A stretch of DNA of 64,000 nt from NCBI GenBank assembly GCA_905116865.2, contig CAJHNH020008432.1:683901-747900 (forward strand). The letters are read 5' to 3'. The translations under genes were made by a program, and so were the position numbers. Under the pieces are notes generated by a model. That model was not told the origin of the DNA and did not search any database. It saw only the letters and a program-made list of their open reading frames with translations. The stretch's first letter is position 1. Each line of letters begins with the position of its first letter. The stretch is from Candidula unifasciata (taxonomy: Eukaryota > Mollusca > Gastropoda > Stylommatophora > Geomitridae). Of this stretch, positions 1 to 64,000 are shown piece by piece.

Positions 1-2450
1 TTTTTTAGTATCCAATCAATCACAAGGTTGAAGAGGAGAGATGACATAACACATCCCTGTCTTACACCTGTCTTTACTGGGAAAGATGTATTGTAATTTT
101 TTATACTGCAGGAAAAGTCTTTATAGAAGAGAGCAATTATGTTGACTATTTTTTTCTGGAATTCCGTAATGTTGTAAAATTTTCCACAGACCGTCTCTAT
201 GGAAGCTGTCAAAAGCTTTCTCAAAGTCCACAAAATTAATATATATACTTCTCTGCCATTCATTGCATTGTTCTAAAATGTTACGTATGGCGAAGATGTG
301 CTCAGTTCCTCTGCCCTTTCTGAATCCTGCTTGTTCCACTCGTAGGCATTTATCTATTCCTTTTTCAAGCCGCATTATGATGATTTTCCAAATATTTTGC
401 TTGGTACTGAGAGTAGAGTAATTCCCCTCTAATTATTGCAGTCTGTTAAGTCTCTTTTTTGGGGGGGATTTTGACTATTTTTCCTTCAGTCCAGTCATCA
501 GGCAACACTTCTTTTTCCCAAATATCCTAGAACAATGGTTCTAGAATGCTAGCAGTTGTGTTCGGATCTACTTTGAGAAGTTCTGCTGGCAGTTCGTCTT
601 TGTCTGGTGCTTTGTTGTTCTTCAAAGTGTGGATAGCTTTAAGGATTTCTTGTTTGCTTGGTGGTTCAGTAAAAATATAAATGTCCTGAAAGGCTGGTTG
701 AATATCTGGGGGATTTTCAGGATCAGGTCTGTTCAAGAGGTCGGAGAAGTGTTTAGTCGACTCCATGTCTTGTTTTTGTTCTGTAGTGAGCAGCCTGCCT
801 TGGTTATCTCTGATGGGTATGCTGTGATAATTGTTTCTGGTCTGTTTTTTTTTGGTCAAATTTGCTGGGTAATTTTGTGTAAGGTTTGTAAATCATCTGC
901 TTTAGCATTTTCTGCTTTTTCTGCAAGATTTTCCATAAAACTTCTCTTGTCAGCTCTGGCACTTTTCTTTGTCATTTTATTTAGTTCGCTATATTCTAAC
1001 ATTAGTTTGTCTTTCTGACGTTCTGATTTAGTGTGATATATGAGGCTCTTTATTCTTTTTTCGCTTGGCAATATAGTCCATGGTTTGACTACTTATCCAT
1101 TCTTTGTGATGTTGTTTCCTGGTTCCTAATATGTTATTGCTAGTTGATTTGTATGTTTCTTTGATCTGGTTCCATCTGTCTTGAACGCTGATTGTAGTTT
1201 GATTTCTGGGTCACTTGATAGGGTTTGAAATCTGTTCTTGAGTTCTACTATAAATTTAGTGGCAATGTCTTTTTCTCTTAAAAGGTTAACACTGTAGCGT
1301 GCTGTCTGTGTCTTAACTTGCGTGTGAACTTTTTTGAGTTTAAGTCGTAGTAGAGCGACTACAGGGTAATGATCGCTTCCTACGTCTGCTCCCCTTTTGA
1401 CACGCACATCGAGTAGGGACCCACGCCATTTTCTGTTTACCATGAAATGGTCGATCTGGTTTACATCTCTTCTATTTGGGGATAGCCATGTAAGCTTGTG
1501 TATATTCTTGTGAGGGAACAGGGTTCTCCCTTAACAAGTCTGTTCGCAGTGCAGAAGTCGCTCAGTCTTTCCCGGTTGTCATTAATTGTACCACATCCTC
1601 GATTTCCCATTGATAATTCTCTATTCAAGTTGTTGTTACCAACTTTTGCATTGAGATCTCCCATAATGCATAGAATATCATGGACTGGTACTTTATTTAC
1701 TACCTCTTGCAGTCTCCTAAAGAATGTTTCTTTATCTTCGTCCTCAGCTTCAATAGTCGGTGCGTAGCATTGGATAATTGTAAGTTTGGCATGTTTCCCA
1801 TTGAATTGTGCTGTCATAAGTCTTTCATTAACTGGATGCCACTCGATAAGATGTTTGTGCATACCTTTCTTTAAAATGAGTGCCACGCCTGCAGAATGTA
1901 GGTTATCATCTCTTCCAGAGTATATTATGGTTTCTCCTGTACCTGTTGAGGATTGTCCAAACCCTGTCCACCTGCTTTCACTAATTCCAAGAATATGCAG
2001 TTTATAGTTCTGCATTTCTTTAATTACTTGTGCTGTTTTGGACGTTTCAAACATGGTTCTTACATCCCAGAAGCCAATTCTTAATTTGGTTTTGACATCC
2101 AGCAGACTTGCTTTCCCATCATGGGCTTCCTTTCGGCTTTCACCCATGTTGTTCATGCTGACAGAGGGACTCTGTCCCAAGACCATTAGACGTTTAGAGC
2201 GCTTATTTCCTCTTGAAGTTTCAGAAACGTTGTAGATTTTCTACAGGGCAGAGCTGTCAACACTGCGCCCAACCCCCGAGCCTGGAGGACCGGGAGGCCA
2301 TCTTTAGTCTGGCGTCTCACTAATGACCTGTCTGGCTTGGGTGACCCTGCCAGGAACATACGTTCCCGCCGGCATAGCTCATTAGATCATTGAGGCTCTC
2401 AAGCTCCCCCACCACTACAAGGTAATGGCCTCTGGGGGGAGCAAGAACAA
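1..2450 (-). mobile_element. Non-LTR retrotransposon (LINE), decayed, runs off the window
   Basis: Read on the minus strand, the element starts near 2450 and continues past base 1. An AP-type endonuclease lies at 2186-1461 with GDLNAKVG-type core residues; after a frameshift near 1461 the domain goes on at 1500-1330 and ends in the catalytic SDHYP motif. A linker follows (1330-870), then reverse transcriptase blocks at 859-527 (finger region, NNKAPDKDELPAELLK) and 375-121 (GFRKGRGT and VDFEKAFDSFHRD). Several stops and frameshifts separate the blocks, so it cannot make one protein. The family is the LINE type often misannotated in animal genomes as craniofacial development protein 2-like. The stretch 2236-2450 is GC-richer and non-coding and is probably the 5' leader. 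Confidence 0.88.
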
Positions 2451-2458
2451 GACACAGA

Positions 2459-2860
2459 CCTTATATCTCCCTTTACAACAGAGAAAGTTAAAAAAAAGCA
2501 AAGGGGAAAAGAAAGAAGCCGAACCTTATATCTCCCTCTAGATCAGTAAGGGTAAAGAGGAAATCAAGAAGAAGCAGCACAAGAGATAGAATCTGTTATC
2601 TCCCTCTGTATCAGAAGAGGTAAACGAGCGAGTCCAGAAGAAGAACAAGAAGCATAATCTTATATCTCCCTTTACACCAGAAGAGGTAAAAGAAGAGGCA
2701 AAGAAGAATAGCAAGAAGCAGAACCTTTTTTCTCCCTCTGCATCAGAAGAGGCAAGAGAGGAAGTCAAGATACAGAGCTAGAAGCAGAAACTTATAACCC
2801 CCTTTTTTGGCAGATGAGGTAAAAGAGGAAGTAAAAAAGAAGGGGAAGAAGATGAAGATC
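2459..2860. repeat. 66-bp tandem repeat, about six diverged units
   Basis: The phrase ttatatctccct or a close variant recurs near 2460, 2526, 2595, 2670, 2729 and 2792, each followed by a purine-rich half with agaagaggtaaa. The period is about 66 bp and the units are clearly diverged. The strand asymmetry (purine-rich on the top strand) is strong. It directly precedes the insertion site of the intact LTR retrotransposon. Confidence 0.8.
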
Positions 2861-2881
2861 ATTTACAGGATTTTACAGAAC

Positions 2882-3502
2882 TGTCGCGTGCGAATGTGCA
2901 CCAGAACGCACCGGTACGGAGTGAGCAAATAAGACGTCAAAACAATACGTAACGTTGTTATGATAATATTGTTGTCTGAGCAGTTGATGTTTATAGTCCG
3001 AAGGAGACGGACGTGGGAATCCTTGAGGACGCTTTACCCCGGGATCCCACGGAAGCAAACGTTATTAAAGTTGGATCCTTGAGGACGTTTTACCCCGGGA
3101 CTCCAAGACCTCAGCAGGAAGCTGGTGAGCACTACATTCTCGGCAGTATGCCGGTATACTTTCATTGCTCAATTCGGACTTGTCCGAGGACCAAGATGAT
3201 TGTCTTGATCTCAAGGTCGGACTGCGACCTATCGTAAGGACATATCCATCCATGGATGTACGAGTGAGCTTTGGTTGAACGAGTTGATTATTGATTGCAT
3301 ACGTATTCTTGTGTTGATCATTGCTGATTGTATATATCAATACAACCATTGGAACTTAACGCATAGCGTTCGAGCTCTACATTTTGAAAGCATTGAAGTA
3401 ACTACTGTTTTACCCCTACTTGGCCTATTTCATCTTGGTACCACACACATCAGCATGAAGCGATGAAGCTCTGCACGTCACAATGAAGGACCGCACGTAT
3501 CA
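2882..3502 (+). repeat. 5' LTR of the Gmr1-like element
   Basis: It starts tgtcgcgtgcg and ends cgcacgtatca; the same 621 bp recur exactly 6358 bp downstream. Inside, a 28-bp segment containing the palindromic core ccccggg occurs twice, at 3019-3046 and 3075-3102, a possible regulatory repeat. A TATA-like tgtatatatc lies near 3329, but no promoter can be assigned from sequence alone. Confidence 0.96.
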
Positions 3503-4202
3503 ATGGGAGCCAGCCTTTAAAGAATGAGGGACCTCTCGTCACAAGTGTGATACGACATTTTGTCGCATTGTTGTGCCTCAAGTTGTACACGAAGCACATT
3601 CCAATTGTCACAGTCTTTACCAATCTCTAGCTGTGGATATCGTTCAATGTATCAAGTCGCCGCCGCCGGTCTGTTCTAGCCATCGTTGGATCTTCATCGG
3701 GACCATATCATTCTTCGTTCGTTGGATCTTCATCGGGACCGTATCATTCTTCTTCGTTGGATCTTCATCGGGACAGTAGCACTCTTCGTTGGATCTCCGT
3801 ATCATACTTCGCTGGATCTTCATCATAATCAAGTCACCGTTACTGACTGTGCCACTTTCCGTGGGATTGAATCGGATCAAGTCGTCCTTTTGGCTGTACA
3901 TTGATCTGCTACTTGCCGTTGTACCGGTCGTTATTTTAGCGATTTTTCATCGCTAACATTGCAGTGTGTTGTTTGTCTGCCACCCAATTGGTAAGTCAAT
4001 TGTGGTTGTTGTGGTTTCTGTTGCGCTGACAATTTAACTCTTTCCTCCAGAGAACCTGGTTGTCCGTGCGCAAGTGGAGAGCGAGTGGCACATTAATTGC
4101 ACGTGTGTGACAGTACGCAGTATTCGTTGTCCTGTGGCGTCACTTCACCACACACTATCATATATATCATATATTGTATATTGATTGTCATATTATTTAA
4201 AT
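3503..4202 (+). other. 5' leader of the Gmr1-like element, with primer-site candidate and short repeats
   Basis: The 700 bp between the 5' LTR and the gag-pol ATG have no long frame. A primer-binding site should begin here; tgggagccagcc at 3504-3515 has the expected leading TGG but I cannot name the tRNA. From about 3683 to 3830 the phrase ttggatcttcatcgggacc and variants recur five times at roughly 30-40 bp spacing. This may be a packaging or regulatory region; that is inference. Confidence 0.6.
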
Positions 4203-7200
4203 ATGTCTACATTTGCTGAGTTTTTGGAGTTAGGTCGAAGTATAGGCCTAGAAAATGGACAACTCTTAGCTTTCGCCGAAGCCAGAATGAAAGAGTTGTC
4301 GGACAGAGATAACCAGTTACGCGATGAGAGAACAGCGGAACGCGCCTGGAAAAAAGAAATGGAGTTGGAGAAATTACGCATGGAAAAAGAAGCTGAGGCT
4401 GAGAAATTACGCTGGGAAAAAGAAGCTATGGCGGAAAGACTGCGTTTCGAAATGGAGACTAATTTGGAAAGGTTACGTTTGGAGAACGAATTAGAACTAG
4501 CGCGTATAGATAGAGACAAGGTTGTTGCTGTGTCAGATTCAGAGAGCCGTCGTCTTGTGTCTAGTAGCCGTTCGGGTTCCGAACAAGGGGCATGTGTCTA
4601 CATACCCAAATTACCGTTTCTTACACCTACAGAAGATCTTCATAATTTTTTGGATCGCTTCTCTTTAGCGATGAATACCGCTAAGATACCAGAGGAACAA
4701 TGGGTATCTCGTTTAAGGGATTTGCTAACGGGACCAGTTTTGAACACGTTCACGAACTTATCAGAAGACGAACGCGCGTCGTTCGAAATAGTCAAACAAA
4801 AACTGTTGGCGTCGAAGTGCATGACCGAAGAAGGTTACCGTGTGCAGTTTAAATCTGTTGTGCCATCCGTCGATGGAAGTTTCGCTGATTTTGTGGCCCG
4901 CGTTAGAACGTTGTTTACGCGTTGGGTGACATTGGCAGATGTTAAAAACTCTTATGATAAGCTGGCTGATCTCATTATTCGAGATAAAATTTTGTCTTCA
5001 TGTAGTTCGGAGATGTTCTCATTTTTTCAAGAAAGGAAACCGAAGTCAGTTGAGGAGATGACAACATTGGGAGAACAGTATGTCACTGCACATCCTGGTA
5101 AACCATTGCACAACCCCAGGTTCGAGGACATACTCCCAGCTGCATCCAGTATTAGGGTGCACCACAACGCCTCGTCAAATCGGCCCGGGTGGAACAAATG
5201 CCATAATAGGCAGGGGGGCTATCGCAGCCACAGCGAACAGAGACAACCACCCCAGAGAGATCAAACGTCCAAAAAGCAGGGTGAACATTATCAACCCCGT
5301 TCATCTGCTTGTTCAATCTGTCTTTCGTGGAGACACAAAAGTCCCGATTGTCCCCACAAGCGACACAGGAAAGATGATGACGATGGTCCATCTTCACGAG
5401 GTAGGTTTCAACGCAACACAGGTCCTATAAGGTGCTATGTATGCCGTGGTTTCCATAAACGTTCTGAGTGCCCAAGGGTTATGAACAGTCATGCTAATTC
5501 CGCGCAAACAGTAAACGCAGCGATGTCACAAAAAGTGACAAATTTAGCAGACGGTCAGGTTCGAATCCATCCAGAAATTGTTTACCCAGCGTTGTCAGCT
5601 GTACCACTGGAGGCTGGTTTGCCTTTGCATAATGGTTATGTTGGAAACATAAAATCTAAGGTATTACGCGACACGGGCGCCAATGTTATAGGAGTGGCTA
5701 GATACCTAATCCCCAAATCAGCATACTTAGGTCGGTATTGCAAGTGTCGTACTTTTGGTGGTCGTTTAGAAAGATTTCCTTTAGCAAAAGTCTATTTAAA
5801 TAACCCGTATTTTCAAGGGGTTGCCGAAGTGTGTGTTTTGGAGAGACCATCAGCAGACGTACTCCTTGGATCAGTTCCAGGAGCAAAGATGCCCTCGCGT
5901 GAGGAAATCGAACGCTGGTATAAAGAAAATGAGGGTGTGACTGAAGCTAATGCTGCAGTTACACGCGCTCAACAGAGAGTAAGTAACGAGGAAGCCACAC
6001 CTGCGTTACAGTCAGCTACTTCGAACGAAAACCAAATAGCTATCACATGTGGGATAGCTAGCGAAGAAGCAGTAAAGAATGAACCAGAACGACCAAAAGA
6101 GCCTGGAAACGAACCACACGCACCGAAAACAAACAGTTTTGCAATACAACAACGGGCGGATCCTACACTCACTAAATGCTTTTCTAGGGCAGAAGTAACC
6201 GGTGTTAGAACATGTAAGCAAGGTACATGGCATTTTTATGTGAAGAATGGAATTTTAATGAGATATTTTAAATCACCTGTTATGCAATGTAAACAATTAG
6301 TCGTTCCTTTATGTTATAGAACCGATGTTCTGAGAGTTGCACATGACACACCTTTTGCTGCACATTTAGGTATAGGTAAAACACAGAAAAGAGTTCTTGC
6401 ACAATTCTATTGGCCTGGTTGTTCCACAGATATTAGGAAATACTGTAGGTCATGTAAAGACTGTCAAATGATGGCGAGAAAGGATGCATCTCAGAAACCT
6501 CCTATTCAAAGGGTCTATCTTCCATGTCGTCCTTTCGAAAAAGTTGCTGTCGATCTTGTGGGTCCGTTACCGGTTGTTTCACAAAGAGGATTTAGATACA
6601 TTTTAACATTTGTAGACATGGCATCACGTTGGGTTGAAGCAGTACCGTTACGTCATATCACTACTGAGTCAGTAGCAGAAGCATTGATGCTTATATTCTC
6701 TAGAGTAGGCTTTCCTGAAACAATTCTGTCAGATCACGGATCACAATTTATTTCAGAAGCAATGCGCTCTTTTGACAAATTACTTGCCATCTCTCACGTT
6801 TTTTCTGCAAGATATCACCCACAATCAAATGGGCTAGTAGAAAATTTAAATGGGAAAATAAAAGCTATGCTAGCCAAGGTTACTAATCAATTTCCAGCAG
6901 ACTGGGACAAATACCTTCCTGCTGTTTTGTTCGCCTATCGTGAGGTGCCCCAGAGCAGTACAGGTTTCTCACCTTTCGAACTTATATATGGTGCCAATCC
7001 CAGAGGTCCACTGTCGCTGTTAAAGGACATATGGATCGGTAAAGGCGATCAAGAAGCGCCTCAAACATATATTAAATTCGTGACGGAGTTACGTAACAAG
7101 ATAATCACAGGTTGTCAAGTTGCACGGGACAACTTGGAAAATGCTGGTACTCATCAAAGAGAATACGTTAACCGTAACCGGAGACTAATCACTCTCCAGC

Positions 7201-8954
7201 CTAATGATGATGTATTGATATTTCTGCAAGATAATAATAATTGTTTATCAGCCAAATGGCAGGGTCCTTTTAAAGTTATTAAGAAAATTTCAGATGTGGA
7301 CTATCTTATTGATGTCAGAGGACATCATAAAGTATATAATCTAAACATGCTTAAAGAGTTTAAGTCTCGCCCTGGTGTTTTGTCTGAAGTGTTAGAAGCA
7401 GCTGAGGCACCCGACAATAATTTGCAAGAAGAAATGGAGGCAGCATTCTGCCACGTCATTGACGAAGAGAGCAATGATGTCGAGGTGGACACTGCTCATC
7501 AATTGTCTCTACCCGAACTGGTACCCAGAGAAACATGGAGAGACGTGGAAGTCGCGCCCTCGGTTCCACCAGATATGGTGCGTCGTATAAAGCGTATTTT
7601 GGCTACATTCGACAAAACATTATCTGACATACCGGGTAGAACGACAGAAGCAGTGCATTCCATTGAATTAATAGATCATAAACCCATCAAAATGAAACCA
7701 TATGTTATACCTTTTCATTATCGGGATGCCGTGGATAAGGAAATCGATAACATGATTAAGTGGGGTATAATTGAACCGTCGACATCACCCTATGCTTTTC
7801 CAATAGTGGTTGTCCGAAAGAAAGATGGAAGCCTTCGGATCTGCATAGATTTCCGAAAATTGAATCGAATCACGGTTGTAGATGCTGAAAATATCCCAAA
7901 TATGGAAGATATGTTTGTTGCATTGTCGAAGGCTAGGTATTTTACAAAGTTAGATCTTACCAAGGGTTATTGGCAGATTCCCTTAGACGAGGATTCCAAA
8001 AAATACACCGCGTTTCAGACGAACAAAGGTTTGGTTCACTTCAACTATATGGTCTTCGGGCTTTCCGGAGCACCGGCGACGTTCACCCGCCTCGTACGCA
8101 AGTTGTTACAGGGTCGTAATGATGTTATTCATTATCTGGATGACATTCTGCTTTTCCATAATGATTTAGACGAACATATTCGAGGTCTAAAGACATTACT
8201 GGAACGCATAAAATCGTTTAATCTGACAGTTAGACCAACTAAAGTGAAGGTCGCTTTCGAGGAAGTCACGTTCCTCGGTCATGTTGTAGGACACGGGGTC
8301 CGTAAACCCGAAGCCACCACGGTGGGTAAGATTCTTATCATTCCTATACCAAAAACGAAGAAACAAGTGCGTGCGTTATTGGGTTTATGTAACTTTTATG
8401 CCAAATTCATTCCTAACTATTCAACCATTACAGCCGTGTTGTCCTCATTGACGATGAAAGGAATGCCAGCGAAGGTTATCTGGACGAGAGAGTGCGAGGA
8501 CGCGCTCCAGAGATTACAAAAGGCATTTAATAGTAATCCGTTCTTGTGTTTGCCAGATTTGTCTCTGCCGTTTTATGTATCCACAGATGCGTCTGATGTT
8601 GCGATTGGTGGGACGTTGTTGCAATCCAGAGAGGGCACCCTACTTCCTGTTGTTTATGCCAGCAGGAAGCTGTCGCCTACTGAATGCCGTTACAGCGTGG
8701 GCGAGAGGGAAGCACTAGCCATTTTTTGGGCAATAGGGAAGTTTACCCAATTCCTGTATGGCAGTCACTTCTTTGTCTTGACAGACCATCGTCCACTCGA
8801 AGTCTTGAACTCAGCACCCATCAAAAACTCACGCATATTAAGATGGACAATGTTTCTACAGACGTTCAACTTCACAGTTATTTATCGCCCAGGGAAAGAA
8901 AATGTCTTAGCCGATTTTTTGTCGCGCACCCCAGAGGCATTGGAAGACGATTGA
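4203..8954 (+). CDS. gag-pol: Gag-Pol polyprotein with integrase before reverse transcriptase
   Basis: The open frame reaches back to a TTG at 4185, but the first ATG is at 4203, giving 1583 residues. Order of parts: coiled-coil rich in E, R and K (about 40-110); capsid with a SCAN-like C-terminal half (about 208-299); two CCHC zinc knuckles at 5310-5351 (CX2CX4HX4C) and 5433-5471 (CX2CX3HX4C); retropepsin with DTGA at residues 490-493; integrase zinc finger from His714 to Cys754; integrase core D784-X59-D844-X35-E880; a GPF module near 1020; RT with catalytic D1251 and YLDD at 1311-1314; RNase H with D1462, E1503, D1528 and D1571. All catalytic residues are present. Gag and pol share one frame, so no frameshift or stop separates them; how the Gag:Pol ratio is set is not visible. 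Confidence 0.96.
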   Translation: MSTFAEFLELGRSIGLENGQLLAFAEARMKELSDRDNQLRDERTAERAWKKEMELEKLRMEKEAEAEKLRWEKEAMAERLRFEMETNLERLRLENELELARIDRDKVVAVSDSESRRLVSSSRSGSEQGACVYIPKLPFLTPTEDLHNFLDRFSLAMNTAKIPEEQWVSRLRDLLTGPVLNTFTNLSEDERASFEIVKQKLLASKCMTEEGYRVQFKSVVPSVDGSFADFVARVRTLFTRWVTLADVKNSYDKLADLIIRDKILSSCSSEMFSFFQERKPKSVEEMTTLGEQYVTAHPGKPLHNPRFEDILPAASSIRVHHNASSNRPGWNKCHNRQGGYRSHSEQRQPPQRDQTSKKQGEHYQPRSSACSICLSWRHKSPDCPHKRHRKDDDDGPSSRGRFQRNTGPIRCYVCRGFHKRSECPRVMNSHANSAQTVNAAMSQKVTNLADGQVRIHPEIVYPALSAVPLEAGLPLHNGYVGNIKSKVLRDTGANVIGVARYLIPKSAYLGRYCKCRTFGGRLERFPLAKVYLNNPYFQGVAEVCVLERPSADVLLGSVPGAKMPSREEIERWYKENEGVTEANAAVTRAQQRVSNEEATPALQSATSNENQIAITCGIASEEAVKNEPERPKEPGNEPHAPKTNSFAIQQRADPTLTKCFSRAEVTGVRTCKQGTWHFYVKNGILMRYFKSPVMQCKQLVVPLCYRTDVLRVAHDTPFAAHLGIGKTQKRVLAQFYWPGCSTDIRKYCRSCKDCQMMARKDASQKPPIQRVYLPCRPFEKVAVDLVGPLPVVSQRGFRYILTFVDMASRWVEAVPLRHITTESVAEALMLIFSRVGFPETILSDHGSQFISEAMRSFDKLLAISHVFSARYHPQSNGLVENLNGKIKAMLAKVTNQFPADWDKYLPAVLFAYREVPQSSTGFSPFELIYGANPRGPLSLLKDIWIGKGDQEAPQTYIKFVTELRNKIITGCQVARDNLENAGTHQREYVNRNRRLITLQPNDDVLIFLQDNNNCLSAKWQGPFKVIKKISDVDYLIDVRGHHKVYNLNMLKEFKSRPGVLSEVLEAAEAPDNNLQEEMEAAFCHVIDEESNDVEVDTAHQLSLPELVPRETWRDVEVAPSVPPDMVRRIKRILATFDKTLSDIPGRTTEAVHSIELIDHKPIKMKPYVIPFHYRDAVDKEIDNMIKWGIIEPSTSPYAFPIVVVRKKDGSLRICIDFRKLNRITVVDAENIPNMEDMFVALSKARYFTKLDLTKGYWQIPLDEDSKKYTAFQTNKGLVHFNYMVFGLSGAPATFTRLVRKLLQGRNDVIHYLDDILLFHNDLDEHIRGLKTLLERIKSFNLTVRPTKVKVAFEEVTFLGHVVGHGVRKPEATTVGKILIIPIPKTKKQVRALLGLCNFYAKFIPNYSTITAVLSSLTMKGMPAKVIWTRECEDALQRLQKAFNSNPFLCLPDLSLPFYVSTDASDVAIGGTLLQSREGTLLPVVYASRKLSPTECRYSVGEREALAIFWAIGKFTQFLYGSHFFVLTDHRPLEVLNSAPIKNSRILRWTMFLQTFNFTVIYRPGKENVLADFLSRTPEALEDD

Positions 8955-9223
8955 TGTTTATTTGTTGAATTTAAATGATATTTAAAATGCATGATGTTAT
9001 GAAAAATAATTTGGATAACAATAATGTTGTTGATAATAATGCTTAGTGAAGTCAGGAATCTATATTTTGCATGCATTTAGTAATGTATTGACGATATATT
9101 GAGGAGTGAGTGTGTGTGTATTCAAGTGTTCTTATTTGCTCTCTCGTACTGGTGCTGTTTGCCGCGACATGACTCCAGTTTTCCGACCGAGACTAGGACA
9201 AGTCCTAGTGCTCGGTCGTCCTC
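8955..9223 (+). other. 3' untranslated spacer of the Gmr1-like element
   Basis: AT-rich non-coding sequence between the gag-pol stop and the polypurine tract. There is no envelope-like frame. A short inverted pair (gaccgagactaggac / gtcctagtgctcggtc) at about 9185-9218 could form a hairpin just before the polypurine tract. Confidence 0.7.
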
Positions 9224-9238
9224 GGGAGGGGGGAAAAG
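9224..9238 (+). other. Polypurine tract of the Gmr1-like element
   Basis: A 15-base all-purine run, gggaggggggaaaag, ends one base before the 3' LTR. In LTR retrotransposons this tract primes plus-strand DNA synthesis. Confidence 0.85.
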
Positions 9239-9239
9239 C

Positions 9240-9860
9240 TGTCGCGTGCGAATGTGCACCAGAACGCACCGGTACGGAGTGAGCAAATAAGACGTCAAAA
9301 CAATACGTAACGTTGTTATGATAATATTGTTGTCTGAGCAGTTGATGTTTATAGTCCGAAGGAGACGGACGTGGGAATCCTTGAGGACGCTTTACCCCGG
9401 GATCCCACGGAAGCAAACGTTATTAAAGTTGGATCCTTGAGGACGTTTTACCCCGGGACTCCAAGACCTCAGCAGGAAGCTGGTGAGCACTACATTCTCG
9501 GCAGTATGCCGGTATACTTTCATTGCTCAATTCGGACTTGTCCGAGGACCAAGATGATTGTCTTGATCTCAAGGTCGGACTGCGACCTATCGTAAGGACA
9601 TATCCATCCATGGATGTACGAGTGAGCTTTGGTTGAACGAGTTGATTATTGATTGCATACGTATTCTTGTGTTGATCATTGCTGATTGTATATATCAATA
9701 CAACCATTGGAACTTAACGCATAGCGTTCGAGCTCTACATTTTGAAAGCATTGAAGTAACTACTGTTTTACCCCTACTTGGCCTATTTCATCTTGGTACC
9801 ACACACATCAGCATGAAGCGATGAAGCTCTGCACGTCACAATGAAGGACCGCACGTATCA
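9240..9860 (+). repeat. 3' LTR of the Gmr1-like element
   Basis: It is a 621-bp copy of the 5' LTR; I found no difference on reading the two side by side. The agaac duplication follows directly at 9861-9865. Confidence 0.96.
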
Positions 9861-10036
9861 AGAACCAACAGCAGCTTTCATTCATTGGCTGTTTTTTCTG
9901 TGTATTGGCTGGGACTTATTGAGAGAAAGTCAAATGACAGAGAGGTTAATAACTGCACAAAGAAGGGAGCTGAATGGTCGTAGAAAACAAGACAGACCAA
10001 GAAAACGATGACGAGATAATATCGAGACAGACCTAC

Positions 10037-11575
10037 TGTCGCGTGCAGATGTGCACTAGAACGCACCAGTACTGAGTGAGCAAATAAGACGTCAAAACAA
10101 TACCGAACGTTGTGTAGGTATTGTTGTCAAAGGCAGTTGATGTTTACAGTCTGAAGAAGACGGACGTGTGGACCCCTGAGGACGCTTTACCCCGGGATTC
10201 CACGGAAGCAAACGTTGTATACAGTTGGATCCATGAGGACGTTTTACCCCGGGACTCCACTATAGACTTCAGCAGAAAGCTGGGCTCTACTGGCAAATTT
10301 GGCCGGTAAGCTGGACTGCTTCGGCCAGCTTAGCGGGGCTTAGTGGGAGTTATGTCCCTTGGCCAAACTCAAAACAACTCAAAATAAGTCGCGGAAAAAG
10401 TTACGAATCAAACGGCATACTTACCTATCATCATCCGGGTGCGTGTAGGGTTGCGTAGGGTGTCTATCATCGAACTACGGTTGCGTGTAGGGCTGCTTAT
10501 TGCGTGTATGGTTGGTTGTTTGCGTAAGATAGATGAGGGTAGGGTTAGGGGTTAGGGTTAGCGTTTAGGGGTTAGGGTTTGGGTTTAGGTTTAGGGTTAG
10601 GGTTTAGGGTTAGGGTTTAGGGTTAGGGTTTAGGGTTAAGGTTTAGGGTTGGGGTTTAGGGTTCCCTACAATCGCGCACAGTCGCATACACGCGCAAACA
10701 GTCGACGGACGGTGGAATCTACTGGCACAGACAATTCGCCACCGATTGGGCTCCAGCCGCGCGCTATTGCCGTCATATTTGGCACACTTCCAGTGGCTCC
10801 ACTCCCACAAGCATCAGATTGTCGGCCAGTATTTCCACCTCCTACGTAAATATTTTCACATCATCTAACCCTAACCCTACCCCTACAACTACCCCTAAAC
10901 CTAACCCTAACCCTACCCCCTAACCCTCCCCATAACCCTACCCCTAACCCTAACCCTAACCCTACCCCTAACCCTATCCCTAACCCTACCCTAACCCACA
11001 CCCCTAACCCTACCGCTAACCCAAACCCTACGCAACCTTACACGCAACCGTATGATGATGATGATAGACACCCTACGCATCCCTACACGCAACCGTATGA
11101 TGATGATAGACACCCTACGCAGCCCTACGCGCAACCGTATGATGATATGTAACCCTAGACGCAACCCTACGCAGCCCTACACGCACCCGGATGATGATAG
11201 GTAAGTATGTCATTTGATTCGTGACTTTTTTCCGCGACTTGTTTTGAGTTTGGCGAAGGGACGCGAAGGGACATAACTCCCACTAAGCCCCGCTAAGCCA
11301 GCTGAAGCAGTCCAGCTTACCGGCCAAATTTGCCAGTAGAGCCGACAGAGATGACTGTCTGGATCTCAAGGTCGGACTGCGACCCGTCGTGAGAACATAT
11401 CAGTCCATGGATGTACGAGCGGGCTTTTGTTGATGTGCTTGAATGAGTCTGGATTATTAATTGCATATTTTCTCCTTGTGTTGATCATTGCTATTGTCAA
11501 TACACAAATGGAACCTTTAAAGAGAGTTCTCGTTCCGCTATGTTTGGAAGCTTCAACTTTGTGTACAGTGGCCTA
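10037..11575 (+). mobile_element. Older, diverged LTR of the same family, split by an insertion
   Basis: From 10037 to about 10282 the sequence follows the first half of the intact LTR (tgtcgcgtgc start, same ccccggg double motif) with many substitutions. The second half resumes at about 11344 (gatctcaaggtcggactgcg) and fades near 11575. Between them sits a ~1.06-kb foldback element. About 75 bp of the LTR are missing at the junction. No gag-pol is attached, so it is a solo LTR or a truncated remnant, only ~170 bp from the young insertion. Confidence 0.8.
10283..11343. mobile_element. Foldback-like element with long inverted repeats and telomere-like tracts
   Basis: The ends ggctctactggcaaatttgg and its reverse complement form terminal inverted repeats that can be followed for about 200 bp (10283-10490 against 11140-11343), including a shared cttacctatcatcatccggg. 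Inside are repeats around tacacgcaaccgtatgatga. A G-rich run of ttaggg/tttaggg variants fills about 10535-10665, and a C-rich run of ccctaa variants fills about 10865-11030, in inverted order. No transposase frame is present. It lies inside the old LTR; I see no clear target duplication. Confidence 0.8.
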
Positions 11576-11935
11576 TAGCATTTGAGCTATCCGTTGCCTA
11601 TTACTCCCCTGCTTAAATGCAAGAACATCATCAGCAAATGTCAATATCCTTCCAACACCTGGTGCTTTAAGTTCTGCAATTTTGCTTGTATTGAAGAGCA
11701 CTGGTGAAATGAAATTTCAGAACCCTGGGGTGGTCCAGGGTGGTTTATTATATGGTTCTGAGGTCCATGTACCCAGACGAAGAGCTACCATACACGAATG
11801 CAGGACGGCTGCTATCCATTTCACAAGCAAGGGACAAATCCCCTTTTCCGTTAGTGCAGATATCGCATAATCTAACTGTTGCGTGCTGATTTTGGGAGAG
11901 TGTGATAATGTGTGAAGGGACAGAGTGGTATGCAA
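11575..11935 (-). mobile_element. LINE reverse transcriptase remnant
   Basis: On the minus strand the frame from 11935 to 11717 reads like an RT palm segment (WIAAVLHS, LRLGTWTSEPYN). After a frameshift the continuation at 11695-11575 contains KAPGVGRILTFADDVLAF, where FADD is the RT catalytic box. Both ends are missing and the junction is broken, so this is a dead fragment. It abuts the old LTR. Confidence 0.75.
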
Positions 11936-12712
11936 GTACTTTCTGTGAGTTCACGGGGGGATATGTCAACATGGTCCGAGTATTGAGAGGAGACAGTGTT
12001 GATCAGTGAAAATGGTTTATCATGGACAAGGAGTGCACGCACGAGAAAATAGACGCGTGGGTTTACTGTGTGGGGGTTGACAAGCATGGATAATGAGACC
12101 CACAGAGAAAGGGTGTATTACGTGACAGCGTGATTCTCATGTGACATCAGCCACTCATATAAGTGTGATTCTCGAGAACGCTCCCTTGAGCGTGAGTCTC
12201 GAGAACACCCACATAAGCATGTTTCCCGAGAACACCCACACAAGCGACGGGGATAAATTGGCGCTGAGTAGTCAGTCCGAGTGAGTCAGAGTCTAAACGA
12301 AAGAGAAAGAGAGAGAGAGAGCGAGAGGGAGAGAGAGAGACCAAGTCAGGGTCAGTGATTATCTCTCTCGAGCATAACAGACAAGAGTACCTTACAAATA
12401 TCAGGCATTAAGGTCTGAGTAAGTGTTGAGGTTGCGTTACTGGTCGAAGGTATGGTCCCACTGGCGAAGTAAGTCCAAGTGGACCGGATGCTTTAATAGT
12501 ACCTGTTCTGGGTGACGACGCGAGGAAACGTAGGGTCACTACGGAAACAGAACAAAGGGGTGATGCCGACGAGAGCTGTGTGCTAGAGGGGACTTGTGTT
12601 AGAAGTCATGTCGGTCATCGGAGTCCTTCAACAGGCTGAGTGATGTGTGCTTTTGGAGTAATGCAAGAGAAGTCCGTATCCAGTCAGCCGTGATTGTCTG
12701 CTGAAATATTAA
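11936..12712. other. Non-coding stretch with small repeats
   Basis: No gene recognised. Three short units sharing ctcgagaac or cccgagaac lie at about 12165-12245, and a GA-rich run at about 12298-12343. The rest shows no coding signature. Confidence 0.5.
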
Positions 12713-12850
12713 CTCTTTGAGTCCGAGAGGGTTTAGCATCATAGGCCCAAGGGGTATTCAAAATAGACGTAAAATCGGCGCATCATACGTTTATTGGGCT
12801 TCTAGGCAGTAACATATAAACGTATGATGCGTTCCTTGGGACTCAAAGAG
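12713..12850. mobile_element. piggyBac-like MITE, 138 bp, TTAA-flanked
   Basis: The inverted ends ctctttgagtcc and ggactcaaagag are perfect over 12 bp and are flanked on both sides by TTAA (12709-12712 and 12851-12854), the target used by piggyBac-type transposases. A subterminal cgtatgatgcg occurs near the right end. It has no coding capacity. The same ends recur at 37299 and 38933. Confidence 0.85.
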
Positions 12851-13179
12851 TTAAGGTCCAGTGGATAGGAGAAGTCGTCCTATTTAGCGGTACGGCGTGC
12901 CCAGAGGTGGGATGCTGTAGGTCTTGGAGCTGTAGTGGTCAGGGAGAGGTCGCTACAAATTGAGAGAGAGCGAGTGAGGACAAATGTACTATGTGCGAAT
13001 GTCAACAGTGATCAATGTCTACGTCTCTGCAGTTTTGTTGATGTGAAAGCTGGTGTATACCCTCTTGTGTTTTGTCAATTAGATATGCTATGTGACATAA
13101 CTATTTTCGTCAAGTCCTACTTCAAGAGTGAGGGAGCGAAAGTTACATCCTTAAACACTTGGTAGTGTGCTGACTAGTG

Positions 13180-13465
13180 TGTAACTCAGATAGCACACGA
13201 CACTAAAATTTCATGCAGTTACCTCATATTCTAACACCCGATACAGTTATCTGATACTCTGAAACGTCTTACAATTACCTCATAATCCAAAACCCCATAC
13301 AATAATCTCATCTTCTAATCCCCAAAACGGTTTTTACTTACTATAACATTTAATACAATTATTTCATTGTAACAGCCCATACAGTTGTCTTATATTCCAG
13401 TACTTCATACAGTTACCTCATCTCTAACACCCCATGTAGTCATCTCATAGTCCCAGTTTATGCAA
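13180..13465. repeat. Diverged left flank of the 27-bp minisatellite
   Basis: Units resembling tacagttacctcatattctaa and similar recur at about 30-bp spacing with many differences. They look like an old version of the array that has not been homogenised. Confidence 0.6.
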
Positions 13466-15105
13466 TAATCTCACATTCTAAAACAAATACTGTTATCTCA
13501 CATTCTAAAACAAATACTGTTATCTTACATTCTAAAACAAATACTGTTATCTTACATTCTAAAACAAATACTGTTATCTTACATTCTAAAACAAATACTG
13601 TTATCTTACATTCTAAAACAAATACTGTTATCTTACATTCTAAAACAAATACTGTTATCTTACATTCTAAAACAAATACTGTTATCTTACATTCTAAAAC
13701 AAATACTGTTATCTTACATTCTAAAACAAATACTGTTTTATTACATTCTAAAACAAATACTGTTATCTCACATTCTAAAACAAATACTGTTATCTTACAT
13801 TCTAAAACAAATACTGTTATCTCACATTCTAAAACAAATACTGTTTTATTACATTCTAAAACAAATACTGTTATCTCACATTCTAAAACAAATACTGTTA
13901 TCTTACATTCTAAAACAAATACTGTTTTATTACATTCTAAAACAAATACTGTTATCTCACATTCTAAAACAAATACTGTTATCTTACATTCTAAAACAAA
14001 TACTGTTATCTCACATTCTAAAACAAATACTGTTATCTCACATTCTAAAACAAATACTGTTATCTCACATTCTAAAACAAATACTGTTATCTCACATTCT
14101 AAAACAAATACTGTTATCTCACATTCTAAAACAAATACTGTTATCTCACATTCTAAAACAAATACTGTTATCTTACATTCTAAAACAAATACTGTTATCT
14201 CACATTCTAAAACAAATACTGTTATCTTACATTCTAAAACAAATACTGTTATCTTACATTCTAAAACAAATACTGTTATCTTACATTCTAAAACAAATAC
14301 TGTTATCTTACATTCTAAAACAAATACTGTTTTATTACATTCTAAAACAAATACTGTTATCTCACATTCTAAAACAAATACTGTTATCTCACATTCTAAA
14401 ACAAATACTGTTATCTCACATTCTAAAACAAATACTGTTATCTTACATTCTAAAACAAATACTGTTATCTCACATTCTAAAACAAATACTGTTATCTCAC
14501 ATTCTAAAACAAATACTGTTATCTCACATTCTAAAACAAATACTGTTATCTCACATTCTAAAACAAATACTGTTATCTTACATTCTAAAACAAATACTGT
14601 TTTATTACATTCTAAAACAAATACTGTTATCTCACATTCTAAAACAAATACTGTTATCTTACATTCTAAAACAAATACTGTTATCTCACATTCTAAAACA
14701 AATACTGTTTTATTACATTCTAAAACAAATACTGTTATCTCACATTCTAAAACAAATACTGTTATCTTACATTCTAAAACAAATACTGTTTTATTACATT
14801 CTAAAACAAATACTGTTATCTCACATTCTAAAACAAATACTGTTTTATTACATTCTAAAACAAATACTGTTATCTCACATTCTAAAACAAATACTGTTAT
14901 CTCACATTCTAAAACAAATACTGTTATCTCACATTCTAAAACAAATACTGTTATCTTACATTCTAAAACAAATACTGTTATCTCACATTCTAAAACAAAT
15001 ACTGTTATCTTACATTCTAAAACAAATACTGTTTTATTACATTCTAAAACAAATACTGTTATCTCACATTCTAAAACAAATACTGTTATCTTACATTCCA
15101 GCAAT
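13466..15105. repeat. 27-bp minisatellite, about 60 nearly identical units
   Basis: The core aaaacaaatactgtt is invariant through about 1.64 kb; units differ only in the segment between copies, giving three types (tatctcacattct, tatcttacattct, ttattacattct). Because 27 is a multiple of three and no stop occurs, the minus strand has a 548-codon open frame with a nine-residue repeat of V, F, L, E, C and variable EI/KI/NK. I do not regard it as a gene: there is no non-repetitive part and the frame follows from unit length. Confidence 0.95.
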
Positions 15106-15222
15106 TACCTCAATTTGCAAACCTGATACAACAGTCTCATATTTTAATACCCCATACGATTGTCACTTATTTTAACATTACATACAGTTATCACATAATG
15201 TAACACCTCATACGCTTATCTT
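15106..15222. repeat. Diverged right flank of the 27-bp minisatellite
   Basis: Degenerate units with tcatattttaa, cttattttaac and cacataatgtaac continue past the homogeneous core for about 120 bp, mirroring the left flank, and stop just before the first recognisable exon of gene 1. Confidence 0.55.
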
Positions 15223-15230
15223 AGCCACAG

Positions 15231-15441
15231 CAAATTTCATCTGTGGTCTGAGACCAGGAATTAGATCAAATCGGGACGACGACAGCGCCGACTCGGATCT
15301 TTAGGACAAGATCATTGATGGCAGTGATGTCTTTCGAGGAGAGGTTCCCTGGCAAGTGAATCTCGTAGAAAGTGGGACCCACAGATGTGGAGGTGCTATT
15401 TTAAACAAATACTGGGTCCTGACTTCTGCGGATTGTGTTAG
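15231..15441 (+). pseudogene. Gene 1 exon with propeptide and His57 region (His->Asp)
   Basis: The acceptor ttagccacag and donor ag|gtaagt frame 211 bp. The frame gives CGLRP early, an acidic stretch (RDDDSADSD), an in-frame TAG at 15302-15304, then DKIIDG, matching the cleaved N-terminus of trypsins. It continues with VPWQVNL, RCGGAIL (Cys42) and WVLTSADCV. In active enzymes the last motif is AAHC; here Asp takes the place of the catalytic His. An alternative acceptor at 15303-15304 would skip the TAG but has a poor pyrimidine tract. Confidence 0.85.
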
Positions 15442-15459
15442 GTAAGTCCTTAAATAGGT

Positions 15460-15690
15460 AAGGATGTAGTGACTAGACGCTCCGTCCCAAAAGTCGTGAA
15501 TTCAAATTCGCACAGAGTCGATTTTGTCTCCATATAGATCTTAGTTCCCAAGTTGAACCAGCTTACAAAATGGGTACCACTTGAAGTCAGTGGAAAGAAA
15601 AGGCGGTCAGCGTTATGTTGGAAATAAAAAAAAAAAATGTGTCTAACATTATATGCTTGGTGCACCATTGGCGATAAATGGGTTCCCTAC
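15460..15690 (+). mobile_element. tRNA-headed SINE copy
   Basis: A head with a degenerate tRNA B box (gaattcaaattc) is followed by a body with aatgggtacca, gtggaaag and aaggcggtcagcgttatg, also seen in the copies at 35.4 and 61.9 kb. It ends in an A-rich run. It sits in the first intron of gene 1. Confidence 0.55.
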
Positions 15691-15912
15691 CTAACTAATT
15701 ACTGCGATATATCTTTTAGCCGAAACGAGTCGCGAAGAAAAGAAATTAAAAATAGCAAGAAATATAAAAATCAGCAACTACAAAACTAATTTCAGTAACA
15801 AAAACAAAACGTCATTGCTTTAATTAAACTTCATCAGCAGACCAGCTAAGAGAAGCACAATGCCACACACAAAATAACTGACCTTAAATGATTACGTGAC
15901 AGTTTTCAACTA
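15691..15912. other. AT-rich non-coding stretch
   Basis: Intron sequence of gene 1 with no feature that I recognise. Confidence 0.4.
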
Positions 15913-17210
15913 TTATATAAACCACTCGCATAAAAAAAAGATAATAATAATAATAAAATTTAAAAAACAACAACAACAACAACAACAAGGGTGCTTTGAA
16001 CAAAAGTCTTAACTCTTTAAGGCCCAAACAACGGTGTGAGCGTAGTTTGAGAAGTTCCGTTCTGCCCAAACAACGGTGTCATCGTCAATTGTGTATCTCT
16101 TACATTTTGCTTCGCACGCGCGTTCGTAATAGTTTCTTATGTTTGGAGGTACGAATAACCTATTCAGGAAATGTCACTCTGCCGAAATCCTTTTAGTTTC
16201 ATTTCTTGGACTAAACAACACGTGGATAATTTGAGAGAAAAAAACATCAAATTTTTTTAACAGTTCATTTTCTAAGTTCGTTTTTGAGTGCACTGAATAC
16301 CAATGTTCTAACCACAAGAACAGGTCGCAGAATGCGTCTTACTGCGGCCGAAGCTCTGAAATTGTTTCAGTCAGATGTTTTTTATTGTGATAATGATAAT
16401 AAAAATTTATATTTTTCGGAAAGTGATTCGGACAGTGAATTTTCACCAGTGAAGCTGAGCGATCAGCTGTTCGGAATCTAGCGATTCTGACGAGTTTATT
16501 ACACAATGTCCCATACTACCGTATTTATGGTGTAAGAGAAGGAAAGTGCTCTAAACAAAGAGATAGTACTATACTATGGCTAAGCTACATTAAAATCATT
16601 GCAGCTACAGTCTATAAATAACTGTACAAAGTGAATAGTAAATAGTGTGTGTGTTATGGCTCATTTTTCTGCCATTTTTTCTCTGAAATTTTGCTTAGCA
16701 CTCCGTGGGAACTAAGAGCCCCTGAGTGATAAGCTAACCCAGAAAGTTATCATAACTTTAGGATATGTTAGGAAATTGAACAAACTTTGAAGTTTTGTTC
16801 TCAAATTTGGATATTTACTATTCTTGTGGCTGCAAAACCATGGTAAGTGAAGAATTTTTTGGTGAAATGTTGTCCTTGTGAAATTAACACTTGCTGAATT
16901 CTTCTTTTCCACTAACTATAACAAAATCAAACAAATACTTATCATCAGATTCAAAAAGTACATTCATTTCTCTTTTAAAAAATATATACTTTTACAGGGA
17001 TTAGAAGTATATTACAATCTCTACAGCCTTTCTTGTACACCAACCCCTCTGCCATTTTTGTAAAGGGAAAATAATGTGGGCCAGGTCTATCAAAATTTAT
17101 GGGCCTGAAATATATAAACCACTCGCATAAAATAAAGATAATAATAATAATAAAATTAAAAAAAAAAAAAACAACAACAACAACAAGGGTGCTTTGAACA
17201 AAAGTCTTAA
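15913..17210 (+). mobile_element. Decayed piggyBac-like element flanked by a ~100-bp direct repeat
   Basis: A ~100-bp block (ataaaccactcgcataaaa ... caagggtgctttgaacaaaa, ending gtcttaa) occurs at 15913-16012 and again at 17111-17210. Directly after the first copy's TTAA comes ctctttaaggccc, like a piggyBac terminus, with gcccaaacaacggtgt repeated twice subterminally. A degenerate gggcctgaa precedes the second block. The frame at 16284-16481 resembles a piggyBac transposase N-terminus (RLTAAEALKLF, then an acidic ESDSDSEFSP). The rest of the transposase is absent. Confidence 0.5.
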
Positions 17211-18149
17211 GGGGAGGGACCAAGATTGTAATTTTGACCATTTTGGGTTTACATACATAATTAAAAATTATTCCTAATAGAAAACAGCTGTACAAACCGG
17301 GTTTAAAGAGGAATGCGTTTTAAAGCTCTATTTCTGCATTCGTTGAAGCATGTGTAGCTTTTTTATCTACTACATCGTCATGCTGATTAGGTATGCGGAA
17401 AATTTAAAAAATGACATCTCGATTTCTAATTGACCTAGAGACTTGGTTCAAACTAAAATTTGTTCTGTTTCATGACGCCCGTACAACCAATTTCATGGGC
17501 ACAGCATTAAAGAACAAAATTCATCGGTCCACATATTAGGGATATGCTTTATTCAGCCAATCAGTGCACTGATCTCATACAAAACTTTCATGGCCGTTTT
17601 CTCAAAATACAGTTTTGTGTGTGTGTGTGTGTGTGTACATGTGCAATACCGTTTTACAGATAATTTTTAAACTACTGCGGCAAATAAAATAAAATATGTG
17701 GGACATGCTCTTTGGTAGATTCTGTTTGAATCACGCCATTTCTAAGAGCCCCACACTTACGGTAAAATATAATTTGAGTTAAGATTTTGTGAAAATTATC
17801 TACATTTTTTTGGAAATTTGGACCTAAAAATAAGAAAATTTAACTTAGATACAGAACTGACAGAGGTTCAGATTATAGCCTAACTATATCTATGCTTTAG
17901 CTGCATACAGCAAAATGATTGACATCGCTACTGTAACTAATTTACTTATCACCGAAATATGTACCTTCAACAAACGGAAAAAGCTATGACATTACCATAA
18001 ATAACTATTTGTCGAAAAAATGGAAGACCCGTAAGAAATTCATAAAGATCTGACAAGTTTTTAATATCTTTAACCAGAAGCAAAAATTTGCATAATTTAT
18101 GATTTTGCGGCTCATTCCCTCTCATTAAAAGTATGAAAGAAATTACAAT
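17211..18149. other. AT-rich intron sequence, no gene seen
   Basis: No coding signature. A short (GT)n run lies at about 17613-17634. Confidence 0.4.
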
Positions 18150-18900
18150 ACCTAGCCATTGTCTTGTAGTTGAGTTTAGTTTCAAGATCCAACATCACAG
18201 TACTCATAACATTCACGTAAGTGCTCTAGCCCCACCTTCAGCAGTCAGCGAAGAGCCTAACTTTGCTGGTATCAGTAACAGTCTGACTGTATGTCCATCC
18301 TGTCTTTCTTCCGTGTGGGAATGTCAGCCAGATGTTTTGGTCATCCCCCTTAGCCCCATTCCCTCAAAACCGTCATAATCTAATTGTGCCTCTTCAAAAG
18401 TCAATCGCTCCCAAGGTACGTTGACAACATCTAGTTTGTCATGCATCTGTTTACCACCAGGTCGTGCCAGACAAGCCAGTTGATCTGCATGTCTAATTCC
18501 CAGCACACCTGCATGACCTGAAAAAAATATCAAAAGGATGCTTACTACCTTAGACATTTGAAGCAATGAATGCCTCTTTGCATGGAGTGTATCTCTTCTG
18601 ATCTTTCTCAGCATGTTTTGTCAGTCGGTTTTAATCGCGTTATATGTGTGTAGCTAGTTCTCAAGCCAACTAATGGCAGCAGTTACCATCTGTATCTCCA
18701 TGCTCAAACTAGATGTTGTAATACCAGATGCCAAGCTAAGGGTCGCCCATTTGCTTTCGCATTGAACCTGATGTACTTCATCTGGCTGTCAACACAGAGA
18801 CATCTGTATAAATATTCGCATCATCTGGGCGAGAATTTTCATGAACTAGTTTTTGAATTTCTGATTCTGCAGCGCCTGATGACCAGTCTCTCACTCCCGA
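18150..18900 (-). mobile_element. LINE 3' remnant with RNase H domain, copy 1
   Basis: On the minus strand the segment near 18870-18790 reads IYTDVSVLT, like the first catalytic Asp block of RNase H. The segment near 18530-18470 reads GHAGVLGIRHADQLACLA, the His/Asp block that is usually GHxGxxGNExAD. Downstream sequence near 18190-18330 is shared with three other copies in this window (45.5, 59.9 and 61.2 kb), all on the same strand. Confidence 0.65.
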
Positions 18901-19528
18901 CCCTATGTGATTAAAACCCTACATAGTCTAATTGTTGCTCGGTCACTATGAGTCACTCATCTCCTTGCCAAATGTTTTCAAGCATGCACGCAGGTCTTTT
19001 TGTGTCTTCTGTCTGTGCGATCCAAGACGCCTCTCTTTTCTGTCTGTAGCCCTTAGCTCTATCTAAAGCTTCGTGCTAGAGGTGTCTCTTGACTAAAACA
19101 ACTCTTTAGGTAAGACCTTGGTGGCAGCACTTTTAGCCTGTCTGCAATAGTCGTCAGTCCAAGTGTAGTGACACGAAATAGAGGATTAATGAAAGGATTT
19201 CTATCGAGAAACAGAAAGCTGCTGCAAAGTTATAAACATTAGATCAGCGTGAGAGAATGAAACAAACGCCGTGGATGTGTGAGTGAGCTTGGGCAGCTCA
19301 GGATGGGAGGAGGGGGTTGGGGGAAGGGGAGGAGAATAGCCGATTAGAGATGAACTCCGGGACCGGCTTCAGTGCAGCGAGATGTGAGCTGATCGTCGGT
19401 ATAAGTTTACGGTGCTAGAAAGCTGAGAGAGAGGCGACGCAGGTGTGTTATGAATAGTATATGTATTGTATTCAGTAGACTTTGAAGGTTTTGGTTGTTT
19501 AAGTACATGCAGGAACTGGATGCATAAA
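18901..19528. other. Intron sequence, no gene seen
   Basis: No coding signature or clear repeat; a G-rich patch lies at about 19300-19335. Confidence 0.35.
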
Positions 19529-19706
19529 GTAAGTGACTGTCGTAAATTGTTGTTGAGCTGTGCAGAAAGCTAGAAGTTAGTAGCAGTTGGTAGTTACGGG
19601 AAGACATGCTTTCCATGCAAGTAAGTGACTGTCGTAAATTGTTGTTGAGCTGTGCAGAAAGCTAGAAGTTAGTAGCAGCGGGTAGTTACGGGAAGACATG
19701 CTTTCC
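19529..19706. repeat. 92-bp tandem duplication
   Basis: gtaagtgactgtcgtaaatt begins at 19529 and again at 19621, and the two copies match nearly perfectly to gacatgctttcc. Only two units are present and very few differences separate them, so the duplication is recent. Confidence 0.9.
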
Positions 19707-20589
19707 CAGTTCATTTTTTGTGATTAATAACAGTGGAACAGATATTACCTGGTGGTGGCTGCTATGTGGGGGAGCTGATCGACGGGATCCCAGAGAACCT
19801 TTGTCACATCTACTTTGTGAGCGCTAGACAACCACCAGCTTACTATAAGAAGATTATTACAGCATGTCTGGAGCATGAATTGATCGGGAAAATGAGGTGG
19901 GGGGGGGGGGGGGGGGGAGGTTGTCTGAGCCTTAGAACATGATGTGTTTTTTAAATAAACGTTGAGAGTCTGCTCAGTTGAAAACAGGTAGCTGGCTCTA
20001 CTCTGGCGTTGGTTCAAGCTTCCAGTGCAATTACTAAGTTGTCTCTCTCTCTCTCTGTTGCCAAAAATGTATGTAATGTAGATTCACTAACTATTGTCAC
20101 TGCTCGTTGTGTCTGACCTGGTCGTGCACAGTCTATCACAATAGTCACGCAGTTTGGAGTCTTTCTACTCCACTCATTCATTCGTTGCACTGACAGGTAT
20201 GCACCACCTTACTGGACGTTCATTGCACCAATTCGCTGATTAAAAAACACAAAACAAAACAGCCGATACCAGAACGCTGTCCTCTTGGTGCGTGTCGAGA
20301 GTAGTGCGGCCATCTTTTAACTGCATTTTGATGTCACCGTGTTAGTCTCCACCATGATATCGTGTGCTCCACCCCCCCCCCCTCCCACCCCCCCCCCCCT
20401 CCACACCCCCCCCCCGCAACATCATTAACATCCCCACCAACAATACTGAAAGGGGGAAAAGACTATGGCGTGTCTACTGTAATTTCGCACTTTTAAGATT
20501 TTTGTTTTGTTTTGAGGGCTTTCATAATAAGCGGCATAAACTGCTTTTAACTTTTCAAGGAAACTAATACTGCTATGCTTAGAGCTGTC
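19707..20589. other. Intron sequence with G- and C-homopolymer runs
   Basis: A run of about 20 G lies at 19898-19917, and C-runs broken by a few bases lie at about 20370-20416. No gene seen. Confidence 0.5.
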
Positions 20590-20790
20590 GTGGCTAGATA
20601 CCCGTCTACCAGCCCGAATGTTTTGGGTTCGAATCGACATCGAAGACGTTTATTTCCAAAACTGACCTTGACTCCCAGGTCGACCTAGCTTAAGTCCTAG
20701 TGAGTCAAGGTGACTTGACTGGCTTGACATTTATCACAAATGAGTGCCCATTGGCCTAGAAAACTACGAGTGTAGTATTATTTGCCTAGG
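20590..20790 (+). mobile_element. tRNA-headed SINE copy
   Basis: The head has an A-box-like gtggctagatacc and a good B box (gggttcgaatc) about 35 bp later. The body includes ccaggtcgacctagc and ttgacatttatcaca. A GTAG-type simple repeat follows. Confidence 0.6.
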
Positions 20791-20850
20791 TAGGAAGGTA
20801 GGTAGGTATGTAGGTAGGCAGGTAGGTAGGTAGGTATTTAGGTAGGTAGG
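20785..20850. repeat. GTAG-type tetranucleotide repeat
   Basis: Imperfect run of aggtaggt units with a few variants. It lies at the 3' end of the SINE copy. Confidence 0.85.
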
Positions 20851-21325
20851 AAGGTGCTTTGCTGGAGAAAAAAATCATCACGTTCAACCAGCATCTCCGA
20901 AGGGGAGCTTTAGGTTATAATTGTGACTAGGTTATGTGTGCCATATAAAATGGCTATTAGCTGTGCAGGCCACCAAGAGCCATGAACAGGATTCCTGCAG
21001 TGTTGATGCAATCGAAGGAGACAAACCCAAATACTCTCCCTCCCAACGACGAAGTCGTCTACCGGCGAGTAAGTCAGTGACCTATGTGTATTCACTGTTT
21101 GTCTAATGCCTAGCTAGCTTTAAATAATACTGCTATATATCATTTTAGTGATCTTTCCTATAGTTTAGAACCTAAAATCTACCTGTTTGTCCTGTCTCTG
21201 TCCAGGGCTTACTAACAGACAGTGACCGGTAGAAAGGTGCAGTTTGCAAAAGTTGTTTTTGCTGCAGTGTATAGACCACTGGCGAGGGTCGAAGGCTGGG
21301 TGGGGCGGTAGCTTTATCGGTCGAA
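20851..21325. other. Intron sequence, no gene seen
   Basis: No coding signature recognised. Confidence 0.35.
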
Positions 21326-21960
21326 TATGCAGTTTGGAAAGGAGGCTTCGGCAGTCATATTTGTGAGGCAGTGCAACGGAGTAAAGGAGGTTTAGTCAGT
21401 CATATTTGTGGGACAGTGCAACGGAGTAAAGGAGGTTTAGTCAGTCATATTTGTGGGACAGTGCAACGGGGTAAAATAGGCTTAGTCAGTCATATTTGTG
21501 GGGCAGTGCAACGGGGTAAAGGAGGCTTAGTCAGTCATATTTGTGGGGCAGTGCAACGGTATAAAGGAGGCTTCGTCAGTCATATGTGTGGGGCAGTGCA
21601 ACGGGGTGAAGGAGGCTTAGTCAGTCATATTTGTGAGGCAGTGCAACGGTATAAAGGAGGCTTCGTCAGTCATTTGTGTGGGGCAGTGCAACGGGGTGAA
21701 GGAGGCTTAGTCAGTCATATTTGTGGTTCAGTGCAACGGTATAAAGGAGGCTTCGTCAGTCATATTTGTGGGGCAGTGCAACGGGGTAAAGGAGGCTTCG
21801 TCAGTCATATTTGTGGGGCAGTGCAACGGGGTAAAGGAGGCTTTGTCAGTCATATGTGTGGGGCAGTGCAACGGGACAAAGGAGGCTTCGTTAGTCATAT
21901 TTGTGGGGCAGTGCAACTGTATAAAGGAGGCTTCGGCAGTCTATGTGTGAGGCAGTGCAA
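21326..21960. repeat. 45-bp minisatellite, about 14 units
   Basis: Units built on ggaggctt(c/a)gtcagtcatat, ttgtggggcagtgcaacgg and a short variable part repeat every 45 bp. The period is a multiple of three, so an open frame of 15-residue repeats (GG-L/F-VSHICG) runs through it; I take that as a by-product. Two unit types (gtataaagg and ggggtaaagg) alternate in the middle of the array. Confidence 0.92.
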
Positions 21961-22263
21961 CGGGCCAGTGGACCTCGAGTGCACCTAGGGGCATTGACTA
22001 AACATACAGCAGCGATGAAGAGAGAAAAATTAGAGGATCGGAGAATAAGAAAGATAAAGAAGTCGAAACATTCAAAGAAGGAGGAACCTCTTCACTAGCG
22101 TCCTGTTGTGCTCCCTCATCTCTGGAGTTTCTAATATATATGCCATGGAGACAAAGGCGAAGTTGGGGACGGTAGAGTAACATTTCCTTTCGTGATCCCG
22201 GGATTATCTCGGGTGAGGCCGGGCAATTATATCTAGTAAATTATATATTTTCTGTATCTACAG
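21961..22263. other. Intron sequence before the second gene 1 exon
   Basis: No gene or repeat recognised; the last bases form a pyrimidine-rich acceptor for the exon at 22264. Confidence 0.4.
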
Positions 22264-22385
22264 GGCAGCGCGAGAGAACGCATCTTTGTTGACTGTGGTT
22301 ACTGGTGATCACAGTTTGACTGTAACAGAGCAGTACCAGGTAACTTATCAGACATCAATGGTTTTTGTTCGTGACGAATATGACG
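22264..22385 (+). pseudogene. Gene 1 exon between the His57 and Asp102 regions
   Basis: The acceptor tgtatctacag and donor gacg|gtgagt frame 122 bp. Read in the phase left by the preceding exon it has no stop and contains LLTVVTGDHSLTVTEQ and MVFVRDEYD, matching the 60-95 region of chymotrypsin numbering (the usual xVxxGxHDL pattern). The split codon g|aa joins correctly to the next exon. Confidence 0.78.
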
Positions 22386-23040
22386 GTGAGTTTTCCATGT
22401 ATTGTAGTCACAAATGAACCATAATGTCTGCCAAAGTCAAGTCGTGAATAGTTTTGGGGGCAGTCTGGCTAGAAATGTGAAAAATATCATATTTTTGCTT
22501 TTACACATTCTATGCCGCTAACCTTGTAGATGAACATGTCTATTTTCCTATGCAGTTTGAGATTTTAAAATCTGATCAACAGAACCTGAGATATTTTGAT
22601 TATAAATGGGTTTATGTGGTTTGCTCAGGGTCACTATTTGACAGCAAATCTTTGCACTTTTCAATCCAAAACCATGCACCACTCCCTATTTATGTGGTCT
22701 TATTATAAATAACGATTACTCCGCTAACTGACTTCTGCTATTTTGCATTGTGTTTACATCGAGATTTTTATGCGTTTAGTTTTACATTTTGTGATATTTG
22801 ATCAATATTTAGTTCATAATTATATCTCCATTTCCATAACAGAGTTGTAAAATCTCAGAGGTGGACTTCAGTTTACTTCTGCTTCAAAGCGACTATGAAA
22901 AGAATAAAGCGACTTTGACTAGTAGATTTTCCAGTCATATCCTGGTGTTTCAGTTTCAAGCAGTGACACTGACACTTGTCCAGTTTCTGATAAAGAAAAA
23001 AAAAGGTTTTAGTAATTTCAAAATTTGTAAGTGCCACGCC
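22386..23040. other. AT-rich intron sequence, no gene seen
   Basis: No coding signature recognised. Confidence 0.35.
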
Positions 23041-23610
23041 CACTACCCCTGTTTATGAACAAAATGAAAATCTAGAGGATAAACAAGGTTCCGATGAATT
23101 TAGTAATGATATTGAGAGTGTAATGAATTATTTATCTAAACTTGTCCCCAGTGGCAACATAATTTTATTATTTGTATGGACATTTTGTGTCACAATGTTT
23201 CATCACAATTAGTGTGTGCAAGTTGTCACCATAGCCTCAAATTAGTTGAAACTCAGAGGCAAGGGTTAGCAAGTAAGATTGTATTTTCAGTGACTGCAGT
23301 TGCTACACCTATTGGTTGTAACTACAGCTGTTGCATTAGCAGTGAGTATTCACTGATTGTGCTAGGAGATTCTTGAATATTGTAAAGGGACTGGAGCTCA
23401 ATGTTGGACTGTTTGCAATAGATTTTTTTTTTCTAGATATGGATTGTTTTCTAGATAAAGATATGCGCTGCATAAAAAATGCTCAACGGCAAGCCAAAGA
23501 TACACTATATGAAGCCAGAATAGCTAAAAGGGCGAGTAGACCTACTAGAGATGAGAAGCAGGTCCACCAGGAAGGATTACCTGGAGAACATCAGCTCATT
23601 CAAGCCTAGT
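23041..23610 (+). mobile_element. Possible fragment of a Mutator-like transposase
   Basis: Frames here contain VCASCHHSLKLVE followed by QGLASKIVFS, then after frame changes LELNVGLFAIDF and KNAQRQAKDTLYEARIAKRA. This resembles the CxxC ... GLA ... C pattern and the basic C-terminal helix of the Mutator-like transposase domain widespread in invertebrate genomes. The catalytic core is missing and frames are broken. The identification is from memory of the pattern and is tentative. Confidence 0.35.
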
Positions 23611-23829
23611 AAATGCAATTATTATATAGAGGTAGTAAATAAAACATCAATACAACAGAATGCAAGAGGCTCAGAAATAAAGATTTTTTTCATGTACGAT
23701 TTGTGACTGTTATTTTTTTAAGCCTTACAAGCACATATGTAATCAGTGGCAGAGATCCAACGGGTCTATATTACCAAGGAGCGAGACGCCTCCAGTCTGT
23801 TCCATTTCAGACCTGTCTCGCTGTTTAAC

Positions 23830-25250
23830 GTTTAAGGCAAGATATTCTTCCCTGTTATGGCATTCAAGCTCACACAGTATTTGATGGCGATCATCCACAT
23901 CGATATGAGGCGTCAGAAAAGTGGAATCCCGGGCGTTCCCAGATGCCTTGAGCACGTGACCATGATCGGGGAGATTATTCAGAGAGCTAAGAGAGCCCAA
24001 TTGGACGGTACCCCATTAAGCTATTGTTGCTGGCCATTCGCATGTTCCACGTACCGACACAGATCACTGAAATAATCAAACAATATTCCTCAAAGTTCGC
24101 CTTACGCTTCTCTACCCCGATATTTACTACGAGATGGATTGAAGTCCAGACTGATAGCAGTGGGATGTACGATTTCGCCTTAATGGCCACGCAGATCCTG
24201 TTAGACAGCGCTGCCGGCTACGGGCAACGCCTTCAGATAGGGAGCAACTGGATGCTGCCTCTGAGTGCATTTATGGATGATACAACTATCATAACGAGCA
24301 GTGGGGATGATGCCTGCACAGTTCTGAAGAGGTTGGACCGCGTTGTCAAATGGTGTGTCACGCAGTTCAAACTGCAGAAATCAAGAAGTTTGTCAATCCT
24401 TAAAGGTAAGGTGGAGGGAACTAGTTTCACGGTGACAAAGAATCGGATCCCTGCGGTTCTGGAGGAACCGGTGAAGAGCCTCGACAGCTTCTACGATTTA
24501 AAGTTATCTGAGAGAGCAGAACTCCGGCGCAAACATGAGTCACTAACTACAGGCCTGCTCGAGATCGAGCAATGCAGGTTAATCGGAAAGTTCAAGATCT
24601 GGTGTCTCCGGTTCATTTTGATTCCAAAGCTCCTATGGCCGCTGCTCGTGTACGATGTGAGCATGACTGCAGTGGAAACGATATGAGAAAAAAATCACCT
24701 TGTCTGATCCATGTGGCTCTGTATTGTAAGCTGGCTAAGCTGGTACTTCCATTCAAGTCAATAACCGAAGATTTCAAAGTTGACATGGTAAGGCTCGCGA
24801 TGATGCTGCGCGAATCTTTAGATCCTACGGTAGTAACTGCCCAGTCGGCTCTAAAGACAGGCAAGATATGAAAAGTCCTAAATGCGATAAAATCTGTTTA
24901 AGAAGCGCTGAACCTGAAAGAAGTCATGGGTTACACACAAACTGACCGACGCAGCCTAGGGCATTGAAAAGTCCAAATCCTTTGGTGGTCCAAAGCTACG
25001 GCCAAAGAGCGCAGAGACAGGATAATACGGGCAGATAAGGCCGTCGTAAACGAGACTCAGAGCCAAAAAGCCGCGCAGCAGTCGCAGGAAGGCCAGTGGA
25101 TCAAAGTGTCCGATAAATTTCTGCCGGCGTCTGTCTAACAACTGTCCGATGAACCAGTCATAATCTTGTCACTCTGGTCCTGAAGATAGTCAACTGATCT
25201 AATTTGCTACAGCAGCGACATTATAACACAAAATCTCACAAGACCTGTTG
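23830..25250 (+). mobile_element. LINE reverse transcriptase fragment
   Basis: At 23857-24000 the frame reads like an RT segment (IHIDMRRQKSGIPGVPRCLE, IQRAKRAQLD). The longest open part is 24024-24686 with LSAFMDDTTIITSS, where FMDD is the catalytic box, followed by KSRSLSILKGKVEG and the thumb. Frames shift near 24010 and 24690. The C-terminal part continues with VDMVRLAMMLRESLDP and degenerates after 25100. Neither the endonuclease nor a 3' tail is visible. Confidence 0.78.
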
Positions 25251-25685
25251 AAAAATCACTATATCGTCTTGTTCCTGTCAAGTCCCACAAAGTGCAGTAT
25301 GGAAAGATCGAGGCCTGGTGTGTTGATCCATGTCGGCCGACTTTCCGGAATTGTATAGGAAGTAGTGGGTCGAAACAATAGTCAACGAATGATATTCTAC
25401 TGATGACAGTGGGCCGCTGCTATACACGAACCCCTGTGGAGTTATTCTTATTATTATAGGAGCACTCATGGCCAGATTAGAGTGACCGAACCGAATCTGC
25501 GGTCATTTAGACACATTGTTTTTTGCTTGCCGAGATTCCAACATAGGTCTTTGTAGGTCCAGCCCCTTTTCATTTGCGAAAAATTGTGTCTATTGTGATA
25601 ACGTAGCATAAGTAAAAAATAATGTTCCACTCCTTCATCGGTATTGGGCATATAGGGCTCCATCAATATTTTTAGACAAATCGGC
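25251..25685. other. Intron sequence, no gene seen
   Basis: No coding signature recognised. Confidence 0.35.
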
Positions 25686-25777
25686 ACTCGGTGAGTGATG
25701 TGTTCGACATTAAACTGACCGCCTTTACTGTAAATGGTACCTATTTAGGGTAGGCTGACCTGAGAAACAAGGTCAAA

Positions 25778-25820
<43 letters not shown>

Positions 25821-25880
25821 GCCCATCTCCGTCAGGAAATGAACCCACGACCTGATAGCATAGGGTAACATGTTTTTCTC
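25686..25880 (-). mobile_element. tRNA-headed SINE copy with internal CA run
   Basis: On the minus strand a B box (gtgggttcatttcc) lies near 25850. The body then matches other copies (ggtaccatttac, aaggcggtcagtttaatgtc). A (CA)n run of about 40 bp interrupts it at 25776-25818. It ends next to the Asp102 exon of gene 1. Confidence 0.6.
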
Positions 25881-25893
25881 CCATCATCTACAG

Positions 25894-26064
25894 AATCAAC
25901 TACTGATTCTGATTACGACATAGCGTTACTGAAGATTAAAGGACAAAATGGACGCGGATTTCGGTGAGGAGATTACGTTCAACCTGTCTGCCTGCCCACG
26001 CCTGAGGGAATTCTGCGACTGAATGACAGGTTGACCATTTCGGGATGGGGAATTCAGAGACATT
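25894..26064 (+). pseudogene. Gene 1 exon with Asp102 (retained) and a premature stop
   Basis: The acceptor catctacag and donor acatt|gtgaga frame 171 bp, phase 1 to 1. It contains SDYDIALLKI with the catalytic Asp in place (codon 25917-25919), then GDYVQPVCLP and LTISGWG, all standard S1 landmarks. An in-frame TGA at 25965-25967 falls where the gene 2 paralogue has Phe. Everything else is intact. Confidence 0.88.
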
Positions 26065-26079
26065 GTGAGAATTATCGTT

Positions 26080-26210
26080 ATCATCATCATCATCATCCTT
26101 ATCACTGCCGTCGTCGTCATCGCCATTATCCCCACCATCTTAGTCATCGTTAATATCATAATTATCATCATCAACGTCGTGGTCGTCAGTGGTATCATCA
26201 GTACATTATT
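26080..26210. repeat. ATC-type trinucleotide-rich stretch
   Basis: Imperfect atcatc/gtcgtc runs right after the gene 1 exon donor. Confidence 0.7.
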
Positions 26211-26435
26211 ATACCATTCGTTCTCATCCTAATGAAGGGTTTCTCTTTCAATCTCGTACAGGCCTTTCTTTAACTCTTTTTGTCTTCGAGAACCGTTGCT
26301 TGAAGTAATAACCATCGAGGTCTAAAATAGCTCATGTGATTCCATTACTGTACAAAAGAATTCGAAGTAACAACTGATATGAAATTAGCTACATGGCTAA
26401 TGGAGGCGGCACACGGATTTTACTGAAATCTGTAT
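26211..26435. other. Intron sequence, no feature seen
   Basis: No coding or repeat signature. Confidence 0.35.
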
Positions 26436-28015
26436 TTGACATCTGTATTTGATATCTGCATTTGACATCTGTATTTGACATCTGTATTTGACATCTCTAT
26501 AAAAATCTCTTTATGACATCTGTATTTGATATCTGTATTTGACATCTGTTTGGCACCTGTATTTAACAGCTTTATTTGACATGTGTATTTGACATCTATG
26601 TTTGACATCAGTCTCTCTATTCTGGCCCTTCTTTTTGACATTTTTTTTTTTTTTTTTTTTGCATTTTGTATATAATATCTCTATTAGATATCTCATTGTA
26701 AAATCTGTATTTGACATCTCTATTAAACAATGGACATTTAACAGGACTTTATGGATGATACCAAAGCATTTGAAAAATTTAAACATGAGGAGAGAATAAA
26801 TATGTTGTGAGACATCAGTGTAAACGGGAAAGATCTCAGAATAATTATAAACATGTTACTGGAATCAAGTAGCAGCAATTAAAGTGGGAAAGAGATTGGA
26901 TACTTTTGAACAGATAATGCAAGCAGTAAGACAGTGATGTGTCTCATTCCCTAGACCTTTTCTCTCTATACATTGCAAACATTTTTTGAGGGAAATTAAA
27001 AAGAAAGCAGGAATAAGAGTTGAAGGATACAATATAAACAATTTGAGTTATGCAGAAGATATAGTTTCGAAAGCTGAAAATGCAACTAATTTATAACAAT
27101 TTCTGGATTGTAGGGATGAAGAGTGCTAAGAACGGACATTCAATGAATATTAAGAAAACGGAAGTAATGATTATGATAAAGAAGAAGATAACTCCACATT
27201 GTGATATCTCAGTTAAAGGAAAAAGACCTAACTAAGTAAAAAAAAAAAAAATTAAAAATTTGGGAACAAACATATCATCAGATGGAAAATGCGTTACAGA
27301 GATTAAAAACAGAATAGGTCAAACTAAAACTGCATTTCAGAAAATTTTAAATATGCAATGAATCGCCCTCATTGTATATCAGAAAGAGAGTTCTGAAATG
27401 TTACATGGAACCTGTTCTGTTGTATGGCAGCGAATCATGGAATGTCACTGAACAAATTAGGAAGAATTTGGAGGCAACAGAGATGTGATTTCTGAGACGA
27501 ATGTTACCAAAACCTTAAACGGCTAGAGTACCTAACAACGATTGTTTGATAGAAGCTAATGAGAGTAGATTTCTATATGCAACAATAAGAAAGAGACAAA
27601 CACATTTCTTTGGCCACGTTATGAGAAGAGAGACATTGGAGAACATCGTGACAACTGGAAAGATAAGTGGAAAAATGGGTAGAGGCAGACCAACAGAGAC
27701 GATGCTGGATGTGCTGAAACAATGGCATGGAGGTATATCATCAGGAGAGCTGTTCCGGGTAACCAGGGATCCTGATCTGTGGAGATGCATGAGCGTCTGC
27801 GCCAGTTGGCAGGACACATAATGGTGATGATTGAACATCTCTGTTTGACAGCTTTACTGAACATCTTTATTTTTTGACAAATCTTTTTGACATTACATGT
27901 TGACATATGTGACGGTCTGACATCTCGGTTTGGCAGCTTTTTGACATATCCGTTTGACATTTAATTTCAAAGTATCTTTTTGACATCTCTTTTTTACACC
28001 TCTCTTTGACATCTA
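26436..28015. repeat. 13-bp minisatellite (tttgacatctgta) split by a LINE
   Basis: The unit tttgacatctgta and variants repeat from 26436 to about 26730 and again from about 27835 to 28015 (gacatctctttt, gacatttaattt and so on). A LINE fragment separates the two parts, so the array predates the insertion. Confidence 0.8.
26740..27835 (+). mobile_element. LINE fragment inside the 13-bp minisatellite
   Basis: Broken frames give the RT C-terminal half: NINNLSYAEDIVSKAENA (YAED where YADD is expected), MNIKKTEVMI, then KNLGTNISSDGKC, IKNRIGQTKTAF and, near the end, GRGRPTETMLDVLKQWHGG. The order and wording match the LINE at 62.3-63.8 kb, so they are one family. It has many stops and is 5'-truncated. 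Confidence 0.72.
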
Positions 28016-28080
28016 TGCTGTTGTGGTCATCAAATGATTTCACTGTTGTATTAAAAAAAAGGGGGACACATCATCACCAG

Positions 28081-28245
28081 GGGTGCTGAAGAAAAGCTCA
28101 ATACAAATCGGCGATTACTTCATGTGCAATCTCATTCGCAAATATGTTACCATTACTCAACGCATGGCGTGTGCGTGGGACGACCAAGGACTAGCTAATG
28201 TTTGCTTCGGCGATTGGGGAGGTCCTGCCACATTTGAGTCTCGAG
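28081..28245 (+). pseudogene. Gene 1 exon with Ser195 region (Ser->Trp)
   Basis: The acceptor catcaccag and donor tcgag|gtagga frame 165 bp, phase 1 to 1. It reads VLKKSSIQIGDYFMCN, ITQRMACAW and VCFGDWGGPA. Active S1 enzymes have GDSGGP; the nucleophile is replaced by Trp, while Asp194, Cys191 and the following glycines remain. The residue at the specificity position 189 is Asn. There is no stop in the exon. Confidence 0.87.
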
Positions 28246-28389
28246 GTAGGAATTCATTTTTTTTTTCTTTATAGGAAAAATTATTGGAAAAAAAAAAAAA
28301 ACACTTTCAAAAAATAACTATAAACACAACACTGAACTGGAGTGACCATAAACTTGTAAGCTGAAAACCGGACATCCTGAAAAATTTAT

Positions 28390-29293
28390 GCTAAAATCTG
28401 TTGGCTGTATATGAGATATTTATTGGCAGTTAATGTTAAAATCTGTTGGCTGTATATAAGATATTTATTGGCAGTTTATGTTAAAATCTGTTGGCAGTAT
28501 ATGAGATATTTATTGGCAGTTAATGTTAAAATCTGTTGGCTGTGTATAAGATATTTATTGGTACTTTATGTTAAAATCTGTTGGCTGTGTAAAAGATATT
28601 TATTGGTACTTTATGTTAAAATCTGTTGGCTGTGTAAAAGATATTTATTGGTACTTTATGTTAAAATCTGTTGGCTGTGTAAAAGATATTTATTGGTACT
28701 TTATGTTAAAATCTGTTGGCTGTGTAAAAGATATTTATTGGTACTTTATGTTAAAATCTGTTGGCTGTGTAAAAGATATTTATTGGTACTTTATGTTAAA
28801 ATCTGTTGGCTGTGTAAAAGATATTTATTGGTACTTTATGTTAAAATCTGTTGGCTGTGTAAAAGATATTTATTGGTAGTTTATGTTAAAATTTGTTGGT
28901 TGTTGGCTGTGTATAAGATATTTATTGGTTGTTTATGTTAAAATCTGTTGGCTGTGTAAAAGATATTTATTGGTACTTTATGTTCAAATCTGTTGGCTGT
29001 GTAAAAGATATTTATTGGTACTTTATGTTAAAATCTGTTGGCTGTGTAAAAGATATTTATTGGTACTTTATGTTAAAATCTGTTGGCTGTGTAAAAGATA
29101 TTTATTGGTAGTTTCTGTTAAAATCTGTTGGCTGTGTATAAGATATTTATTGGCAGTTTATGTTAAAATCTGTTGGCTGTTGGCTGTGTCTAAGATATTT
29201 ATTGGTAGATTATGTTAAAATCTTTTGACTTTATATAAGATATTTCTTAGCATTTTTTTTTTAAATCTGTTGGCTGTGTATAACATATTTATT
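28390..29293. repeat. 45-bp minisatellite, left part, about 19 units
   Basis: The unit contains ttaaaatctgttggctgtgt, then aaaagatatttattggtact and ttatg, 45 bp in total. About nine central units are almost identical; outer ones diverge. The period leaves open frames of 15-residue repeats in two frames. The array continues at 31338 after two transposon insertions. Confidence 0.93.
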
Positions 29294-29303
29294 GGCAGGT
29301 TAT

Positions 29304-30594
29304 TCTTCTTCTTCTTCTTTTGTCAAAATCTGCTTGTGCCGCTAGGCGTCGCAGTCGATCAGATGATCGGCAACCGAGCCAGGGCGCGCTCAGTCGCTTC
29401 ATATGCCGTGATGTTGTGAAGTCTCAAGTTGTCCGTGACTCCTTCAATCCATTTTCTTCTTGGTCTTCCCCTGCCTCTTGGTTTTTCGATTTTCATGTTG
29501 TATGCTCTTGATGCTGGCATCGTTGGTTCCATTCTCATTAGGTGACCAAACCATTTCATTCTTTGCTTCTCAATAAATTTAACGATGGGTATGGTGCCAA
29601 TAGTTCTTGTAATCACATCGTTTCTCACTCGATCTCTTCTGGTTTTATTCGCAGCCATTCTCAAACATCTCATTTCATAGGTGGTTAGTCTTCTCTCGTG
29701 TTCTTTTGTTAATGTCCAAGTCTGACATTGATAACCTAATGTCGGTATAAAGATTGTATTTATAATTTGTCTTTTTATCTCAGCTGGGACAGCAGGGTGT
29801 TTTAAAATTGGGGCAAGCTGGTATGCGACATTGTTGGCTTGTTGGATTCTTGCTTCGATCTCTCTGTCTATTTTACCATTGAATGTAAAGATACTTCCCA
29901 AGTATTTAAATTCTTGCACTTGTTTTAGGCTGTGATCTAGAATCTTTATGTCGATGGTCTGTTGCTCTCTACTTATGCTCATGACTTCTGTCTTTTCAGT
30001 ATTGATCTTCATATGATGCTTGAGGCAACTGTCGTGTAGTAGGTTTATGTGGTCTTGCAGCTGTTTACTATCACTGTGAAATATGCATTGATCGTCCGTA
30101 AAGAGCAGCTCATTGAAGTCCTCCTGTTTATCGACATCTGTTGGTGTTATGTCTATTTTATTAATATTGTCCATAAATATTATGTAAAGTAAAGGTGATA
30201 ATACACAACCTTGTCTTACTCCTGATGTTACTGGGAACCAGTCTGTGATGCCAGCTCTTGTTCTAATGGCGCTTTCACTTTGTCTATAAATAGCCCTAAC
30301 ACAATCTAAAATTGTTCCATTTATACCGTAGTTTTCAAGAACTTTCCATAATAAATTTCTGTTTACTCTATCGAAAGCTTTTTCTTGATCTATGAAAGCG
30401 ATGTTCATTTGATGTCTGTGTTCTATTGTCTTTTCGTTAACTTGTCTTAAAGCAAAAATAGCGTCAGTACACCCTCTTCCTTTCCTAAATCCCACCTGTG
30501 ATGGGCTCAGGATCGGTTCTACAACGGATCTAATTCGTTGTTCCAGAATTTTGGCAAACATTTTTCCTACGTGGCTTAGAAGGGATTTATATAA
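29304..30594 (-). mobile_element. 5'-truncated LINE with intact RT C-terminal frame
   Basis: On the minus strand one 400-codon frame (30561-29359) has no stop: GFRKGRGCTDAIFALRQ, FIDQEKAFDRVNR (catalytic Asp), SGVRQGCVLSPLL, LLFTDDQCIF (FTDD box), EFKYLGSIFTFNGK and the thumb with RGRGRPRRKW. The 3' end is a (gaa)n tail at 29304-29318. It is flanked by the 10-bp duplication ggcaggttat (29294-29303 and 30595-30604). The endonuclease and N-terminal RT are missing, as in most 5'-truncated LINE insertions. The open frame suggests a recent event. Confidence 0.92.
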
Positions 30595-30604
30595 GGCAGG
30601 TTAT

Positions 30605-31337
30605 TGTTGTGTGCAATATATGGGAAGGGAAGTTCATGATTGAACGTAAAACTTGGTGCTGTGCAGCACACATTGAACGTAATGTAAAGGGAGAGAGAGA
30701 GAGAGTGATTAACGGTTGACTCTACAACGCTGTGTGGAAGGCAGGTTCTAATCTGGATGGTTCCAGACTAGGTCTGCACACCTGTGTTACGCTGGCGGTA
30801 GGTGTACGGGCTGTCTGTGAGTGTTGTTACAGTGGCCGAGCCAGCGTGACAGACGCTCGTGTCGTGAGATCATTAAGATCTCAATTACGTGTCAGGCCGC
30901 ATACGGAAGGTCTGGACAAGTTTCACAATGTACTGTGCATCGGCCTGTATGATTCTGCTATGACAGTGTACCCACGGGATGGGTGTCGTAGAGGTAGACA
31001 CATAATCACCAGTAGTGGGTTTGCACGAGCAGGTAATGTTTGCTCGTAGCTGACCACGGGACAGAGTGGCAGTAGACGTAGCCCAGAGCGTCCGTAGTGT
31101 GTGTTGCCTAGCCAGTAGGAATGACTGTGGCGGTGTAACGTTTTATTCTCGTGATGCCTTTCATTGTTTTGGTGTTGGAATTAGAAATACATTAATTCTG
31201 TTTTTGACGTTCAACATTTATCCGGCGTCCTTTATTGCTGTTGGGCGGGAATGGTGACTTGTTACTGTAACACTATTCAGCATACCATAGATACTTGGCA
31301 AGTGTGCGGTGTATCAAGCGAACATTCTCACTCGTCA
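30605..31337 (+). mobile_element. Solo LTR, 733 bp
   Basis: The segment begins tgttgtgtgc and ends cactcgtca (TG...CA) and is flanked by the 5-bp duplication gttat at 30600-30604 and 31338-31342. Removing it and the neighbouring LINE restores a continuous 45-bp array (ggcaggttat then gttaaaatctg). There are no coding frames of note. It shows no obvious similarity to the 621-bp Gmr1-like LTR, so it belongs to another family. Orientation is not certain. Confidence 0.8.
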
Positions 31338-31990
31338 GTTATGTTAAAATCTGTTGGCAGTGTATGATATTTTTATTGGCAGTTAATGTTAAAATGGATT
31401 GGCTGTATATGAGATATTTATTGGCAGGTTATGTTAAAATATGTTGGCTGTCTATGAGATTTTATTAGCAGTTTATGTTAAAATCTGTTGGCAGTGCATG
31501 AAATCTTTATTGGCAGTTTATGTTTAAATCGATTGGCTGTATATGAGATATTTATTGGCAGGTTATGTTAAAAAATGTTGGCTTTGTTTGAGATATTTAT
31601 TGGCAATTCATGTTAAAAACTGTTGGTTATGTATGATAAATGCATTGACAATTTATGTTAAATACTGTTGGCAGTGTATGAGACAGACACTGGCATAAAA
31701 TCTGTTGGCTGTGTATAAGAGATGCATTGGCACTTTGTGTTAATATCTGTTGGCAATGATTGTTAGAATTTTATTGGCAATGTATGTTAACATGCGTTGG
31801 CGGCGTATAAGAGATTTATAGGCAAGTTATGTAAAAATCTGTTGGCAGTGATTAACATAGATCTTTTTTTGTCAATGTATATTAAAATACATTGGCTGTT
31901 TATGCTGGGGATTTACTGACAGTTTATGTTAAAATCTGTTGTCAGTTTACATTTATATGCAATTTATGTTAAAATTAGTTTGCATTGTAT
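31338..31990. repeat. 45-bp minisatellite, right part, diverged
   Basis: Units with ttatgttaaaatctgttggc and gagatatttattggcagt continue but diverge steadily to the right until about 31990. Confidence 0.82.
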
Positions 31991-32211
31991 GTAAGAAATA
32001 ATCATAAGTAAATAGTTTCTTAAAGAAATATTGTAGCAGTTCCTTAAAGAAAGATATTAGCAGTTCCTTTTATAACTATATTAGCATTTTCTTTTACTCT
32101 CAACGAGTAGTTAGCAATTCCTCTAAGAAATAAGTCAATGGTTCCTATTTAAATGTTTTTGTAGTTTCTCTTTAAAATATGTAATTAACTCCTCTTGGAC
32201 ACCTAACAAGA

Positions 32212-32440
32212 ATGCCCTGTTACTATCCGCCACAGCGAGCCACGCTAAAAGGTTACAACGGGTATAGAGCGAGTGGAAGACCTCGGAAAAGATGGAGTTA
32301 TGGCATTAAGAACAGCCTTACAGAAATGAACATGGGTCTTAATAGTGATCTTGACAAAGCTCATCAACGAACATTACATCTCCCCCCGATACTTCGATGA
32401 GGTGCAAGGTGGAAGAGAAGAAGAAGAGAAGAAATATTTT
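32212..32440 (+). mobile_element. LINE 3' end fragment
   Basis: The frame reads SGRPRKRWSYGIKNSLTEMN, the conserved C-terminal GRPxxRW motif of many LINE ORF2 proteins, and ends at a stop near 32398. A (gaagaa)-type tail follows at 32408-32434. Confidence 0.7.
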
Positions 32441-33597
<1,157 letters not shown>

Positions 33598-33794
33598 GGT
33601 ATTATGTATTTATTACGTACTTACGTATGTATGTTAATGTGTGCGTAAGTGAGTATATATGTATGAAAAGCTGCTTCAATTTTAGAACTAGGAGTCTTAT
33701 CACAAAAACAAGCAAATATATGATGAAGACACTGCTTATCAAATCGTAAGCAAAATACGAAGAAATACTAGCCGAAGAACGAGGCCGGTTTCTA

Positions 33795-34075
33795 GCGAAA
33801 TAGAAGCACCATTGAACAAATCTTCAACATCAGAACAATGATAGAAAAACACTCAAAGCATCAGCGCGTCCTATTCCACAACTTCAGTGACTTCATAGAG
33901 GCATTTGACCTTGTTTGGCATGCTGAGCTCTGGCAAATAATGATAAATTTCAACTTTGATAAGAATATCACAGATATGTAACGGTGGCAGCTGTACCGTA
34001 TAGTTTAAGACAGGTCTTTATATGGCAACAGCTATATCTAAGCTAAATACAAAGTGAAAGAGCAAAATGTGTGCA
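33795..34075 (+). mobile_element. LINE reverse transcriptase fragment
   Basis: The frame reads TIEQIFNIRTMIEKHSKHQ, then FIEAFDLVWHAELW, matching the RT block with the first catalytic Asp (usually DFxKAFDxVxH); here the residue before FIEAFD is degenerate. Frames break soon after. It lies just upstream of the last exon of gene 1. Confidence 0.68.
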
Positions 34076-34115
34076 TGTATGACTTACTTATAATATGTTT
34101 GTGCGTATATTTCAG

Positions 34116-34288
34116 GCAGCGCCGTTCTTACTGCTGTCATATTGATGGGTGACTACTGCTTCAGTCCCACACTTCCTGTAGTTTTGACTAGTGTTTCGGT
34201 GTTTCTGGACTTCATTACTTTTAGAATTGCTTACTATAGCAATGGGACAGAGGGCCTAATGCCCACTAGGCCAACAACAGTCACTTAA
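34116..34288 (+). pseudogene. Gene 1 last exon
   Basis: The acceptor cgtatatttcag is followed, in the correct phase, by AVLTAVILMGDYCFSP, then LPVVLTSVSVFLDFI, matching the C-terminal S1 pattern (VSWGxGC, PGVYTRVSxFxxWI). The frame ends at TAA 34286-34288 after about 57 codons. It is 35 bp or so downstream of a LINE RT fragment. Confidence 0.75.
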
Positions 34289-34449
34289 CTCCAGCTGGAA
34301 ATTGGTGTTTTTTAGTGATAGACAATTTTTAGAAACCATCTTGAGAATCGAACTGTCACTTACAAATGGTGACAGCCCTTCGCTGCAAAAACAAGTGAAT
34401 TATAAGACACATGACTAACTAGGCACGCGTAAAAAAAACACGTGTCTTT

Positions 34450-34705
34450 ATTAGCTGTCATTCCGCCCCCCCCCCCTTTTCTTCTTTTTTTTTTACCGTT
34501 TCCAGAAACCATGAGTTGTAAACCCTTTGGCTCAGTAGTATGGATATCGCAACCCTTCGGCATTGATTCCATTATAGGTACCGTTAATCTGGGAGAAATG
34601 TGACTTTTCTGCCTACCCCCGGGAGTGAACCCGGACCACAAGGAGTTCGTCACCTGGCTGCCGCGAAAGTCAGGTTTAACCAACTTCGCTAGAGAGCCGG
34701 GCTCC
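34450..34705 (-). mobile_element. tRNA-headed SINE copy
   Basis: On the minus strand the head starts cccggctctctagcgaagt, with B box gggttcactccc near 34625. The body follows, and it ends in an A-rich (aaaagaagaaaa) tail at about 34480 beside a C-run. Confidence 0.6.
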
Positions 34706-35240
34706 CCCCTTCTTTAGGGGTGCTTAGGTGGTCATGTGGCTTGGTATATTAGATAGAAAATGACTACCCATCTCAGAGGGAGACAATCTGCCTTCTTTGA
34801 TCATGGCATATGAAGTAGAGAAAACGAATACGTGGTGACGGTGGGAAGGTTGAAGCGAATAAGAAACGAGAGACAATTTGACAACACGACATGGAAGAGC
34901 ATCTGTCTCAGAACTGACTGGAAATACATGAGTCACAACGTTGTGGATAGACATGACTACTAGAGCCCTCAGATGAAGATGAGATCTATAAGAGGAAGAA
35001 GAAGACAGGTGACAGAATGTTGTCGATAGAAATGACTAATAACGCCCCAATGCATGGAATATAGGAATAATCAGCAACTGTTTTGGGACGTGACATGAAC
35101 ACACACAAAGACAATGCAATAACATCCTGCTTTTGTATGGAATATCAGGTTACTGAAGAACACACATATACGCAGTGCTTTTACCAGATATAGAATTCCC
35201 AATGGCAGTATTATAAACTGCACAACTGCATTACAACGAC
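34706..35240. other. Non-coding stretch, no feature seen
   Basis: No coding signature recognised. Confidence 0.35.
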
Positions 35241-35299
35241 TGCTACAAATGAGACATTTGAATGATAACAGTGTTGGGACAGGAGCCCACACAACTGCA

Positions 35300-35590
35300 C
35301 TGCAACCAGTAAGTAAAAGTAAAAGATCTCTTTTCACGCTTTTGGCACATTGGGCATATGGGAAGAGCACCACTCATTTTTACAGACCAATTGGTACTAG
35401 GTGGGTAATGTGGTCAGCATTACACCGGCCGTCTTTACTTCCCCAGGACATCCATCCTGGTACCCATTTTAGGCTGGGTTTACCTGCGACGCCCCATACC
35501 ATGATACAAATCCACGCAGCCAGCAGTGGGTTTCGATCGTGGTACGATGGAATTAAGAGTCGGACTCGCAACGCCTAAGCCTCGGACGCC
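35300..35590 (-). mobile_element. tRNA-headed SINE copy in the 67-bp satellite
   Basis: On the minus strand the head is gcgtccgaggcttaggcg with a B-box-like gatcgaaaccc. The body contains aaatgggtaccaggatgga, gaagtaaagacggccggtgt and gctgaccacattaccca, closely matching the + copy at 61.9 kb. It interrupts the 67-bp satellite. Confidence 0.72.
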
Positions 35591-36900
35591 GCACTGCAAC
35601 CTATGCTACGTATGAGATGTCTAGTAACAGTGCTAAGATAGGAACCCACACACGGATAAAACAACCACTGCTACATATTAGATGTTTGGTAGCAGTATTG
35701 ATACAAGAACCCATACAACTGCATCACAACCACTACTACATAAGAAATTTGTGGTGACAGTGCTGTAAATTATAAACCCACACAACTGCATTACAACCAC
35801 TGCTACATATGAGATGTCTGGTGACAGTGCCGAAAAAAGGAACCCACACAACTGAATCACAACCACTACTACATAAGAGATGTCTAGTGACAGTGCTGAA
35901 AAAGGAACCCACACAACTCAATTACAACCTTGTAATCTGGTAATCTGGTAATTTTAATTTCAGCTTCATAGCAAACGGGTCACCCCATCTTTGCTCCGCT
36001 CCTGTGCCAGCGAAAAACACATATAATGTTTATCACAGTCCCTTGTGGAAAGACTGACAAACTGCTCTCTCAGCAAATATAGCATACACTCGCATTAAAA
36101 GCATATGGTAGCCATCCGAAGTGCTAACAGAAACAGTCCAACGTTAGAAATGTAGTTCATCATTGATGGTAGCAGAAGTCATTAAAAGACCAGCAGTTGC
36201 ACACGCGATCAATTTTAATCAAATAATGGCCCCACCAATATTGCGACAACCGGCATTGCGCCATTTTCTGAATCTACAAATCACACCACCACGTTGGTCA
36301 GTCGAAAAACATTCCAAATGAAATCCGCAGCTCACAGTGTCACGCCATGCACTCAACTCAGAGGCTGGGCAACAAAACTATATACTTCCAGTCTACAAAT
36401 GGAGCAAAAAAGCAACGACCACAGTCTGGCAGAAGCAAAAATGTTTGCCCCGGCTAAAAACAGTGGCAGTGCCTAGTGTCCATTTGGACCTGAAGCATTA
36501 TGTGAGGGTTAATAAACGGTCACCCCAGCAGTACCCTCACTATTAGCTGAGGAAGGGATTTGGGACATTACATCCACCAGCAAGCCTCGCCCCAACAACG
36601 ACCTGACTGCCTTCGTTAACGACTGTTCACTCAACAGTCATGCAGTTCTTTGGCACGAAGGAGACACCTTGAACTTGGGTTTCGGACTGCCGACTCCCTA
36701 CACGAAGATATATGTGTGCCACTGGTGTCCCGTAGCCAAAATACTATCTTACTGTATTACTCAAATTCAGGACTGCCGTAGAAAGGTGCACCCAAGGCTC
36801 AATTACAACCACTGCTACATATGAGATGTCTGGTGATAGTGTTGAATCATGAACCCACACAATGATAACAACACTACTGTTTACTTAGATCTCTGATACT
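35591..36900. repeat. 67-bp satellite, interrupted
   Basis: Units around gaacccacacaactgcatta, caaccactgctacatatgag and atgtctggtgacagtgctg repeat at 66-68 bp spacing (marker phrase near 35708, 35774, 35842 and 35908). They resume at 36798 after an 868-bp insertion, and a partial unit precedes the SINE at about 35240-35300. Confidence 0.85.
35930..36797 (-). mobile_element. 868-bp retroposed insertion with 13-bp target duplication
   Basis: The 13-bp ctcaattacaacc flanks the segment at 35917-35929 and 36798-36810, inside the 67-bp satellite. On the minus strand the end is a short (attaccag)n-like tail, as in some LINE and SINE families. No RT frame is visible inside, so it is non-autonomous or a 3' UTR fragment. 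Confidence 0.72.
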
Positions 36901-37298
36901 TCAACAATAGTACTACCACTTCTGCATATGAGACAATAGTCTGGAGTCATGAATACACACAACCATAAGGCCACTACTGGATATAAAAACATTTTTCAAG
37001 CTCACCCACCCCTCCTTTTTTCAGTAGAAAAAAGAAAGAAATAAAAAGCTGGTAACAGCGAAATTTTTGAGTGTTTAATCCTGAAACTTTTAGGTCGGTC
37101 TGTAAATTATGTCTCCGTCTTCCTCGCCTGTCTCGTGGTCAGCTTCCTTTAAATTTCTGTGTGCGCAGTTTTCTTCTGATGGTTATCCGCAATTGTCTTT
37201 CTCTGCCCTAAGCATTGCAGTCTATTCATCCCTAATCAGTGGGGATTTAAACAGAATATAAGACATGTCGCTCAAAGTCTTTATCGACGAATTCACTC

Positions 37299-38933
37299 TC
37301 TGAGTCCCAGAGAGTTTAGCATCAGAGGCCCAAGGGGTAGTCAAGAGAGATGTACAATAAGCACATCCTGCGTTCACCGGTCCTGTAAGTAGGATCCGAT
37401 TGTGACACTGCTGCCTCTTTTACTGCCTAGATTAGGCCAACCCAGGTTCCTTTATGTTTGTCACAAGGGTAGCCGATGATGATACAAAGGAAGATAAGAA
37501 TAGGGATGATCGTGTCTACAGTGGAAATGATGATGATGCCTTGCTCACTGCATGCTTCTCACGTAACTCTGCTTGTTTAATAAGGTGTCTGGAAACAACT
37601 ATTCTTGTCTATACTGTCTTTATTGTGACACTTCTACACTGTTTCAAATAATTTCACTGACATTCTAAAAAGGTGCGGTTTTCTCTCTATAGCAATATAA
37701 TCTTGAGTTCTTACTCTTATTTCTTGGTTAACTAACTCTAGCGTCTAACTGCCACCGGGCTCCTAGTGCAGGTTGGTCTGAAAGGTTTTTATCTTCTTCT
37801 TCTAAAATATAACAGGGGATCTCCAGGAAGTCCGGCCTACGTATAGTTTTTAATCTATTTTGCTCTGGCTTCTTCTCCTTCTTCTGACCCCGAGTCAGTA
37901 TCCACTCCTGAATCCGGCGGGGCCCACAGTGGGTTAAAAATGTCAAACTCTCTTACTATGAAGTTGTATACGCGTACTAGTCCGTCTTCACGTGTACAAA
38001 CAATCGTAACTTCTTGGAGTGGGCCACGGTTTCTGACGGTTATTCTAATAGAGTATATTTGTAACTTTATCTATACTTATCTATACTTTCTAATCAACCT
38101 GCCCTCAAGCCTGACTTCCTCCCTGTTTAGCTGGCCCATGCGTGTCCCTCTCTCTCTACCTATGGGTCCAAGTCCAAGTCCTTTTGAGAAAAAAAAAAAA
38201 AAAAAAAGAAAAGCTCGACCACGTTCAGACTGCTGCTAGCTAGCCTAGGCTACTAGCAGTCTCCGCCTATATTTGTGGTCTGGGTTATTTGCGTCACTTT
38301 CGTGACTGAATTTTAGTGTTTGTGCCATTTCTGGGCTTGATGCTTCCATCCGAATCAAACCGCTCGTCCTGTTGTCACTGTTGCATGTCTTCCTTCTTCT
38401 TTCTTGGTGTCTCCTGTTTGTTCTGTCTCCCTCTAATCTGGCTAGGCGTATCTCGAAGGAGAGCGAGCTTCCATACACAACGTCTTTTGGACCAACATTT
38501 ATTGTTTTAAAATTTTGAGTATTTAAATTATGCCAAAAAGTACTGAAAACAGTTTTTGAATTTGACGTTCCGGGCAGCCGCTTATAAAGGGGGCTACTAG
38601 CCTGCTCCCGGGACCTCCCACCCAGATTGTTTTGCAGAGTCTGCAGCGACTTTAGCTGGCAGGGTCAGTGGAAAATTTTAACTACTTATTGTTTTGTGTT
38701 GGACGAGGAGAGTCACATGATGTCTAGACAGACGACTGGAAGTACCGTGGGAAACAAGAGCAGAGACCTAGGGGGATATAGTTGTTTGCTAAGCACAGTG
38801 GAAAAGTTCCAAAAACAAGGGTGAAGGCCATAAGGGGTCTTGTCGTTTAAACAGCACAACACTAAAAGGCGGTATGAGTAATGACTCTGCTACACGATGA
38901 ACGTATGATGCGTTCCTTGGGACTGAAAGAGTT
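37299..38933. mobile_element. Larger piggyBac-like element sharing ends with the 138-bp MITE
   Basis: The left end reads ctctctgagtcccagag and gtttagcatcagaggcccaa, and the right end reads acgtatgatgcg and ccttgggactgaaagag. Both match the ends of the TTAA-flanked MITE at 12713-12850. The flanks here (ttca and ttta) have drifted from TTAA. No transposase is recognisable in the 1.6 kb between. A palindrome around ctagcctaggcta lies near 38240. Confidence 0.6.
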
Positions 38934-39346
38934 TAAGAACAAGTGATTAACATATCTATATATATATATATATAAACATCAATGTTTGTGTGTTTGTTTA
39001 TGAGTTATAGACTCGGTAACTACTGAACCGATTTAGCTGAAATTTTCAGGATATGTTTGTTTTGATACCGGATACCCACCATGGTTTGAAATTCAACCTG
39101 TCATTGTTAGAGCTAGTTTGCGACAATTTAAGCAAAAATATTCGAAACTAATATTTATATTTTTAGTGTCATCTAATTATAGCCACGTTACGTGCGATCG
39201 ATTTACCGTGCATGCGCAGTAGTGACGCTCCATCGTCAACATCCGCCCGCAAAATTACAAGGAAAACGGTCATCGGTTTTGAGTTGTGTTATCTAGAAGT
39301 ATCGAAAAGAGTAAGAGCATTTATTTCAGTAACATTAATCAGTATG

Positions 39347-40920
39347 TACATGTTTTTTGTTTACTTCAAACAAGTGTGCACCACTTTCTAAATCCCGCAA
39401 TGATAAATATATACACATTATCATTAATCATTATCTGTTATCTTTCTTATACTCATGGGTATTCTATACTCATGGGTACAACAGTTTCGGTTGGCTTTCT
39501 TCTGTTATTCAAAAGAATTATATAAATTTACACGACATTCCGTCTAAGGTCAGTGTTAGAATCTAGAAATATCTCAACAGGTGAGCGCAGTTATTTCAGT
39601 GACATCAGCCATTATGTACATTTTTTAAACTTTAAATACATGTGTGGACCACTCCTTAAATCCCACAATGATAAATGTATGCACATTATCTGTTGGCTTT
39701 CTCATATTGTCTTTTATACCGCCTTTTCTTACTATTTGCTTCCCAGTTTCTATGCATTTCCTCTTGAGTCAAAATAGATAGTTATCTCATGCTCATATTT
39801 TCATTTATTTCAGCGATACTTCAATTCACATTTCATTCAGTGCGTGAGGACAAACAGGCTTTTGATGATCAGCGCTCACAAAATTTGCAGTTGTGCTTCC
39901 CAAACGACAAGCGATTGGCCCATCAACACCTAAAACACGCAAGAGAATGGCATTAATTTCTTCAGAAACCGACGAACAACGTGAGGTGAGACTGGAAATT
40001 AGTATGTACATGTTTTTTGTTTACTTCAAACAAGTGTGCACCACTTCTTAAATCCTGCAATGATAAACATATACACATTATCATTAATCATTATTCCCCG
40101 TGTGGGTTTCGGGGTCCCATTGTGGGGAAAACCAGAATAGACCCAATGCCTCCCCAAAAGCATGTCGTAAGAGTCGACTAATTGGGGAGCCTCCTTTGAA
40201 GTCGGAGTGCATCTGCCGGAGAGGCAAGGAACCAACAGTATGTATTCAAGAGAATGAGATCTGTAAAACTGATGCACATGCAACACTCAGGTTCTGGAGC
40301 AGGACTGCAGTTCAGTAGTGGACGAGCAACCAGAAATTTCCGCCAGAGTGTACAGCTGGTAAACGCGAAGAAAAAGAAGATTAATCATTATTTGTTATCT
40401 TTCTCATACTCATGGGTACAACAGTTTTGGTTGGCTTTCTTCTGTTATTCGAAAGAATTATATAAATGTACACGACATTCGTCTCAGGTCAGTGTTAGAA
40501 TCTAGAAATATCTCAACAGGTGAGCGCATTTATTTCCAGTGACATCAGTCATTATGTAAATTTTTTTTAACTTCAAATACATGTGTGGACAACTCCTTAA
40601 ATCCCACAATAATAAATTTATGCACATTATCTGTTGGCTTTCTCATATTGTCTTATATACCGAATTTCTTTCTATTTTCTGCCCAGTTTCTATGCATTTC
40701 CTCTTGAGTCAAAATAGATTGTTATCTCATGCTCATATTTTCATTTATTTCAGCGATACTTCAAGTCACATTTCATCATGAGGACGAACAAGCTACTGAT
40801 GATCAGCGCTCACAAAATTTGCAGTTATGCTTCTTAAACGACAAACGATTGGTCCATCTACACCTAAAACAAGCAAGAGGAGGGCATTAATTGCTTCAGA
40901 AACAGACGAGCAACGTGAGG
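39347..40920. repeat. Internal duplication in the Helitron
   Basis: The block starting gtacatgttttttgtttact at 39347 recurs at 40006. Later landmarks (ctcaacaggtgagcgca at 39573 and 40510; ttcatttatttcagcgatac near 39800 and 40740) repeat in the same order. Each copy is about 0.65 kb once the 284-bp insertion is removed. Confidence 0.85.
40096..40379 (+). mobile_element. 284-bp retroposed insertion inside the Helitron
   Basis: The 13-bp attaatcattatt flanks it at 40083-40095 and 40380-40392. It starts ccccgtgtgggtttcggggt and ends in an A/G-rich tail (gcgaagaaaaagaag). It has no coding frame. The insertion splits the second copy of the Helitron's internal duplication, so it is younger than that duplication. 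Confidence 0.8.
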
Positions 40921-41215
40921 TAAGACTGGAAACCATTCGAGTGCGCACTGCTGAAGCCCGTTCATCTCAATCAGACCAGCAACGGAAAGCAAGACTAGAA
41001 AACGTTCGAGTGTGCACTGCTGAAGCCAGATCGTCTCAGTCAGGCGAGCATCGAGAAGCAAGACTGGACACCGTTCAAATGCAAACTTCTTTATCCAGGC
41101 AAACACTGCATGTTGATTTGAATCTTGGTGCATTCCATTACAACAGTAATTATGATTAGTCTTCATCCACAGAAGCTTATTGGCAAAATGGATAAATTGT
41201 GCGTACATTGCAGTG
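40827..41215 (+). pseudogene. Helitron N-terminal leader region
   Basis: Three imperfect repeats of about 22-25 residues occur (RLETIRVRTAEARSSQS, RLENVRVCTAEARSSQS, RLDTVQ), followed by LNLGAFHYNSNYD. After a stop the frame goes on with CVHCSAFKFKNDT, the cysteine motif found near the start of animal Helitron proteins. Its frame is broken before the Rep domain. Confidence 0.75.
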
Positions 41216-41625
41216 CCTTCAAATTTAAGAATGACACGCTGGTGAAAAAGTTAAATTGCCAGTATTACATTCACCACCCGAACCATTATCATCATTGGTA
41301 GCAGGTGACACAGGCCAGTCGACACATTTCTTGGCAAACATAAGTACATTTGCAAATATGTCAACAAAGGAGGCGATATGGCAGTCTTTGGAGTGGGACA
41401 TGCAGCTGCATCTATCGATGAAATCAAGCAATATCAGCTGGGGCGCTACATTAGGAACAATAAAGCGGTATGGCGCATTTTGTCATTTCCAGTTCATGAA
41501 TGACATCCAGCAGTTGTTCATTTGGCAGTGCACCTTGACAATGGACAGCGCGTGTACTTCACTACAGAAAATGCACATGCACGAGCATTGTTACCACCGC
41601 CAACAACGTTAACTGATTTTTCTCA

Positions 41626-42532
41626 TTGTGTAGAGATATGTTTGCAAAGACACTGCTTTACTCTGACCTGCCAACATACTACACGTGGAATGCATCAGCT
41701 AAAAAGTTTCAGCCATGCAAGCAAGGTCAAGCGGTTGACGGACATCCTAATTTATATTCTACTGATATTTTAGGCCGTCTGTACACTGTTCATCCCAAAA
41801 ATGCAGATTGCTTTTACTTGCGATTACTTTTAATCAACAAACGGGGACCGACATCCTTCCAGGACTTGAGAATAGTTTATGGTAAAGTATGTGCTTCTTA
41901 CCGTGAAGGTTGCCAAGCATTAAATCTTCTTGAAAATGGTGCACATTAGGACACTTCACTCGCTGATGCTTCGAATACTGCTCGACCACAGCAAATAAGC
42001 ACATTATTTGCAATAATATTAACAACTTGCTTCCCATTCAATCCAAAAGAGCTTTAGGAAAAATACAAAGACTACATGAGTGAAGACATCCTGGCGTGAA
42101 ACGAAGCATGATCAGGACCTTCAATTCACACCAAATGAGGCATTTGTTTGCATTGAGGACATATGTTTGGCAATAACTAACAAAGCACTGGTTCAGGTGG
42201 GACTGGCTCCAACAGAACGATCTGCAAACAACCTTTTCGATCGTGAGTTGCAACGAGAGACACACTTTGATGTCACCGAATTAGGTACATTTGTTCAAAC
42301 AAATCTTCCAAACTTGGTTCCAGAACAACGTATAGCATATGACACAATTATGCATATCGTTACAAGACAACACGGAGGATTGTATTTCATAGATGCACCC
42401 GGAGGCACAGGCAAGACCTTTCTCATTTTGCTTATTTTGGCATTCATACGGTCACAAAATAATATTGCACTGTCACTAGCATCTTCTGGATTTGCTGCAA
42501 CTCATTTGGATGGTGGCCGAACAGCGTATTGA
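41626..42532 (+). pseudogene. Helitron middle region and helicase Walker A segment
   Basis: The first frame (41626-41949) reads MFAKTLLYSDLPTYYTWN and LGRLYTVHPKNADCFYLRLL, the segment just before the helicase in animal Helitrons. The second (42080-42532) reads VPEQRIAYDTIM and DAPGGTGKTFLILLILA; GGTGKT (42401-42418) is the Walker A motif of PIF1-type helicases. Stops separate the parts, so no functional helicase is made. Confidence 0.85.
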
Positions 42533-42736
42533 GCACTTAAGTTGCCTTTAAATATGCATATCACTGAGACACCAACATGCAATATCAACAATGATTTTGC
42601 AATGGGTAAAGTTTTCCCTAATATCACACAGAAATACATAAATCATCAGTGGCTCAGTGAACGTGCTATCTTGGCAGCTAAAAACAAGGATGTGTATGTC
42701 ATGAATCCGAACATCTAAGACAAATTACCAGGCGGA

Positions 42737-43270
42737 GTGACAATGCATAAGTCTATCGATACTGTAATGATTCAAGACGAGGTTGTCAATTTTCCAACTG
42801 AGTTCTTTAATTCACTTGATTTGCCAGGCATGCCACCCCATGTTTCAACCTTGAAAGTTGGCTTGCCTGTTATTCTTCTCAGAAACATCAATCCGCCACA
42901 TCTTTGCAGTGGTACCAGGCTTTCAGTGAAAAAGATGGTGCCCAATATCATCGTAAGTACAATTTTACATGAACATTTAAGAGCCAGGATATACTATTGC
43001 AACGCAATTCCAACAGACATGCCATTCAACTTCAGATGCTTGCAGTTTCTGGTGCGACTCACTTTAGCAATGACCATCAACAAATCACAGGGACAATCAG
43101 AACAATTGTGTAAACTACATTTGGAACATCCATGCTTTTCACATAGACAGCCATATGTGGCCTGTTCACGCGTCGGAAAACCTACTGATTTATTCGTGTA
43201 CGCACTAGGCGAAAAAACTAAGAACAATTACGACATTTTATATTGCCTGTTTTTTCCTAAGGATTTGTAA
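42737..43270 (+). pseudogene. Helitron helicase C-terminal segment
   Basis: The frame contains LKVGLPVILLRNINPP, then LTLAMTINKSQGQS and PYVACSRVGKPTDLFV, the last motifs of the PIF1-type helicase of Helitrons, and stops shortly before the Helitron 3' end. About 200 bp between this and the Walker A segment are out of frame. Confidence 0.85.
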
Positions 43271-43535
43271 ACAGCACAATGATCCAAAATAAATACTACA
43301 CATTGTTATATCGACTTTCATTTCAATTGAATTTCTATTAGAGGCGTAGCAATGCACGCTTGGTACAGTTTACCATAGCAATCATTTCGTAATTATTGTG
43401 TATTTTTCCTGTTTTCGTTGCTTTTCACTTGGGTAATTTTTCCGACTACTTCGATGTACAAAGCAAGATTACTATTTTCTTTCTTTTCAATTCAGCCAAA
43501 CTATGCCACAGCAACGCGTGGCCGGGTACAGCTAG

Positions 43536-45196
43536 TTAACAATAAATAAAACAATCACTCGGATAGTTATTTTATGTGTAAAACGCGCGGAGCCTCCGGA
43601 GATGTACAGAATACTAGGTTGTATTTCGTAAGAACAAGAACAATCAAATACTTATATTTTATTTAGCTGGGAATTGCTGGAGAAAATTAAAACAGACAAC
43701 TGAACTATTTAGGGCACCATAAAGGATATTTAAAACTCACAGGAAGGGAAATTTCGAAGACAAGACAGAAGGAGGTAGACAACGATACTAATGGTCTCAA
43801 AAATAATAAGATAAGAAAAAATCTACAGGGGAGCATGTACAGCCGGGGTCTACCGATCATTAAGAACTGGATGAACAGAACTGTTTGAGAGAAAGAGTAC
43901 TACCAAGACACGAGACTGAGATCCATTACAGCTAACCTTTATTGTGGAGATGGCACCTGACTGATTATTTGAAAAAAAAAAAAAAAAACAGTAATACTAT
44001 TTCCCCCAGTTGAATACTGGAATGTTTCTTCCTTTATGTAAAAGTTGGTTAACTAGCTGGTGGCGATGTTTTTCACGTGAACGATGATACATACACAGAT
44101 GGTGATGAGGAAACAAACTCGTATTTTCCTTTAGTTTTTTAATGTTTCAAAGATAACATCGTCTAGTTGCTAATCTAGCCCTCTGATCTTTTGCATGTAC
44201 TGAGATTCCATGAGTAAATGGTACAAAATACTTCTAATTTGTTCACAATCGTTATCACTCGTTACCTTGCATACGTTGCTGGTCATTTCATGCAACGCAG
44301 AGGCTACAATGTTGCATTTCCGGCATCGGATGCCAATCTTCTCTGTCAAGCGGGGTGTCCCTTGAATAACTTCTTGTCAGGCATTCATCTTGAGGAATAA
44401 GACTTTCCCCACATCGTCAGACACAATTCAAATCAGTCAGATCTTCTTCACAAGTCGTTAGATAAACTTCATAACAGTCACACGCCTCTCGAACTCGACC
44501 AGTTACTCCAGCAGCTAAAAACCAACTAACTCGATCTTGGTTTTTCCCTTTTCAAACCTTTCTCTGGTTCCCCCGTGCTGTTCCCCGTTAAACCCGGCGA
44601 TTTTGCGAGCTGTTTTCCTTGACCTTTGTACCCATCTGGGAACCCGTTGGGAAAATCGCCTTATTTTAGTACTACCCCAAGCTGGATAGTTCCACCGATC
44701 ATACTCTGTGCGCATCGGACAAGTCCGTAAGCACTGTCTTCAGTATATCCATCAGTGTTGCGACGAATAACACCACTTCTGTGAAAGTTTAGTAAGATGT
44801 CTTCGAGAACCTCGTGATGACTGTGAATCTGCAACCGTGTCTATCCAGACTGCGAGAACAGCGTTAACAGTTGGTGTAGCCAGACAACAGAACTATGCAG
44901 GAAGCAAAAGAATAACAAACCAACATGGAACGGGTGTCGTCGGCAGCTACACGCTGCGGGATTTAATGACAAGGGTAAGAGGGGTCTAAACACTTTTGGA
45001 CTGAACGGTTCGATATGCAATGAGTGTGATCGGTCGACTAACAGTCTCCTGAATCATTTACTTGTGCCGCCTCCTTGGAAGCAGTGAAATCATCGACCCT
45101 GTCGATTGCTTATTACCTGAGCCTATCGTGACCTTGCCAAATAGCCAATCCGCTAGTTCATTCCTGCTTTCCAGAGCTGACTGGAACACCCGCGCA

Positions 45197-45199
<3 letters not shown>
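43536..45199. other. Non-coding stretch, no gene seen
   Basis: No frame of note and no recognised repeat apart from an A-run near 43972-43989. Confidence 0.4.

Positions 45200-45251
<52 letters not shown>
45200..45251. repeat. (CA)n microsatellite
   Basis: An almost perfect run of about 26 CA units. Confidence 0.97.
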
Positions 45252-45255
<4 letters not shown>

Positions 45256-45449
45256 GCTGGTTTTTGTCATATGAGACGTCCTCGGATACTTTAACCTGCT
45301 TTCTCAATCCACTTATGGGTTATATATAAACTTCAATGCTGCATTCCACTTGCTACACCATTACACTACGGTCGTATTGCCAATCTGATATTTTCATGTT
45401 TTAATTATGACTCAAATGAACTGAAAATGTTCAGTACATTGAACTGATT

Positions 45450-45960
45450 TGATGTGTTTCAAGAGCCGACATCACAGCACTCGGGACATTTAAATAAGCG
45501 CTCCATCCCTATCTTCAGCAGCCAAACCTGAGTTAAAATACCAATATTACCAGTAGCAGTCTGATTATATGTCAGTCTTGTCTTTCCTCTTTGCTACGAG
45601 TGTCAGCCAGAGCTCCTCGTCACTCCTCGATGCATCACTCTCACCAGACTGTGATGATCTACTTGCTGTAACAAATTGTACACATGCTCTCGTAAAGCTT
45701 TAACCACATCTGCCTTATCATTTATCAATATTCTACTAAGTTTTTCTTGACATGAGCGGGTCTTGCTAGTCCCACTAGCCATCGCCATGGGCTGTGAATC
45801 TCATACCTCTTCATAACGCAATACAACACTATCGTCTGGAAAGACAGAAAGGTGCCAGTCAGTCAGTCATTCCATTAGGTTGTGCAGAGCCAGCTAATCT
45901 GTCCGCCTCTTAATTTCCCCAGCACATCGGCTTTTCCCGGAGAAAATATCCAGACAATGC
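45450..45960 (-). mobile_element. LINE 3' remnant with RNase H domain, copy 2
   Basis: On the minus strand a segment near 45935-45890 gives GN-stop-EADRLAGSA, a broken form of the RNase H GNExADxLA motif. Downstream, catcacagcactcggga and ctgattatatgtcagtc match copy 1 at 18.2 kb. Confidence 0.55.
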
Positions 45961-46614
45961 TCGGTATTGTTGACTTCCGAAGCTAAGCAACTTATCAGAT
46001 GACTATTTGCCGTCTCCAGAATGAAGGTTGCCTGAATTTGATCTCCAACGAACTATGTCGTTCGTCATGAAGGTACACTATATCAGACTGCCTTTCGTCC
46101 ATCTTTTGATGTGTTGCTCCCTCTTGTTGTATCAAGGTCTGCTTCTACATCGCTTGCCTTCAAAGTTTCCTCTGGTAAACCTTTCTTGTAATCTGCCCAA
46201 AACTTTTCACTTATACTTTTTTTTTTGGGGGGGGGGGGGGGGAACCTATTCTTTTAAATTCCTATTCTTCCCAGAACCTCCGAAACTGATTTCTTTTGTG
46301 CCCTGGAAGTAAAACAATTTCTTCTGTATATTTTCAACTCAAAAGATTCAGTATAATGCACACGTATAAAGAAAAACCAGATCAAACTATGTTGATTGCG
46401 CAGTTGTTTATTTTGATTGTAACACAACGACTGGAACAATAGGGTCTGAAATATAGAAGAAACAAAAATGGGAAGGGCGTGAAATGATCTGTCCATTTCT
46501 TCATTGATAGATAGTGTTTAGGGCTGGTTGGTTGTTGACATCTGCCTTGAGAGGGGATGGGGAATAGAAGGGGGGCTGTGGCGGCTGGGTTGTGAAACAA
46601 CAAATGACGAAAAA
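45961..46614. other. Non-coding stretch, no gene seen
   Basis: A G-run of about 17 bases lies near 46226-46242. No coding signature. Confidence 0.4.
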
Positions 46615-47060
46615 GAAAAGCAGATACGCAGTAGAAATATTACTAGTATTAGCACTTGTAATAGTACTTGTAATAGTAGCAGTAGTAGCAGCAGCAGTAG
46701 TACAGTAGTAGTGGTGGTAGTAGTAACAGCAGTAGAAAATGTAAGATTTATAATAGTTAAAGTAATAGTAGTAATAGCAGCAGTAGTAGTAGTTATTGTT
46801 TGTAAAGAAGTAGTATTCAAAATAAATATAGTAGTTTTACAGTAGTTGTACTAGCCGTAGTAGTAGTGGTAGAAGTAGTAGTATTAGGAGGAGGATAAGG
46901 GGTAGTAGCAGCAGCAGCAGCAGCATTAGTAATAGCTATTGTTTTAGTAGTGGTGGTATTAAATGTGTTATTGTTTTAGTAGTAACAGCAGCAGCAGTTG
47001 TAGGTGTGATAGTATTGGTAGTGGAGTAATAGTAGCAGTAGCAACAAAAGCAGCACTTGT
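46615..47060. repeat. AGT/AGC trinucleotide-rich stretch
   Basis: About 450 bp of imperfect gtagtagtag/cagcagcag runs with many interruptions. Frames of V or T repeats through it are artefacts. Confidence 0.88.
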
Positions 47061-47209
47061 GCTGAATTTAAGCTGTTGTGTTTAATATTCGAAAAAGAGA
47101 ATGAAGGGTGGAAAACTAGACGAATAATACACAAACCTTTTAAATATCATTTGCTAGGAGGGAGGCGGGCGAGAGGGGAGCGGTGGGAGAGGGAAGGCGC
47201 GCTGTAGAA

Positions 47210-47382
47210 CTAGTCCCTCCATACTGGCCGGATGGGCCAAAGACGCTCGCTGCGCTTACTTTCAGCCGGGATCGTAGTTGCAATAAAAGTAAAAAATTTT
47301 GACACATGCGTTAGAATAACTGGCTGGTTTGGGTTGCTGCAGCCATCACCGTAAGCTAAAATACCACCTAGGATGACTGCAC
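47210..47382 (-). CDS. Gene 2 last exon
   Basis: After the acceptor gtatattccag the frame reads AVILGGILAYGDGCSN, then PVILTHVSKFFTFIATT, the C-terminal S1 pattern, and ends at TAG (47212-47210) after an extra basic tail with KRSERLWP. The join codon g|gt is in phase with the previous exon. A short (CAGA)n run lies in the intron just upstream (about 47430-47452). Confidence 0.8.
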
Positions 47383-50300
47383 CTGGAATATACGTACATA
47401 ACAACGCTTTTATATGTCCACCGTTCAATACAGACAGACAGACAGACAAACAGACATACATTTCTTCATTCATTACCTGTAAATTTATAATTTTTAAATT
47501 TGTTAGGGAGCAAATTTCTCCGTCCCCAATCACGTAAAATGTTATCTATTACATATTGTGTTTAATTATGTCACATACTTCTTTCGAAAATATGATTTTC
47601 TTTATTTGCAGTTCAGTATATTATTATTATCAAGCACCCAAACAAGGATTAGACCCATGCAAATATCCCCGCTGTCGCTGAAAAATTGTTTCACGCCTTA
47701 TTACTTCACCCTTCTTTCACTCCTCGGCCTCTTTTACCTGAATGTTTTCTCTGAGTCGGCGCCTAAACATATATGATATCTAAATAAATCTGATATGTAT
47801 AATAAACAAACAGACAATGTATTGATCGGCACCTATAGAAAGAAGTAGAAAGATAGAAACCCACACTAGGCAACATAAAATCGTTGCCGCGCCGGGAATC
47901 GACTTGGTCATCTCCAAATGACGTACGCACCTCACTATGGAAACAAATGCACTAGATAATGACCAGCTATGCACACCTAAAAATGGTGTCTTTATTGGTT
48001 GTGTCTATTGTACAGCTTGAAATCTAACGCTATGGAATACTGATAGAATTCTCCCAAACCATTGTAATCACACCATGGGTTACATAAATGGATATTAACC
48101 ATGCAAAGCTCGAATAATAAACACAACAATTATAAACATATCAGACCGTAGTGTTGTGTCTAGAATACAACGAACATTTAAGAAAGAGAATGGATTGGTC
48201 GGCTCCATTGTGTTACACGTGTTAACATAAATAACGTGACTTTTTTCTTTAAGTAGAAATCGGAGATGTATTAGAGTTGCCAGAAAAAGAATCGAACCCT
48301 TACCTCTGTGCACGTAGACGGCAGGACCTCCAATGTCACCTCGGCAGATACTAGACCGGTTGTGAGCGTTGAACGCACAGAACTGGCGTTCTGTAAAAGT
48401 TGTTCCCCTCAACAGATTACGGCAACGGGTGTTGCTCAATACAACAACCGTGTCTAGCTTCAGCAAGTTTGATGGTTGACTGTCCCCTTAAAAAAAAAAA
48501 AAAACACACACACACGCAACGATGACATCATTTGATTCAAACATAAGTAAGCAAATTTCAAACTGGGATGCAAAAACGTGATAAATTAAGATGTAAAAAC
48601 ATTTTTTTTTTTTTTTAAAGATAGCAAAAAAAAATAGTAAAATCTGGGATGTACAGTCCTTACGAAAGGAAAAAAGAAAAAAAAAAAAAAAAAAACGACG
48701 TTTTAGTTAAATGTTAAAGAAAGGTTCTCAAAATACCATGGACATAGTTTGAGGAAATCCTATAAATTTAAAACATTTGTGCATCAAGGAACATTGACAA
48801 ATAAACAGTATCTTGTCTCAAAAGCTAAAATAAGTTCGTCAAGCACTACGACAGACTGGAAAATATAAATAATAGCAGAAGGCATAGTACAGCGAAGGAG
48901 AGGTGTAGTCAAATAGGGCTTAGGAAGGGGAATTTACATTTTTTTGTTTAATAAACAAACGTGTTATTAATCAATTTGTTTCATCACTGGCCGTATTATT
49001 AAACAATTAAGAGACGTACAAACATTACCATAAATTCTATGTTCATATATACTATGAATTAGGCACATCTGAATGAGCTTAGGAGATGTGAAAGATACAA
49101 CTGTGTCACAAGTATATATATATATTTGGTGCCGTGACCAGGATAGTCTTGCTTACATTGACATCGTAAGAATCCAAGACTGCTGGTACAACAAGCAAAG
49201 TAAGCGACTACAATAAAACATGAACTAAACGAACGTTGATGATTGTACCTGACCGAAGAAAGAAGTCTAAAAACACTTCAGCCAAAGCTAGAAAGGAAAG
49301 TGAACCAGACCAATAGCCTGCACCATTCAACTACTCAATCCGGGTGAGATGATAACTTAACTCATTTGAGGTTACAATAGGGACCATTCTACGACTGGAT
49401 CCGAGCGAGATGAGCTTAATTACAGGTTACTACACGAACCATCTACATTAGAATCTGGGGAAACAAGCCCATTCTAGCCTCGATCTACAAAATATACTTT
49501 CACAAACATAGTGAACTGAACACACTCTGAAGACTGTGTAAAATTTAAGAACATTTATCAACATATTATGAAATAAGTCCGACTTTAAGAATATAAAAAC
49601 TGTGAACTAATTCCGACTCTAAAAACATAAGAACTGCGAAATAAGTGCGATTCTCGAGAACAGAAAAGAATATTTATTGTAAAATACTTTGTTTCTTTTA
49701 ATTTAAAGTAGTGTAGGGAAAACGTTTTGTCCTTTCCAACCTTTCTTTCAAACTTAAAAAAAAATCATTCCAGGACGGTGTTGAGTTTAATTGTAGTCTT
49801 ATCTGTATTGTGTCCTGTGAGTAGCAAAATCATTTTTTTTTTAAACAGAGGAAAAACCAAGAAAGACCACACTCAACAAGGTAACTTGAGAACTTAAAAA
49901 AAAAAAATTCTTTTACAGTTTATATTAGTTAATCACACATGTTAGAAAAATTGTAAAACAGTGAGCAGTGGAACAGCAGTTCAGCGGAGTTTTAGGAGGT
50001 CAGCTAAGCTGTATCCAGGTAGATTGTAGCGTTCGGCGACAGGGAATAACAGGACTTATTGAACTATTCAGAGAAGGCACTAAAAAGTTTTTAAAATGGG
50101 TAATCGAAATAGAAAAGTATGCATTCCTTTTAGGTGCGACCAGTTTCGACATAAAAAGTTTAGCATACCAGATGAGTTCTTCTCCGGTTTTAGAACACAC
50201 AAGAAGAAGATAAGATCAGAATGAAGAAGAAACTTGCGAAGAATTGAAAAGAGATTTAGCACAACATTTTTTTGATGTCACAGACAGACAGATGTCCGTT

Positions 50301-53300
50301 TCCCTTTTTAGTTCAGGTAAAACAGGGACAAGTTGAGAGCATACAGAATTGCTCGCAGAGAATACAGAGTCTAGCACAAAATGTTTTTCTGAAAGAATAT
50401 ATACAATCACAACAAACTCAGCTTATTCTGGTATCAATCTTCAGTGACAGTTTAAGAGATAGTTCACAAAAACTTCAATTATTGCGCTCAGGGCCTACAT
50501 CTCTTGAACAGACAGTAGCCGTAATGCTTAAGGAAAGGAGTTTGAGGCGAAAAGTTTTCCTTCAAACTGGAAGACGAACAGAAGAAGAAGAAGATACCAC
50601 GATGATGGAACCCATGGACATATCACATTTTTGCCACACAGAAACAGACCTAAAAATCAGAGACATGGGCACCCTAACATATAGGCAGTACAGCACTCTT
50701 TAGCTTGCTATAACTGTTTAGGTCAGCATAAAGTCCGATTTTGCTTGGCAGGTAACCGACCCACAACACAGCCGACAAACAGACTGCGCTTTATCACAGA
50801 TTTTAGAGGTTAAAGGCCGTGCCAGGTCAGTCATAGAAGTCAGGGATATCACTCACAAAATAATGGCAGCTGGGAAACTCAAGGACCGCTCGCGGGCCGA
50901 TGCCCAATTGAGCATGGACGAGATATAGCCTCTAAAAATTCAGTAGGACACAAGAGAGATAACGAAATAGATAGGCAGAGGAGAGTTAAACCCCCTAGAC
51001 AAAATAATGCATCAGGCAGCCCGTGTTGTTGTTTAATATCAATCAACAATAATAAGTTTCATATTCTTTTTTGATTCAGTGGCAGATGAGTCCCTTTTGA
51101 ATTATGAGGTATCTAAGAGGATTAGAGGCAGTATAGAGTTACATCACACTAAAGAAAAGTTACAATCTGTTACCGCGGCAAGCATACCAGTTAAAGGTAA
51201 AGCCATAATTCCTTTTTCAAAAAGGTATACATCTGACACATCCATTCCTCGTAGTAAAAACGATGTCGTCATTTAATTATAGGACGAGACATACTAGCTA
51301 AGCATGGAATAAGACTGTATTTTGACCTTAAAACGCTTAGAATAAGAGACAGGTACTGTAGTGAACAATTGTTTCCCTGATAAGTTATGTTAAAAGGAAT
51401 GACGCCAGGTAATGAATACGAATAAGATATTTAAAGGTAACGAGTGCAAAGCCGAGATGCACAGGGAAAATGTAGACCAAATGCAATCTGTATGAATTAG
51501 AGAACACGAGATAGTCGTATGAGTGCGTAATTATAATGTGGGTGGCAGAAGAGTATATAATGCCTTAGAAAGAGGAGTCTAGTTTGGGACAAGAAACTGT
51601 ATGCATGGAGAGTGGAGAAGTATGTGTCTGATGTGTTTGTAAAGTTTCTTACGCCTACCTGGCCAGCAGGAAGGAAAGATAGAAACCGTCACCAGCTGAT
51701 TGTGTGTGTTCGCTCGTCATGGAAAGTTGTTTTTGTTCAATTTCTGTGGTGTAATGGAAGTTGTGTTTTCCGTCTTGAGGTAAAGTTGATCCTTATGAGT
51801 ACATTTAAGGATAGATGAGTAGACATATGTTACCTCACCACATACTGCCTGAAGAAATAGCAAGTGGAGAATAAACAGTGAAAACACATTGTATCGTTTG
51901 AAATTGTCCCTTTTTCACCCGTGGTGTGGACTGTCAGTGTGCAAGTGAAAAGTCTTCAAGTGCCTGGAGCCAAAGTAAATAAAAACAGTCATTGCAGGAA
52001 CGTAGCTCCTAGAAATGACATTCATGACGCATGTGTTGTGCGAACTAAACAAACAGTAATTCTCAAACCTAATTCGATCAACGTAGTGATGTCAGGTTTA
52101 AAAAGAAACCCACATTTTCTGCCTAGGCACAGTTTTCGAACAACAGCGCTATAGGAAGCACTGTTTAGCGAGCCTTGCCTATTAACTACATATGGCTTCT
52201 TCTTCTTCTTTTTCTTCTTCTTCTTCTTCTTCTTCTTCTTCTTTTTCTTCTTCTTCTTCTTCTTCTTCTTCTTCTTCTTCTTCTTCTTCTTCTTCTTCTT
52301 CTTCTTCTTCTTCTTCTTCTTCTTCTTCTTCTTCTTCTTCTTCTTCTTCTTCTTCCTTCTTCTTCTTCTTCTTCTTCTTCTTCTTCTTCTTCTTCTCTTC
52401 TTCTTCTTCTTCTTCTTCTTCTTCTTCTTCTTCTTCTTCTTCTTCTTCTTCTTTCTTCTTCTTCTTCTTCTTCTTCTTCTTCTTCTTCTTCTTCTTCTTC
52501 TTCTTCTTCTTCTTCTTCTTCTTCTTCTTCTTCTTCTTCTTCTTCTTCTTCTTCTTCTTCTTCTTCTTCTTCTTCTTCTTCTTCTTCTTCTTCTTCTTCT
52601 TCTTCTTCTTCTTCTTCTTCTTCTTCTTCTTCTTCTTCTTCTTCTTCTTCTTCTTCTTCTTCTTCTTCTTCTTCTTCTTCTTCTTCTTCTTCTTCTTCTT
52701 CTTCTTCTTCTTCTTCTTCTTCTTCTTCTTCTTCTTCTTCTTCTTCTTCTTCTTCTTCTTCTTCTTCTTCTTCTTCTTCTTCTTCTTCTTCTTCTTCTTC
52801 TTCTTCTTCTTCTTCTTCTTCTTCTTCTTCTTCTTCTTCTTCTTCTTCTTCTTCTTCTTCTTCTTCTTCTTCTTCTTCTTCTTCTTCTTCTTCTTCTTCT
52901 TCTTCTTCTTCTTCTTCTTCTTCTTCTTCTTCTTCTTCTTCTTCTTCTTCTTCTTCTTCTTCTTTTTCTTTTTCTCTTCCAGTTGTAAAATTTTGTAAAA
53001 GATTTAGTTTTCCGGTCCTCATCACGAACGCGACAGGGAGAACGATACAATTGAAGAAAAAACATATTATAGCTAATGTACATAGTGATATTTTAGATTA
53101 AATATGTACAGCGGGAGAGACACAGATAGGAAAGAGGAGCCATAAAATGGCAACTGTAACTGCACATAATGTCGGTGCTAATCGATTTTCCAGTTTCCCC
53201 GATAGGCGAAATTAGGCTGAGAGATTACACTATCCTATAGATAAGCAGTTACAGACCACAAAGAACGAAACTATACCATGACAACCTGGGTCAGCCGAGG

Positions 53301-56300
53301 TCACGAATACGGAATAAAAGAGAGCAAAGTATAAATTTCAACAGAGCCGACAGGTTACAAAAGTTATACTATAATCTAGGGCTGTACCGAATATTCGCTT
53401 CGTATTCGCTTCGGGGCCGAATAGTGGACCCAATAACTATTCGGTATTCGGCCGAATAGTTGCGGTCGGGCCGAATACGAATAGTGGTTACCTCACAGCC
53501 GTTTCTGGACTGGTGGAAAAAAAAACATCAAGATTTCCCACCTTGGTTTATACTGTGAAGCGTTATCTTTGTGCACCACCTACGAGCGTACCAAGTGCCC
53601 CTTTTTTTCCATCTTGTATGTGTTGCGAGTATAGTGTTTTTAGGTGTTGCTGTAGAAACAAAATGCAACACTTAAAAATGTAAGAGGGGCAGAAAAGCAA
53701 GTGTTCTAGTGTTGTCGGCTTGATTTCTTTGAGTGGAGTGTCCTCTTCGTTGATTCTTTGAAGTAACGGGAGTTCGTCATCATTTATGGGTGTCGTATCT
53801 GTTCTTTCGTCGTCTCGTGGAAACTGCAGCGGCTAAATGTTTTGATTGACGTTCGGTTTCTGACAGATATAGAGTTAGGGAGGACACAATCTGTTTAGAT
53901 AGAGCTGAATACAGGGGAGAATGAACCCATTAGCTTAAGACCGTATTGAACACCGCTAAAGGAAAGAGAGATAGTAGAAACAGTTATACATGAAATGATT
54001 CAGGCTGGCATTATTGAACGATCGTTGTCGGCGTGGCCCTTGCCAATTATTACAGCAAAGAAAAAGGACGGTTCACATAGATTCTGCTGCGACTACCGAG
54101 CACTAAATAAAATAACGAAGAATATTTCTTACCCCATGCCAGTCGTAGATGACATTTTAGGGTTGCTAAACAAGACGACATATTTTACGACCCTAGACTT
54201 GAGGTCGGGTTTTCGGAGCATCTCCATGTCCCAGGAGGACGCTAGCGATAAGAGCACATTTCGCACACATCTGGGAATTTCCGCTGGCTTGTTATGCCAT
54301 TTGATTTACGATCTAGTCCTTCCACGTACATGAGGCTAGTTAATAAAGTACTTAACGGTATGCAAAAGTTCGCACTGGCATATGTTGACGACATATTAGC
54401 ATTTACACCAGGGTGCGCAGAAAACTACACTTTGCATGGGTGTTTGACAGGCTTAGGGAACATGCCGTTAAACTAAAACTGAGCAAATACAACTTTCTAA
54501 AGACCGAGACCAAGTATCTTGGCTTCTTAATTAATAGACAGGGGATAAAACCCGATAACAAAAAAGTGAAAGCCACACAGGAGTTACCGAACCCCACAAA
54601 CGTAAAGGAAGTGCGAGGAGCTATTGGAATGTATGGCTACTACAGAGGATTCATACCAAATTTCTCTTAGATAGCAGAACCGATGATTAACCGCACCCAA
54701 AAATACGCTAGATTTAAGTGGACAGTTGAGTGTCAAGCCGCATTCGTGTTCCTGAAAGAACGGATAAAGGTAATATCCTTTTTTGCTCACCCAGACACAG
54801 ACTAAGAGCTTATTTGTACACGTACACCTCTGACGTCGTGATCGGAGCCTGTTTAACAAAACCTATGAGTCAAGGGGAGGCTGAGGTTGTACCAGGAATA
54901 GAGAATGAAAATCTAATGTATTTCTTATTACACAAGCTCAGCAAAAGCTAGAGAAAAAAAAGTCGGTTTTGTAAAAAAAGCGTTTGCTATGCACTATGCC
55001 ATAGAAAGGCTAAACTATTACTTACACAATGCACGTTTTGTGATCAAAACTGATCACATGCTGCTGAAGTTTTGCTAGAGTCCCGTTTACAAAATAGGAA
55101 AATACAAACGTAAGAGCTAAATATACAAGCTTATGAAGTTTGGATTGAGTACATTCAAGGAGCAACCAATACTATTGCTGATTTATTATCAAGAGTTCCC
55201 TACACGGACAATTCAGATGAAAAGGATGATGGAGATCCGGACATAGACGACCACACTTGAGAAATACATGCTATCAATACAGATTAGAAGGGCTAGATAT
55301 TAGAGACGAACAGGGTGAAACATGAGAAATCCATGAAGAGAAAGTAAATGACTTAATGTGTTTTGACATGAAGATTGAACAGGAAAAGGACGAAGAAATA
55401 AAAAGAATACAAGCAATACAATACAATACAAAAGTTACAAGCCATCAAAATGATTGAGAAAAATAAAAACTGCCTGATCCTGCCAGATGATGGACAGTTT
55501 TACCTTTTAACAAATAAGAAAGATGATCCGATTTTGAGAAATTATATCCCTAGCCATCTATACTTGAAAGAGCTGAACCAGTATCATAATGACAATTGTA
55601 ACTTAGGAATAGATCGCACTTACGATGCTATTAGAGCGAAATATTATCACCCAGATTTCTAACGCAGGGTGTATGAATTTGTGAGAAATTTTAAAACTTG
55701 CAAACTATGAAATATGAAGGCCATCAAATGTCCTATACAGGAACCAGGCCTGTCTCTGTTTCTTATGTAAAAGATTAGCTTAGATATTTTAGGACCACAC
55801 CCAAGGACCTTATCGGGCAACAGGTATATTCTTCACATTGTCGACTACTATAGTTTGACGCCAAAAACTTTCCCAATACCGGCCAAGACAGCTGATACCG
55901 TAATAAGGCTCTTTCTATAAGAATTTGTTTCGTGATTTGGTACTACCCTTCCCCCCCCCTCCCCCCCCCCCCCAAGTTTTTATTTCTGATAATGGCGTTA
56001 AGTTCACTAACCAAAAATCTGAGAGAGTAATGAAAGAGATGAATATAAAATATATTACAATTTCCATCTACCTCCCAAATAGTAATGGAAAGAATGAACG
56101 CCAACATCGCACCATGTATGACATTATTGAAAAAAGTAGAGATAATATCAAGAGAGACTAAAACCTTTCTTTAAATCAGGTGTTAGGAGCCATAAAAACA
56201 AATATAAATAAGAGCACTAAACATTCACACTTTTTTGGTACTCTACGGTCGACAGCCATTACTACCACTGATAATTTGCTTAAGCCCTGAAGAAAGTACA

Positions 56301-57997
56301 TTCGTGAAGTTTTTCATGAGATAGTACTACTGGAAATGCATAAAGCTCTTGTTAAATTACAGAGGAATGTTAAAAAAGCATTTGACAAACGTAAGTAATA
56401 TGCAGATTATGAACTGCATGAATTTATTAATTGTATTACGTTACATATTGAGGTCTGTGCCTCCTTTACATGTCTAGATGTTCATATGATGTCTAGTTAG
56501 GTAGCAGGTAGGATTAGAGTAGTTTATAGAAGTTAAATTGCCAGATAACTAGCAATTTGAGAAAAACATTAAGGGGCGTGCTTAGTTAAAAAGGGGTTCA
56601 GGAAGGGGTAAACAGAGTACGATTCTTGATGAACCCATGACATGTGACATTGACGGATGTATACTCATGATAGCAGGCAAGCCAGCAAACTAGATTAGAA
56701 CCTGGTCAAAAGAGACCACACGGAGATGCACTAGAGAGACGAAGATAAACAAGTGGACAGACCGAATGTGAGAGATAGCGGAGGCACGAGGGGGGAAGAC
56801 ACGACAAATCACCCACTCTAAGAAGACGATCAAGGACTGAGATCAGCGAGTACACAACGGGGAAGGACGGCAGTGTCAGGAAAATAAAACGGATGCCAAA
56901 AGACCACCTTGGGACGATAAAAAAGGAACAGGTGCAGGCAAAGAAAAAAGAACGGGGAAGAGGTTAGGTGGGCCAGGGAGGAGAGAAATCATTAGTTAGG
57001 CCCTAGACGTTTAAGTGAGGGGGTCTAAAAGAATTTATGCTTGTAGGTAGAGGGCTAAGAATAGTAAAACTGGTTAAGCTTCGCTAGAAAAGATATTTCT
57101 ACAGGACTTTAAGAAAGACTGGAGATACCGTAGAAATAGTTAGCCCTCTCGTAATGAAATAACGTCCTTGCAACATGTATTGACGTTTTGAATCATCATT
57201 GTATTAAGGAACTTATTGTCTCTTATGAATAGCCAGCAATAATATTCTAAAGTATTCCTACTGTTGATTAAGTGAAATATATTCGCTCCGCTTAAATTAA
57301 CATTATATTGTTTAATAAACAAACATGTATTCAATCGATTTTTTACATCATTGGACATGTTGTTTAACACAATCAAGAGAAGTACAAACATTATCATATA
57401 TACTATGTTCTGAATTAGGCACTTCTGAATGAGCTTGGGAGGTGGGAAAGATACAAATGTGTCACAGGGGCAAGGGCTGGCCAAAACGCAGATGGGCGAA
57501 GGATGTGAGTGACTCCCTGAATACGAAAGTGCATCAGACGGGAGAGCTGACGAGAGACTGAGTTTCTTTCAGGCAGATCATGATGAGAGTGACGTCCTAC
57601 AAAGAACCTGCTCTATGATGATCATGATGATAATGGGATGTCGAACAGAGATCACAAGTTTCGCTCCGTGACACATACCTAAACTAGGCTTTGGTCCTTT
57701 GAAGCGCCACCTATGTATCACTCCACTCCTTGACACACCCCTAAACTAGACTTTGGTCCTTTGAGGCCCACCCATGTGTCACTTGCCTCCCTGACACACC
57801 TAGACAAGGCTTTGATGCATTGAAGTCATCGCCTCTCTTCCTGACACATACCTAAACTGGACTTTGGTCCTTTGAGGCACCCACCCATCCTTTACTTCGC
57901 TCCCTGACACACACCTGAACTAGTCTTTGGTCTTTTGAGGCCCATCCCCGGTTTTTGAAATTGTACAAGTGGGCTGAGTACCCACACTAGTTTTCTG

Positions 57998-58029
<32 letters not shown>

Positions 58030-58937
58030 CTGTGTGTGTGTGTGTGAACGCCGTTAGCAGTAAAATCAACACACATAGAAAAGGGGAGGAGTGAATGGGC
58101 CAGGTACTGCAGCGGAAAGCAAACCAAGTAATCAAACGTAGACACCCAGGAAAAATCCTTCGATACAAGTTTCAATAAAAGATATAAAACCAAACGAAAA
58201 TTATATTAGCAAGCTTCACAATATAACAAATATAAACAAAACATGAACGTTGCGGCCATGGAGCCCTCATCAGCACATACAAATCAAACAATACTACACA
58301 ATTACACAAAATCAGCTGGTATCTCGATACAAGTTGTAGAAATACCAGAGGATTTGGATTCAATTTTATTGAAGAAATTGAAAAAGATATCATCATCATC
58401 TTTGCCAACAGCATCAGTCAGCAGATTCTTTACAGAAAGTCGCTCTTTTCCGAAAGTGTATTAATATGTAGCCCGCATGCCAGCCATATGAACTTTTAAA
58501 GCCAATGCATCTTTGATCTCTTCTATTTATGTTGGCCGAGGCCGCCTCTGCCTCCTTTTCTGGAAACTGTACCCGGCATCGCCGATTTTGTTTTCCAAGC
58601 AACCAAGGCGTTTAACAAGGTTAAAATATCGAAATTGTAAGAGAGAAGGGGAACAAATAGAGCATTCGACTATGGGCTGTGAATGACATATAAGAAAAGG
58701 ATAACGAAGATGACGATGTTGAGGAGGATGATAATCATAATAATGATGTTGATGAGAATTATAATTTCTTACTGTTTGATTGAACTCCCCATCCTGAAAT
58801 CGTAAGCAGATCACCATCACCTCGATAATCATTAAATGAAGGTAGACATACTGGTTGGATATAATTGTTGAAGCGTATACCACTACCGTTTTGCGGTACA
58901 ATTTTTATTAACGCTATGTTATAGTCGACTCCACCTG
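47210..58937 (-). CDS. Gene 2: trypsin-like serine protease homologue, partial, three exons seen
   Basis: The exons at 58937-58773, 48486-48304 and 47382-47210, read in that order on the minus strand, are the Asp102, Ser195 and C-terminal exons of an S1-family protein. The phases are 1-1, 1-1 and 1-stop, exactly as in gene 1, and no stop interrupts them. Asp102 is Asn and Ser195 is Ile, so it cannot be a working protease; it may be a secreted binding or regulatory protein, as known for serine protease homologues in invertebrates. The 9.8-kb intron between the first two exons holds the old gypsy element. The propeptide and His57 exons should lie beyond 58.9 kb; I did not find them before the window ends. 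Confidence 0.8.
47820..47985 (-). mobile_element. tRNA-headed SINE fragment
   Basis: On the minus strand a tRNA-like head with tagtgaggtgcgtacg and a B-box-like gtcgattcccgg is followed by a short body. It lies in an intron of gene 2. The family assignment is tentative. Confidence 0.4.
48304..48486 (-). CDS. Gene 2 exon with Ser195 region (Ser->Ile)
   Basis: A long pyrimidine tract ending aag and the donor cagag|gtaagg frame 183 bp, phase 1 to 1. It reads SNLLKLDTVVVLSNTRC, TFTERQFCAFNA and ICRGDIGGPAVYVHRG. GDSGG is changed to GDIGG, so the nucleophile is lost; Cys191, Asp194 and the glycines are kept. The residue at position 189 is Ser. Confidence 0.87.
48945..49110 (+). repeat. 5' LTR remnant of the old gypsy element
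   Basis: About 165 bp match the 3' LTR at 57292-57466, with clear divergence and small indels. The upstream boundary is not clear; sequence left of 48945 does not match the 3' copy. Confidence 0.75.
49127..49144 (+). other. Primer-binding site of the old gypsy element
   Basis: tggtgccgtgaccaggat is a typical LTR-retrotransposon primer site starting TGG. It lies 16 bp after the LTR end, the gap being a (TA)n run that may have expanded later. Confidence 0.65.
49960..50750 (+). pseudogene. gag: gag of the old gypsy element
   Basis: Two overlapping frames hold the capsid: FLKWVIEIEKYAFLLGA, then EELKRDLAQHFFDVTD, VKQGQVESIQNCSQRIQSLA and LRDSSQKLQLLRSGPTSL. A basic linker follows, and after a stop at 50701 a single zinc knuckle CX2CX3HX4C lies at 50706-50744. 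At least two frameshifts and a stop break it. Confidence 0.83.
51055..51375 (+). pseudogene. Protease of the old gypsy element, active site damaged
   Basis: The frame contains FDSVADESLLNYEVSKRI where retropepsins have D(S/T)GA: the Gly is replaced by Val. Further on the LGRDILAKHGI motif is present after a frame break. It is non-functional. Confidence 0.75.
51380..51930. other. Possible insertion between protease and the pol spacer
   Basis: About 550 bp that do not fit the element's coding pattern; spacer coding resumes near 51945 (LKPNSINVVMSGLKRNP). No family recognised. Confidence 0.35.
52197..52975. repeat. (TTC)n / (GAA)n array, about 780 bp
   Basis: Roughly 258 TTC triplets. The first ~255 bp contain a few interruptions (ttttc, ttcc, cttctcttc). 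From about 52455 to 52960 the array is pure, near 170 uninterrupted triplets. It lies in the spacer between protease and RT of the old gypsy element and in an intron of gene 2; on that gene's sense strand it reads GAA. The long Arg, Glu, Ser, Phe and Leu frames through it are artefacts. Confidence 0.97.
53375..53880. mobile_element. Possible MITE with ATTCGG-rich palindromic end
   Basis: The left part (53385-53490) is built of cgaatattcgcttcgtattc, tattcggtattcggccgaat and similar self-complementary pieces. It interrupts the spacer before RT in the old gypsy element. The right end is not clear; coding similarity resumes near 53895. The family is not identified. Confidence 0.4.
53900..54670 (+). 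pseudogene. Reverse transcriptase of the old gypsy element
   Basis: Frames give IQAGIIERSLSAWPLPIIT, KKKDGSHRFCCDYRALNKIT, TTLDLRSGFRSI (catalytic Asp), then after a frameshift PSTYMRLVNKVLNGMQ and AYVDDILAFTP (YVDD at 54381-54392), and after another one KTETKYLGFLINRQGI and NVKEVRGAIGMYGYYRGFIP. At least two frameshifts and a final stop make it dead. Confidence 0.88.
54690..55215 (+). pseudogene. RNase H region of the old gypsy element
   Basis: Broken frames include LRAYLYTYTSDVVIGACL (TDAS block degraded to TSDV), KKAFAMHYAIERLNYYLH, FVIKTDHMLLK and, near 55180, ADLLSRVPY. Stops lie between the blocks. Confidence 0.72.
55450..56160 (+). pseudogene. Integrase of the old gypsy element, interrupted by a C-run
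   Basis: The zinc-binding region reads LKELNQYHNDNCNLGIDRTY, AIRAKYYHPDF. The core has SLDILGPHPRTLSGNRYI (first Asp), VFISDNGVKFTN (second Asp) and NSNGKNERQHRTMYD (Glu). Between the first and second Asp a run of C with a few T at about 55948-55974 disrupts the frame. Several stops are present. Confidence 0.83.
56161..57291. other. 3' part of the old gypsy element, no clear frame
   Basis: Integrase C-terminal coding fades after 56400. The rest is purine-rich and non-coding up to the 3' LTR remnant, including a gggaagaggttag-type purine tract near 56955. Confidence 0.45.
57292..57466 (+). repeat. 3' LTR remnant of the old gypsy element
   Basis: It matches 48945-49110 from ttgtttaataaacaaac to gtgtcaca. 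The LTR may begin further left (about 57140), where the first copy has no counterpart. Confidence 0.72.
57467..57640 (+). mobile_element. LINE 3' end fragment
   Basis: The frame reads RRWAKDVSDSLNTKVHQTGE, then a stop and SFRQIMMRVTS, like the C-terminus of LINE ORF2 proteins (GRPxxRWxxDV). It ends in a (atg)-rich tail near 57618-57635 and directly abuts the gypsy 3' LTR. Confidence 0.55.
57661..57950. repeat. Tandem repeat of about 60 bp, five units
   Basis: The phrases ctccctgacacacacctaaac and tttggtcctttgaggcccac recur near 57664, 57726, 57787, 57838 and 57900. Units differ by substitutions and a short deletion in the third. Confidence 0.9.
57998..58046. repeat. (GT)n microsatellite
   Basis: About 24 GT units with one interruption (tctgt). 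Confidence 0.95.
58047..58772. other. Intron of gene 2, no gene seen
   Basis: A short frame at 58243-58464 (73 codons) has no recognisable motif and I do not call it. A GATGATGATAAT-type run lies at about 58700-58760. Confidence 0.4.
58773..58937 (-). CDS. Gene 2 exon with Asp102 region (Asp->Asn)
   Basis: The acceptor aaatgttgcag and donor aaaca|gtaaga frame 165 bp, phase 1 to 1. It reads GVDYNIALIKI, NNYIQPVCLP and LLTISGWGVQSN. The usual DIAL motif is NIAL (codon at 58920-58918), removing the catalytic Asp. It aligns residue by residue with the gene 1 exon at 25894-26064 apart from a few gaps. Confidence 0.86.
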
Positions 58938-58969
58938 CTGCAACATTTGGGAAAACATTACTTAGCTTG

Positions 58970-58970
<1 letters not shown>

Positions 58971-59055
<85 letters not shown>

Positions 59056-59098
59056 TTGTGTGTGAGTGTGTGTGTGCGTGCGTGCGTGTGCGTGTGTG
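58971..59098. repeat. (AT)n followed by (GT)n microsatellite
   Basis: About 31 AT units pass directly into a GT-rich run with a few variants. Confidence 0.96.
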
Positions 59099-59099
59099 T

Positions 59100-59829
59100 T
59101 AAAAAAAAAAGAAGCCTGACTAAACTGAAATCAGGATCTAAAATAAATGGTTTAGAAAAGAAAAAAAAACGATTTAGAACAATATTATAATTTAAGAGGA
59201 AAAAAATAAGGTACGTGATGTAGATCTTTCTGTCGACTGACTGACTGACTTTCTACCCCACTAGGACATCACACAAGCGATAAACACCCGATGACACAAA
59301 GTGCTACCATGTGGATGAGGATCACCGTGGAGAGGTCCCAGAAAATGCGTTCAGACAATTGGCCATATATATGGCCTGCCTATATTGCGGCCCCAGGCAA
59401 AAGCCAGGGTGGGCCTTAAATAACAAAAAAATGTATCCTAAAAATCACTTTCCATCTATGGTTCTTTATACATCTTGATAACATAATTTTCATGTAAACA
59501 TAGTAGAAACAAACTTAATGTAGAACAATAATGTAATTTCGAAAATAAATAAATAAATAAAAGACACATGATTTATCCCCTTGACTTCATGTTTTGTTGA
59601 CCTTGCAAGGCAGCATAAGATCATCTGTTACCCGTTGCTGGACATGTCACTAATGAAAACAGAATAAAAGAAAGCAGCGCCTTCATCTTGATTGCCGTTC
59701 TTCCATGACACTTCTTTCGACATATTCTTAGTTGACCCCTTGAGCTAGAGCCCTCTTCGACATATACCAACAGTTGGAAACGATGAGTAGCAGAACTGTA
59801 TTTTGTTATGGCAAAGCGTTAAGCTGAGT
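59100..59829. other. Non-coding stretch, no gene seen
   Basis: A-rich runs near 59101-59215; no coding signature. I looked here for the missing gene 2 exons without success. Confidence 0.35.
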
Positions 59830-60330
59830 TGAGTGAAGAACCGATATCATAGCACTGGTGACATTCCCACAGACACTCTGCTCCGTTTATCTTCACAGCC
59901 GCCACCAAGATCTGTTTATGATAAACCCTGTCTGTCTGTCTCGCCTTTCCTCTGTCTTCTGAATGGCGACCTGATTCTCTGCAACTTAGCCGTGCACCCG
60001 CATTATTGACTCGCTACAAAACAGCCTGCTCAACATTCAGTGTATAAGGCATCAGCTCACTACAAAGTAGTGCAGAACCAGTCTGTCCGATTGTTTATCC
60101 CTAAGCATACCTGCGTGCCCTAGAGAAAGTTTCTAAGTGACGTTGATTCCAAGGGACTTCTAGAGCGATGTTTCTCACTCTGCTCGGAACATGCTTGCTT
60201 CCGCCTTTCTTAGCATGATTTGTGAGTCTGTTACAATCACGTGCGTGTGCTGCTGATTCTCAAGCCAAAGTAAAACTACACTGACTGCCTTTACCTGGTA
60301 ACGACGGCATTTTAGTTTTTAAATAAAAGG
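59830..60330 (-). mobile_element. LINE 3' remnant with RNase H domain, copy 3
   Basis: On the minus strand the segment near 60125-60075 reads GHAGMLRDKQSDRLV, a degenerate RNase H motif (GHxGxxGNExADxLA). The flanking tatcatagcactggtgac and ctcaagcca phrases match copies 1, 2 and 4. Confidence 0.58.
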
Positions 60331-61149
60331 TCAAGCACAGTTTGTCACAAAAGTCATGCTGTTTTGAAATTTGCTACTTCACTAATATTCTAGCTCACAT
60401 AGACTGACAAGCAAACATCGCCTTACAGGACCTTTATTCGCTGATCAGTGTCTATACGTCTGCCCCTTCACTAATGATAAGACGGATAACAAAACACTGC
60501 TGCTCTTTGGTGCATATCGAAAGCTGGGCAGCCATTATTATGATGTGACCGAGTTTGTCTGCACCCTGATGCCTTGTGCTTAACACTCTTGACGTCCTTA
60601 AAACAATACTGACATGTGACTAGACAATGGCATGCTTTTCGTAATTTCTATCATACTTTTGAGGTTGTAATCTTTAAAACCCTTTAGTATTTTCCAGAAA
60701 GGTAAACTTCTGTTGCGCTCAGTCCAACTGAGAAAGTTTTAATAATAATAATGACATCAGTCAGTCCCTAGGAGCTATGGAGATAGGCCGCTAGCTTTGG
60801 GAACAGCATCTGCTATGACTGTGATTAACTTATATTTGATAGAATATGTTTCATCGTGTGAAGCAGGACAAAAGAAAAAATTGTTTGAAGATCGCAGCTG
60901 TTAACTTTTTCCTCTTCTTGTACTCGTCCAGTAACCCAATCAAAATGTTAGGGTATAGGGGTCAATGCAAATGTAAGCGTGTTCTTTCTACTGTTTCATC
61001 TAAACTGGTAGGTAGGCTTTTGCGGAGATCGTTCTTGCAATCGTTCATTCTTTCTGCGCTGTCTCTTCCTTGTTTGATGCTCATTGAATTTTTCTGTAAC
61101 CTGGCACTTAGTGGTGGGAATCAGGATATTCCTGTGGTTTGTGGTTAGT
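60331..61149. other. Non-coding stretch, no gene seen
   Basis: A 100-codon frame at 60846-61148 has hydrophobic and basic patches but no recognisable motif and no splice context; I do not call it a gene. Confidence 0.35.
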
Positions 61150-61440
61150 GAGGATAATCATCATAGCACTCCGGACAGCTTTACATGTGCTCCGCTCTCC
61201 TCCTCCTCAGTAGTCCCACAAGCGTAAAACCGCCGACGACTTCTGACCTGTGTTGACTAATCAAACGTCTAATGCCTTTTTGGGAATGTTAATTGCTCGC
61301 AGTTACTGAACATTCATTTTGTCCTACTCGTTTTCGGAATAAGTGCTACGCATGCGTCAGTGACATCGCTTCTGTCAAGTGCCGGGCCAGTTAAAGTATC
61401 TGCAAGCTGATCTGCATGCTCGTTGCCTCGAATACCCTTT
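61150..61440 (-). mobile_element. LINE 3' remnant with RNase H domain, copy 4
   Basis: On the minus strand 61432-61393 reads GIRGNEHADQLAD, the best preserved RNase H motif of the four copies. The downstream catcatagcactccggac matches the others. Confidence 0.65.
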
Positions 61441-61829
61441 AGCAGCAGTCAGAACGTGGTCGAGCTTTTCTTTTTTTTCTCTCAAAAGGACTTGGACTTA
61501 GACTCGAATACCCATATCATCCGATACACAGATGAAGATTAGATCAAGCCTTCCCGAAGGGATTCGGGTATTCTTGTCAGATGACCAAACTAATTTAGTA
61601 CTTGAATGTTTAAATAAATCTAACCACTGATTTCCGTGTCTTCTAGTTTCCATTACTAATGCTATTGTTCCTGGTTAATACAGCAGCTCTTCTATGACTA
61701 CACATCTTTTTTGATATGATTTCCCACTCAGTGGCTATTGTAAAATTCATGTTTGACATTTGTAGTATAACTGTGTCCACACAACAACAACAAAACTTGT
61801 TATTCTCATTGCTCTGGTTGGAGTCACAA

Positions 61830-62110
61830 TAATGTAGCGGCTTGAAGCTCGCCTGCGGATCTGAAGATCGTGGGTTCATGTCCTGACGGAACCAAATATT
61901 TTTCACAAATGATTGGGTTCTCAGGTCAACACACCCTTAAATGGATACCAGGTAAAGTCATGGGAAGTAAAGTCGGCTGGTGTGATGTTGACCGAATCAC
62001 CCAAAGAGTGCCAATATTTCTTTAAAATATAGGTCTAGCTCTGAAGGCTTGGAAAAGGGTCCCAGCTTTTCCCTGGTAGACGTGACTGCTATCACATCTT
62101 ATTCTGTCTG
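61830..62110 (+). mobile_element. tRNA-headed SINE copy, best preserved
   Basis: The head gtagcggcttgaagctcgcc carries an A-box-like stretch, with a B box (gtgggttcatgtcc) about 40 bp on. The body contains aaatggataccaggtaaagt, gaagtaaagtcggctggtgt and gatgttgaccgaatcaccca. It matches the minus-strand copy at 35.3-35.6 kb. Confidence 0.72.
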
Positions 62111-62269
62111 CCCCTCTGGGTTGCTTCTTGAAAATTTGACCGTCCTGAGATAAAAAAAGTTCTAACCAGAATGTTAAGTCGACAGGGCAGAACCTTTATA
62201 TCCCGCTCAGCCTCCATAGAATAATAATTGGAAGCCCAGAATAATTAGACAAGGCTTATGTAGTGTACA

Positions 62270-64000
62270 GTCATCATCATCATTATTAGGCGCCTTGCCG
62301 ACTAGCGTTGGCGATCATGCCACTCAATAATCTACAATCTCTAGCAGCACACCTCCATGCCATGCAACAAGACTGCCAAGCATCTTCTCTCGTTGACTTT
62401 CTCTATCCCTCCTTCCACAGATCTTTCCAGTGGTCACAACATGTTCTATTTTCCCTCTTCTCATAACATGTCCAGAAAATGATGACTGTCTCCTTTTGAT
62501 GTCTGTGATAAGTTGTCTTCGAGCTCCTGCCTCTTTCAAAAACCTCTTTGTTGCTTTTTTTGGCTGTCCAAGGTATTCTGAGCATTCTTCTGTAAAACCA
62601 AATCTCTGAGGCCTCTAGAAATTGTTTGGTCTGCCTACCGATTGTCCAGGATTCACATCCATATGTTAAAACTGGATGTATGCAGCAAGCAAGAATTCTT
62701 TTTCTAACTCTCAATGACAAGGATATATTGCACAAGATGTTCTTCATTTTATAAAATGCAGTTTTTGCCTGTCCTATTCTGTTTCTCATCCCAGTTATGC
62801 ATCTTCCATCTGATGTTATCCATGTGCCCAGATACTTAAATTTCTGTACTTGTTCCAAAATAACACCATCGACACTTATTATGCATTTAGGAATAATTCG
62901 TTTCTTTGATACCACCATTACTTCTGTCTTCCCATTATTCAGACTGAGGCCCATTCTTCCACTTTCTAACACCACAATGTCTATCATTTCCTGTAGTTCT
63001 TTCTGACTTGTTGCTATCTAGACTGTGTCATCAGAATAACGTAAATTGTTTATATTGTGCCCACCAACCACAATTCCGGACATATCAATTAGAGATCTCA
63101 TTATATATTCATTGTATATTGAAAACAAATAAAGTGACAGTACACATCCTTGTCGTACTCCCTTCTTTATGCTTTGAAATGTACCTAAACAGTTGTTAAT
63201 TCTTATAGCTGCTGTTTGCTGCCAGTACATATTTTTTATTATACGTAATTCTTTTCCATCAATGTTTAATTTTTCTAACAGCTTGATTACTTCTTCATGC
63301 TTCACACAGTCAAATGCTTTTGTATAGTCTATGAAGCATAAGTACAAATCAGTCTTTACTTTTATAGCTCTTTGTTACAATATCCTTTGGATGTATACGG
63401 CATTGTTTGTACCTTTTCCTTCAACAAATCCACATTGTTCATCGCTGATTTCTGGTTTAATTTTGTTTCTTATTTTTCTCATAATCGTTCTTAGTAAAAT
63501 CTTAGTCATGTGACTCATAAGACTTGAACGATGGTCTTTACATTCTTTGGCAGAGCTATAAATATGGTCATTTGGAATGTACCCACTATTATAAATATCA
63601 TTTAAAAGTTTAGTTATTATTTCAATTCCAAAATCTCCCAGTGCTTCGATTTCTTCCAGTGATACGTTGTCTGGCCCGGGTGATTTTCCTTTCTTCATAT
63701 GATGTATAGAATCCTTAACTTCTGCAGTCATTATTGGTGGACCATCATTGCTGGTGTGCAGTTCTACATCTGGTTCTATTATCATCATACAATTCCCCTA
63801 TATACTCTGTCCATCTGTTAATTATATTACTATGTCCCATTAATAAGTCACCATCTTTTGATTTTTAACATTCAGTGCTGTTACGTGTCATCTTTTCTGT
63901 TAACATATTTATCTGTTGGTACATGGAATGTGAGTCTTCCCTGTGATTTTCCCCAACCTCTGTACACATTTGATTCAGCCAGGCTTCTTTAGCCACTTTG
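62270..64000 (-). mobile_element. LINE, 3' part, runs off the window
   Basis: On the minus strand: 63788-63375 holds the RT finger region (KKGKSPGPDNVSLEEIEAL, QCGFVEGKGTNNAVY); 63347-63018 the palm (CFIDYTKAFDCVKHEE, GVRQGCVLS, LRYSDDTV with YSDD); 62987-62403 the thumb (NNGKTEVMVVSKKRII, FKYLGTWITSDGRC). A C-terminal piece with AWHGG ends near 62324, and a (tgatga)n-like tail lies at 62272-62290. Frames shift between the blocks. The endonuclease should lie beyond 64000. It is the same family as the fragment at 26740-27835. Confidence 0.88.

Follow-up and report, generated by a model that had tools for sequence, protein, structure and literature searches.

The Gmr1-like clade of Ty3/gypsy retrotransposons is said to have been described by Goodwin and Poulter in 2002, Gmr1 itself reportedly coming from cod. 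In the accessible parts of the papers concerned, its members combine an integrase-reverse transcriptase (RT) order with a gypsy-type RT (PMC6238403, PMC8220671) and feature a SCAN-like region in Gag (PMC4592553). As far as the available texts go, crustacean elements of this type, GyRex4/5 and GyLiva4, were published in 2013 (PMC3587641), and the annelid family LGF3, from Lamellibrachia, was put in the Gmr1 clade by RH, RT and INT trees in 2021 (PMC8220671). The excerpts available of three further papers show Gmr1 named among the clades of several phyla, yet absent from the paper's own analysis, in another annelid study; about 200 Gmr1-like copies in the frog Silurana; and, in a 2018 mollusc survey, a single mention of Gmr1, as background only, next to six known gypsy clades (five in the abstract), Gmr1 not among them, and 16 MolGy clades. 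No report of Gmr1 in a mollusc was found in the literature searched, a collection of partly accessible texts with most subscription journals outside its scope.

In this work, we describe a complete LTR retrotransposon, found at positions 2882-9860 of the window, i.e. the whole stretch of 64,000 nucleotides that was analysed. We hold with high confidence that it is a complete, apparently recently inserted Ty3/gypsy element of a heterobranch gastropod, likely Gmr1-like and likely to follow the usual retrotransposon cycle despite its integrase-first order. Its features (position, strand, description) are the following:

2877..2881, no strand: target-site duplication AGAAC, left copy, flanking the 5' LTR
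2882..3502, +: 5' LTR, 621 bp, TGTCGCG...GTATCA, 0/621 differences from the 3' LTR
3504..3521, +: presumed primer binding site, starting TGGGAGCCAGCC, so called from its position after the LTR
3683..3790, +: tandem repeat with a 36-bp unit, three copies, in the untranslated leader
4203..8954, +: single gag-pol open reading frame, 1,583 aa
4830..5093, +: SCAN/capsid C-terminal-like domain of Gag (Pfam SCAN, 26.3 bits, cut-off 27, E 6.6e-6)
5310..5351, +: CCHC zinc knuckle, nucleocapsid type (motif)
5670..5681, +: retropepsin active site DTGA (motif)
6303..6473, +: integrase zinc-binding domain, H2C2 (Pfam PF17921, E 1.1e-18)
6528..6842, +: integrase catalytic core, rve at 6528-6821, DD35E ending at 6842 (Pfam PF00665, E 2e-16; motif)
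7257..7331, +: integrase C-terminal GPY/F-like module, WQGPFKV... (motif)
7812..8480, +: Ty3/gypsy-type RT, YLDD at 8133 (Pfam RVT_1, E 3.2e-25; Ty3 RT, E 1.6e-74)
8481..8867, +: RNase H (Pfam PF17919 and PF17917; RT_RNaseH, E 1.6e-32)
9224..9239, +: polypurine tract GGGAGGGGGGAAAAGC before the 3' LTR
9240..9860, +: 3' LTR, 621 bp, identical to the 5' LTR
9861..9865, no strand: target-site duplication AGAAC, right copy, flanking the 3' LTR

Paired LTRs, a target duplication and a polypurine tract, the hallmarks of an LTR retrotransposon, are all present: both 621-bp LTRs have TG...CA ends, they differ at no position, and AGAAC lies on either side. The gag-pol frame runs from the ATG at 4203 to the TGA at 8952-8954, 1,583 codons with no earlier stop; in the interval 2500-11000, sense-strand ORFs of at least 100 aa are limited to the one at 4185-8954 and a 116-aa one within it. 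Gene order, intact frame, identical LTRs and 5-bp duplication are read directly, and the last three bear out the original prediction of a complete and apparently young element, whose interval, 4203..8954, excluded both LTRs. The presumed primer binding site begins with TGG, and TGGGGGCCAGCC stands at this place in the three other copies, out of five compared, whose junction is readable; a tRNA match to the site at 3504 was not found. A search for an env frame, of the retrovirus/errantivirus kind, returned no ORF of at least 100 aa in the 285 bp between the pol stop and the 3' LTR. As to the surroundings, a 66-bp minisatellite (2443-2841) stops just short of the insertion site, and a truncated, older LTR-like fragment (10036-10290), which follows the element after about 175 bp, matches LTR bases 1-254 at about 86-90% in ungapped blocks.

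The coding potential was evaluated by running Pfam on five separate pieces of the gag-pol frame, along which SCAN, Integrase_H2C2, rve, RVT_1 and RT_RNaseH follow in this order; with the motifs added, the single frame reads gag (SCAN/capsid-like, zinc knuckle), protease, integrase, RT, RNase H. Matches to rve (2e-16), RVT_1 (3.2e-25) and RT_RNaseH (1.6e-32) are far beyond chance, and no Pfam match was found in the protease piece. The frame at 4203-8954, DTGA at 5670 and YLDD at 8133, as first predicted, were all reproduced; the DDE stretch occupies 6552-6842, the RNase H motif TDAS lies at 8583, and the WQGPFKV... stretch at 7257..7331 is what we take to be the GPY/F motif. The solved structures nearest to the RT-RNase H piece are two Ty3 chains (4ol8, E 1.6e-74; 7q5b), with 8r0s ('enzymatic polyprotein') and retroviral RTs coming next; the integrase piece matches the PFV and Ty3 integrases. 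Pfam order and best structural match agree with the claim of a gypsy-type RT preceded by the integrase. A Ty1/copia identity was rejected, as RVT_1 and RT_RNaseH were the only matches of the RT region, with no copia RT Pfam match. Both marks of the Gmr1-like architecture, an integrase placed upstream and a gypsy-type RT/RNase H, are present, as had been proposed.

For the SCAN-like Gag region a five-helix capsid-type fold is predicted, structure matches not being decisive. This capsid region, a Gmr1-like trait, was counted as present, the window scoring 26.3 bits against a cut-off of 27; in sister pieces of the same genome, SCAN is above the Pfam cut-off in 5 out of 7 and below it (20.9) in the other two. 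Pfam SCAN is absent from P0051 and P0053, the two database proteins matching the Gag piece by BLAST. In the RT tree both fall on the integrase-first side, and an integrase could not be detected in the roughly 300 residues between their protease and RT, perhaps because of a gene-model splice.

The integrase-first order is a shared trait of the relatives of this element. A search with the RT-RNase H piece selected 577 database proteins, the best 120 of which were analysed: integrase and RT are both present in 36 of these 120, and all 36 are integrase-first by BLAST, the named ones being gastropods and one fish. A second search used the conventional RT of locus L023 from the same genome, and the best 120 of 6,361 proteins were retained. 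In the pooled set of 242 (240 database proteins listed plus 2 own translations), under a stricter filter of at least 40 aligned integrase residues, proteins with an RT nearer the window's are integrase-first in 33 cases out of 33, and those nearer the L023 type RT-first in 18 out of 18. RT type and domain order agree, that is, in all 51 proteins scored for both domains; at the same threshold, integrase was not detected in 191 of the 242. Among deposited proteins, those of Plakobranchus, Littorina and Nucella have the integrase first; Elysia proteins, with no visible integrase, join the same group in the RT tree.

Within the host genome (assembly of 1.34 Gb, 7,176 contigs), 20 loci were hand-picked across differing scores from at least 150 integrase matches, a non-random sample which gives no abundance. 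Sixteen of them, from several families, carry the integrase first, and all sixteen match the SCAN-like piece of the window; the remaining four are RT-first, none with such a match.

Trees were built for both domains, without any named Gmr1 sequence. The RT tree contains 64 rows, 27 of them integrase-first, 13 RT-first, including Ty3, and 24 with order not seen; 46 rows were chosen from the 240 listed proteins, and four own loci with partial RT (L009, L010, L024 and L025) were omitted. A 99/97 branch parts integrase-first from RT-first rows, and for the 40 rows whose order is known one change suffices. In the integrase tree, made of 29 rows (21 integrase-first and 8 RT-first), the two orders split at 100/100. 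The order follows one lineage in both trees, and needs one change.

These results bear on the proposal that an ordinary gypsy element had its integrase and RT blocks swapped locally, by rearrangement or by an assembly error. Conventional RT-first elements do exist in the same genome, as the 4 out of 20 hand-picked loci testify, but the probability of such a swap is virtually nil: the integrase comes first in 16 of the 20 own loci, of several families, and in 36 of 36 two-domain database relatives among the matches listed, and one branch separates the two orders in RT and integrase trees alike. Since the order is common to independent genomes, a local swap is already refuted, and since RT type and order agree across database, own genome and both trees, the order cannot be put down to a local accident. 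The outcome named beforehand as fatal to the original prediction, placement in an ordinary gypsy clade with the order due to a local rearrangement, is seen neither in these loci, nor in the 36 listed relatives, nor in the trees.

The element clusters with one fish protein that is integrase-first; the RT tree adds two fish proteins of unseen order. RT identity with the integrase-first fish protein P0120 is about 45%. On the integrase-first side, Acanthochromis (integrase-first) branches separately together with two other fish, Mugilogobius and Knipowitschia (order not seen), and two further rows; a 100/100 branch of the RT tree divides the fish from a group made up of the element's own row, gastropod rows and others. 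This last branch, and the depth and diversity of the families in the host genome, would suit an element of the same kind belonging to an integrase-first gypsy clade sister to the Gmr1 clade proper, a reading which overlaps ours and differs in label only. We regard it as rather unlikely, fish and gastropod integrase-first rows lying on one branch versus the RT-first ones (99/97 for RT, 100/100 for integrase). We keep to a Gmr1-like element: because the trees hold no named Gmr1 sequence, membership of the Gmr1 clade is only inferred, as likely, from architecture and from kinship to fish and other integrase-first elements.

Five other copies, selected for open frames of 1,584-1,591 aa, were compared with the element. 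In four of them the aligned LTR parts are identical within the copy, over 511, 351, 611 and 124 bases (partial alignments in three cases), while in the fifth 5 of 418 aligned LTR bases are mismatched, again in a partial alignment; both LTRs are whole only in C2366, one LTR being partial in the other four (three at a stretch end, one at an N run). From the LTRs of the window, C2366 departs by 19 mismatches and C860 by 24, counted along almost the full length, plus gaps. Identity within copies and difference between copies are expected from reverse transcription of each LTR pair off one template, and make an assembly collapse unlikely. Duplications of 5 bp are readable at three other copies, CCCCC (low-complexity) in C465, GCAGT in C2366 and TGATC in C5163.

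The RT pieces of the five copies are nearly identical to that of the window, with 4-11 mismatches in 879 bases. Over the six copies, 16 codons vary, 10 of them synonymously only, with no stops, an observed synonymous excess summarised by a pooled dN/dS of about 0.16, from non-independent pairs and small counts. The exact 18-base junction of polypurine tract and LTR occurs 122 times in the assembly, a count which may take in sister families, versus 0 for the reversed control; the search for LTRs, in which 40 of 946 candidates were scored, produced 45 match rows (two being the window's own), all at least 96% identical.

So few mismatches (4-11 per 879 RT bases) might also be encountered in a dead or silenced relic family, owing its young look to gene conversion between LTRs or copies. 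We consider this quite improbable, given that target duplications of 5 bp flank this element and three other copies, that LTR parts agree within a copy but differ from one copy to another, and that synonymous change is in excess. Recent movement of the element is well supported by the identical LTRs, the 122 junction matches and the dN/dS of about 0.16, and the element is probably still able to copy itself. In two contigs, integrase matches occur in same-strand pairs, 6.4 kb apart in C44:73108-79796, where the junctions are also 6.4 kb apart, and 6.15 kb apart in C3399:657750-664196, which suggests tandem elements sharing an LTR.

In the cycle proposed for this element, the 5' LTR would start the RNA, the single frame would give one Gag-Pol polyprotein, and the SCAN/capsid-like Gag would assemble the particle. 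The protease would cut the integrase out before RT-RNase H; the cDNA would be tRNA-primed, and then inserted by the integrase via 5-bp staggered cuts. Known relatives release their domains by proteolysis: if this is so here, the domain order need not alter the biochemistry.

As for the host, it is a heterobranch gastropod. Its genome contains 62 matches to the beta-sandwich family of molluscan haemocyanins, mostly on two contigs, and one exon matches PDB haemocyanins. A serotonin (5-HT) receptor, read as one exon, is, among its named matches, 79% identical to Lymnaea, 76% to Physella and Aplysia, 75% to Candidula and 64% to Haliotis; its tree places it in a clade with Aplysia, Lymnaea, Candidula, Plakobranchus and Elysia, which we take to be heterobranchs, at 100/100, with a long-branch warning for the bivalve outgroup rows. 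The mollusc host that the original prediction had only supposed is thus confirmed. Haemocyanin domain exons form large clusters on contigs C640 and C5207; many lie about 10 kb from one another, and stops occur in some of the matches.

Elsewhere in the window, two telomere-like (TTAGGG-type) tandem arrays (10540-10663 and 10865-11030) lie in opposite orientation, and a 27-bp tandem repeat (13468-15098, about 60 copies, 95% match) causes a spurious 548-aa ORF. Related 45-bp tandem repeats within 28385-31941 flank a non-LTR-type RT ORF on the minus strand (29359-30561, RVT_1 E 6.5e-32), and a 784-bp CTT/GAA triplet tract (52196-52979) gives overlapping spurious ORFs (poly-Arg/Lys).

The element is not a new architecture, nor the first protostome case: it mainly adds gastropods to the Gmr1-like hosts, since vertebrates, crustaceans and an annelid are already on record for the group. 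Of the original prediction of a member outside the initial host range, the mollusc host stands, but not the novelty, crustaceans (PMC3587641) and an annelid (PMC8220671) coming earlier in the accessible parts of those papers. The interest resides in a complete, apparently young gastropod copy and in the chance to test a single origin of the order, which can be done in one host because a complete integrase-first element and RT-first gypsy relatives share its genome. The element also suggests that SCAN-like Gag extends to gastropods, which bears on the origin of the vertebrate SCAN domain. A tentative broader reading, to which we give slightly less than even weight, sees in integrase-first SCAN-type gypsy elements an ancient animal lineage, with one origin before the protostome/deuterostome split, which would make up a large, still-mobile part of gastropod genomes left un-named in the 2018 mollusc survey, as far as its text is accessible, and perhaps hidden among its unnamed MolGy clades. 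If true, this would make the capsid fold that vertebrates later took over as their SCAN domain older than the vertebrates themselves.

Compared with known systems, the element shares with the Ty1/copia superfamily an integrase placed before the RT, but its RT and RNase H are of the gypsy type instead. RT-RNase H and integrase are homologous to those of yeast Ty3 (PDB 4ol8, 7q5b), where, unlike here, the order is conventional, RT (586-1009) preceding integrase (1087-1419) in chain 7q5b. GyRex4/5 and GyLiva4 are, like the element described here, Gmr1-like elements of protostomes; GyRex4 and GyRex5 are RT/RH or INT fragments, in the available text (PMC3587641), whereas the window holds a complete copy with LTRs. 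LGF3, a Gmr1-clade member by its published trees, is likewise a counterpart, in an annelid rather than a gastropod. With the Gmr1-like clade, Gmr1 being compared by description only, this gastropod element has in common the integrase-RT order, the gypsy-type RT and the SCAN-like Gag region.
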